From: an uncultured Gammaproteobacteria bacterium
GTDB taxonomy: Bacteria; Pseudomonadota; Gammaproteobacteria; Pseudomonadales; Azotimanducaceae
Reading direction: 5' to 3'
Length of the DNA stretch: 47,892 bases
Assembly: GCA_913049815.1 (NCBI GenBank)
Contig: CAJWYI010000003.1
Coordinates: 1 to 47,892, forward strand
The notes under the pieces were generated by a model that was not told the origin of the DNA, searched no databases, and saw only the letters and a program-made list of their open reading frames with translations. This document shows, in pieces, positions 1-47,892 of this stretch (positions within the stretch are counted from its first letter, which is position 1; every line of letters begins with the position of its first letter). The translations under genes and the position numbers were made by a program.

Positions 1-671
1 GGACCCCCGACATCTTCCCAGACTCCTCGATACAACGCACCCGCCAGTCGACGATCACGAATCGCAGGAAATAGGAGATTACGCAGAGGTGCTGGCCTAA
101 CCGGCGCGTCTGCGAAAAACGCGGGCGAAAACACGCCGACACCGCCGTAGGTCAGGTGTTCACCATCCATAGTCAGTCGGTTCTCCGGATCCAGGCCAAA
201 ATCACCGTTGGGATGGTGCGGAGGATTCGGCACCATCACCAGAGACCCTAGCAATGACGGATCGAAGTCATTCATCTCGCGAAGAGCTGCCGCCACCACC
301 AGGGAGAGATCCATCTCTGAGTAGACATCACCACTCACCACTAGGAAAGGTTCCGCTGCGTCGTCAGGACCGTTAGCGCCTTCGCGGTTCATGAGCGCGT
401 TTGCGATACCTCCGGCTGTTTCCAGTAACTGCGACTCAAAGCAATATGCCACCCTGAGTCCAAACCGGCGGCCATCACCAACAAAGGACTGAATCTGCTG
501 TCCCAGATGGTGAACGTTGATCATGACATCTGAGATCCCGGCTGATGCAATCGCTAACAGGTGGCGTTGCAACAAGGGTTCCCCAGCGACAGTCAATAGC
601 GGTTTCGGAGTAAAGTGAGTCAGCGGTCGCATCCGCTCACCTCGGCCTGCGCACAAGACCATCGCCCACAT
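1..671 (-). CDS. murU: N-acetylmuramate alpha-1-phosphate uridylyltransferase-like nucleotidyltransferase (MurU), truncated at the window edge
   Basis: Minus-strand translation from ATG at 671 reads MWAMVLCAGRGERMRPLTHFTPKPLLTVAGEPLLQRHLL..., a sugar-nucleotidyltransferase N-terminus (LCAGRGERMRPLT..KPLL). Open to position 1. Start overlaps the amgK stop. Confidence 0.85.
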   Translation of the reverse strand, partial: MWAMVLCAGRGERMRPLTHFTPKPLLTVAGEPLLQRHLLAIASAGISDVMINVHHLGQQIQSFVGDGRRFGLRVAYCFESQLLETAGGIANALMNREGANGPDDAAEPFLVVSGDVYSEMDLSLVVAAALREMNDFDPSLLGSLVMVPNPPHHPNGDFGLDPENRLTMDGEHLTYGGVGVFSPAFFADAPVRPAPLRNLLFPAIRDRRLAGALYRGVWEDVGG

Positions 672-1768
672 CAGGGAACGGCTCCATCTTTCCCTTCGTG
701 GTTATACCTCAGAAGAAAGCTATCGAACGCAGGAATAACATCTGATCGAAGCCAGTCACTAAACTCAACAAACATGTCATGGCAAGAAGCGACGTCCAAC
801 AGGTATTGCAACACCAGCGGTATATCCTTGAGATACCCCGGCTTATCATCACGAAGAAAGAGCCTCGCGAATATCCCCGCACACTTCAGATGTCGCTGCA
901 GTCCCATAAGATCGAACCAGTACCGAAACTGCGTCAGCGACAGAGCATCACAATCCGAATTGGCCATCGTGAGATCACGATGAAAGTCGCTCACCAGCTG
1001 ATCCACCTCCGTGCCCGGGAGTTTAAAATAGCAATCCCGCAGCAACGATACCAGGTCATAGCTGACAGGACCTTCGACCGCATCCTGGAAATCGATCACA
1101 CCCAGCGACCCTAGGTATTTATCCTGAGGCACCAGCATTAGATTGCGAGCATGGTAGTCACGGTGAACAAACACCGTGGGTTGCTCCAGCGCAGATGCAA
1201 TCAATGTGGTGCAAACATAATCCAACAACGCTCGACGTGATGAGTTCATCTGATAACCAAGCAGCTTCTCGAGGAACCAAGACTCAAAGAGGTCCATCTC
1301 GTCCTGCAGTTTTTTTGCGGTGTAAACCGGCAGTTGACTCGTCTGCGCTGACTGGATTTGCAGCAGGCTCTCCATCGCCATCGCATAGAGATCGCTTCGA
1401 TGGGTCGAGGAGGCATGAAGCAGATGACTTAACAGCAACTCGCCACCGAAATCCGTCAGCATCATGAAACCCTGTGAAATATCCGTCGCATAAATCTCAG
1501 GGACCTGCACGCCTGCCTCCATAAGAAGGGCGTTGACGGTGACGAACGGAACACTGTCTTCAAGTTCAGGGGGTGCGTCCATGAAAACAAAGTTTCGTCT
1601 CTCAGCATCTGTATCTGATAGATCCTCCAGTGGGACAGCGCTCCGGAAGTAACGGCGGAAGCTGGCGTCATTCGACGCCGGAACCAGATGGAAGTCACCA
1701 TCTGTGCTGTATCCGGCACTTTGTAGTTGATCTGCTGCCCAAACAGTCAGCTTATGTTCACGATCCAC
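671..1768 (-). CDS. amgK: N-acetylmuramate/N-acetylglucosamine kinase, aminoglycoside phosphotransferase family (AmgK)
   Basis: 365 aa ORF with FVHRDYHARNLML and GVIDFQDAVEGPVSYDL kinase motifs; coupled to murU and divergent from lptD, as in Pseudomonas-type loci. Confidence 0.88.
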   Translation of the reverse strand: MDREHKLTVWAADQLQSAGYSTDGDFHLVPASNDASFRRYFRSAVPLEDLSDTDAERRNFVFMDAPPELEDSVPFVTVNALLMEAGVQVPEIYATDISQGFMMLTDFGGELLLSHLLHASSTHRSDLYAMAMESLLQIQSAQTSQLPVYTAKKLQDEMDLFESWFLEKLLGYQMNSSRRALLDYVCTTLIASALEQPTVFVHRDYHARNLMLVPQDKYLGSLGVIDFQDAVEGPVSYDLVSLLRDCYFKLPGTEVDQLVSDFHRDLTMANSDCDALSLTQFRYWFDLMGLQRHLKCAGIFARLFLRDDKPGYLKDIPLVLQYLLDVASCHDMFVEFSDWLRSDVIPAFDSFLLRYNHEGKDGAVP

Positions 1769-1804
1769 CTAACAACCTTACCTCGACGGTGAGAATCATC
1801 TATT

Positions 1805-4372
1805 ATGGACCGCTTGTCTGCAGAGCCTCAATTCCTCCTGCGCCGGTCAGCGCTGATGTTCAAACACGGTTTCTCTTTTCCATCAGTCCGATTCGTGCTC
1901 GCAGGACTTAGCGTAGCGCTCTGTACATCAGGTGTGCAGGCGACCGAACACCGGGCCTCTGCCGCCACCATTGATTGGCACTCGAGCGAGTCGTTGACCC
2001 CTGAACAACGCGAAACGCTCCCCTGGTTCTGTGCCGGTCGCTATGTCGCGCCAGAAATTCTGTCGTCATCTGGGGATTTGGGTACCATTGACGGTCTTTC
2101 CGACGAAGCTCTACAGGACGAAAACGGCGACGTCGAACTGCGTGGAAACGTCTTTGTCTGGCAAGCGACCCGTCAATTGGAAGCTCAGGAAGTCACCCTT
2201 AATCGCTCAAAAGATGCTGCACGTGCGGTTGGTCCGCTGCGCCTCCGAGAAGAAGGCCTGCTCGTCACCGGTTCCACCGCGACCTCAGATCTGACCAACG
2301 ATAGCGCGATTGTTAACGATGCCACTTTCCTCATTCACGATAGCAGTATTCGTGGCGAAGCTCGTCAGCTTGAGCGTCTTGCAGACGAGACCTTGCTGAT
2401 CCATGCGGGTCGATTTACACGATGTGAACCCAACAACAATGCGTGGGCGATTGCCAGTCCTCGAATCGAATTGGAACCGGAAACCGGCTTCGGTACTGCG
2501 CGAAACGTCCAACTGGAACTAGGGGGCATTCCCGTTCTATGGTTTCCGTACCTTCGTTTTCCGATTGATGATCAGCGTCACAGTGGTTTTCTGATGCCAT
2601 CGGCAGGCTACGACAGTACTGGCGGTACTGATCTGATTGCGCCTTACTACATCAGTATCGCTCCACAGATGGACACCACCTGGGAAATACGCAGCCTCTG
2701 GCAGCGCGGTCTCGTCCACAGCAACCAGTTCCGTTTCAAAACTCGGCATTCCGACAATGAAATTAATACCGGTCTCGTTTTCGAAGATCAACGATACGAC
2801 TCAAGGAATCTTGTCGACCTTACGACGAACGCCACATCGGATATCAACATCCCAATGTTTGATGCGAAGGATCGCTGGTTACTCAACGTCCGTCACGCTG
2901 GAGAGTGGTCCGAACAGCTCACGAGTAGTATCAACTACAGCGCCGTATCAGATATCGACTACCTGCCAGACATTGGCGGAGACGTCGGTTCATCACGCAT
3001 CGATACCTTCATTGGACCGATAGACCAGAACCTCAATAACCGTCTTTCAGCCTCTTTAGACCGCAAGGGGGACATTACATACCAGGATGCCCAATTGACC
3101 GCAGGGGTGCAGATCCAAGCGTTCCAGCCACTAGTTCTGAACGCAAAACCCCAGTATGAACGGTTACCACGCTTACATGCACGCTACCGGCATCAGTTCG
3201 CCGGCATCAACGTAGACTTCCATGGCGCACACACCTGGTTCGACCGCGATCACGAAAAATTCAGTGGAATCCTGGCGATAACAGGAGAGCGTACTGTCGG
3301 CGATCTCTCGATCACCTACCCCCTGCGAAACAGCTGGGGATTCGTGACACCAAGTGCCGGCGTGACCCATCGTCTGTATCGGCTCGAACAGGTTCCCGAT
3401 GGCATTGAAGAGGCACCTAATCGAACCGACACCTGGGCTTCGCTCGATACAGGCCTGATCTTTGACCGCTTCTTTCAATGGGGGCAGAAGGATTGGTTGC
3501 AGACGCTCGAACCCCGGGCGTTTTACCTCTACGCCAATGCCACGGACCAGAAGGATCTGCCAGAATTCGATGCGGGTACTCCCACACCATCACTTTCTCA
3601 GTTGTTCAGGCGCAATCGATTCAGCGGTTGGGATCGAATCAACGACGCAAATCTCGCAAGTCTGTCAATCACATCAAGACTGATTGACAGGGATACCGGT
3701 AACCAACGGGGCTCAATCAGTCTCGGCCAGCAATACTACCTCTCGGATCGTGAAGTCCTGTATCGGGACCGCGACCCTCGAGCAGGTACGCGAGGTAGTT
3801 CACCATTGTTCGCCGAGCTTCGCCTGTCGCCACGCCAGAACATGTCGGTCTCAGCAAGACTCACCTATGACGCCAACGAAGATCGTGTCGACCGATCCAA
3901 TGTCACGATTAGATACACACCAGACAATCGGCGGATTTTGTCATTCAGCTACCTCCATACCCACCCGGCTATCCAGCCCATAAGAGAATTTCGCAATACT
4001 GAAGAATCTGACATCGCTATCATCTGGCCTATCAAAGGTCTCTGGAGCATGATCGGTCGATGGAACTTTGGCTGGACACAGAATCAAACCATAGACTACT
4101 TTGCAGGCATCGAATATAACGACTGTTGTTGGAAATCTAGGATTGTCGTACGGCGCTTCGCACGTCAACCCCGTATACTTACTGTATTGACAGATGACCC
4201 TACGTCACCGGGAAATTTTCTGACAGAAAACGAGACGATATTGCCAAGCGATACTGTCTTATTTGTGGAATTCCAGATGAAAGGGCTGGCGACGATCGGA
4301 GAACGCCTGGACCTGCTGCTAGAGCAGGCAATCCCTGGTTATCGTGCAAGAGAGGACGAAATCACAAGATGA
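1805..4372 (+). CDS. lptD: LPS-assembly protein LptD (likely true start ATG 1856)
   Basis: 855 aa ORF; signal peptide after MFKHGFSFPSV; GVPVLWFPYLRFPIDDQRHSGFLMPS-type OstA/LptD motif (GGIPVLWFPYLRFPIDDQRHSGFLMPSAGYDSTGG); followed by surA. Confidence 0.93.
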   Translation: MDRLSAEPQFLLRRSALMFKHGFSFPSVRFVLAGLSVALCTSGVQATEHRASAATIDWHSSESLTPEQRETLPWFCAGRYVAPEILSSSGDLGTIDGLSDEALQDENGDVELRGNVFVWQATRQLEAQEVTLNRSKDAARAVGPLRLREEGLLVTGSTATSDLTNDSAIVNDATFLIHDSSIRGEARQLERLADETLLIHAGRFTRCEPNNNAWAIASPRIELEPETGFGTARNVQLELGGIPVLWFPYLRFPIDDQRHSGFLMPSAGYDSTGGTDLIAPYYISIAPQMDTTWEIRSLWQRGLVHSNQFRFKTRHSDNEINTGLVFEDQRYDSRNLVDLTTNATSDINIPMFDAKDRWLLNVRHAGEWSEQLTSSINYSAVSDIDYLPDIGGDVGSSRIDTFIGPIDQNLNNRLSASLDRKGDITYQDAQLTAGVQIQAFQPLVLNAKPQYERLPRLHARYRHQFAGINVDFHGAHTWFDRDHEKFSGILAITGERTVGDLSITYPLRNSWGFVTPSAGVTHRLYRLEQVPDGIEEAPNRTDTWASLDTGLIFDRFFQWGQKDWLQTLEPRAFYLYANATDQKDLPEFDAGTPTPSLSQLFRRNRFSGWDRINDANLASLSITSRLIDRDTGNQRGSISLGQQYYLSDREVLYRDRDPRAGTRGSSPLFAELRLSPRQNMSVSARLTYDANEDRVDRSNVTIRYTPDNRRILSFSYLHTHPAIQPIREFRNTEESDIAIIWPIKGLWSMIGRWNFGWTQNQTIDYFAGIEYNDCCWKSRIVVRRFARQPRILTVLTDDPTSPGNFLTENETILPSDTVLFVEFQMKGLATIGERLDLLLEQAIPGYRAREDEITR

Positions 4373-5682
4373 AAAGCCACATCCATCTTAGAGCGCTTTC
4401 AGCCACCACTATGGCATTGCTTGTGGTGGTTGCGGGAATCTGCCGACCGGCCATCAGTGACGACGCAATTATTCTTGACCGAATCATTGCCGTTGTCGAT
4501 GAAGACGTCGTTCTGCAATCAGAACTGGATGCCAGGATAGCTCGGGTTAAGGCACAACTGGCTGGTGCTGATTCGCCACTACCCCCAGAGCAGATGCTCG
4601 TGAACCAGGTTCTGGAACGACTAATTCTAGAGAACCTACAGCTGAACATGGGTCACCGTGGTGGTATTCGTATCAGTGACGAACAACTCAACGAAGCCAT
4701 GCAACGTATTGCAAACCGAAACAACCTCTCCCTCCTGGATTTCCAACGCGCCCTCGCTGCAGACGGCCTGTCCTACGCAGAGATGCGTGAGGAAATCCGA
4801 CGCGAGATGATCATCGGTCACGTACAACAAAGCATGGTGAATGGCCGATTGACCATCACCGATCAGGAGATCAATAACTTTCTCGAATCAGATGTGGGTA
4901 AGACAGTGACCGCCGACGAGTACCGCGTTGGCCACATTTTGATCGCGCTCCCCGACGAACCCACCCGCGACCAGATCGCAGCAGCGAGGAATGAGGCCGA
5001 AGCCGTCGTCTCGGAATTGAGACAAGGTGCAGATTTCGCGGGGCTCGCGGCAGCAAGGTCTGCTGGTCAGAGAGCATTGACCGGAGGTGATCTGGGCTGG
5101 CGCAAGGTCGTTCAATTACCCACCATATTTGCAGACGTCGTTCCCACGCTTTCGGCAAGTGAGGTCCATGGACCCATCAAGAGTGGCAGCGGCTACCATA
5201 TCATCAAACTAATGGAAGTCCGTGGAGCAGTCTCTGAAGGTCAGATTGAACAGACCGAGGTGCGCCACGTACTCATTCAGCCCAGCGAAATCAGAACCGA
5301 ACAGGAGGCGATGGAACTCGCGGAGCTGTTGCGGGAAGAGACGATGGGTGGAAAAGCCTTTGATGAAATTGCACGATTACACTCCGATGATCCGGGCTCT
5401 GCCCTCTCAGGCGGCGATCTGGGTTGGTCTGCTGCCGGTTTGTTTGTCCCCGAATTCGAAGACCAGATGCACAGAAGCGAAATCGGCGACATCAGTCCGG
5501 TGTTCCGAACTGAACACGGCTATCACTTCCTCGAAGTCACCGGTCGACGAATCGAGGACTTCACTGAAGAGTTTAAGAGACAACAAGCTGAAAACTACAT
5601 ACGGAACCAGCGATTCGATGAGGAACTGCAGGTCTGGGCCCGTGAAGCCCGCGAAGACGCCTTTGTCGAAATCCGGATGTGA
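4369..5682 (+). CDS. surA: Periplasmic chaperone/peptidyl-prolyl isomerase SurA
   Basis: 437 aa; signal peptide, LDRIIAVVDEDVVLQSELDARI N-terminus, two parvulin repeats (ALTGGDLGW..., ALSGGDLGW...). 4-bp overlaps with lptD and rsmA. Confidence 0.93.
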   Translation: MKSHIHLRALSATTMALLVVVAGICRPAISDDAIILDRIIAVVDEDVVLQSELDARIARVKAQLAGADSPLPPEQMLVNQVLERLILENLQLNMGHRGGIRISDEQLNEAMQRIANRNNLSLLDFQRALAADGLSYAEMREEIRREMIIGHVQQSMVNGRLTITDQEINNFLESDVGKTVTADEYRVGHILIALPDEPTRDQIAAARNEAEAVVSELRQGADFAGLAAARSAGQRALTGGDLGWRKVVQLPTIFADVVPTLSASEVHGPIKSGSGYHIIKLMEVRGAVSEGQIEQTEVRHVLIQPSEIRTEQEAMELAELLREETMGGKAFDEIARLHSDDPGSALSGGDLGWSAAGLFVPEFEDQMHRSEIGDISPVFRTEHGYHFLEVTGRRIEDFTEEFKRQQAENYIRNQRFDEELQVWAREAREDAFVEIRM

Positions 5683-6428
5683 TGCGCGCCCGTAAGCGCT
5701 TCGGACAGAACTTTCTGACCGATCAACACGTCATACAACAAATCATCAGCGCAGTTTCCGCGCGACCAGATCAATCTCTTCTAGAAATCGGTCCTGGCCA
5801 AGGCGCACTGACATCTCACCTTCATGCATCGGGGTGCCGACTAAAGGTAATCGAGATCGATCGAGACCTCGCCGCGGCACTCAAAAGTCGTGGATTTGAT
5901 GTCATCGTTGGCGATGTCCTGAGACAGGATCTCACCTCAGTCACGTCTGAACCCACAAGGGTTGTTGGAAACCTCCCGTACAATATCTCAACACCACTAC
6001 TATTTAGGCTGTTCGGACTGGACAACATCGTCGACATGCACTTCATGCTGCAGAAAGAGGTCGTCGACAGGTTATCCGCCTCCCCGGGAAATCGGAACTA
6101 TGGTCGTCTCTCTGTGATGGCCCAGTTTCATTGCGACCCAGAAAAGCTGTTTGAAGTTGACCCCGTAGCATTTACTCCCGCTCCCAAGGTAACTTCCGCG
6201 GTCGTCAAGATGGTACCAAGACTCGACAAACCTGTGGTTATGCACACTATTTTCGAGAAGGTTGTCACAACAGCGTTCACGCAACGCCGTAAGACCATTC
6301 GTAATGCCTTGTCGTCAATAATCGATGAAAATACGCTCCGCTCACTGGACATAGACCCGCGTCGTCGACCTGACACGCTGTCCCTCGACGATTACGTCCG
6401 TTGCGCAAACGCCATAGGAGTTAACTGA
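5679..6428 (+). CDS. rsmA: 16S rRNA (adenine1518-N6/adenine1519-N6)-dimethyltransferase RsmA/KsgA
   Basis: RKRFGQNFLTDQHVIQQI, LLEIGPGQGALT, VVGNLPYNISTPLLFR motifs. Confidence 0.95.
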   Translation: MMRARKRFGQNFLTDQHVIQQIISAVSARPDQSLLEIGPGQGALTSHLHASGCRLKVIEIDRDLAAALKSRGFDVIVGDVLRQDLTSVTSEPTRVVGNLPYNISTPLLFRLFGLDNIVDMHFMLQKEVVDRLSASPGNRNYGRLSVMAQFHCDPEKLFEVDPVAFTPAPKVTSAVVKMVPRLDKPVVMHTIFEKVVTTAFTQRRKTIRNALSSIIDENTLRSLDIDPRRRPDTLSLDDYVRCANAIGVN

Positions 6429-6435
6429 CAACCTC

Positions 6436-7197
6436 ATGCCTTCACCCGACGACATATTCAATGACTTCACACTGGGAGAAGAGGAACGTCTATCTCTGGA
6501 CAAACACGGACACCTTTTGATCCCGGGTCTATTGACAGCGGAAACCTCTGAGCGACTGATCAACTCACTTCGTCAGGTAACTCAGTGGGGTAAGCAAGCT
6601 GTCAAAGGCCATGAACCGCAACGATTTTCTGCGGAGTTTGATGAGTACCTCGCCAGTCTCATCAATCATCCGCAAATGCTGATGCTGGCTCGCAACATTC
6701 TTGGTGAAGATATTCGATACGACCATTGCGTTTCCCTTGTCAGGCCCGCGGGTACTCCGGCGATGCCGTGGCACAGCCATGAATACGCAGAAGATGACCC
6801 TGGGCTCGGTTTTATCCGGATCTTCTTCTACATTTCAGGATTCACGAGTGATGATGGCGGGCTGAAGGTTGTTCCCGGCAGTCACCTTTATCGCGACCGG
6901 GCGATTGGAGCACGTACTGACGACGAACTTCGTGAGGGTTGGATTGCAGGAAAGCGTCATCCTGAAACAGGTGAGGAACTCAAGATCGAATACCTGAATG
7001 CAGCTCCCGGCAGCGTCATAATCATGTGGACACACGCCGCACACGGTGTCGTCGCTCGAAAGTTGGGCAGTACAACGCGGTACTGCGTCGTTTACGCTTA
7101 CAGGAACCCTGGGCGTACTTCCGATGCACGCTGGATCAGCGCAGGATTCGAATCCAGACCGCCTCCGGGCTGTGCGGCATTGATGCCGCTATACTGA
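6436..7197 (+). CDS. Phytanoyl-CoA dioxygenase (PhyH)-family protein with HSH in place of the usual HxD
   Basis: 253 aa; MPWHSHEYAEDDPGLGFIRIFFYISGFTSDDGGLKVVPGSHLYRD, C-terminal HAAHGVVARKLGSTTRYCVVYAYR. Confidence 0.75.
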   Translation: MPSPDDIFNDFTLGEEERLSLDKHGHLLIPGLLTAETSERLINSLRQVTQWGKQAVKGHEPQRFSAEFDEYLASLINHPQMLMLARNILGEDIRYDHCVSLVRPAGTPAMPWHSHEYAEDDPGLGFIRIFFYISGFTSDDGGLKVVPGSHLYRDRAIGARTDDELREGWIAGKRHPETGEELKIEYLNAAPGSVIIMWTHAAHGVVARKLGSTTRYCVVYAYRNPGRTSDARWISAGFESRPPPGCAALMPLY

Positions 7198-7242
7198 ACA
7201 GGCGACGGCATTGACGACCTTCTTGAAAAGACCGCTCCTATA

Positions 7243-8049
7243 ATGAGTACTTACGTCATTGGTGACATCCAGGGCTGCTACGATGAGTTGATGTCCCTGT
7301 TGGCACTTGTAGGTTACTCATCAGAGCAAGACGCGCTATGGCTTGCTGGCGATTTGATCAACCGTGGACCTGAAAACGTCGGGGTGATGAAGTTCTGCAT
7401 GAAAGAACCGAACTGCCAGGTCGTACTCGGAAACCACGATCTGCACTTTCTGGGGATCACAGCAGGCGTCTCGCGCGCCAGAGGAAAAGACACCGTACAC
7501 GATCTCCTAGCGTGGGATGGATGTCCTGACGTGATCGAGTGGCTTCGCCATCAGCCGCTCATTCACAAGGACAGCAACCACATCATGGTACACGCGGGTA
7601 TTCCCCCGAATTGGAACATCGACGACGCAGTCTCCTACGCCCAAGAAGTAGAAACCTGCCTGCGCGGGAATCGCTATAAAGACTTTCTGGCAGCCATGTA
7701 CGGCAACGAGCCTCGCCACTGGGATTCCCAGCTTACGGGTATGGCTCGTTTACGTCTGATAACGAATTATCTGACACGTCTTCGTTTCTGCAAAGCTGAT
7801 GGAGAAATCGAGCTGACTCACAAGACTCAGGTGGCACCGCCTGGGTTTTCACCATGGTTCGCGCTCCCGAGACCTCAGCATGAGGGGACCACCATCCTGT
7901 TCGGCCACTGGGCCGCCATCAATGGAGTGACACACCAGGCCAATGCTCAGGCACTGGATACAGGATGTGTCTGGGGTAGGCAACTTACCGCGTATCGTCT
8001 GGAAGACGGTCAACGATTCAATGTACCCGCACGGACCCAGGTCTCCTAA
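7243..8049 (+). CDS. apaH: Symmetrical bis(5'-nucleosyl)-tetraphosphatase ApaH
   Basis: [40 protein letters not shown] phosphoesterase motifs. Confidence 0.95.
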
Positions 8050-9146
8050 TGGACACTTATCTAGTCGGTGGTGCACTCCGAGACGAGTTACTGGGTCAGC
8101 CTGTCACCGATCGTGACTGGGTGGTCGTCGGCACGACCGACGAAGAAATGCGCGAAGCCGGTTATCTATCAGTCGGTAAAAGTTTCCCTGTCTACCTGCA
8201 TCCTGAAACCCGCGAAGAGTACGCCCTGGCTCGCCAGGAAAAAAAGACAGGTGCGGGACACCAGGGTTTTGTGTTTGAGACCCGCGATGTGTCTCTGGAG
8301 GAAGATCTTGTGCGCCGTGACCTCACCATCAATGCCATTGCGCAGGATACCAATGGGAACCTCATCGATCCCGTCGGAGGTCGTGCGGATATCGAAGCCA
8401 GAGTGCTGCGTCATATCAGTCCAGCATTCTCGGAGGATCCACTACGGGTCCTCCGGGTCGCGCGTTTCGCCGCACGTTTTCATAACCTAGGGTTCCGCGT
8501 CGCCGACGAGACGCTGGCGCTGATGTCTGATATCACAGCAGGCGGCGAACTAGGCACCCTGTCTGCTGAACGTGTGGTTGAAGAAGCCAGGAAAGCACTG
8601 ACGTCGCCACATCCCATCGTGTTCTTTCAGGTCCTGGAAGCCTGCGGTGCACATGCGATCCTATGGCCAGAGATTGATCTTAACGTGATTCCTCAGCCCG
8701 CTGGCCTGCAAATCGCGGCGTTACCAAGTCTGCAGTGGGCTGCCATGATGTCATCACAATCCAAGGATGTCGCTACCGAACTCGATCGCCGACTCCCACT
8801 TCCCAGTCTCTGGACACAGCAGGCACTCGACATACTACAGCTACAAACACAGTGGTCAGATGTGGTTTCTCTCTCGTCGGCAGACATCGTAGACATGTTG
8901 TATCAGCTGGACAGCTTCCGGCAGAAAGAACGATTGGAGATATCCAGCGAACTATTGGTCACCATCAACAATGATCTAGCGGAAGCGCGTGCCTTCCACG
9001 AGACCTGGATGGCGATGATGCGTTCGACACAGTCGATAAGTGCCACCGAGGTGATGGCCAAACAGCCTACTCTCCAGGGTGCCGCCATCGGTTCAGCGAT
9101 TCGGGCTGCCCGTATCGAGAAATTGCAAAGCGAGCTAAGACGTTAG
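8049..9146 (+). CDS. cca: CCA tRNA nucleotidyltransferase (appears to lack a recognisable HD domain)
   Basis: [71 protein letters not shown]. Confidence 0.92.
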
Positions 9147-9147
9147 A

Positions 9148-10449
9148 TCAGACAGTACCTTGCGTTTCCCGCTCCAACGCACGATACCCGATGTCAGATC
9201 GAAATTCGCGATTCTTGAATGTGATCTTATCAATCATCTGGTAGACACGTGCTTGTGCGTCCGCAACGGTACTTCCCATCGCAGTCACACCGAGCACTCG
9301 ACCTCCTGCTGTGACAATACCATCCTCCGTGAGCGAGGTACCCGCATGGAATACTTTTCTATCAGACGACGCGAGGGCGTCCACCGACAAACCTTGAATG
9401 AGATCTCCGGTTTTATACGAACCCGGATAGCCACCGGATGCCATTACCGCGGTCAGCGCCGGTCGGTCATCAAAGGCAATCGATTCGGGCAGCAGGTTAC
9501 CATCAATGGCGGCGTTACAGAGAGCAACCAGATCTGATTGAAGACGCATCATGATCGGTTGTGTTTCCGGATCTCCAAAACGGCAATTGAACTCAATCAC
9601 TTTCGGTTCCCCTTTGGACGAAATCATGAGTCCCGCATAAAGAAATCCTGTGTAAGGTATTCCTTCCGACGCCATACCCGCAATCGTCGGTTCGATAACC
9701 GCCTCGATAATTCGTTGGTGCACAACCTCAGTCACAACAGGTGCCGGAGAGTAGGCTCCCATGCCGCCCGTGTTAGGACCGGTATCGCCATCGTAAGCCC
9801 GTTTGTGGTCCTGACACGATGCAAACGGCAGAAAGTTGCTGCCATCCGCAATGACAATGAAACTCGCTTCTTCACCTTCCAGAAAATCCTCAATCACAAT
9901 GCGTGCACCCGCTTCACCGAAGGCGTTGCCACTCAGCATATCGTGCACCGTCTCTTCAACCTGCTCAAACGACTCCGCGATCACAACACCTTTGCCGGCT
10001 GCGAGACCATCTGCCTTAATGACAATCGGTAATGATCTCGTTTTCGCAAAAGCAAGTGCCGGCTCTGTTTCTGTAAACGTCTCGTAGGCTGCCGTTGGAA
10101 TCTGATGACGTTGTAGAAAATCCTTCGTAAAGGATTTGGATCCTTCTAGCTGCGCTGCCAATTTCCCAGGCCCAAAGCACCTAAGTCCAGCTGCATGAAA
10201 CGCGTCCACGGCTCCCGCCACCAGCGGAGCCTCGGGGCCGATAACAGTCAGATCGATAGCATTATCGGTCGCAAATGCAATCTGTGCATCAATGTTCATG
10301 ACGTCGATATCTACGTTGTGCATGTGTGGCTCAGAGACCGTTCCGGCATTCCCCGGCACGACATAAACGTCTGTGACCTGGGAAGAAAGTCCGAACCGCC
10401 ATGCCAGCGCATGTTCTCGACCACCGCTGCCTGTCACCATGATCTTCAT
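9148..10449 (-). CDS. purD: Phosphoribosylamine-glycine ligase PurD
   Basis: MKIMVTGSGGREHALAWR, HQIPTAAYETF, VIKADGLAAGKGVVIA, FNCRFGDPETQ. Confidence 0.96.
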   Translation of the reverse strand: MKIMVTGSGGREHALAWRFGLSSQVTDVYVVPGNAGTVSEPHMHNVDIDVMNIDAQIAFATDNAIDLTVIGPEAPLVAGAVDAFHAAGLRCFGPGKLAAQLEGSKSFTKDFLQRHQIPTAAYETFTETEPALAFAKTRSLPIVIKADGLAAGKGVVIAESFEQVEETVHDMLSGNAFGEAGARIVIEDFLEGEEASFIVIADGSNFLPFASCQDHKRAYDGDTGPNTGGMGAYSPAPVVTEVVHQRIIEAVIEPTIAGMASEGIPYTGFLYAGLMISSKGEPKVIEFNCRFGDPETQPIMMRLQSDLVALCNAAIDGNLLPESIAFDDRPALTAVMASGGYPGSYKTGDLIQGLSVDALASSDRKVFHAGTSLTEDGIVTAGGRVLGVTAMGSTVADAQARVYQMIDKITFKNREFRSDIGYRALERETQGTV

Positions 10450-10515
10450 TCATTTCCCCTTAACTCAAGCGAGCACAATCATCCGGTGACGTCTTTGCCT
10501 GTAGGACTCTCGATG

Positions 10516-12084
10516 TCAGTGTCTGAAGTGGCGCATGCCTGTAAATATCATCGCCATCCCTGCTTCGTTCGCCGCTGTTATCGCCTCATCGTCGCGAACT
10601 GAACCACCGGGTTGGATCACGGCAGTAATCCCGGCTTCGGCCGCAGCATCGATCCCATCACGGAACGGAAAGAACGCATCTGATGCCATGACCGAGCCAG
10701 GTACCACAAGACCCTCGTCAGCCGCCTTGATTCCGGCGATTCGCGCGCTGTAGACACGACTCATCTGACCAGCACCAATGCCGACCGTAGCGAGATCTTT
10801 CGCGTAAACGATCGCATTAGATTTCACGTATTTGGCGACTCGCCATGCGAACAGTAGGTCCGCTTCTTCTGCGGATGTTGGTGCGCGTTCCGTCACCACC
10901 TTCAACGCATCGTGAGAGAGGAGTTGATCATCGTTGTCCTGAACCAGTAAACCACCGCCCACACGTTTGAAGTCGCGCGGCACTAAAGCAGCACCTAAGT
11001 CACCTACCACCAACACCCGTACATTTTTCTTCTTCGCAAGTACGGTCCTCGCAACATCATCGACATCGGGTGCAACGATGACCTCGACAAACTGTTCGGC
11101 AATCGCGGCAGCGCTTTTTTTGTCGAGGATTCGATTGACCGCGATGATCCCACCAAAGGCGGACGTAGGATCCGTTGCGAACGCCCTTCGATAGGCTTCA
11201 TGAATCGTCTCAGCAACGGCAACACCACAGGGATTAGCGTGTTTGATGATGGCACACGCCGGATCGTCGAACGCAGCCACGCATGACAGTGCCGCGTCTG
11301 TATCGGCAACGTTGTTGTACGACAGCGCTTTCCCCTGGATCTGAGTTCCGCCCGCAACCTGCCCTTCCTTGGATCCTCCTGCCCCATAGAAAGCTGCGTT
11401 TTGGTGGGGATTTTCTCCATAGCGCATGTCTTCAATTTTTTGGAACTGCAGCGTTAACGAAGATGGAAACCGGTTGGGCTTCGCTTCTGGTCGAGGAAGC
11501 GAGGCCAGGTAATTGGCAATCGCCGCATCGTATGCTGCTACATGTTCGAACGCTTTGACCGCAAGTCGATAGCGCGTCGTGGAAGAAAGCGCACCATCTT
11601 TATCAGCCATCTCCCGAATGACAGCTGCATAGTCATCAACATCAACAACCACTGCGACGCGTGAAAAGTTCTTGGACGCAGAACGTAGCATTGCAGGACC
11701 GCCGATATCGATATCCTCTATCGCATCAGCAAACGTGGTTCCAGACTTTGCAATGGTCGACTCGAACGGATACAGGTTCACCACCACCAGATCGATCGGC
11801 GTGATGTTGTGGTCAGCCATTACCTGATCATCAATGCCAAGGCGGCCGAGCAATCCGCCATGAACGGCTGGGTGCAAGGTCTTGAGCCGGCCATCCATCA
11901 TTTCCGGAAACCCGGTATGGTCCGAGACTTCCCGAATAGCAACCCCGTTTTCTCTCAATACCCGAGCGGTTCCACCGGTCGAGAGTAACTGTACATTGTG
12001 GGTCGCGAGTGCCGCCCCAAAGGCATCTAGGTGCGTCTTGTCAGAAACACTGATCAGTGCTGTTCTGATTTTAATAACGTCCAT
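10516..12084 (-). CDS. purH: Bifunctional AICAR transformylase/IMP cyclohydrolase PurH
   Basis: 522 aa; [82 protein letters not shown]. Confidence 0.97.
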
Positions 12085-12111
12085 CCCATCACTCCGTTAG
12101 TTCGACGCGAT

Positions 12112-12402
12112 CTACAACATGCCGTATTTCTTAAGACGCGTCCGCAATGTACCTCGACTAACACCCAGCAGCTCCGCCGTGCGACTTTGGTTGTCTCCAG
12201 TATGGCGCATGGCACACTCCAGCAGCGGTTGTTCGACCTGACTCAGGACAAGTTCGTACAGGTCGTCAACCGTCTGTGCCTCCATAGCTCCGAGGTAGGC
12301 TTGTACTTCACGAGTCACTGCTTCACCCAGCGTCTCCGGTCGTTCGCTGTTGGGTGGTAAATCTTTGGTCGATTCATGATCGCCGTTCTGCTCTACCATC
12401 AC
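12112..12402 (-). CDS. fis: Fis family DNA-binding transcriptional regulator
   Basis: 96 aa; C-terminal HTH MRHTGDNQSRTAELLGVSRGTLRTRLKKYGML; immediately follows dusB (4-bp overlap), canonical dusB-fis pair. Confidence 0.94.
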   Translation of the reverse strand: MMVEQNGDHESTKDLPPNSERPETLGEAVTREVQAYLGAMEAQTVDDLYELVLSQVEQPLLECAMRHTGDNQSRTAELLGVSRGTLRTRLKKYGML

Positions 12403-13361
12403 GCCGCCCGTTGAGATGCATCGAAATAGTCAGCAATTAATGCGACTTGCTCATGACAATGCTCAAGTTGATTGAATCGCGCGAGCACGTCGCGATCATC
12501 GATCTGCCAACCCACGTGTTTTCTCGCAATCCGAACCCCCATCACTTCACCGTAGAAGACAGACAACGCTTCGACATGATGAATAATCTCGTCGCTGATG
12601 GTTTGCTGTTCCGGTGCCTTCAAATCGCATTCCCCGGCCAACGCGCGGTCAATATGCGCCGGTAACCAGGGCTCTTTCTGTACTGCACGACCCAACATGA
12701 GTGCAGCCGCACCCGTGGTCGATAACACCTGGCGTGCTTTATCGATACTCGTAATATCTCCGTTGGCGACGACGGGCATAGATACTGCGGCCACAACCCG
12801 GGCAATGGACTCATAGTCTACAGTTCCCTGAAACCGACAGGCCCTGGTGCGACCATGGACCGTCAGTAATGAAATGCCCGAATCCTCAGCGATGCGTGCA
12901 ACCGTCTCCGCATTCTGTTCGTCCCGTGACCACCCAAGACGAATTTTCAGCGTCACGGGTACGGTGACTGCAGAAACCACAGAATCCAGGATATCCTTAA
13001 CCAGGCGTTCGTCACGCAACAAGGCAGAGCCAGCGGCTTTACGACACACTTTTTTAGCCGGGCATCCCATGTTGATATCGATCAGTTGTGCGCCGTGCGA
13101 TTCGTTGTGAGCCGCGGCGTCTGCCATCATTGCAGGATCTGCACCCGCAATCTGTATCCATCTGGGACCAGGTTCGTCGTGGTATTGCATTCGCAAAGAT
13201 GATTTGCGGGTGTCCCACAGCCTACGATCAGATGTCACCATCTCCCCCACCATCCAATAAGCACCGTATCGTCGGCACATCGCACGAAATGGCCTGTCAG
13301 TGACGCCCGCCATGGGTGCGACGATCACGCGGCTGCTGTTTTCAAAAGGACCGATTTGCAT
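12399..13361 (-). CDS. dusB: tRNA-dihydrouridine synthase DusB
   Basis: VIVAPMAGVTDRPFR, IDINMGCPAKKVCRKAAGSALL, KIRLGW, VVANGDITS motifs. Confidence 0.95.
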   Translation of the reverse strand: MQIGPFENSSRVIVAPMAGVTDRPFRAMCRRYGAYWMVGEMVTSDRRLWDTRKSSLRMQYHDEPGPRWIQIAGADPAMMADAAAHNESHGAQLIDINMGCPAKKVCRKAAGSALLRDERLVKDILDSVVSAVTVPVTLKIRLGWSRDEQNAETVARIAEDSGISLLTVHGRTRACRFQGTVDYESIARVVAAVSMPVVANGDITSIDKARQVLSTTGAAALMLGRAVQKEPWLPAHIDRALAGECDLKAPEQQTISDEIIHHVEALSVFYGEVMGVRIARKHVGWQIDDRDVLARFNQLEHCHEQVALIADYFDASQRAA

Positions 13362-13444
13362 CAGGGTTTCGGCAAGGGAAGGTCGTTCAGCGAGCGCGCA
13401 TCATAACAATCGACACATGCTGCAACAATCGTAAGCGACAGGGT

Positions 13445-14803
13445 TTAACCAAGAGGAACCACCTCCTGAATCAGCTCAAGGGAGTAACCGAGCGCCTGAT
13501 CGCCGGGGTCTACCACTGACAAAGAAATTCGCACCTCGGTCTGTGGTGGAATGATGCGAACACCAGTCATTTCGCCCGCCAGGTACTCCGATGGCGCGAA
13601 CCTGCGTGCCGCGACCGCGTCCCCTGTCATCGAACTAAACCGAATATAAAGATCAGGAAAAGGCTGCTGAACCCCCGAATCATTCCTGATAACTGCATCC
13701 ACATTAAGCATGCCAGGTTTTTCGGGGACTTGCTTAACAACAAGATCACCCGCTGTCAGCTGTTCAGGATTGTTATAGGCAGGCACCTCGCAGCCAACGA
13801 CTCTACAGAGCGTCACATAGACTGGTCGAAACACTGTGTCCTGTGCGACGGCATCACGATCTAACCACAACCACTGGCCCGGTATACACAGGACCAGTAG
13901 TGCCGCCGCCGCCCACCACCAGTCAGATACCTGTTCTACATCCCCCCGGGGTCGCTCTTCAAAATCTTCCATTGGATCAATAGGGGGTTGTTCGTCCAGC
14001 GCCCTTTTGATCTGCACCGCAAACAATGCGGCATCGATTTCCTCTGGTACACCGGACGGAGCGACCGGACGGTCATCTAAATCTTCGTCACTTCCACTCG
14101 CGTTCGAGGGCGATCTCGAGGCGATGTCATCAGATAACTGACCACGGCGATCAGTTTCATCCTCCTCCAAAACTGCTCCCAGAAAATAGTCAAGATGTTC
14201 GGAAAATGCACCCTCCACTTCCTGCTCATCGATAGCATCGACTTCGTTTTCGGAAACTACTTCTGGATGATCATCTTGTGATCCCTCTTCATTGGGAAAA
14301 CCACGCTTGCCATCGAGTACTGCTTTTTTGTTCGGGTCTCTCTCGACGTGATCGGCATCAAGGATCAGAACTGATATCTCGTCGAGGGCACGAAATTCGT
14401 CGCTCTGCGTGGCGAATGACACGCCATCCAGACCCAAATCACTTTCATCATCACTGAAGGGCGCATCCTGAGACGTCTTGTCGTGTGCGTGAGCATCCTC
14501 TTCGTGGAAGAAAGGGTCGTCGGCTTCACTGTCCAGGACATCCTCGGGATCGTTTAGATCAGCGGAAAGATCACCATCTTCGTGATGGGCTGGCAAGTCT
14601 TGATCGCCATCCAAAGTCAGGCTTTCAGTCCAAGACTCGGTTGGAGAGCCGACTTCAATCAGATGATTACGCGCCGCAAAAATCTCCAAACAGGAACCAC
14701 AACGTACGGCACCGCTTGCAACCTCCAATTGATTTTCAATAATTCGGAAGGTTGTGTTGCACTGTGGACATCGAGTAATCAAGTCATCTGGCCACATGGA
14801 CAC
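13445..14803 (-). CDS. DUF3426 zinc-ribbon/MJ0042-type membrane protein with long acidic linker
   Basis: N-terminal CPQCNTTFRIIENQLEVASGAVRCGSCLEIF zinc ribbon, ~220 aa Asp/Glu-rich region, one TM segment (WWWAAAALLVLCIPGQWLWL), C-terminal DUF3426-like domain; adjacent to prmA. Confidence 0.8.
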   Translation of the reverse strand: MSMWPDDLITRCPQCNTTFRIIENQLEVASGAVRCGSCLEIFAARNHLIEVGSPTESWTESLTLDGDQDLPAHHEDGDLSADLNDPEDVLDSEADDPFFHEEDAHAHDKTSQDAPFSDDESDLGLDGVSFATQSDEFRALDEISVLILDADHVERDPNKKAVLDGKRGFPNEEGSQDDHPEVVSENEVDAIDEQEVEGAFSEHLDYFLGAVLEEDETDRRGQLSDDIASRSPSNASGSDEDLDDRPVAPSGVPEEIDAALFAVQIKRALDEQPPIDPMEDFEERPRGDVEQVSDWWWAAAALLVLCIPGQWLWLDRDAVAQDTVFRPVYVTLCRVVGCEVPAYNNPEQLTAGDLVVKQVPEKPGMLNVDAVIRNDSGVQQPFPDLYIRFSSMTGDAVAARRFAPSEYLAGEMTGVRIIPPQTEVRISLSVVDPGDQALGYSLELIQEVVPLG

Positions 14804-14804
14804 C

Positions 14805-15686
14805 TCATTCGACCGGTCGGCGACCGGTTAGTCGGACCCAGCCATCTCGAATCACAGGCTCATCAAATTGGATATTTTGGTATGACCCCATGACCCAGTC
14901 GGCCTGGCTTTCCATGATGCCTGACAGCACTAGCCGCCCGCCTGACTTCAGCGCATTCTCGATTTTGGTAGACAGTGTTACCAAAGGATCCGCAAGGATA
15001 TTGGCAACGACAACATCAAAGTCTGTTTCAACATTCTGACCAACCCCTATGAAATTCACGACATCATCGACATGATTCCGGGCCGCATTCTGATGAGCAG
15101 CGGTCAGCGCCTGTGGATCGTTGTCAATAGCAACGATTGCACCTGCACCTAGTTTCACGGCTGCAATCATCAGTATCCCCGAACCACAGCCGTAGTCCAG
15201 CAACTTCTCTCCACCCTGTATCGCCATGTCGAGCCATTCGAGGCAAAGCGCGGTAGTCGCATGTGTCCCTGTACCAAAGGCAAGTCCGGGATCGAGATCC
15301 ACGACGACAGCGTTAGGCTCATCCACACTATGACCCGTCGGGCATATCCACAGTCGATGGCCAAACTTCATCGGTTGAAATCGCGACATCCAGACACGTT
15401 CCCAGGCCTGGTCTCGAATACTCTCGTATTGAACAGCGAGTCCCAGCGCTTGCAGCGTCACCAGCACCGGTTCTATTTCCACCTCTTCCTCAAACATCGC
15501 GCTCAGCCTGACCGTTTCCCAAAGAGGAGTCTCACCAGGCGCCGGCTCAAGCAGATCTATCCCGCTATCATCCATCATCGTGACCGAAACCGCCCCAAGC
15601 TCCCAACAACACCGCTCGACATCATCAGCCGCATCCTGGGATACCGTCATCGTCAGTTGATGCCACTTCACGGGTTGCTGACTCAA
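14805..15686 (-). CDS. prmA: Ribosomal protein L11 methyltransferase PrmA
   Basis: LDPGLAFGTGTHATTALCLEWL, LLDYGCGSGILMIAAVKLGA, VVANILADPL. Confidence 0.95.
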   Translation of the reverse strand: MSQQPVKWHQLTMTVSQDAADDVERCCWELGAVSVTMMDDSGIDLLEPAPGETPLWETVRLSAMFEEEVEIEPVLVTLQALGLAVQYESIRDQAWERVWMSRFQPMKFGHRLWICPTGHSVDEPNAVVVDLDPGLAFGTGTHATTALCLEWLDMAIQGGEKLLDYGCGSGILMIAAVKLGAGAIVAIDNDPQALTAAHQNAARNHVDDVVNFIGVGQNVETDFDVVVANILADPLVTLSTKIENALKSGGRLVLSGIMESQADWVMGSYQNIQFDEPVIRDGWVRLTGRRPVE

Positions 15687-17041
15687 CGGCTGTACCGTCG
15701 TCGGCGCCAGTCGATCAAGAGTTGTTCGATAAATCCGGTATGAACGTGGCCTTCGCGAAACGCCTCATTCGTCATTATCCGTTGGTGTAAGGTCAGATTC
15801 GTTGCAATACCAGCAATGTTCAATTCAGCCAGGGCCCGTCGCCCCCGCGTCATACACTCTGTCCTGTCTCGTCCTTTGAAGATGATCTTAGCGATCAGGG
15901 AATCATATTGATGAGGGATAGCCTCACCGGCGCGGACATGGGTGTCCACACGCACACCGATCCCTGCCGGTAGCTCAAAGACCTTAACGTCCCCCGGGGA
16001 CGGCGAGACATGACCCGTCTCAACATCCAGTGTCTCCGCGTTCAATCGACATTCAATGGCATGCCCCTTAATCACCACATCGTTCTGGGAGAAAGGGAGA
16101 TGCTCTGCGGACGCAATCTGCAACTGCGCTTTAACAAGATCCACTCCGGTCACTTCCTCGGTCACCGGATGTTCCACCTGAATACGACCATTCGCCTCAA
16201 TGAAGTAGAACGCGCCATCCTCATATAGGAATTCGAAGGTCCCCGCATTTCGATAGTTAAGCGCCGACGCCGCTGTTACTGCGATGTTGCACACCTCGTC
16301 GAGTTGTTGATGACTAATTCCGAACGCAGGTGCTTCTTCCAATACCTTCTGATGACGTCTCTGTAACGAACACTCTCGGGTCCCAAGATGTACAACCTGA
16401 CCGGCACCATCGCCCAAGAGTTGGACTTCAATATGTCGTGGAGCCTCAAGAAACTTCTCAAGGTACATCTCGTCTCGTCCAAATCCAACACGTGCCTCGG
16501 CCTGCGCCTGCTCAAACTCAGTCGCCATATGACGAGATTCACGAACAATTCTGATTCCACGACCACCACCGCCGTAGGCTGCTTTCAACAATACCGGATA
16601 GCCAATTTCCTCAGCAGCATTGGCAGCCTCCGATGCATCTGCCAGAAATGGGGTACCCGGAAGCACCGGCACGCCAGTCTTAAAGAGGCGTTGGCGGGCT
16701 GCAGACTTATCACCCAACAAGCGAAGTTGCTCTGCCGTCGGACCAACGAATACAAGTCCTTCTGACGTAACGAGATCAGCGAACTCTGCATTTTCGGACA
16801 GAAAGCCATAGCCCGGATGAATCGCGTCACAACCACGGCTTTGGGCAGCCGCAACAAACGGGGCACCTTCAAGATAGCTTCGCGCGCTGACACAAACGGT
16901 GTCATCCGCGAGCGCCAGATAACGTTGAAGGTCATCGACACGGGAGTGCGCAATGACAACCTCAATGTCCAGTTCCCGACATGCGCGGAGAATACGAACC
17001 GCAATCTCGCCCCGGTTCGCAATGAGCAGGCGCTTGATCAC
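15683..17041 (-). CDS. accC: Acetyl-CoA carboxylase biotin carboxylase subunit AccC
   Basis: KRLLIANRGEIAVRILRACRELDI, HPGYGFLSENAEFA, KAAYGGGGRGIRIV, EANGRIQVEHPVTEEVTG. Confidence 0.97.
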   Translation of the reverse strand: MIKRLLIANRGEIAVRILRACRELDIEVVIAHSRVDDLQRYLALADDTVCVSARSYLEGAPFVAAAQSRGCDAIHPGYGFLSENAEFADLVTSEGLVFVGPTAEQLRLLGDKSAARQRLFKTGVPVLPGTPFLADASEAANAAEEIGYPVLLKAAYGGGGRGIRIVRESRHMATEFEQAQAEARVGFGRDEMYLEKFLEAPRHIEVQLLGDGAGQVVHLGTRECSLQRRHQKVLEEAPAFGISHQQLDEVCNIAVTAASALNYRNAGTFEFLYEDGAFYFIEANGRIQVEHPVTEEVTGVDLVKAQLQIASAEHLPFSQNDVVIKGHAIECRLNAETLDVETGHVSPSPGDVKVFELPAGIGVRVDTHVRAGEAIPHQYDSLIAKIIFKGRDRTECMTRGRRALAELNIAGIATNLTLHQRIMTNEAFREGHVHTGFIEQLLIDWRRRRYSR

Positions 17042-17068
17042 AGTGTGTTCTCGTTAACCAGGCGTGCG

Positions 17069-17515
17069 TCAGGTGAGCGTAAAAATCGGCTGATCAAACT
17101 CGACCGCATCCTCGTTTCGAACAAGTACCGCTTCAACGACACCGGCGACCTCAGCTTTGACCTCGTTCATCATCTTCATGGACTCGATGATGCAGAGTAT
17201 ATCGCCTACTTTGACACGGCTACCCACATCAACAAAGGATGGCGATCCTGGGGAGGGCGCACGATAAAACGTACCCACCATGGGTGCTCGAATAACTTCG
17301 CCATGGGTGTCTTCTACGGACACCATCGGTGATTCCATCACGACTGACGGAACATGGTCTGGGGACGCTGCAGGAAACTGCGGAGTCATCACGAATGGTG
17401 CGTGATGACCCGCTCGACTGATCCTAACTGTATCATCACCTTCACGGACCTCAATCTCGGTAAGATCAGATTCTTCCATAAGTTCGATCAGTTTCTTGAT
17501 CTTTCGGATATCCAT
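17069..17515 (-). CDS. accB: Acetyl-CoA carboxylase biotin carboxyl carrier protein AccB
   Basis: MDIRKIKKLIELMEESDLTEIEVREGDDTVRI; biotinylation site IIESMKMMNEVKAE. Confidence 0.95.
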   Translation of the reverse strand: MDIRKIKKLIELMEESDLTEIEVREGDDTVRISRAGHHAPFVMTPQFPAASPDHVPSVVMESPMVSVEDTHGEVIRAPMVGTFYRAPSPGSPSFVDVGSRVKVGDILCIIESMKMMNEVKAEVAGVVEAVLVRNEDAVEFDQPIFTLT

Positions 17516-17581
17516 GATGTGCTTCTTCTTCCGTTGGGGGACTCTGCTTGCGATGGGGTCCTTTCTTCATGGAGGACTCTA

Positions 17582-18037
17582 TCAGCCACCGATGTGATCG
17601 ACCGCCGCAGCCAGGGCGTATTCGTAGCCAGCTGATCCCAGACCGGCGATGGTCCCAATCGCAATATCAGCAAGGTAGGAGTGATGACGAAACGCCTCCC
17701 GTGCATGGACGTTCGATAGATGCACTTCGATAAACGGTATCTCGACCCCGAGGAGGGCATCCCTAATAGCGACACTGGTATGTGTAAACGCGGCTGGATT
17801 GATCACGATAAACGCAACACCTGATGTTTTTGCATTATGGATCGCATCTACTAGGGTGCCTTCATTGGAAGATTGTGTCGTGGTCAGTTGATGACCTGAC
17901 TCCGCCGCCAGTGAGCGCAAGCGTTCGTCGATCTCAAAAAGCGTCTCATTGCCATAGAGTTCAGGCTCACGGGTACCCAGCAGATTGAGATTTGGACCAT
18001 GTAAAACGAGTATTGTGGCCATGGATGCCTCGGTCAC
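17582..18037 (-). CDS. aroQ: Type II 3-dehydroquinate dehydratase AroQ
   Basis: [54 protein letters not shown]. Confidence 0.95.
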
Positions 18038-18058
18038 GTTTCTCGAAATTCTAAGCGA

Positions 18059-18643
18059 TCACGCGATATTTAGCAGCATATTAAGGGAATTTATCTCAGG
18101 TTCGCGAACGACAACAGAGGATTTTAGATGGTCGAGCCTGGTCAGTCTCAGCGTGCGCTTTTGTGGCAAATAGCACAATCCCGATTCCGCACACCCCTGA
18201 TATTCGACCTCAATAGTCATTTCATCACGATCGGACTCAATCGGTAGCGACACCTCAAGATAATGATGATAGACCTGTACCTTCCCAAAATACTCGTCCT
18301 CTCGCTCTTGTCCATCTTCAATACCGGGTTCCCCACTCAAGGGCACGGACGGACGAAAATCCAGTTTGTGTCTGTAAAGGTAGTATCCATCCGCGATCGT
18401 CCACCTGAGCAGGATAGTGTTCTCCTGCAGGTCTCCTGTCAGCACAAAGGCCTGGTCCACCGGGAGAAACTCGCTTTCCCCTGACGAGATTGGTGCGGCG
18501 GTCACCTGTTGTATCAACGTCAGCAGTATCATTACCAGGACTAACGGGATCATGACACGGGCTCGTTTCCACTGATTCATCAGCGTTACAAGCGCTGAGA
18601 GTGTTGCCAAGTTGCTTGGGTTCATGCATCCGATCATTCGCAA
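18059..18643 (-). CDS. Stand-alone DsbD N-terminal (nDsbD/alpha) domain protein; lacks transmembrane and thioredoxin domains
   Basis: Signal peptide, then FLPVDQAFVLTG...WTIADGYYLYRHKLDF and VEYQGCAESGLCYLPQKRTLRL (nDsbD Cys pair); ORF ends shortly after this domain and aroQ starts 21 bp later. Confidence 0.82.
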   Translation of the reverse strand: MRMIGCMNPSNLATLSALVTLMNQWKRARVMIPLVLVMILLTLIQQVTAAPISSGESEFLPVDQAFVLTGDLQENTILLRWTIADGYYLYRHKLDFRPSVPLSGEPGIEDGQEREDEYFGKVQVYHHYLEVSLPIESDRDEMTIEVEYQGCAESGLCYLPQKRTLRLTRLDHLKSSVVVREPEINSLNMLLNIA

Positions 18644-18838
18644 TCCAGTAAAATCTCATCGATGCCGCATGGTTTGCCCATCAGCGATATTCCTGGTTCA
18701 GTGAACGATTTTTTTCGACGGCAAAATCGATCACTTCTTTATGCTGCACCTCCGTGCGCCTCACAATGACTTCCTGTCTCTGGCCGTTGCGCTGTCCTAT
18801 GTTTATGATCCGCGCATTGCCGATATCTTACTAGTTCT

Positions 18839-19555
18839 GTGAACCGTTACCTATCAGATTGCCACGGATATAACGCCGCCCTTCAAGTCGATGCTGCGCG
18901 CGTGCTCATTTTGGTCTGCGCACTGTCCGGTCTTGCCAGCTGCCAGACCATCGATGATTCAGAAAGCACGACTACCCTACCTTCGGGCACGACTGCTATC
19001 CGGTCCACGGCTCAACTGAAGATTGATACACGCCTCGCGATGGATCGCGGTCATCTTGTTGAGCCGTACGAACACAGTGCCACCCAGCTTATCCTCAAAG
19101 TTCTGGAAAAAAGCCCCGATGACGAATCGATACTTCTGATGCGATCCGACCTCTCAGAATCAATCATGGCCGTTGCACTCGACTTGATCAGCGATGAAAG
19201 ACTAATCGCGGCAGGTGAGATGTTGAACCATGCTCGCGTGCTGGACCCTGATCACCCGAACCTGCCGGCAGTCACTCGGAGATTGAAAATCGCCAGTCAG
19301 TCAGTGAGCGAAACCCTAAAGATCCATCCTGCTAATCTAAGTGGGCGTTCCTCAACGCTTCGACGCCAACTCAGCATCCTAGGTCAACGCATCGTCGAGG
19401 AGAATGCGAAGATCACCATCAGATCAAGCAATGATGCATCCGCCCGATGGATCTACCAGCAACTAAGCCAGGACGTCGCTCGACGTATCTCAGCCACCAT
19501 GGAATACGGCGCACCCGTGGCGATCATCATCCGCTGGCCTCGGCCCAAGGGTTGA
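18839..19555 (+). CDS. Hypothetical protein with lipoprotein-like signal (GLASCQ lipobox), GTG start
   Basis: 238 aa; VLILVCALSGLASCQTIDD; no family recognised; upstream of and co-oriented with the DUF2333-like gene. Confidence 0.6.
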   Translation: MNRYLSDCHGYNAALQVDAARVLILVCALSGLASCQTIDDSESTTTLPSGTTAIRSTAQLKIDTRLAMDRGHLVEPYEHSATQLILKVLEKSPDDESILLMRSDLSESIMAVALDLISDERLIAAGEMLNHARVLDPDHPNLPAVTRRLKIASQSVSETLKIHPANLSGRSSTLRRQLSILGQRIVEENAKITIRSSNDASARWIYQQLSQDVARRISATMEYGAPVAIIIRWPRPKG

Positions 19556-19685
19556 GTGTCTTCCGCATCCCACGCGGATCCTATGGAATTTTCATGTTAT
19601 CTGCCTTCTACCCCCTTAGAGAGTTCATGCTGCGGCCTCTTTTCGCTAACATCGAAACCAGGGCTGAACCAAAGACCGAACGGAA

Positions 19686-20726
19686 TTGACGATGGAACTG
19701 AAAACAAGCGTTTCCGATTTTCTTGAGACCTCGTCGATCATTAGTACTATCGGACGCGCAACCGCGATCACTCTGTCATTGCTTTTAATTTTGATCGGCA
19801 TTCTGGGATTCATCTGGGATACTGAACCAGGCCTTTTTGATATCGCCGCTATAACAGAGGAACGTACCGCGCCTCTAGGCGCCCGAGTGGTGATCGGCAG
19901 TACTACGGTTGCAACCACTATCGAAATGGCCAACACCCTGCTTGCCAAGCCAGGTGGCTATCTTGAGAACGATCTGGCACCCCCTGGGGTATGGATGGAC
20001 AACATACCCAACTGGGAGTTTGGTGTCCTTGTTCAGATTCGGGACATGGTCAGAATCATGCGTAAAACATTGAGTCGATCTCAATCACAATCGCAGGAAG
20101 ATGCGGACCTCATTACGGCGGAAAATCAGTTTTATTTTGATTCCAATAGCTGGATTCTGCCGGATACCGAAGGTGAGTATGCTCAGGGGATGATCGCACT
20201 GACGTCCTACCTTGAACGTCTGGGTGATGACAATTTACAGGACGCTCAATTTTACGCCCGTGCAGATAATCTTCAGGCCTGGCTTGCAGAAGTCGAAACA
20301 CGGTTGGGCAGCCTCTCTCAGCGACTCAGTGCGAGTGTCGGGAAACGACAACTGGATGTTTCTCTGGCAGGAGATAGCGCGGCCTCACAATCAACCGCAA
20401 CCAATCGGGATTCGGAAGTCAAAACACCCTATTTCGAACTCGACGACACGTTCTACGAAGCAAGGGGGACAACCTGGGCACTGATCCATCTGCTGCGTGC
20501 CATTGAAGTCGATTTCCACGATGTCCTGGTCAAGAAAAACGCGTTGGTGAGCCTACAGCAGATCATTCGTGAACTCGAACCGACACAGGAAACTGTCTGG
20601 AGCCCCATCCTACTAAACGGCAGTGGTTTGGGTGTCCTCGCCAACCACTCGCTGGTCATGGGCTCCCATGTATCACGCGCCAACGCCGCCATCATCGACC
20701 TACGAACACTACTCACCGAAGGCTGA
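19686..20726 (+). CDS. DUF2333-family membrane-anchored protein
   Basis: 346 aa; single N-terminal TM, WILPDTEGEYAQGMIALTSYLERL...FYARADNLQAWLAEVETRLGSLSQRLSASV resembles DUF2333. Confidence 0.7.
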   Translation: MTMELKTSVSDFLETSSIISTIGRATAITLSLLLILIGILGFIWDTEPGLFDIAAITEERTAPLGARVVIGSTTVATTIEMANTLLAKPGGYLENDLAPPGVWMDNIPNWEFGVLVQIRDMVRIMRKTLSRSQSQSQEDADLITAENQFYFDSNSWILPDTEGEYAQGMIALTSYLERLGDDNLQDAQFYARADNLQAWLAEVETRLGSLSQRLSASVGKRQLDVSLAGDSAASQSTATNRDSEVKTPYFELDDTFYEARGTTWALIHLLRAIEVDFHDVLVKKNALVSLQQIIRELEPTQETVWSPILLNGSGLGVLANHSLVMGSHVSRANAAIIDLRTLLTEG

Positions 20727-20910
20727 GGGTAAATAGCCCTCATGTGGGTATCCGCTTTCAGCGCAGGCCACCTTGGTGCGCGCTTCTCCTAATGCGCCCT
20801 AACACCAAGATGGAGGTGACTTCACCCCGGATGCCGACTTCTGTAATATGCGCGCTTTGACGGTGGCCCTATCCGGTCATTACAACAATTAAGCAAAACC
20901 GGTACTTATT

Positions 20911-22935
20911 ATGAGCAGCTTTGATGCATTGCCAATCTCCATGGGGGTATTCGGCCTCCTGGTGGCCCTTGTAATCTATTTTCTGATGATCCGTTACTCC
21001 GAAGGGGGCGAGAAGATCAAGAAAATTGCTGATTCAATCCATGAAGGGGCGATGGTGTTCATGCATCGCGAGTACTTCATGCTTGCTCTCTTTGCGGTTC
21101 CCCTGTTCTTCGTCATTCTGTTCTCTCCGCTTGGCTTCAATACGGCGTTAGCCTTTGCGGTTGGCGCTATCTGTTCCGCCGCCGCTGGATACCTCGGTAT
21201 GTTCTCGGCAACCAAAGCGAACGTTCGCACCACATCTGCAGCCCAGACCGACGGAGCCGCAGGCGCGTTGACGGTTGCTTTCTATGGCGGATCCATCATG
21301 GGACTTTGTGTTGCCTCTCTGGGACTGGTCGGACTCGGCTTCCTTTATCTTTATTTCGGTGGTGACAAAGACACGGCTCACGCCATCCACGGATTCGGTA
21401 TGGGAGCCTCCAGTGTGGCTCTGTTTTCTCGTGTGGGTGGTGGCATCTTCACCAAGAGCGCTGACGTGGGTGCTGATCTTGTCGGTAAGGTTGAAGCGGG
21501 CATTCCCGAAGACGACCCCCGTAATCCGGGAGTGATCGCTGACAACGTGGGTGACAATGTTGGAGACGTCGCGGGCATGGGATCTGACATCTTCGAGTCC
21601 TACTGCGGCTCGATGATCGCGACGATCGCCATCGCTTCGACACTGGCCTATGCAGGTGCCAACGGTGTTGAGTCCATCGCGCCTGGAGGCGGCAAAGAAG
21701 CACTGATGTTTTTGCCTCTCGCACTAGCCTCTGTAGGCCTGCTCTGCTCCGTCATCGGGATTCTCATCGTGCGTAGCATGTCAGGCAGCGCGCCTGAGAC
21801 CGCCTTAAGGATGGGACATCAGATTTCTGCGGTTGCACTGATCATTGCTGCGTACTTCCTCACCGATATGGTCGGGATTTCGATCTGGGTCTTCTGGGCC
21901 ATCGTGGCCGGTACCGCAGGCGGAATTCTGATCGGTATCGTAACTGAGTATTACACCGCCAAAGGACCTGTCGTGCGAATCGCCGAGTCTGGAAGAACAG
22001 GGACAGCCACGGTCATGATCACAGGACTTGCGGTGGGTATGCAATCCGTCGTGATTCCCATTCTTGGCATTAGCGCCATTATCTATCTCTCTACGGAATT
22101 CGCAGGCCTCTATGGCGTTGGTATCGCCGCCGTCGGTATGCTCGCAACGGTCGGTATGACGATGGCCCTGGATGCCTACGGACCTGTTGCTGACAATGCC
22201 GGTGGTATTGCTGAGATGGGTGAGCTGGGTGACGATATCCGTGAAATCACTGACGGCTTGGACGAAGTCGGTAACACCACAGCTGCCATCGGTAAGGGTT
22301 TCGCCATCGGCGCAGCCGCACTTGCGGCACTGGCCATCATTGCAGCGTTTGTGGAAACCATGGTGGCGAACGATCCAAATTTTTCGCTGGAACTGTCCAA
22401 CCCGAAAGTCCTGACTGGTATCTTTATCGGTGGCGTACTGCCTTTCCTCATCGCGTCAATGACGATGACTTCTGTGGGTGATGCGGCGATGGAAATGATC
22501 GAAGAGATTCGACGGCAATTTCGGGAAATTCCAGGTCTGATGGAAGGCAAAGCAGACCCGGATCACGCCAAGTGTGTCGACATTGCCACCAAGGCCGCAC
22601 TCAAGAAAATGATTCCACCCGGAGCAATTGCGATTGCAATGCCAGCAGTGGTTGGGTTCAGTCTCGGTGCAGAAAGTCTGGGTGGCATGCTCGCCGGCGC
22701 ACTGCTTGGCTGCGTCCTGATGGCTCTGATGATGGCGAACGCAGGCGGTGCCTGGGACAACGCGAAAAAGCACGTTGAGAAGGGCAATCTGGGCGGTAAA
22801 GGCTCTGACGTTCACGCGGCCGTTGTGGTTGGCGATACTGTCGGCGATCCGTTCAAAGATACGTCAGGTCCATCCATGAACATCCTGATCAACGTGATGG
22901 CCATTGTCAGCCTGGTCATCGCACCAATGCTGTAA
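20911..22935 (+). CDS. hppA: Membrane-bound ion-translocating pyrophosphatase (H+/Na+-PPase), predicted K+-dependent type
   Basis: [49 protein letters not shown] signature; [14 protein letters not shown] (Ala at the K+-dependence determinant); [22 protein letters not shown]-terminus. Confidence 0.96.
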
Positions 22936-22957
22936 GGCGCTGCCGTTCTAGTGAAAG

Positions 22958-22983
22958 AGCCGGACACCGATCCGGCTTTTTTT
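22958..22983 (+). terminator. Rho-independent terminator of hppA
   Basis: Perfect inverted repeat gccgga-caccga-tccggc followed by seven T, 23 bp after the hppA stop. Confidence 0.88.
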
Positions 22984-23075
22984 CGCATGTCTGTTTTACC
23001 TGCGTCTAGAGTTCGGCGTCGCTAACCCAGCATCCATGCGACCACTCGATAGACGACTCATCGCTGGGACTAGCC

Positions 23076-24335
23076 CTAGACTTTGAATGGCCGCAGCTTC
23101 TTGCGCACCATCGTCCCCTTTAAAGTGACATAAGCAGGGAGACCATTGTGGTAAGGGGGATGATCTTCCCCTTCAATTAACGGTGCTAGATACGAACGCC
23201 CTTTTGCGGTGATGCCATAACCATCTTTTGAGATATAGCTCCGTGGCAACGGCTTCTCAACATTGGCAACTTTCGATAGGGGAGCGACTTCGATGTGCCA
23301 CTTGTAGCGTTTGGACGTCTTGTCGCGAACGATGATCGGCAACACCGCGTTTTTCCCCGCAAGCGCGAATTCCACAGCTGCTCGCCCGACTGCGTAGGCC
23401 TGCTCAACATCAACTTTGGAGGCTACATGGCGGGCAGCTCGCTGAAGGTAGTCTGCGACCGACCAGTGACATTTGTAGCCATGTTCCACCTTCACCATGT
23501 CCACGAGGGTTGGTGCAACACCACCTAATTGGGTATGGCCAAATGCATCTTTGGCACCTGCATCCGCAACAAACGTGCCGTCCTTGTACTGTGCGCCTTC
23601 CGATGCAACGACCACACAGTGTCCAACTTTCTGGACCGTCTCCTTGATCTTTTTAAGGAATGCGGCTCGATTGAAAGCGATTTCTGGGAACAAGATAATG
23701 TGCGGAGGATCATTCCGATGATCTTTGGCCAGACCTGCGGCCGCCGCAATCCAGCCAGCGTGGCGGCCCATGACTTCAAGTACGAAGACCTTGGTTGATG
23801 ACTCTGCCATCGAAGCCACATCAAGGCCGGCCTCACGTGTCGAGATGGCAACGTATTTCGCAACCGACCCAAATCCTGGGCAGCAATCTGTCAATGGCAG
23901 ATCGTTATCGACCGTTTTAGGGATGCCGATACAGGTGATTGGAAAATCCTGATCCCGACTAAACTCAGCGACCTTGTTAGCAGTATCCTGTGAATCTCCA
24001 CCGCCGTTATAGAAGAAATAGCCGATATCGTGTGCCTTAAACACTTCAATCAGGCGTTGGTACTCACGCCGATTGTCCTCAGCATTGGCTAGTTTGTAGC
24101 GGCAGGAACCAAATGCACCCGCTGGTGTAAAACGAAGTCCAGCAATAGTTGATCGACTCTCTTTCGATGTATCGATCAACTCTTCTCGAAGCGCGCCAAT
24201 GATACCGTTCTTCGCCGCATAAACCTTACCGAGTCGTTTGGACTTTCTTGCGGTTTCTATCACACCACACGCAGTCGCATTGATAACGGCGGTCACCCCA
24301 CCTGATTGTGCGTAGAAGACGTTGCGTGGAACCAT
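23076..24335 (-). CDS. pfp: 6-phosphofructokinase, predicted pyrophosphate-dependent
   Basis: YAQSGGVTAVINATACG, FFYNGGGDSQDTA (Asp at the E. coli Gly104 position) and GIPKTVDNDL (Lys at the Gly124 position), MGRHAGWIAA. Confidence 0.88.
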   Translation of the reverse strand: MVPRNVFYAQSGGVTAVINATACGVIETARKSKRLGKVYAAKNGIIGALREELIDTSKESRSTIAGLRFTPAGAFGSCRYKLANAEDNRREYQRLIEVFKAHDIGYFFYNGGGDSQDTANKVAEFSRDQDFPITCIGIPKTVDNDLPLTDCCPGFGSVAKYVAISTREAGLDVASMAESSTKVFVLEVMGRHAGWIAAAAGLAKDHRNDPPHIILFPEIAFNRAAFLKKIKETVQKVGHCVVVASEGAQYKDGTFVADAGAKDAFGHTQLGGVAPTLVDMVKVEHGYKCHWSVADYLQRAARHVASKVDVEQAYAVGRAAVEFALAGKNAVLPIIVRDKTSKRYKWHIEVAPLSKVANVEKPLPRSYISKDGYGITAKGRSYLAPLIEGEDHPPYHNGLPAYVTLKGTMVRKKLRPFKV

Positions 24336-24579
24336 AAATCTGTCCTGAACATTTGAATTCGGAGGAACTCAGAAGACGTTCTCATCCAGACGGGACAAGG
24401 TCAAAGAGCGCGACGGTATTATCAGCAAAATATCCGGACGTCGCCAGCCGTTACGAGATTCTGATCAGTAGGCACTCGCCTCATTAATTAGCCCGTATAT
24501 GAGCTTTTTAAGGACTTCATCACGTGAGTGCCTTTCGAGATAGCAAAGCCATAGAGAGAATATTGAGACATTCTGAGGA

Positions 24580-26340
24580 TCAGGACCATTTCTCAACAAT
24601 AGGAAGCCTGCGACCACTGCCAAAAGCCACTTTGCTGACTTTCGTGCCTGGACAGGTCTGGCGTCGTTTGTACTCCATACGTCCGATTAGACTGACAATA
24701 CGTTCATAGTCAGCGTGGGAAGGTGGCTCTGCGCACCAGGCCTGCAGTACATTCAGTTCTGAGGAGATCACCTGATTGTCCTCATTACATCGTTGAACCC
24801 ACGATGAAAACGCGTCGAACGATGAGATGTATTCTTCAATATGAGCCTGCACGATAGGGTCAAGCACCGCATAGGGGAGCAGACTCGCTTCATCAGTCTG
24901 CCCAGGCGCCAGCTCGGCACTTGGCGGTTTCTGCCAGATCGAGTCAGGAATACTTGGGTGGACACGAGCGAGTTCAAACACCTGGTGTTTGTACAGATCC
25001 TTGATCGGAGCAAAACTGAAATTCATGTCGAAATGCGTGTAATAGCCGCATGCAGATTCTGTTTTGTTGCCCGTCGAAAGAGGCATCGCTCCGAAAGCGT
25101 TGCTGAAGTGCATCACTGCAAGATCACGGATACGCGCTTGAATATTCTCATCAGCCACTGAACCGTATTGCTGCTCATTGAACGTCCTCGTGACAAGGTT
25201 AGACAAACTCGTGGCATGGACGTTGAAGTGCTCATTGAATCGGTCAACGAAGGACTCGTGAGCGACCGGTAGTTCGTAGTCCCAACATCCCAGATTTTCA
25301 TGGAGCTGTATAGCGTCAACACGCGAATGATCACTGCTGAATACCGAAGGCAGTCGGATAGCATGAACATGTTCACTCCCCACAGCGTCGCAAGCCAGTG
25401 CACACACTAGTGCTGAGTCGACACCACCACTGCTCGCCAATACCAGTTCACTGAATCCGCTTTTGCGGACATAATCCTGAAGACACACCACCAGTAGTTC
25501 ATACAATGACACACCGCTTTTAAGGATGGCCGCCCGATGGTCGTCGTTCGCAACCTGGCGGACCAAGGGTGTTGCGGTCTTGAGATCGACAACAGCAAAA
25601 CTGTCTTCTTTCACCTCACTGGACCTATGGATCAGGTCGCGATTAGTCAGAACAAAGCTCTGGCCATCAAAAATCAGTTCGTCCTGACCACCATATTGGT
25701 TGACATACACAACACTGAGATCATCAGTACCGGGAGCGATGGTTCGAATACGGTGCCAGGACTTGTCATGCACATAGGGCGACGCATTAAGTGATAGTAT
25801 GACATCCACACCGGCGTCGCGATAGCGGGCAAGTGGATTCGTTAGATGGTTGTAGTCGTCAGAATCTTTATCGTTCCAAAGATCCTCACAAATGGCAATG
25901 CCGACCTGTTCTCCAGCGATCTCGATCGTGAGTAGTTCCCGACCTGGTTGAAAGTAACGTAGCTCATCGAAGACATCGTAAAAGGGAAGCAGATGCTTGT
26001 GGTAGGTACCCAGAACTTTGCCATAGCCAATCACGCTCGCCGCGTTAAAGAACGGTTTTCCAGGACCAGGATTGTGCTGAATATGACCCACCACCACGTG
26101 TAACTCCGTAGACAGCGTCCCCGTGAGTTCACACAGATCATTGATGACGTCGTCGTTGCATCCAACGTAGTCAGGGTGGTACATCAGATCTTGGCTCAGG
26201 TACCCAGGGATGCAGAGTTCAGGAAAAAGCACCACGTCTGCCCCCTCCTGGGCAGCCATCTCAATGCCGCGAACGATTCGCGCCTGGTTCCCATCAAAGT
26301 CACCGGGTGTCGTATTGATCTGTCCTAGACAAACCTTCAT
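24580..26340 (-). CDS. nadE: Glutamine-dependent NAD+ synthetase (nitrilase + NAD synthase domains)
   Basis: MKVCLGQINTTPGDFDGN, VVLFPELCIPGY, GIAICEDLW, LASSGGVDSALVCALA, PLSTGNKTESACGY. Confidence 0.94.
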   Translation of the reverse strand: MKVCLGQINTTPGDFDGNQARIVRGIEMAAQEGADVVLFPELCIPGYLSQDLMYHPDYVGCNDDVINDLCELTGTLSTELHVVVGHIQHNPGPGKPFFNAASVIGYGKVLGTYHKHLLPFYDVFDELRYFQPGRELLTIEIAGEQVGIAICEDLWNDKDSDDYNHLTNPLARYRDAGVDVILSLNASPYVHDKSWHRIRTIAPGTDDLSVVYVNQYGGQDELIFDGQSFVLTNRDLIHRSSEVKEDSFAVVDLKTATPLVRQVANDDHRAAILKSGVSLYELLVVCLQDYVRKSGFSELVLASSGGVDSALVCALACDAVGSEHVHAIRLPSVFSSDHSRVDAIQLHENLGCWDYELPVAHESFVDRFNEHFNVHATSLSNLVTRTFNEQQYGSVADENIQARIRDLAVMHFSNAFGAMPLSTGNKTESACGYYTHFDMNFSFAPIKDLYKHQVFELARVHPSIPDSIWQKPPSAELAPGQTDEASLLPYAVLDPIVQAHIEEYISSFDAFSSWVQRCNEDNQVISSELNVLQAWCAEPPSHADYERIVSLIGRMEYKRRQTCPGTKVSKVAFGSGRRLPIVEKWS

Positions 26341-27473
26341 GACCTGAGTTCCTCGTTCCCCTGAACGAATCTGCTGCTGCTTCGAACTGCGCTTCTGCGT
26401 GAGAACACCAGATACAGCACATGCACAGCAATGAGCAGGACGATGCAGGCGCCCCCCTGATGTGCGCTCGCCAGTTCCAGTGGTACGACCTTAACAAGCG
26501 TGAGAACACCTATCATGAACTGGGTCAAGACCGCCGCGAGTAGCAACACCGAGCTCCACATTAATGCGCCACCCAGGCGACGTGCTCGCCACCAGAGCCA
26601 TGCAACTGCAACCAATAGCAAAACCGCCAGCCAGCGATGGATAAACTGAATTGTCGCGGTACTTTCTGAGAAGTTGTGCCAGAAGGGTTGCATCTGCATG
26701 ACCGCATCCGCCACCCATCGATCATGCATCAAGGGGAATGTGTTATACGCATAGCCAGCATGGCTGCCCGCGGTGAAAGCGCCGTAGAGCAGCTGGAACC
26801 ATAGCAGCAGCATCACGATCATGACGAGGGCACGCAATTCCTGCGGAACACCCATCGTTACCTCGCCACCATCAACTGTGTCGCTGCGATGCCCATAGAC
26901 ACAACCCAGTGCCAGCCAATATGTGTAAGCCATGAGTCCCATCGCCAGCAGAAGGTGAGCCGCCAGTCGATAATGGCTGACTCGTGCGTCATCGACGAGT
27001 CCGCTTTGGACCATGTACCATCCCATCAGACCTTGTAGTCCACCTAGAATGAGTGCCACAACTAGGTGTGGTTTAATCCATGCATCCAATCGCTTGGACA
27101 CCCACAACGCACACATTGGCACAAAAAACAGAAGCCCGATCACGCGGCCTAATATTCGATGCACATATTCCCAATAGAAAATCTGCTTAAAGCCCTCAAG
27201 ATCCATATGGCGATTGTAGAGTTGGTATTCAGGAAACTGCTGGTACGCCAGAAACAACGCCTGCCAATCCCGCTCATCCAACGGCGGCAGAACTCCCATG
27301 ATCGGTTGCCAATCGACCATAGATAGACCGCTACCCGTCAGGCGAGTGACTCCACCAACCAAGACCATGATAAAAATGGTGGCACAAGTGATCAGTAGCC
27401 AGACCACCACAAATCGATCTGGTGCTGTAAATCCTCGTAATTTGGGAGCGTTTGAAGTTACGGTAGTCGCCAA
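26337..27473 (-). CDS. ctaA: COX15/CtaA-family heme A synthase
   Basis: VGGVTRLTGSGLSMVDWQPIMGVLPP, YWEYVHRILGRVIGL, FIHRWLAVLL, multiple TM segments; 4-bp overlap with nadE. Confidence 0.9.
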   Translation of the reverse strand: MATTVTSNAPKLRGFTAPDRFVVVWLLITCATIFIMVLVGGVTRLTGSGLSMVDWQPIMGVLPPLDERDWQALFLAYQQFPEYQLYNRHMDLEGFKQIFYWEYVHRILGRVIGLLFFVPMCALWVSKRLDAWIKPHLVVALILGGLQGLMGWYMVQSGLVDDARVSHYRLAAHLLLAMGLMAYTYWLALGCVYGHRSDTVDGGEVTMGVPQELRALVMIVMLLLWFQLLYGAFTAGSHAGYAYNTFPLMHDRWVADAVMQMQPFWHNFSESTATIQFIHRWLAVLLLVAVAWLWWRARRLGGALMWSSVLLLAAVLTQFMIGVLTLVKVVPLELASAHQGGACIVLLIAVHVLYLVFSRRSAVRSSSRFVQGNEELRS

Positions 27474-27641
27474 GGTACCTCCTCGTCTTGTGGCGAATTA
27501 TCTTGGATCAGTCCACTTGTTGCCATGGCTCAGTTTGGTAGCAAGGTATAAATGGGCTGAATGTTCAGATACTCAAATGACCTGTGCCCCAGAATCTGAG
27601 TTTGGATCTAAATTCCCCAAGTGAAATTGCCTCGGAACTGT

Positions 27642-27680
27642 CTATGGACACCCATCATCAGTCTCCTTTGACACCCACAC
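27642..27680 (-). repeat. Two copies of a (R)TGGGTGTC(C) motif in direct orientation
   Basis: tatggacacccatca (27642-27656) and tgacacccacac (27669-27680) in the ctaA/acyl-CoA dehydrogenase intergenic gap. Confidence 0.4.
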
Positions 27681-27747
27681 GCGGCGGCAGTTCGATCGTC
27701 ATATATTCGGTCGCTATATCTCCCAACCTCCTCTAATTTGCTTTACT

Positions 27748-28974
27748 ATGCCGGGTTCAATATGGAGTCTACATATGGCCGAAATAACATCATTTCAATC
27801 CGAAACTAGGGAATGGCTCGAAGCTAACTGTCCCAAGAGTATGCGTGCCCGTAGTTTCCATTGGGAGGACGCCCACGAGATCTACGACACCGATGAAGCA
27901 AGACAGTGGCTGGCAAGAATGGCCGAACGGGGCTGGACAGCGCCGACGTGGCCAAAGGCATATGGAGGCGGCGGCCTGACCGCTGAGGAAGCCGGAGTGC
28001 TTGGGCAGGAGATGTCTAGACTCCGTGCCGTTGCCCCCACATCGGGTATGGGACTCACCATGATTGGACCAACCCTGCTCGAGTTCGGCACCGAAGCACA
28101 AAAGCAGCGCCATATTCCTCGAATCGTCAGTGGTGAGGTTTCGTGGTGTCAGGGCTACAGCGAGCCCGGTGCGGGATCAGACCTCGCATCACTCCAGACA
28201 AAAGCCGTGATCGACGGCGACGACTTCATCATCAATGGACAGAAAATTTGGACGTCAGGCGCTCAATATGCGGACTGGATGTTTGCGTTGGTTCGAACTG
28301 ACCCCAACGCATCGAAGCATGAAGGTATCAGCTTCGTGCTCTTGGATATGCATCAACCTGGGGTCACAATCAAACCAATCAGTTTGATCAGTGGATCATC
28401 GCCTTTCTGCGAAACCTTTTTTGACAATGCGGTCGCCAAACGTGAGGACCTGGTGGGTGAGCTCAACCGTGGGTGGACCATTGGCAAGCGCCTGCTCCAA
28501 TACGAACGATCAGGCATCGGTGGTCTTTCGGGTGCGTCTCGGGGCAAAAAGAAAAAGTCTGTTGAAAAGCCGAAGAATCCGTTAGCGGAACTGGCGAAGC
28601 ACTATGTCGGTCAGGAGGATGGGCGAATATCGGACGATGGATATCGAGAGCAAATTCTGAAACACGCGATGACCGAACGAGCGTTCCAGTTGACTGCGTC
28701 ACGAGCCGCTGCGGAGAATCAGTCTGGCCAAACGCCAGGCGCCGCCACGTCAATCTTCAAGCTTGTTGGCTCATCGTTAAGCCGTGACAGCTCCGAACTT
28801 CAATCGAATATCATGGGGACCCAGGGCATCGGGTGGTCGGGAGAAGGGTTCAACCCCGGTGAGCTGGAGTCTACCAAGAACTGGTTGAGTAATCGTGCCG
28901 TCACGATCTATGGAGGCACGAATGAAGTCCAGATGAATATCATTTCAAAACGTGTGCTGGCGTTGCCTGACTAA
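27748..28974 (+). CDS. Acyl-CoA dehydrogenase family protein (likely start ATG 27775)
   Basis: MAEITSFQSETREWLEANCP, GYSEPGAGSDLASLQTKA, INGQKIWTSGAQYADWMFALVRTD, C-terminal TIYGGTNEVQMNIISKRVLALP. Confidence 0.92.
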   Translation: MPGSIWSLHMAEITSFQSETREWLEANCPKSMRARSFHWEDAHEIYDTDEARQWLARMAERGWTAPTWPKAYGGGGLTAEEAGVLGQEMSRLRAVAPTSGMGLTMIGPTLLEFGTEAQKQRHIPRIVSGEVSWCQGYSEPGAGSDLASLQTKAVIDGDDFIINGQKIWTSGAQYADWMFALVRTDPNASKHEGISFVLLDMHQPGVTIKPISLISGSSPFCETFFDNAVAKREDLVGELNRGWTIGKRLLQYERSGIGGLSGASRGKKKKSVEKPKNPLAELAKHYVGQEDGRISDDGYREQILKHAMTERAFQLTASRAAAENQSGQTPGAATSIFKLVGSSLSRDSSELQSNIMGTQGIGWSGEGFNPGELESTKNWLSNRAVTIYGGTNEVQMNIISKRVLALPD

Positions 28975-29016
28975 ACCCGGACTCCCAGCCTTTGGTCAGT
29001 AGATCCGGACCATTCA

Positions 29017-29093
29017 CTCTCTTTTTCGCAACCCATAGGTACTTCGTCGGTTAGTTAGGTGAGGAAGAACCTGTGAGTTTGCGAAAAGGAGAG
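29017..29093. repeat. Imperfect inverted repeat (ctctctttttcgcaa / ttgcgaaaaggagag, 14/15)
   Basis: Arms at 29017-29031 and 29079-29093; the 3' arm contains the AAGGAG preceding the ATG at 29098. Confidence 0.55.
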
Positions 29094-29097
29094 CGCA

Positions 29098-29235
29098 ATG
29101 AGTCAGGATGCCAAAGCCCGCCTGGGCCTAATTACACTATCCCGCGATGATGGCGGTCATGAGACTGATATCCTGTGGTACAGGTCGAGCTGGGACAAAT
29201 GTGCTTTTACCAACACGCAGCATCGCCAACTGTAA
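29098..29235 (+). CDS. Possible 45-aa small ORF (MSQDAKARLGLITLSRDDGGHETDILWYRSSWDKCAFTNTQHRQL)
   Basis: ATG preceded by AAAAGGAGAGCGCA at good Shine-Dalgarno spacing in an otherwise non-coding gap; no recognised homology. Confidence 0.25.
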   Translation: MSQDAKARLGLITLSRDDGGHETDILWYRSSWDKCAFTNTQHRQL

Positions 29236-29554
29236 AGGATCGACTCAAGCTAACAACCAATGTTGATTCGATCCCTGGTGCATAAAGTCGCGAACTCCCC
29301 TGGGAATCCACCGCTCTGTTGTTGTCACCGATCTAAAGTCGGCGGGGCACCCATCAGCGAACTAGGATTCGCGAGAAAGATCGATATGAAATCCATCGGT
29401 CCTGATCCGTTGAGGGTCAGAAACATCAATTTACGCGTCCATCGAGCGGCCCTTCTGCTTCGAATAGTTGCTTTCAATCCAATCTGACCCCCACTGGGTG
29501 TCCCAAGAAAATGTAAGAACGTATAATTAAGATCGTCGAACTCTTGGAGAGAAG

Positions 29555-30859
29555 TTGAATACCTCTACAGAGCTTCAGGATCACTCCGAAGCATCGTACG
29601 ACCGATCCCTTTTCGCCTCTCTCAAAGTCCCCGACTACTTGTACCTTTGGATTGGTATGGTCGGATCTGCTTTCGCCATGAATATGCAGATCGTCGCACA
29701 GGGCTGGCTAGTCTACGAGATGAGCGCTTCCGCAGTTGATCTCGCGTGGGTGACGCTCGCATCAATCGTACCTCAGTTTCTATTTTCACTACCGGGCGGC
29801 GTCCTCGCAGACCGCCTGCCCAAAAAACCCATCATTGGCTTGGCTCCTATCATAAACTGTGGCGCAACCATCGTGATGTCCTGGATCATCTTTACTGGGA
29901 ATGTGGGATTTTGGGATTTCGTCTGGGTCGGTTTCTTAAACGGCACGGTCATGTCTCTGTCAATACCCGCAAGAACGGCCGTCATCCCCGAAGTTGTCGG
30001 CGAGCGTCTCATGTTCAACGCGATGGCGTTTAATACAACCGCGTGGAATCTCTCACGCATTCTTGGCCCCGCGCTCGCCGGATATATGATCGCTCTCCTT
30101 GCCGATGGCGATACCACCTCTGACTTTGGGGTAGGGTGCGTCTTCACTGTCATTTCGGTGCTCTATTTCGTATCGGGGGTCTCCGTTCTGCTGATCAAAC
30201 ACCCGGGTCGTCCGTCACAACAAGCAACAACACAACATCCTCTCGCTGATATTGGTGACTGTCTGATCTACGTTTTTCGATCGCCGGTCGTCGGTGGACT
30301 TATCCTGTTATCCATTCTTCCATTCATGTTTGGGCTGAGTATCAATACCCTCCTCCCCGCATTCAATCGAGATATTCTTTTTGGCGGCGCTGATGATCTA
30401 GGACTGCTCATGACTGCCATGGGCATTGGGGCGATTCTCGGCGCCCTGTTGCTGGCTAAACTCGGCGGTACACGGCACAAGGGCTACTGGGTCCTGGGAA
30501 CCAGTGCTGTGTGGGGTATCGGTGTGACCTGGTTTGCACTTTCTTCCACGTTTATATTGGCGTTTCTGTCCATCGCCTTTATAGGGTTTGTCTCTTCAAT
30601 CAACATGTCGATGAATCGTAGTCTCGTTCAACTACAGGTCGACCATGCAATGCGAGGTCGCATCATGAGCATCGATATGATGTCCCATGGTTTCATGCCG
30701 CTCGGGGTGCTTCCCATCAGTTGGGTAGCCGAAGTGTGGGGCGTTTCTCTAGGCTTGGCCCTGAGCGGCGCGATACTATGTGTTGCAACTATTGCTATGG
30801 GTGTAGTGATGAAAGGAGTTAGAGGGATCGATACAGGGTATTCAAAAGCAGTTCCTTGA
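29555..30859 (+). CDS. MFS transporter (EntS/DUF894-like), TTG start
   Basis: 434 aa, ~12 hydrophobic segments; LPGGVLADRLPKKPIIGLAP motif, NTTAWNLSRILGPALAGYMI, GRIMSIDMMSHGFMPLGVLP. Confidence 0.88.
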   Translation: MNTSTELQDHSEASYDRSLFASLKVPDYLYLWIGMVGSAFAMNMQIVAQGWLVYEMSASAVDLAWVTLASIVPQFLFSLPGGVLADRLPKKPIIGLAPIINCGATIVMSWIIFTGNVGFWDFVWVGFLNGTVMSLSIPARTAVIPEVVGERLMFNAMAFNTTAWNLSRILGPALAGYMIALLADGDTTSDFGVGCVFTVISVLYFVSGVSVLLIKHPGRPSQQATTQHPLADIGDCLIYVFRSPVVGGLILLSILPFMFGLSINTLLPAFNRDILFGGADDLGLLMTAMGIGAILGALLLAKLGGTRHKGYWVLGTSAVWGIGVTWFALSSTFILAFLSIAFIGFVSSINMSMNRSLVQLQVDHAMRGRIMSIDMMSHGFMPLGVLPISWVAEVWGVSLGLALSGAILCVATIAMGVVMKGVRGIDTGYSKAVP

Positions 30860-31012
30860 ACTTCTCCACACGGACACCCAACGACACCATCAAGACGCAA
30901 AACAAGATCAGGACACATAGAACAGATAAATGATCACTCAAACACTCCGCGACTTTTCGACAACGGTAACACTTGACGGTCCATTTGCATTTCCTCCCAA
31001 CGGAGAAGCGGT

Positions 31013-32470
31013 TTGAAGGTACATATCTTAGGAATTTGCGGCACACTGATGGGTAGCATCGCCATCCTGGCCAAGGAATCGGGCGCCGAGGTTTCAGGGA
31101 GTGACGAAAATGTCTATCCGCCCATGAGTGATCTGCTGGCGGCATCAGGCATCACTGTCTCGGAAGGCTATAGTCATGCCAGCATTCCCAGAGCAACAGA
31201 CCTCGTCATATTGGGAAACGCTGGTCTACGACGAGGCAACCCCGCCGTCGAGCACCTTCTCCATCACAATATTCCGTTCTTGTCGGGCGCAGAATGGCTG
31301 GGGACTCACCTACTTCGAGAACGATGGGTCATAGCCGTAGCAGGTACTCACGGAAAGACAACGACTGCTAGCATGATCGCCTGGATCCTTGAGTACGCAG
31401 GAATGGATCCTGGTTTTCTGATCGGCGGCGTCCCTTTGAATTTCGAGATATCTTCGCGAAATGGTGCACACCCATTCTTTGTTATCGAAGCCGACGAGTA
31501 CGACACCTCCTTCTTCGATCGCCGCTCTAAGTTTCTGCACTATTTCCCTCAAACACTCGTGATGAACAATCTGGAATTTGACCACGCAGACATCTTCGAC
31601 AGCCTTGAAGATATCAAGCGACAGTTCCATCAACTGGTACGTACAGTCCCGGAACAGGGACTCATCATTCATCCGATCGACGACGACAATCTGACGGATG
31701 TCCTCGCCCGGGGATGCTGGTCTCAAACACAAGCGTTTTGCCAAATACGAGGTCCCGAACATAGGATCACACGCACGGGAGCGGACGTGCCTGTATCTTC
31801 TTCCAGGATCGAAATAGAAATCACATCCGTGGCTGAGGACTACAGCCACTTTACCTTGGTGAACAATGACCGGGCGTTTGAAATAAATTGGAGTTTGAGC
31901 GGACGCCATAATCTCCACAACGCACTCTCTGCGCTGTTGGCGGCACGGCACGCCGGAGTGCCACTCGACACCGGGTGCTCTGCGCTAAATGAGTTTGAGG
32001 GGGTCAAGCGTAGAATGGAGGTCATTTACGAGTCAGATGACATCGTCGTTTATGACGACTTCGCGCACCACCCTACTGCTATCTTCAGCGATCTTGACGG
32101 TCTCCGCCGACAACTCCACACAGGCGATTTCTTGGTAGCCGTCATCGAACCCGCATCACACACCATGAAAAGCGGTATTCATCAACATGAACTCACTGAT
32201 GCCACTGAGGCGGCTGATTTTACATTATGGCTCGAAGCTCAGGGGATCAAGTGGGATATGCAAACACTCATTGGATCGAGGTCACAAACGCACGCCACGC
32301 CGGAAGACGTTATCACTCACCTTGATACGCTAATCAAAGTGCCAAAAGGTCGGTGCCATATCGTACTGATGAGCAACGGATCCATCCAGAACCTACGAGA
32401 CACCCTACCCAGTCACCTTGCGTCACGTCACAGGGAAAATGGGTGGTCCCCTACATCGCAACCATTGTAG
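31013..32470 (+). CDS. mpl: UDP-N-acetylmuramate:L-alanyl-gamma-D-glutamyl-meso-diaminopimelate ligase Mpl, TTG start
   Basis: HILGICGTLMGSIAILAKESGAEVSGSDENVYPPMS, VAGTHGKTTTASMIAWILEYAG, FVIEADEYDTSFFDRRSKFLHYFP, YDDFAHHPTAI. Confidence 0.95.
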   Translation: MKVHILGICGTLMGSIAILAKESGAEVSGSDENVYPPMSDLLAASGITVSEGYSHASIPRATDLVILGNAGLRRGNPAVEHLLHHNIPFLSGAEWLGTHLLRERWVIAVAGTHGKTTTASMIAWILEYAGMDPGFLIGGVPLNFEISSRNGAHPFFVIEADEYDTSFFDRRSKFLHYFPQTLVMNNLEFDHADIFDSLEDIKRQFHQLVRTVPEQGLIIHPIDDDNLTDVLARGCWSQTQAFCQIRGPEHRITRTGADVPVSSSRIEIEITSVAEDYSHFTLVNNDRAFEINWSLSGRHNLHNALSALLAARHAGVPLDTGCSALNEFEGVKRRMEVIYESDDIVVYDDFAHHPTAIFSDLDGLRRQLHTGDFLVAVIEPASHTMKSGIHQHELTDATEAADFTLWLEAQGIKWDMQTLIGSRSQTHATPEDVITHLDTLIKVPKGRCHIVLMSNGSIQNLRDTLPSHLASRHRENGWSPTSQPL

Positions 32471-32659
32471 GCCCAACACGGGGACATAACCTTGCAGGCT
32501 CAGCAGAACCGACCTCTCTCGGCCAATCCCCCAAAGTAGGAACAAAATTGCTGAACCACAGCGAGCGAAGATTCGGCCGTATACCGCAGATGTGTTGCGG
32601 CGAACAGTGCTCGACTACCCACTCATAAAACCTGGTACGTAGCTTAAGTCTCCCATGGA

Positions 32660-32894
32660 GGACATCCATCAAGCATAGCGGCAGTTTCGAACTAACGCCG
32701 TACTCACATTTTCGGACCTTTTTTCAGCTAACATCCAAATCAAAGACTCGAGTGGCTAGATCATTTCCTTCCACATATGGGTGTCTCAGCATGTTCCCCC
32801 AGTTTGAACCCTTGCTTAATGGATGGCCCATGGACATCCATCTCTGCTCATCAGAAATCGTGGCGTCTCGGGGTCCTAACCTTAATGGGTGTCC
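32660..32894. repeat. Cluster of four ATGG(G/A)TGTC(C) motifs, both orientations
   Basis: ggacatccatca 32660-32671 (-), atatgggtgtct 32775-32786 (+), tggacatccatct 32831-32843 (-), aatgggtgtcc 32884-32894 (+), all in the mpl-argS gap. Confidence 0.45.
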
Positions 32895-32950
32895 CCGAGT
32901 CCTATTGATCGTGTAAGATTCTGCGCTTTTTCTCGGCCGCACTTTAGCTC

Positions 32951-34663
32951 ATGAATCTAAAAGAACAGATCCACTCAGCGGTTGCCCAGAGCTTTGAAGA
33001 GCTAGGGGTGTCTGCGAGTCCCCCCATCGTGAAACAGGCTCAGAAAAGAGAGTTCGGGCACTATCAGGTCAATGGCGTCATGGGTGCCGCAAAAAGCGCA
33101 AAACTGAACCCCCGAGAGCTAGCAACTAAAGTGACTGAGAGGCTGAACCTGCCAATCGTTAATAAGCTCGAAGTCGCCGGTCCAGGATTCGTCAACATCC
33201 ACCTAGCCCCCTACGCTATTGAGCAACAGCTGATGCAACTCGGGGACGACGTTCCAGTCCCCTCGCCAGAACCTCGTCACTTCGCTGTCGACTACTCAGC
33301 ACCCAATTTGATGAAAGAGATGCACATCGGTCATCTCAGAACCAATGCTATTGGCGACGCAATTGTGCATGTGCTAGAGGCCGTTGGCCACCAAGTCACA
33401 CGGGTCAACCACGTCGGCGACTGGGGAGCGCAATTTGGCAGTCTTCTCGCCTACCTGGACCAGTTGGACAACACAGAAATTTCCACTGAGCTAAAAGATC
33501 TAGAAGTCTTCTATCAGTCAGCGAGTAAGCTCTTCAAGACAGATCATGAATTCGCCGAACGTGCCAGAGGCTACGTCGTTCGGCTTCAGGGAGGTGATGC
33601 GCAATGCGTCGCACTGTGGCGCCAATTCATCGAAGAGTCGATCAAACATTGTCAGGACGTATACGAGCGTCTCAACATCTCACTGGCGAGAGCAGACATA
33701 CATGCAGAAAGCGCCTACAACGATGACCTGCCAGTCGTGGTTGCGGAACTTGAACAGCAGGGACTCCTTGAAGAATCCGATGGCGCAATGTGTGTGTTTC
33801 TTGAGGAATTCACCGGTAAAGACGGCAAGCCCCTACCCGCGATCGTCAGGAAGTCCGATGGCGGATATCCATATATGGCCACGGATCTCGCAGCCGTTAG
33901 ATATCGCGCCGGAAAACTTCGCGCAGACACGGTTCTCTACGTGGTTGGTGCGCCTCAGCAACTTCACTTGAAGCAGGTTTTTGCCGTTGCTACAGCTGCA
34001 GGCTACTTGACCGATCAGGAGTTCAGACATCTCCCGTTTGGCAGCATTCTGAAAAATGATGGGAAACCTTTCAAGACGAGAGATGGCGCCGAGGTCAAAT
34101 TGATCGACGTGATCAATGAAGCAGTGACAAGGGCCTATCAACTCGTGAGGGAGAAAAATCCTTCATTGACTGAAGAAGAACATCGATCGATCGCGGAGAT
34201 CGTCGGTGTCGGAGCCATTAAGTACGCTGAACTCTCTAAGAATCGAGGGACCGATTACATTTTCGACTGGGATATTTTATTGTCCTTTGAAGGGAATACC
34301 GCACCTTACCTGCAATACGCCTATACTAGGATACAGAGTGTCCTCAAAAAGGCGGGCGTCGAACCGACTGATCTGCGCGGACAAATTACACTTGCAGAGC
34401 CTGATGAACTCGACCTCGGGGTCAAGTTGCTGCAATTTTCTGAAGCCATCGAAGACGCGCTTGAAGACTATCAAATGAACGTCCTATGCAACTACCTTTT
34501 CGAGCTCTCGGGCCAATTCATGAGCTTTTACGAACACTGTCCCATACTGAAACAGTCTGATCCTGAGATCCAACATAGTAGGCTCCGGCTAGCGTCAATC
34601 ACGGCCAATGTGCTGCAGCTAGGACTCGGATGCCTTGGGATCAAAACCGTGGACCGCATGTAA
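32951..34663 (+). CDS. argS: Arginyl-tRNA synthetase
   Basis: VDYSAPNLMKEMHIGHLRTNAIGDAI, NHVGDWGAQFG, PFKTRDGAEVKLIDVI, C-terminal SITANVLQLGLGCLGIKTVDRM. Confidence 0.97.
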   Translation: MNLKEQIHSAVAQSFEELGVSASPPIVKQAQKREFGHYQVNGVMGAAKSAKLNPRELATKVTERLNLPIVNKLEVAGPGFVNIHLAPYAIEQQLMQLGDDVPVPSPEPRHFAVDYSAPNLMKEMHIGHLRTNAIGDAIVHVLEAVGHQVTRVNHVGDWGAQFGSLLAYLDQLDNTEISTELKDLEVFYQSASKLFKTDHEFAERARGYVVRLQGGDAQCVALWRQFIEESIKHCQDVYERLNISLARADIHAESAYNDDLPVVVAELEQQGLLEESDGAMCVFLEEFTGKDGKPLPAIVRKSDGGYPYMATDLAAVRYRAGKLRADTVLYVVGAPQQLHLKQVFAVATAAGYLTDQEFRHLPFGSILKNDGKPFKTRDGAEVKLIDVINEAVTRAYQLVREKNPSLTEEEHRSIAEIVGVGAIKYAELSKNRGTDYIFDWDILLSFEGNTAPYLQYAYTRIQSVLKKAGVEPTDLRGQITLAEPDELDLGVKLLQFSEAIEDALEDYQMNVLCNYLFELSGQFMSFYEHCPILKQSDPEIQHSRLRLASITANVLQLGLGCLGIKTVDRM

Positions 34664-34674
34664 CCGGACTCAAC

Positions 34675-35157
34675 GTGTCTAAACCACATATTGACATCGT
34701 CGTCGCCAGGGCCAGAAACGGCGTTATCGGAAAATCTAACGATATCCCATGGAACGTAAAAGGAGAGCAACGCCTCTTCAAAGAGATTACACAAGGCGGA
34801 ACCTTAATCATGGGGCGCAAGACCTTCGAGTCTATTGGCAGGCCGCTCCCGGGAAGACTCAACATCGTTGTCACACGCCAAGATCTAAGCTTCGAGGGTT
34901 GTAAATCCAGCCGCTCACTGGATCAAGCGATTTCCATCGCTTCTCAACATAACCGCCCCATTTTTGTCATTGGCGGAGGTGCCATCTACGAACAAGCCTT
35001 GCCGGTCACCAACGGCATCTACATTTCGACGCTCGACGTTGAGATTGATGGAGACATCTACTTCCCCCAGTTCCCCAACCACGATTTTGTACTCGAACAC
35101 GAACAATACATCGAAAGCAACATCAACTACACGCACCAGTACTTCACCCGACGATGA
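34675..35157 (+). CDS. folA: Dihydrofolate reductase, DfrA-like, predicted GTG start (ORF track start 34630 overlaps argS)
   Basis: IVVARARNGVIGKSNDIPWNVKGEQRLFKEITQGGTLIMGRKTFESIGRPLPGRLNIVVTR, VIGGGAIYEQAL, STLDVEIDGDIYFPQFP, SNINYTHQYF. Confidence 0.92.
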   Translation: MSKPHIDIVVARARNGVIGKSNDIPWNVKGEQRLFKEITQGGTLIMGRKTFESIGRPLPGRLNIVVTRQDLSFEGCKSSRSLDQAISIASQHNRPIFVIGGGAIYEQALPVTNGIYISTLDVEIDGDIYFPQFPNHDFVLEHEQYIESNINYTHQYFTRR

Positions 35158-35443
35158 TCTGGTGGGACACGATCTCACGGTGGCATAGCGAGAACCCATT
35201 ACAGGCTGTTTAAGTTTCTACGCGTGCCAGAAGCGCACGATCGTTGTCATCTTCCGATCTGTCAGCTTTGAATCTTCCAGTCATGCCATTTCTCCGTGAC
35301 CCGTCCGAAGCTCACGCACACTCAGGAAACAGCACCAGGACTGGATAAACTTTTCGAACCCATCAGAGCTTGACGGGAAATACACTGAAACCGCTTGAAT
35401 GGGCGGAACCTAAAGCTCATGTAAATAGAGCTATAATGTTTTT

Positions 35444-36286
35444 ATGAGTATTAGAACTCTTACTGTTGCGTGGATACCCACACTCTCGACATTAATGATT
35501 GCATTGTCCTGTCATGCAGATTTTGAATCAGCATCATCAGCCTACCAACGGCAGGAATTTGACGCCGCTTTCCAGGAATTTCTTGTGCTCGCGAATCGTG
35601 GAGATGCCCGTTCACAGACCGTGATCGCGATGATGTACAAATACGGGGAATCTGTCCCCAAGGACCCGCTAAAGGCTGCAAACTGGTACGAAAAAGCAGC
35701 AAACCATGGGTATTCTCCGGCGCAATACCATCTTGGAACCCTATATTTAGAAGGTCGCGGGGTCACACAGGATCGAGATGAGGCCATACGCTGGCTAACA
35801 CTGGCGTCTGAGGCCGGATTCGAGCGAGCTAACGACGCACTGTTTGCCCTCAATGTAACCGTTGAAACACCCTCGGCAGTCACTGATCCGACAATTCCCT
35901 GGTCACAGGAATGGGATCTGAGTATTCCATCAGATGTTTCTAGTATTGCAGCCCCAGCGCCACAACAAACGACACCAGCCAAACCGATAGAGAGATCATC
36001 TGCTATCCAAACAACTTCGAGCGACGGTAACCAGAACGGTTTTCGCGTCCAGCTTGGCGCTTTCTCGCACGTGCGGACCGCGGAGCTGCTGCTGGCTGAC
36101 TTTCGATATGCTGAGCCGGATCTTTTCGATCGTTCGGTCATGATTGTCCCACCCGCACCTGGAGATCGGCAGATCTACAGACTCCAAACTGCAGGAATGG
36201 ACTCGCGAAATGACGCGGACTCGTTTTGTGCGACGCTGAAAGCTCGCCACCCTCGAGCCGCTTGCATTGTGGTCCCGGCACGATAG
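35444..36286 (+). CDS. Sel1-like repeat protein with C-terminal SPOR domain
   Basis: Signal peptide; Sel1 repeats (DARSQTVIAMMYKYGESVPKDPLKAANWYEKAANHGYSPAQYHLGTLYLEGRGVTQDRDEAIRWLTLASEAG); SPOR-like FRVQLGAFSHVRTAELLLADF...IYRLQTAGMDSRNDADSFCATLKA. Confidence 0.85.
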   Translation: MSIRTLTVAWIPTLSTLMIALSCHADFESASSAYQRQEFDAAFQEFLVLANRGDARSQTVIAMMYKYGESVPKDPLKAANWYEKAANHGYSPAQYHLGTLYLEGRGVTQDRDEAIRWLTLASEAGFERANDALFALNVTVETPSAVTDPTIPWSQEWDLSIPSDVSSIAAPAPQQTTPAKPIERSSAIQTTSSDGNQNGFRVQLGAFSHVRTAELLLADFRYAEPDLFDRSVMIVPPAPGDRQIYRLQTAGMDSRNDADSFCATLKARHPRAACIVVPAR

Positions 36287-36293
36287 ACCCCAA

Positions 36294-36821
36294 ATGGGAC
36301 CGTTGCCTCAGGAAATCCAGCATCGACTGCATCACCTCGGTATTGAGGAGAGACACCTCATCGGATACCAACTGCCGTTTCAACCAGAACAGTCTGTCAT
36401 TGTTGCAGGACAAGACATATACGAACGACCACTTCGTATGAGCGCCGACACCTACAGCTCGTGGCTTGAGCTCGAAGCGGCTGCTGCAGAGTCAAACATC
36501 ACAATCCAGGTCGTTAGTGCCTTTCGTTCGTTCAACTATCAATGCCAGATCATCCAGCGCAAGCGAGAGGCTGGTGAAAGCGTCGACGACATTCTGCGCG
36601 TTTCCGCCATACCTGGCTTCAGTGAACACCATAGCGGTCGTGCCTTGGATTTGACGACACCAGGACATCCACCATTGGAAGAGATTTTCGAGGAAAGTCG
36701 TGCATTCGCATGGTTAACACAACACGCACAGGCGTTTGGTTTCGCCATGACTTACCCCAGAGGAAATCGTTACCAAGTCGCCTACGAACCATGGCACTGG
36801 TGTTGGCATCCAGCGACTTAA
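36294..36821 (+). CDS. M15-family D-alanyl-D-alanine carboxypeptidase/L,D-peptidase (VanY-like); ORF track start 36267
   Basis: VVSAFRSFNYQCQIIQRK, PGFSEHHSGRALDLTTPG, MTYPRGNRYQVAYEPWHWCWH: zinc-binding SxHxxGxAxD and EPWHW motifs. Confidence 0.9.
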   Translation: MGPLPQEIQHRLHHLGIEERHLIGYQLPFQPEQSVIVAGQDIYERPLRMSADTYSSWLELEAAAAESNITIQVVSAFRSFNYQCQIIQRKREAGESVDDILRVSAIPGFSEHHSGRALDLTTPGHPPLEEIFEESRAFAWLTQHAQAFGFAMTYPRGNRYQVAYEPWHWCWHPAT

Positions 36822-37209
36822 GTCTTTTCATCCAGTTCGAAAGGATACTCGGTCTTACAGCGAGCCCTTCCCAATCTTTCTGGACTCTAACGCAGCATAA
36901 CTAACCTCGAAAACTATAACTAAAGCGATAATGGGACCCCCAAGAACCCGTTGCCGCTATATTGAGCGCTGGTATCCAGAGGGCTATATCTGGTGCAACC
37001 ATCAGATCGCCAATACTTGGAGCTTAGGCATTGCAAAGCGAATGCCGGCAATCGTTGGGTGTTCTGGACCTGGTTGTAACCCGACTCAGTAGTTACTGAT
37101 TATCCCAAACTGATCACACGTGTTGAGGAGGTCCTACCTTGATCGTCAGTTGGTGGGAGTCCAAGCCACATCCTCGCTGACCGATGCCCCAACCCCGATC
37201 AAGTAGCCG

Positions 37210-38019
37210 CTAGTCTCGGTATGCATCGTGGATTCTCCGAAGATCATCACCGACAGGACGGCTGTTCCTCTTCCAATCCCCTGAATGACCCTGACAGGGG
37301 ATCGCGTCATTCAGAACCCGTTCGGCACCTGCTTTCACAGTCGCCGATGAAGGGATGTACCGAAGTGTCAGTCCGCAACGCCGTCGATCGGTCGTGTTAG
37401 GTTCAGAGCCATGAATCAACGTGCTGGTATGTAATGAGATTTCACCGGCTCGCAGCAGGTTATCGACTGGTTCACCCATTCGCTCAGCGTCTGGAATTTC
37501 CTGCTGTAATGCAACTGCACCCTTGGCTGGCTGCCACTCCACTTTACCGAGTCGATGACTGCCCGGGATGAATCGCATGGGCCCCATGTCTTCAGATACA
37601 TCATCAATCGCAAGCCACACGGTCACAGTGTCTGTGGGGCGTACCGGCCAGTAGGTCGCATCCTGGTGCCACGGAACTCGACGCTCATCTCCAGGCAATT
37701 TGCAAAAGTAATGTGTCGTCCAGCACACGAAGTCCGGACCGAGCAGATCCTCCACATAATCGAGAATCCTAGGGTGCATCGCGAGGTCCCAGATACCCTG
37801 ACACCGGTTGTGGTAGCCCATGATGGCATAAGCATTTCGCCCATCGTTCATGTTCTGCATCGATTCAAGGAGATCTGTGAAATAACGACGGGAAGCGAAG
37901 GCTTCGTCTGCGTCGAGGGCAGGTAACGGCGTGAGAAAACCATCCCGATTAAAGTCATTGATCTGTGCCGCACTAAGGGTACGTGCGTTGGTTGCATCTG
38001 ATTCCGTAAAACCAATCAT
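37210..38019 (-). CDS. Phytanoyl-CoA dioxygenase family protein (canonical HxD)
   Basis: VPWHQDATYWPVRPTDTVTVWLAIDDVSEDMGPMRFIPGSH and HGSEPNTTDRRRCGLTLRYIP. Confidence 0.88.
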   Translation of the reverse strand: MIGFTESDATNARTLSAAQINDFNRDGFLTPLPALDADEAFASRRYFTDLLESMQNMNDGRNAYAIMGYHNRCQGIWDLAMHPRILDYVEDLLGPDFVCWTTHYFCKLPGDERRVPWHQDATYWPVRPTDTVTVWLAIDDVSEDMGPMRFIPGSHRLGKVEWQPAKGAVALQQEIPDAERMGEPVDNLLRAGEISLHTSTLIHGSEPNTTDRRRCGLTLRYIPSSATVKAGAERVLNDAIPCQGHSGDWKRNSRPVGDDLRRIHDAYRD

Positions 38020-38086
38020 GACTTATTAAACTAAATGAGATCCTCGAAGCATCTTACCGTAGCTACGAAACAACATCACCAGGGTA

Positions 38087-38719
38087 TCAGGGTCTGACGT
38101 TCCAATCGTCGACGACCCAATTGCCTTCGTTATGATTGTGTCGCAGTATCCCAACCGCACCGGTCGACAATTTTAGTTCAAAACGAGTGAGGAATCCCCC
38201 AAAGTCGCCGGTCAGATGCGGGGCAAAACGCGCAATCCCATTACTGGTCACCACCAGCACCACCCGCTGCTCCAAGGAAATCAACTCGTCAGCAAATCGC
38301 TGCCAGTTTGAGATCACATCCATGGGGTTTACCTTCCATCCAAGAGGTACTTCCGCTCGTTCATTCCAGGCATCGATCGCCGCCTGCCCTATCCGTGCTA
38401 CGACTTCACCTTCTGGACGGTTTTCATCGGGACCGTAGTCGATCTCATCAAACGTAGAACGAGGCTCGCACTCAAGAGATAGGTTGCAGCGCGTCAACGC
38501 GATCGTGGCCATCGTCTGAGAGCGTTGAAGTGTGGAAGTGAATACTCGATCTGGCTGCCAGTCGTTCTCCAAGAGGTAGTCACCAAGTCGTTCTGCCTGG
38601 CGTTTCCCACTATCGACCAGAGGCAGATCTGTCCGTGCACCGACTCTGGTGGGTGTGTCATTGGGACCGAACGTATTCCCATGTCGGGCGACGATTAACG
38701 TTGTCACGCCAACAACCAT
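38087..38719 (-). CDS. Histidine phosphatase (phosphoglycerate mutase-like) family protein
   Basis: TLIVARHGNTFGPNDTPTRVGARTDLPLVDSGKRQAERLGDYL, VFTSTLQRSQTMATIAL; overlaps kdsB start. Confidence 0.88.
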   Translation of the reverse strand: MVVGVTTLIVARHGNTFGPNDTPTRVGARTDLPLVDSGKRQAERLGDYLLENDWQPDRVFTSTLQRSQTMATIALTRCNLSLECEPRSTFDEIDYGPDENRPEGEVVARIGQAAIDAWNERAEVPLGWKVNPMDVISNWQRFADELISLEQRVVLVVTSNGIARFAPHLTGDFGGFLTRFELKLSTGAVGILRHNHNEGNWVVDDWNVRP

Positions 38720-39528
38720 TCAGCACGCTGTACGTCATCAGAACTATCAACACCCGACATCGCGGGTCGACCACGATAGTCCACTTCCACACAACGAATC
38801 CGGTATCCATTTTCAAGAAGACGCAACTGCTCCAACCCTTCGTGTTGCTCGTAACGTCCTGGGGGCAAAGCAACAAACGCGTTAAGCGCATCCCGTGTAA
38901 AGCCATACAAACCGACATGGCGAAGAACCGGCGATAACGCATCATCACCGTTATGCGATCTCAGACTCGCCTCGTCCCGCATGGCAGGTAGAATCTGCTT
39001 GCTGAACCAGAGCGCATCTCCGTTATCAGACAATAAAACTGTTGTTCCGGAAAATGGTGTCGTTTGCTTTTGCTCCCGCATCAGATCCAATTCGTGCCAG
39101 CGCAGTCTGACGACCGGTGTAGCCACATCAGCACCACTTGCGATCAGACCAAGCACCAGATCGGCCACAAAGTCTGGGGGTGTCAGCGGCGCATCTCCCT
39201 GTAGATTGACCACATAGTCGAACGCGTCTGACATCAATCGATGTGCTTCACGCGCTCGATCAGTCCCTGTTGGACAGTCTTTACCGGTCATTACGCTGTC
39301 GACCGGTAGCGTTGCACAGTGTTCATGGATGCGGTCATCATCGGTAGCCACGACGACACCGACCTGATGATTCTCTTGCGCGGACATCACCGCATCCGCA
39401 GCATGACACGCAATATCAACCACTCTCGACAGCATCGTTTGCCCAGCAATCTCAACTAGAGGTTTACCCGGCAGACGTGTCGAACCCCATCGAGCAGGAA
39501 TCACAATCAAGGTGTCTGTTGTCATCAC
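38704..39528 (-). CDS. kdsB: 3-deoxy-manno-octulosonate cytidylyltransferase KdsB
   Basis: LIVIPARWGSTRLPGKPLVEIAGQTMLSRV, VVVATDDDRI, VNLQGDAPLTPPD, HVGLYGFTRDAL, EGLEQLRLLENGYRI. Confidence 0.94.
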   Translation of the reverse strand: MMTTDTLIVIPARWGSTRLPGKPLVEIAGQTMLSRVVDIACHAADAVMSAQENHQVGVVVATDDDRIHEHCATLPVDSVMTGKDCPTGTDRAREAHRLMSDAFDYVVNLQGDAPLTPPDFVADLVLGLIASGADVATPVVRLRWHELDLMREQKQTTPFSGTTVLLSDNGDALWFSKQILPAMRDEASLRSHNGDDALSPVLRHVGLYGFTRDALNAFVALPPGRYEQHEGLEQLRLLENGYRIRCVEVDYRGRPAMSGVDSSDDVQRAEWLLA

Positions 39529-39566
39529 CCCTCCTTCACGCCGCCATCAACAAACCAACAATGGTC

Positions 39567-40127
39567 TCAGGGGAGCCGACGGGAAAATTCCTGCACAAGG
39601 CGGCTCCATTCCATCCTAAGCCACGGCGTATAGTCGTCGGGCCTCGCTATCAACGCCTGGCTTAGCCCTTCGCTAGAGATCCATTGCACCTCAGATATTT
39701 CGTTGGAATTCGGTACCACCGAGCCCACATCCACACGTCCGAGCCATACAGAACAAAGCTCATGTTCTGACCCCACATTGTCAAACTGTGCGTGATAAGT
39801 GAACTTGTACGCAAACTCGACAGCAGTGCTCACCCCCAGTTCCTGCGCCATTCGACGATGAACCGCCTCTGATAGTTCCTCACCGACACGAGGATGAGAA
39901 CAGCAGGCATTGGACCAAAAGCCAGGCCAGAGCAGCTTTTCCTGGCTACGCCGCTGCAGCAACACATCACCATCATCAGAAAACAGAAACACCGAGAAGG
40001 CTCGATGCAACACACCATTACCTTCATGGCACGCCAGTTTGCTACGAGATCCTATCACTCGATCTCGCTCATCGACGAGAATCAGCGGTTCCTCGTCAGA
40101 CGAAACGATCGGCATCGCGTCGGTCAC
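39567..40127 (-). CDS. idi: Isopentenyl-diphosphate delta-isomerase, type I
   Basis: LHRAFSVFLFSDDGDVLLQRRSQEKLLWPGFWSNACCSHPRVGEELSEAVHRRMAQELGV; start overlaps the upstream gene by 4 bp. Confidence 0.94.
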   Translation of the reverse strand: MTDAMPIVSSDEEPLILVDERDRVIGSRSKLACHEGNGVLHRAFSVFLFSDDGDVLLQRRSQEKLLWPGFWSNACCSHPRVGEELSEAVHRRMAQELGVSTAVEFAYKFTYHAQFDNVGSEHELCSVWLGRVDVGSVVPNSNEISEVQWISSEGLSQALIARPDDYTPWLRMEWSRLVQEFSRRLP

Positions 40128-42385
40128 ACAGTCACCTGAAGTGCCTGGTAACCAGCACGCGTCAGGGCACCCGCAACGTTGGCACTGCCCTCGTCATCGT
40201 CACAGAGACAAGCCACAGAACCTCCCCCACCCGCACCTGTCAGCTTCGCGCCCAAAGAACCAGCATCTCTCGCAAGCTGGACCATTCGATCCAATTCGGG
40301 ACTGGAGACAGAAATCGCGTTCAGTAGACCATGGTTGACCGTCATCATGTCTCCCAAGGTGCGGTAATCCCCATCAGTTATCGCCGCAAGACCTGTGTTG
40401 GCGACCATTTCGAAGTTGTCGAACAGTTGCTCATACAAATTATGATTGCGGCGCCACCGCTCGCGCACGCCTGCGACCATGTCTACGGTGAGGCTGGGCT
40501 CCCCTGAAATGCCAATGACGAGCCTCATCGGTGTCTCGAAATGAATAGGGTCAACCGTTGGATGTTCTCCCGACCGATACAACAGAGGGCGCCCAAAAGT
40601 AGCGATGGTGTTATCGATGCCAGAGGGCGTCCCGTGAGCTGCCTTCTCGCAACGGAATGCCATGGCATTTACCTCAGTATCGCTGAGCCCCAAACGGAAA
40701 TGTTGGTCAACCCCACGGATCACAGCGACCGCGATGGCCGCCGATCCACCTAGACCCATGGCCGCGGGAATGTTCGGCTGTACATGTACCAGAAATCGCT
40801 CGCCACCGACCCCCAACTCGTCAAACACCCCAGAGATGGCAGACCACCAGATCGAATTGGCGTGTTCCAACTGTCCATCAATATCCCAAGCAGGCACGTG
40901 AATCTCAGGTGGCGAATCAGAATCCATGACTTCGGCAATCACAGCATCCGGGATGGGTACCGCGATCGCAGGCCGTCCGTAGACGACGGCGTGCTCTCCT
41001 AACAGAATGACTTTCCCAAACGAGCGGACAACCGTCTTGCCGGACGAGTTTGACTCCTCATTCAAGTGTTTCCGCGTCTGTCCGTCCAAAAATACCGGAT
41101 CTTCTTCAAGCTCTGCCAAAATTGCATGAGCCGTCTCAATCTTGATGTCGTCTTTCTCTATCAGTCGGGATACCACTTTCTCAAAACGCGACTGCGGCAC
41201 GCCTGCAGACAAAGCAACACTTCGTGCATGCAACGACATATGGCCTTTTTGAATACCAACGGTGGACAACGCTCGTATTGCGGAGAAATTCTGTGCCAGA
41301 CCGGCACTTGCCATAACCTCTGCAAGTTCCCTGGCATTAGGCGTACCGAGCATCCGATGGGCGATATTGGCGGATGGGTTCGCACGTAGCGAACCACCTT
41401 GCGTACCCACCTTCAACGGTATCTCGATCTCCCCGTGCAGGTCACCACTTTGCGTCACCTGCCAGTGTGTCAAGGCGGTATATCGACCTCCTCGGCTTGC
41501 ATAGGCGTGGGCAGCAGCCTCAATGGCGCGCCAGTCATTACCCGTCGCAATAGCAACAGGGTCAATCCCATTCATGATCCCTTTGTTGTGTGTTGCCGCT
41601 CGATAGGGATCGATGTTGGCGAATTGTGAAGCCAGAACGATGCCATCGCGGACTTCCTCGCCAGTATAACCCTTCCCTGATAACTGATCTGTAGCGACGG
41701 TCACAGAGGCCCGGACGACCGCTCGATCTGTCAGATTCGACAGGATGCGAAGGAAGACACGTCCACCGGTCAGCGCTTCGATATCAGGTGCAATTTCTTC
41801 GCACATGGTGTTGATCATGTTGGCACCCATCGCATCACAGGTATCAACCAACAAATGGACGACCAGCATTTGAGGATTATCGGATGTGCGCGGGAAGCGT
41901 CGCACTTCGATGTCCTGTGCGCCGCCGCCTCGAGCGATCATGTTCGGATGTAACGCGTTAAGCTTTGACAGTAAATCCGCCTTGTGCGCCAAAACCTGTC
42001 GTTCACCAGCTTCCATATCTGATGGATTAACCACCTGGACCTGCCCAATCAGCAGAGACTCATCGGCCCTGGCAGTCATACCACCCCCAGTAGAAAACGT
42101 CTTGGCAGCAGACGACAGCGCGGCGACAATTGAAGGTTCTTCCACCACAAGAGGGATCAGATAATCGCGTTTATTGATCACAAAGTTAAGACCAACACCC
42201 AATGGCAACCCCATGACGCCAACAACGTTCTCAATCATCTTGTCGGCTAGTTCCGGCACCAGCAAATGGTCACCAGAGAGCAATTCCTGAACATCATCGT
42301 CATGAAGCCATTCATGTTGCCGGATGGCCGCCAGGCGATCTTCTACAGACAGCTTGTAGAACCCCGGGAATCTCGCCCTGCTCAT
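40124..42385 (-). CDS. Bifunctional class II HMG-CoA reductase (aa ~1-430) - mevalonate kinase (aa ~450-753) fusion
   Basis: Single 753-aa ORF. HMGR: VVEEPSIVAALSSAAKTF, DAMGANMINTM, THNKGIMNGIDPVAIATGNDWRAIEAAAHAYA, GHMSLHARSV. MVK: FGKVILLGEHAVVYGRPAIAVPI, PAAMGLGGSAAIAVAV, HGTPSGIDNTIATFG, KLTGAGGGGSVACL. Confidence 0.94.
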   Translation of the reverse strand: MSRARFPGFYKLSVEDRLAAIRQHEWLHDDDVQELLSGDHLLVPELADKMIENVVGVMGLPLGVGLNFVINKRDYLIPLVVEEPSIVAALSSAAKTFSTGGGMTARADESLLIGQVQVVNPSDMEAGERQVLAHKADLLSKLNALHPNMIARGGGAQDIEVRRFPRTSDNPQMLVVHLLVDTCDAMGANMINTMCEEIAPDIEALTGGRVFLRILSNLTDRAVVRASVTVATDQLSGKGYTGEEVRDGIVLASQFANIDPYRAATHNKGIMNGIDPVAIATGNDWRAIEAAAHAYASRGGRYTALTHWQVTQSGDLHGEIEIPLKVGTQGGSLRANPSANIAHRMLGTPNARELAEVMASAGLAQNFSAIRALSTVGIQKGHMSLHARSVALSAGVPQSRFEKVVSRLIEKDDIKIETAHAILAELEEDPVFLDGQTRKHLNEESNSSGKTVVRSFGKVILLGEHAVVYGRPAIAVPIPDAVIAEVMDSDSPPEIHVPAWDIDGQLEHANSIWWSAISGVFDELGVGGERFLVHVQPNIPAAMGLGGSAAIAVAVIRGVDQHFRLGLSDTEVNAMAFRCEKAAHGTPSGIDNTIATFGRPLLYRSGEHPTVDPIHFETPMRLVIGISGEPSLTVDMVAGVRERWRRNHNLYEQLFDNFEMVANTGLAAITDGDYRTLGDMMTVNHGLLNAISVSSPELDRMVQLARDAGSLGAKLTGAGGGGSVACLCDDDEGSANVAGALTRAGYQALQVTV

Positions 42386-43395
42386 TCTGACTCCTGTATG
42401 AACCTATCTGCGGACACGAGGTCGGTACGGTACCCCGCGTTTTCCAGTTTTTCGTTCAATGCCCTGAGTTCACCCACTTCCCGTACCACCACCATGCCAA
42501 AGTCACCTCCGCCCGCACCTGAGGGCTTATAGATTCCACCTGACCGCATAACGAAGTCGCGTAATTCTACGTGAATGTCGGTATAGAATCCTGTTCGACT
42601 TCCGTCACTAAGCGCTTTGAGACATATGTCCATCTCTGCAAGTCCGCCAATGAACTCATCAGCGCGGAGACCTCGTCGGCTCATTGACGTCGCTACTCTG
42701 CCAAGTGGATGCATCAACTCGTCGTAGAGTGTTGGCTCACGTTCCTTGAACCGTAGCATCCGATCCAGGTAGCTGACGGTTCCTGCTCCCCGACCGGTCC
42801 AAACAAATCCAAACACAAGACCATGCGGTAGACTCGAAACTTCAGGTTCAGCAACAGTCCGATACCGTATCAGGTCATCCATCAACGCCACCGCGATATC
42901 GGCACCACTCCCAAGACCACCCTGGAATCGGTGGTGGCATGCCACGGCAAGCCGCACATATTCTGAATCGGCCCACCCTGTCGGCTTCGGAAACAGCGTT
43001 TTGAGCAGCGCGGCGGTCAACGCAGCGCTACCACCAACACCCAGCTTTTTCGGCTCACCATCGATTGATTGGAAAAAAGCGCGTGTATCCAGACACAACC
43101 CATCTTCGGGCACAGAAACCGGCAGGCCTCGGCGGTGGAGCTCGTCATAGACAGCCTTCGCAAGCGGGATTTCCTGCATCGGCAAAGCCACTTCCACATC
43201 TGATCGTATGATCCACCGATCACTACATGCCGAAGACACGATGGCACGCTGGGGCACGGGCATCACTAGCGCTGGGGCGCCTTCTAAAACGGCATATTCG
43301 CCGGTCAGGAACAACTTTCCAGGTGCAGACGTGTTCATCCGTTGGACAAAGAGAGATTCAACGTGAATATGACCAGTGTACCCGTGGCTCACCAC
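42382..43395 (-). CDS. Phosphomevalonate kinase, GHMP family (likely start ATG 43338, MNTSAPGKLFLTGEYAVLEG)
   Basis: APGKLFLTGEYAVLEGAPALVMPV, KKLGVGGSAALTAALL, GGLGSGADIAVAL, YKPSGAGGGDFGMVVV; 4-bp overlap with HMGR-MVK. Confidence 0.88.
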   Translation of the reverse strand: MVSHGYTGHIHVESLFVQRMNTSAPGKLFLTGEYAVLEGAPALVMPVPQRAIVSSACSDRWIIRSDVEVALPMQEIPLAKAVYDELHRRGLPVSVPEDGLCLDTRAFFQSIDGEPKKLGVGGSAALTAALLKTLFPKPTGWADSEYVRLAVACHHRFQGGLGSGADIAVALMDDLIRYRTVAEPEVSSLPHGLVFGFVWTGRGAGTVSYLDRMLRFKEREPTLYDELMHPLGRVATSMSRRGLRADEFIGGLAEMDICLKALSDGSRTGFYTDIHVELRDFVMRSGGIYKPSGAGGGDFGMVVVREVGELRALNEKLENAGYRTDLVSADRFIQESE

Positions 43396-44455
43396 CTATA
43401 CCGGACTCGATGACGTTTCGTACACCCGGTAACTGCGCAAGTTCTCTGTTGCAGACAGCAACATCATCCTGATGGCAAATGACTTTGACCTGCGGACCTG
43501 CATCAATGGTATAGAAAACCCGTCTCCCTGCCTCACGCCAGCCTTCCACCGCGTTCACGACAGCCATCGTGCCAGGGTTCCAATAAATGATCGGCGGTCT
43601 CGCAGCCATGATGGCCGCATGCATCTTCATACAGCTCCGAATGCTCACCGTCGCAAGACCGTCAAAGTCGGCTTCTGCAATTGATCGATGTGCTTCGATC
43701 ATATCGGCAGGATGTTGTTGGACCCATTCGGCATAGTACGGCGATGTGTCCGCGGTCCGTTGCATCGCCTGCGTCGAGCCCACCGACTTTGCTGCAGTAT
43801 CTGTGACGGCAATTAGAACCGTTAGTGGCCAATGCGTCATATCAACGTCAATCGGAACCGCTGCGCCGTCACCGTCTGCTGAGATCGCCACAAAGCCACC
43901 ATACACCGACCTTGCGGCAGAGCCGGATCCAAGTCGGGCTAGGCGTGAAACATCTGCCGGTTCCAGGCCAATGCCGCATAGACGATTGATTCCAATCGCG
44001 AGCGCTGCGAACCCCGATGCTGAAGATGCCAAACCGGCGCCAGTAGGAAAGCTATTGGTCGAGATCACATGTACCGGTCCTATGCCGACATACATCGTCC
44101 GGACCCGGTCGATAAAGGATTGAATTCGATCAACGCCAGTCCCGACAGACTCTCCATTCAGCCAAATCTCATCATTAGGTCCGGCTCCCTGTTTCATAAT
44201 GGTCGTCGTTTTCAAAGCGTCCAGGCTGATTGAGACCGAACCCGTGGCAGGAAGGTTGGCGGCTTCATCTGCCTTCCCCCAATACTTGACCAGCGCGACA
44301 TTGGCATTCGCTTCAATATGCAATGCATCAATCATGAGGGAGCACCTCGCACATCCGCTTGGATTCTTGACTTTGAACGGCAGACATTGGGGGCCAGAGT
44401 CCCGCGTAAGAACAGTACGCTCATTGTACGGGAGCAACCTCGCATTCGAAATCAA
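43358..44455 (-). CDS. mvaD: Diphosphomevalonate decarboxylase (likely start ATG 44335, MIDALHIEANANVALVKYWGK)
   Basis: ANANVALVKYWGKADEAANLPATGSVSISLD, SFPTGAGLASSASGFAALA, GSGSAARSVYGGFV, YTIDAGPQVKVIC. Confidence 0.93.
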   Translation of the reverse strand: MISNARLLPYNERTVLTRDSGPQCLPFKVKNPSGCARCSLMIDALHIEANANVALVKYWGKADEAANLPATGSVSISLDALKTTTIMKQGAGPNDEIWLNGESVGTGVDRIQSFIDRVRTMYVGIGPVHVISTNSFPTGAGLASSASGFAALAIGINRLCGIGLEPADVSRLARLGSGSAARSVYGGFVAISADGDGAAVPIDVDMTHWPLTVLIAVTDTAAKSVGSTQAMQRTADTSPYYAEWVQQHPADMIEAHRSIAEADFDGLATVSIRSCMKMHAAIMAARPPIIYWNPGTMAVVNAVEGWREAGRRVFYTIDAGPQVKVICHQDDVAVCNRELAQLPGVRNVIESGIGGEPRVHWSYSR

Positions 44456-44530
44456 AGCACAGCGATGTCTTCAGTTGGCTGTGGCGGTCCCGTACACTCG
44501 TATTCTTTTTGACACTGATCGAGGATAGTC

Positions 44531-45430
44531 TTGCCACCATCTATTCCATCCGCATCGTCAGAATTCGTCGATCGGATTGAAGCGTATCGATCCCGAGTCG
44601 AAGATTTCATCGCGCGTCAGCTACCTGGCACCGAAGCCCCTTTCCATCAGGCTTTGAGATACGCAGCTCTCGGTGAGGGCAAGCGCGTACGTCCATTGTT
44701 GACGTATGCGACTGGTGAAGCGCTGGGTATTAAAAGTGACATCCTTGACTATCCGGCGGCCGCGCTCGAGATCATGCATACGTATTCACTCGTCCACGAC
44801 GACCTGCCGGCGATGGATGACGACAACCTGCGTCGAGGGCGCCCTACCGTTCACGTTGTCTGGGACGAGGCGACCGCGATTCTTGTGGGTGATGCGCTAC
44901 AGACTCTTGCGTTCGAGGTCCTGACACGCGCGCCAGTGGATCCATTGATCATTCGAGATTGGATATCGATCCTAGCTGTCGGTGCCGGTCAGGGTGGCAT
45001 GGTCGGTGGGCAGATCCTCGATATGGCAGGTGAACAGCGAACGCTCAACGAGCAGGAGCTGCGTCAAATGCACGATGGAAAGACGGGGAAACTCATCAGC
45101 GCTGGCATTCTCATGGCTGCGCGGGCCGGCAATGCCTCAGAGTCTGTGACGGCGTGCCTCGCGGAGTATGGGAAGCATATCGGTCTGGCATTCCAGATTC
45201 GAGATGACATTCTCGATGTCACTCAATCAACAGATATGCTGGGTAAACCCCAGGGTTCAGATGCTGGCAATAGGAAATCAACTTTTGTGACCCTCCTAGG
45301 TTTGGACGAATCGACGCAACAATTGAAGGCGCACTATCAATCGGCCATCCAATCGATTGGTCGCATCTCTCAACCCGCACCGGACGGTCTTGTTTATTTG
45401 GCATCCCACATAGTCCAGCGCAACAAGTAG
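44531..45430 (+). CDS. ispA: (2E,6E)-farnesyl diphosphate synthase-type short-chain prenyltransferase, TTG start
   Basis: LGEGKRVRPLLTYATGEAL, HTYSLVHDDLPAMDDDNLRRGRPTVHV (first Asp-rich motif), DGKTGKLISAG, FQIRDDILDVTQ. Confidence 0.93.
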   Translation: MPPSIPSASSEFVDRIEAYRSRVEDFIARQLPGTEAPFHQALRYAALGEGKRVRPLLTYATGEALGIKSDILDYPAAALEIMHTYSLVHDDLPAMDDDNLRRGRPTVHVVWDEATAILVGDALQTLAFEVLTRAPVDPLIIRDWISILAVGAGQGGMVGGQILDMAGEQRTLNEQELRQMHDGKTGKLISAGILMAARAGNASESVTACLAEYGKHIGLAFQIRDDILDVTQSTDMLGKPQGSDAGNRKSTFVTLLGLDESTQQLKAHYQSAIQSIGRISQPAPDGLVYLASHIVQRNK

Positions 45431-45438
45431 ATGACGGG

Positions 45439-46296
45439 TCAATCGATCTCTGGCGACCTCAAGCCTGAGGTGCCGTAATCAGAGTTTGGGTCATAAATCA
45501 CTTCACCGGATCGTGTGAAGGGGACCGCATGTGCCCACGTGCCCCCCGTTGACCGCTGGATGACTTCACCGCTGTATTGCGCAAGGTAAGCACGTCTCGG
45601 GGCATCTGTCGTATTAGCTGTACTACGGTGTAACGTGGTGCTCGAGAATACGACAATGCTGCCGGCAGGTACCTCGATCAGTTCACCAGGGTCGCTGCCT
45701 TCATAACCGACAAGATCGTTGGTTTCCGGCTCTGCTCTGTGTGGTAACACCTGGTTGCGAGTGTTAGCACGGTCATGAGGGAGAACAAAGATGCTGCCAT
45801 TGGCTTCACTCATATCGTCGAGCGCACACCAGCATGTCAGATATGGTCGATGTCGTGTCTCAGGATCCGAGAATTTCACATAGCCGCCATCCTGATGCCA
45901 CGCGAACTTCATGCCCTGCTCTGCACCTTTCACCACCCACTGCTCCACAAACAGATACGATTCGCCCCCCAGAAACGCACGGGTGATGTCGGCCATCAAC
46001 TGGCCGAACAGAAACGATGGTAAGCGGCGACTCTCTCGATAACGCCCGCTGATGAAGTAGCGTTTGCCACGGTGTGTGATCCCGTAGGTTTCGCGACCTC
46101 GTGCCTTCATGCTCCCATCGACGTAACCCACGAAATACGAACATTCTTCGCGCAGCATCATAAGCGTTGGCTCATCCAACGCTTGCCGCAGAATTGTGTA
46201 TCCCTGTTCCTCAAATGCCCGCTGGTGTTGTACCGTAATCTGCATTGGTGCCTCCGAGGCGGACGCTAACACGCCCGTGCTCAAGCTGCTATGCAA
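45439..46296 (-). CDS. Phytanoyl-CoA dioxygenase family protein (canonical HxD; likely start 46245)
   Basis: MKFAWHQDGGYVKFSDPETRHRPYLTCWCALDDMSEANGSIFVLPHD and SSTTLHRSTANTTDAPRRAYLAQYS. Confidence 0.88.
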   Translation of the reverse strand: MHSSLSTGVLASASEAPMQITVQHQRAFEEQGYTILRQALDEPTLMMLREECSYFVGYVDGSMKARGRETYGITHRGKRYFISGRYRESRRLPSFLFGQLMADITRAFLGGESYLFVEQWVVKGAEQGMKFAWHQDGGYVKFSDPETRHRPYLTCWCALDDMSEANGSIFVLPHDRANTRNQVLPHRAEPETNDLVGYEGSDPGELIEVPAGSIVVFSSTTLHRSTANTTDAPRRAYLAQYSGEVIQRSTGGTWAHAVPFTRSGEVIYDPNSDYGTSGLRSPEID

Positions 46297-46353
46297 AACC
46301 GTGACAAAGGAACATCTCTGATGGAAGGCGGTCTATGCTGACGCTAATGTACT

Positions 46354-47421
46354 TTGTACACTCCCGCGAACCCGTACCTACCGAACAAAAAATACATGCG
46401 CGACTATTTCATTCGCAGACTCATGCTCATTCCCCCAACCTTACTGGGCGTGACAGTGATCGTTTTTGTCATCACGCGTTTTGTCCCCGGGGGTCCGCTC
46501 GAGCGAGCGATCGCGGAAAGTCAGCAGCTCGATGCTCAGGGGGGATTTGCCGTAGAACAGATTGCAGGTCACGATATGGCACTATCCGACGATCAACTGC
46601 AGAAACTTCGTGAATACTACGGATTTGATAAACCCGTACTGGTCAGCTATGGCGACTGGGTCCTGAAGGTGATTCGTGGCGATCTGGGTACGTCGTACCG
46701 TTACAACGATCCTGTCTGGGACGTCATCAGCGACCGATTCCCAATTTCCCTATATTACGGCATCACGACCCTCATCCTGACGTATGCGGTCTGTGTTCCG
46801 CTCGGTGTCGTGAAGGCCATTCGCCATCGAACAGTCGTCGACAATGTCACTTCGATACTGATCTTTGTTGGGTACGCTATTCCGGGGTACGCGCTTGGTT
46901 CCCTGTTGTTGCTCTATTTCTCCGTCACTCTGGACTGGTTCCCCATGAGCGGGTTCACAAGCTACAACTTCGCCGAACTCTCGATCGGCGCCAAGGCCCT
47001 GGATATCATCAGCCACTCCGTGTTGCCGCTTATCTGCTATCTCGTTGGCAGCTTTGCGTTGGTTACGCTGCTGCTCAAGAACCATCTAATGGATAATCTT
47101 GCATCCGACTACATCCGAACAGCTATTGCGAAAGGTGTTTCATTTCGCAAGTCCGTGACACGCCATGCGTTGCGTAATTCCCTCATTCCAATCGCAACTA
47201 CGTTCGGACAAAACATCACGCTTATCCTGACAGGTTCGTTTTTGATCGAATCAGTATTCGATATCGACGGCTTTGGTCTGCTCGCGCTCACCTCCATCCT
47301 CGATCGGGACTATCCCGTCGTCATGGGTATCGTTTTTCTTTCAAGCCTGCTGTTGCTGATCGGTAACATCCTCTCGGACATTCTGGTCGCATTCGTTGAC
47401 CCGAGGATTCGGTTCCAGTGA
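46354..47421 (+). CDS. ABC transporter permease, YejB/OppB-like (likely start 46396)
   Basis: MRDYFIRRLMLIPPTLLGVTVIVFVITRFVPGGPLERAI, LTYAVCVPLGVVKAIRH, LASDYIRTAIAKGVSFRKSVTRHALRNSLIPIAT. Confidence 0.92.
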   Translation: MYTPANPYLPNKKYMRDYFIRRLMLIPPTLLGVTVIVFVITRFVPGGPLERAIAESQQLDAQGGFAVEQIAGHDMALSDDQLQKLREYYGFDKPVLVSYGDWVLKVIRGDLGTSYRYNDPVWDVISDRFPISLYYGITTLILTYAVCVPLGVVKAIRHRTVVDNVTSILIFVGYAIPGYALGSLLLLYFSVTLDWFPMSGFTSYNFAELSIGAKALDIISHSVLPLICYLVGSFALVTLLLKNHLMDNLASDYIRTAIAKGVSFRKSVTRHALRNSLIPIATTFGQNITLILTGSFLIESVFDIDGFGLLALTSILDRDYPVVMGIVFLSSLLLLIGNILSDILVAFVDPRIRFQ

Positions 47422-47892
47422 TGAATCCCGAGACACGTAAAAAGCTCAGGCGATTCCGCGAGATCAAGCGTGGCTATTACAGTTTCTTGATACTTGCGGG
47501 CCTGTTCTGTCTCAGCCTGTTCGGTGAAGTCCTCATCAATAGTCGCGCGCTGGTAGTGAGCTACGCGGGCGGCCTCTACTTTCCCGTCTACACAGACTTT
47601 CATCCTGGCACGGATTTCGGGGAGTCGTATTCCTACGAGACCAATTACAGGGACCTCCAGGACAAATGGGAGAGCGAGGACTCGGACAATTGGCTCATCA
47701 TGCCACTGGTTCCCTACAACGAGTTTGAAAACCATGCGACTGGACAAGTCTTCAAACCGGAGCCGCCTTCATTCACTGCACAACATTACCTTGGCACTGA
47801 CAGTACCAGCCGCGACATTCTCGCTCGATTGTTCTACGGCACTCGCATCGCGTTGCTGTTTGCCATGGTATTTACAGCCGCTGTCTATTTGA
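47421..47892 (+). CDS. ABC transporter permease, YejE/OppC-like, truncated by the window end
   Basis: Translation from ATG 47421: MNPETRKKLRRFREIKRGYYSFLILAGLFCLSLFGEVLINSRALVVSYAGGLYFPVYTDF...HYLGTDSTSRDILARLFYGTRIALLFAMVFTAAVYL; open at window end. Confidence 0.88.
   Translation, partial: MNPETRKKLRRFREIKRGYYSFLILAGLFCLSLFGEVLINSRALVVSYAGGLYFPVYTDFHPGTDFGESYSYETNYRDLQDKWESEDSDNWLIMPLVPYNEFENHATGQVFKPEPPSFTAQHYLGTDSTSRDILARLFYGTRIALLFAMVFTAAVYL

Follow-up and report, generated by a model that had tools for sequence, protein, structure and literature searches.

Closest described systems

The mevalonate pathway is controlled at HMG-CoA reductase (HMGR). Natural fusions are represented in the literature on bacterial isoprenoid pathways by MvaE and IspDF (PMC13001223, PMC10070635, PMC10663253). 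MvaE of Enterococcus faecalis is an acetoacetyl-CoA thiolase/HMG-CoA reductase of the mevalonate pathway, built on a class II HMGR (PMC10070635), and IspDF is a widespread fusion that belongs to the MEP pathway and joins non-consecutive steps (PMC13001223). Among stand-alone enzymes, the P. mevalonii HMGR is a class II, degradative, NAD-dependent enzyme, and the mevalonate kinases (MVK) of L. major (2hfs) and M. mazei (6mdf) display the GHMP fold.

The protein described here resembles MvaE in being a natural two-enzyme fusion with a class II HMGR, but its partner is a C-terminal mevalonate kinase placed behind the HMGR flap instead of an N-terminal thiolase, and the bacterial groups differ. 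In contrast to IspDF, it belongs to the mevalonate pathway and combines consecutive steps. Its HMGR half shares fold and catalytic residues with the P. mevalonii enzyme (about 48 % identity), which differs in being stand-alone and catabolic and in carrying Asp146. Its kinase half shares the GHMP fold with 2hfs and 6mdf, its best solved relatives, which are stand-alone and about 30 % identical. The fusion brings together two well-known families in a new way. Searches of openly accessible papers on bacterial isoprenoid pathways found no description of an HMGR-MVK fusion, and it is provisionally regarded as previously undescribed. The original prediction, which knew of no characterised example, holds to that extent, although the architecture recurs in several phyla.

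The fusion gene

The window, i.e. the whole stretch of DNA analysed, was a 47.9-kb contig from a genome of 2.78 Mb (218 contigs, 86 % complete). The fusion and its parts were located as follows:

40124-42385, minus strand: HMGR/MVK fusion gene, 753 codons (ATG at 42385-42383, TGA stop at 40124-40126)
41105-42385, minus strand: class II HMG-CoA reductase domain, residues 1-427 (TIGR00532 over residues 2-387, 402 bits against a cut-off of 260; 48 % identity to P. mevalonii HMGR)
41045-41104, minus strand: flexible linker, residues about 428-447 (variable in length and sequence; pLDDT below 50 at 429-447)
40127-41044, minus strand: GHMP mevalonate kinase domain, residues 448-753 (TIGR00549 over residues 457-726, 233 bits against a cut-off of 163; fold matching 2hfs and 6mdf)

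The uninterrupted 753-codon frame that had been predicted at 40124-42385 was recovered, on the minus strand; stops were abundant on the plus strand across the same interval. The chance of such an open frame given the base composition was ~3e-14. A complete class II HMGR and a complete GHMP MVK, also predicted, were both found above curated cut-offs, and Pfam families PF00368, PF00288 and PF08544 agreed with these domain calls. The quoted HMGR and MVK motifs were present, as was the quoted linker LDGQTRKHLNEESNSSGK (residues 433-450). HMGR began at residue 2, and a profile search detected no MvaE-type N-terminal thiolase domain in the chain.

The fragmented source assembly, together with the occurrence of adjacent unfused HMGR-MVK pairs elsewhere, might suggest that a sequencing or assembly error joined two neighbouring genes. 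However, the closest relative (86 % identical, from a separate assembly) displayed an identical junction, the single frame recurred across many independently assembled genomes, some of them from named strains (Wenzhouxiangella, Dyella, Rhodanobacter) and some consisting of a single contig, and the unfused pairs carry an HMGR of another clade. Dozens of independent single-ORF copies refute an assembly error or missed stop and, with this relative, rule out the merging of two genes by error at 41030-41110, as the original prediction had argued; the chance of such an error is negligible. On sequence evidence, the 753-codon frame is real and no assembly artefact, and a genuine fusion of two consecutive mevalonate-pathway enzymes is supported.

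The MVK half had also been claimed to lack an initiator Met. Before the MVK motif there was no ATG; the linker did contain two in-frame TTG codons (Leu433, Leu441), so a complete lack of possible starts would be a slight overstatement. These codons, the flexibility of the linker and a Met in the linker stretch of 29 of the 134 distinct full-length fusions that formed the conservation set would be compatible with a chain that is cleaved, or a kinase also made from an internal start, the two enzymes then working apart. A GAGGAG near the linker was followed by no start codon at the correct spacing. Since the window contained no well-placed ribosome-binding site and an internal start was not conserved (105 of the 134 copies displayed no Met in the examined stretch), separate enzymes are considered very unlikely.

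The mevalonate operon

Neighbouring genes were assigned as follows:

44531-45430, plus strand: farnesyl-diphosphate-synthase-type prenyl transferase, divergent from the mevalonate operon (NF045485, 318 bits, above the cut-off of 275)
43358-44455, minus strand: diphosphomevalonate decarboxylase, MVD (TIGR01240, 254 bits, above the cut-off of 171)
42382-43395, minus strand: GHMP kinase, most likely phosphomevalonate kinase, PMK (TIGR01220, 67 bits, below the cut-off of 166; assigned by position)
39567-40127, minus strand: isopentenyl-diphosphate isomerase type 1, IDI (NF002995, 172 bits, and TIGR02150, 152 bits, both above cut-off)

The minus-strand operon was tight, in the order MVD, PMK-like GHMP kinase, fusion, IDI. 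The TGA stop of the PMK-like gene overlapped the fusion ATG (ATGA, 4 nt) and the GTG start of IDI overlapped the fusion stop (GTGA, 4 nt). A classical mevalonate pathway set was present in the window, with MVK, MVD and IDI above their cut-offs and PMK assigned by similarity and position. A motif scan, which is a weak test, revealed neither HMG-CoA synthase nor thiolase near the operon. The order MVD-PMK-fusion-IDI was displayed by 46 of 71 loci with sufficient flank; the others were fusion-IDI (13), MVD-PMK-fusion (11) and PMK-fusion-IDI (1). PMK adjoined the fusion in all except 13 of the 71.

Three other ORFs of the window, at 6436-7197 (plus strand), 37210-38019 (minus strand) and 45439-46296 (minus strand), resembled phytanoyl-CoA-dioxygenase-type (Fe/2-oxoglutarate) enzymes by eye; two of them flank the mevalonate region.

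Catalytic residues and predicted fold

Residues of interest, with their conservation among the 134 fusions, were the following:

42137-42139, minus strand: Glu83 codon, HMGR catalytic (kept across the 134 copies, one ambiguous X)
41948-41950, minus strand: His146 codon, equivalent of P. mevalonii HMGR Asp146 by alignment
41582-41584, minus strand: Lys268 codon, HMGR catalytic (134/134)
41534-41536, minus strand: Asp284 codon, HMGR catalytic (134/134)
41105-41260, minus strand: C-terminal HMGR flap, about residues 376-427, by alignment to P. mevalonii HMGR
41240-41242, minus strand: His382 codon, HMGR catalytic, borne on this flap (134/134)
41012-41014, minus strand: Lys458 codon, MVK (134/134)
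40742-40744, minus strand: Ser548 codon, MVK (134/134)
Glu580, minus strand: MVK residue (134/134)
40613-40615, minus strand: Asp591 codon, MVK (134/134)

The window's fusion displayed the Glu/Lys/Asp/His catalytic tetrad of class II HMGRs as well as the ATP-binding loop and catalytic Lys/Ser/Glu/Asp of GHMP mevalonate kinases. Asp146 is a determinant of NADH use in P. mevalonii HMGR (PMC10070635). In the HMGR of Ruegeria pomeroyi, Asp154, taken here to be its equivalent, fixes the NADH preference, and its change to Lys opens NADPH use (PMC12292504). Asp146 was retained in P. mevalonii-type stand-alone and in unfused KSB1 HMGRs. The fusion HMGR would use NADPH, because this residue is replaced by His in 131 of the 134 fusions.

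An AlphaFold2 model built with 64 homologues contained two confident domains (mean pLDDT 88, pTM 0.60). Foldseek matched the HMGR half to P. mevalonii HMGR and the kinase half to the L. major and M. mazei kinases. As modelled, the chain shows two domains without fixed mutual arrangement or defined contact. The distance between the fixed columns flanking the linker ranged from 24 to 63 residues in the 134 copies.

The kinase was joined immediately after the HMGR flap; in the E. faecalis HMGR, the flap (371-421) closes over the active site upon ligand binding (PMC10070635). A kinase sitting right behind the mobile element that gates product release, the consecutive nature of the two steps and the strong conservation would all suit true substrate channelling, mevalonate being handed directly between sites as the flap opens. 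The variable linker, its disorder in the model and the lack of a predicted fixed interface argue against such a transfer, which appears unlikely. Of the two benefits put forward in the original prediction, co-regulation is well supported by a single polypeptide encoded in an operon of overlapping genes, while channelling is only possible in view of the disordered linker and the pTM of 0.60. A physical channel is less well supported than co-expression, tethering and a forward pull on the reversible HMGR, because the model predicts two folded domains without fixed arrangement.

Distribution of the fusion

Of the 101 genomes sampled from the window's own family, 59 (the window's included) displayed a full-length uninterrupted fusion, the copies being 48-86 % identical to that of the window; in three further genomes it was broken at contig ends (62 in total). 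Among 84,980 species genomes scanned, 575 relatives were matched; the best 80 of these 575 were examined, and nearly all were full-length fusions. They originated from Wenzhouxiangella, Dyella, Rhodanobacter, Nevskia, Marinobacter gelidimuriae, an HTCC2089-like MAG and others.

Incidence varied among phyla. The fusion was present in 38 of 40 genomes of Calditrichota (the phylum of the Calditrichaceae locus), some as contig-end fragments, in six of 82 genomes of the KSB1-type phylum, in three of 199 Acidobacteriota (the phylum of the Thermoanaerobaculales locus) and in two of 198 genomes of the Bacteroidota-like phylum of the Melioribacteraceae locus. It was rare in a Pseudomonadota-wide sample (2/398), and nine of 369 genomes of the class sample carried it at full length, the window counted. 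No plasmid-borne copies were found, plasmids harbouring only stand-alone HMGRs. By this distribution, the HMGR-MVK architecture is old and conserved, occurs in several phyla and is no single-genome oddity.

The Thermoanaerobaculales genome (G485) carried an extra stand-alone mevalonate-kinase-like gene (L219, 2356-3264, minus strand) on another contig than the fusion, 30 % identical to the fused kinase.

Relation to the MEP pathway

Among the 101 family genomes, the fusion was present in 62 and the MEP-pathway enzyme Dxr in 32, and the two never co-occurred (Fisher p 7e-20, uncorrected for kinship). Eight apparent overlaps proved to be weak GHMP-kinase cross-hits, none above 44 bits. Seven genomes (e.g. 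G004, G012, G017, G042) displayed neither, being incomplete or using another isoprenoid route. Because fusion and Dxr never co-occur there, the fusion is, judged from gene content, the biosynthetic isoprenoid route within the window's family, where it replaces the MEP pathway.

The best-scoring family model for the HMGR half, TIGR00532, is named 'HMGR, degradative', and the P. mevalonii enzyme is among its closest solved relatives, as would be expected of an HMGR serving mevalonate oxidation as in P. mevalonii. The window's fusion, however, displays His146 in place of Asp146, its operon makes IPP, its HMGR is fused to MVK instead of being encoded by a stand-alone gene, and no family genome with the fusion also holds Dxr. 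A degradative role is thus highly improbable, and the biosynthetic one is retained.

In the gammaproteobacteria and Calditrichota that carry it, the fusion mostly stands in for the MEP route. The exclusivity is not universal outside the family, because several fusion genomes also bear Dxr: four of 15 other fusion genomes (Marinobacter gelidimuriae, Rhodanobacter lindaniclasticus, a KSB1 MAG and a Melioribacteraceae MAG) and, above cut-off, three fusion-bearing Calditrichota (G518, G531, G533). Another Calditrichota genome (G519) displayed Dxr and no fusion.

Origin and unfused pairs

The HMGR halves of 29 diverse fusions formed one clade (bootstrap 100, SH-aLRT 99; 98 % of bootstrap trees), and the MVK halves fell on one side of a branch (SH-aLRT 90, not starred). 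The simplest reading of the trees is therefore that a single fusion event probably occurred, followed by vertical descent and transfer. Deep branches within the fused clade were weak.

Five genomes of the KSB1 phylum carried adjacent unfused HMGR and MVK genes (L213, at 5835-10509, L214, L215, at 5256-9457, L216 and L218). As in the fusion, HMGR lies directly upstream of a related MVK; unlike it, the genes are separate, the HMGR is of another clade and the pair is tied to AcnX/UbiD/IPK archaeal-type genes. Direct descent of the fusion from these pairs was rejected as a shown ancestry, their HMGRs grouping with P. mevalonii-type enzymes outside the fused clade (95/86). They could illustrate how such a fusion forms and are no evidence of ancestry. 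One genome (G794) contained a second, stand-alone HMGR (L217, 6846-8105, plus strand), which grouped in one clade with the unfused operon copy of that genome.

In two KSB1 loci inspected closely, UbiX and UbiD-family genes came after the HMGR-MVK pair, and in the same genomes the large and small subunits of AcnX adjoined isopentenyl phosphate kinase. AcnX (L233-L237) was found in all five unfused-pair genomes and in none of the six KSB1 fusion genomes. It matched 7cnr/7cns at 366 bits versus 223 bits for hydroxyproline dehydratases, 7cns being the archaeal phosphomevalonate dehydratase TkPMDh. The mevalonate pathway of these bacteria is apparently of the archaeal (anhydromevalonate phosphate) type and complete. 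This route was termed unique to archaea (PMC10040528) and, according to a citation in PMC13001223, has been reported in Chloroflexota; the KSB1-type phylum would, if this is true, add a further one.

Proposed function and meaning

The fusion is best read as a bifunctional biosynthetic HMGR/MVK that would supply isoprenoids instead of the MEP pathway, with tethering pulling HMGR forward, and that would have arisen once and then spread; we put the probability of this reading at about 0.87. We infer both enzyme activities, as well as the kinetic benefit of tethering. The N-terminal class II HMGR would reduce HMG-CoA to mevalonate, NADPH being its probable cofactor, and the kinase at the C terminus would convert mevalonate to mevalonate 5-phosphate, which PMK, MVD and IDI of the operon would take on to IPP/DMAPP. 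This route, instead of the MEP pathway, would meet the isoprenoid needs of the cell. The flexible tether to the HMGR flap would fix the enzymes at 1:1 and raise the local kinase concentration; by drawing off mevalonate, the kinase would make the reversible HMGR run forward, with little diffusible mevalonate lost. The fusion would have spread both within and between phyla. A bolder and rather doubtful extension is that the kinase, carried on the moving flap, couples phosphorylation mechanically or kinetically to reduction, such that free mevalonate never builds up.

As a conserved natural fusion, the bifunctional protein offers a ready-made module for metabolic engineering, a single gene leading from HMG-CoA to mevalonate 5-phosphate and probably using NADPH. 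Comparing the same two domains in joined and separate form would put the question of why enzymes fuse to a direct test. The fusion would also mark bacteria that rely on the mevalonate route rather than the MEP route, and a single family offers many natural pairs of presence and absence.
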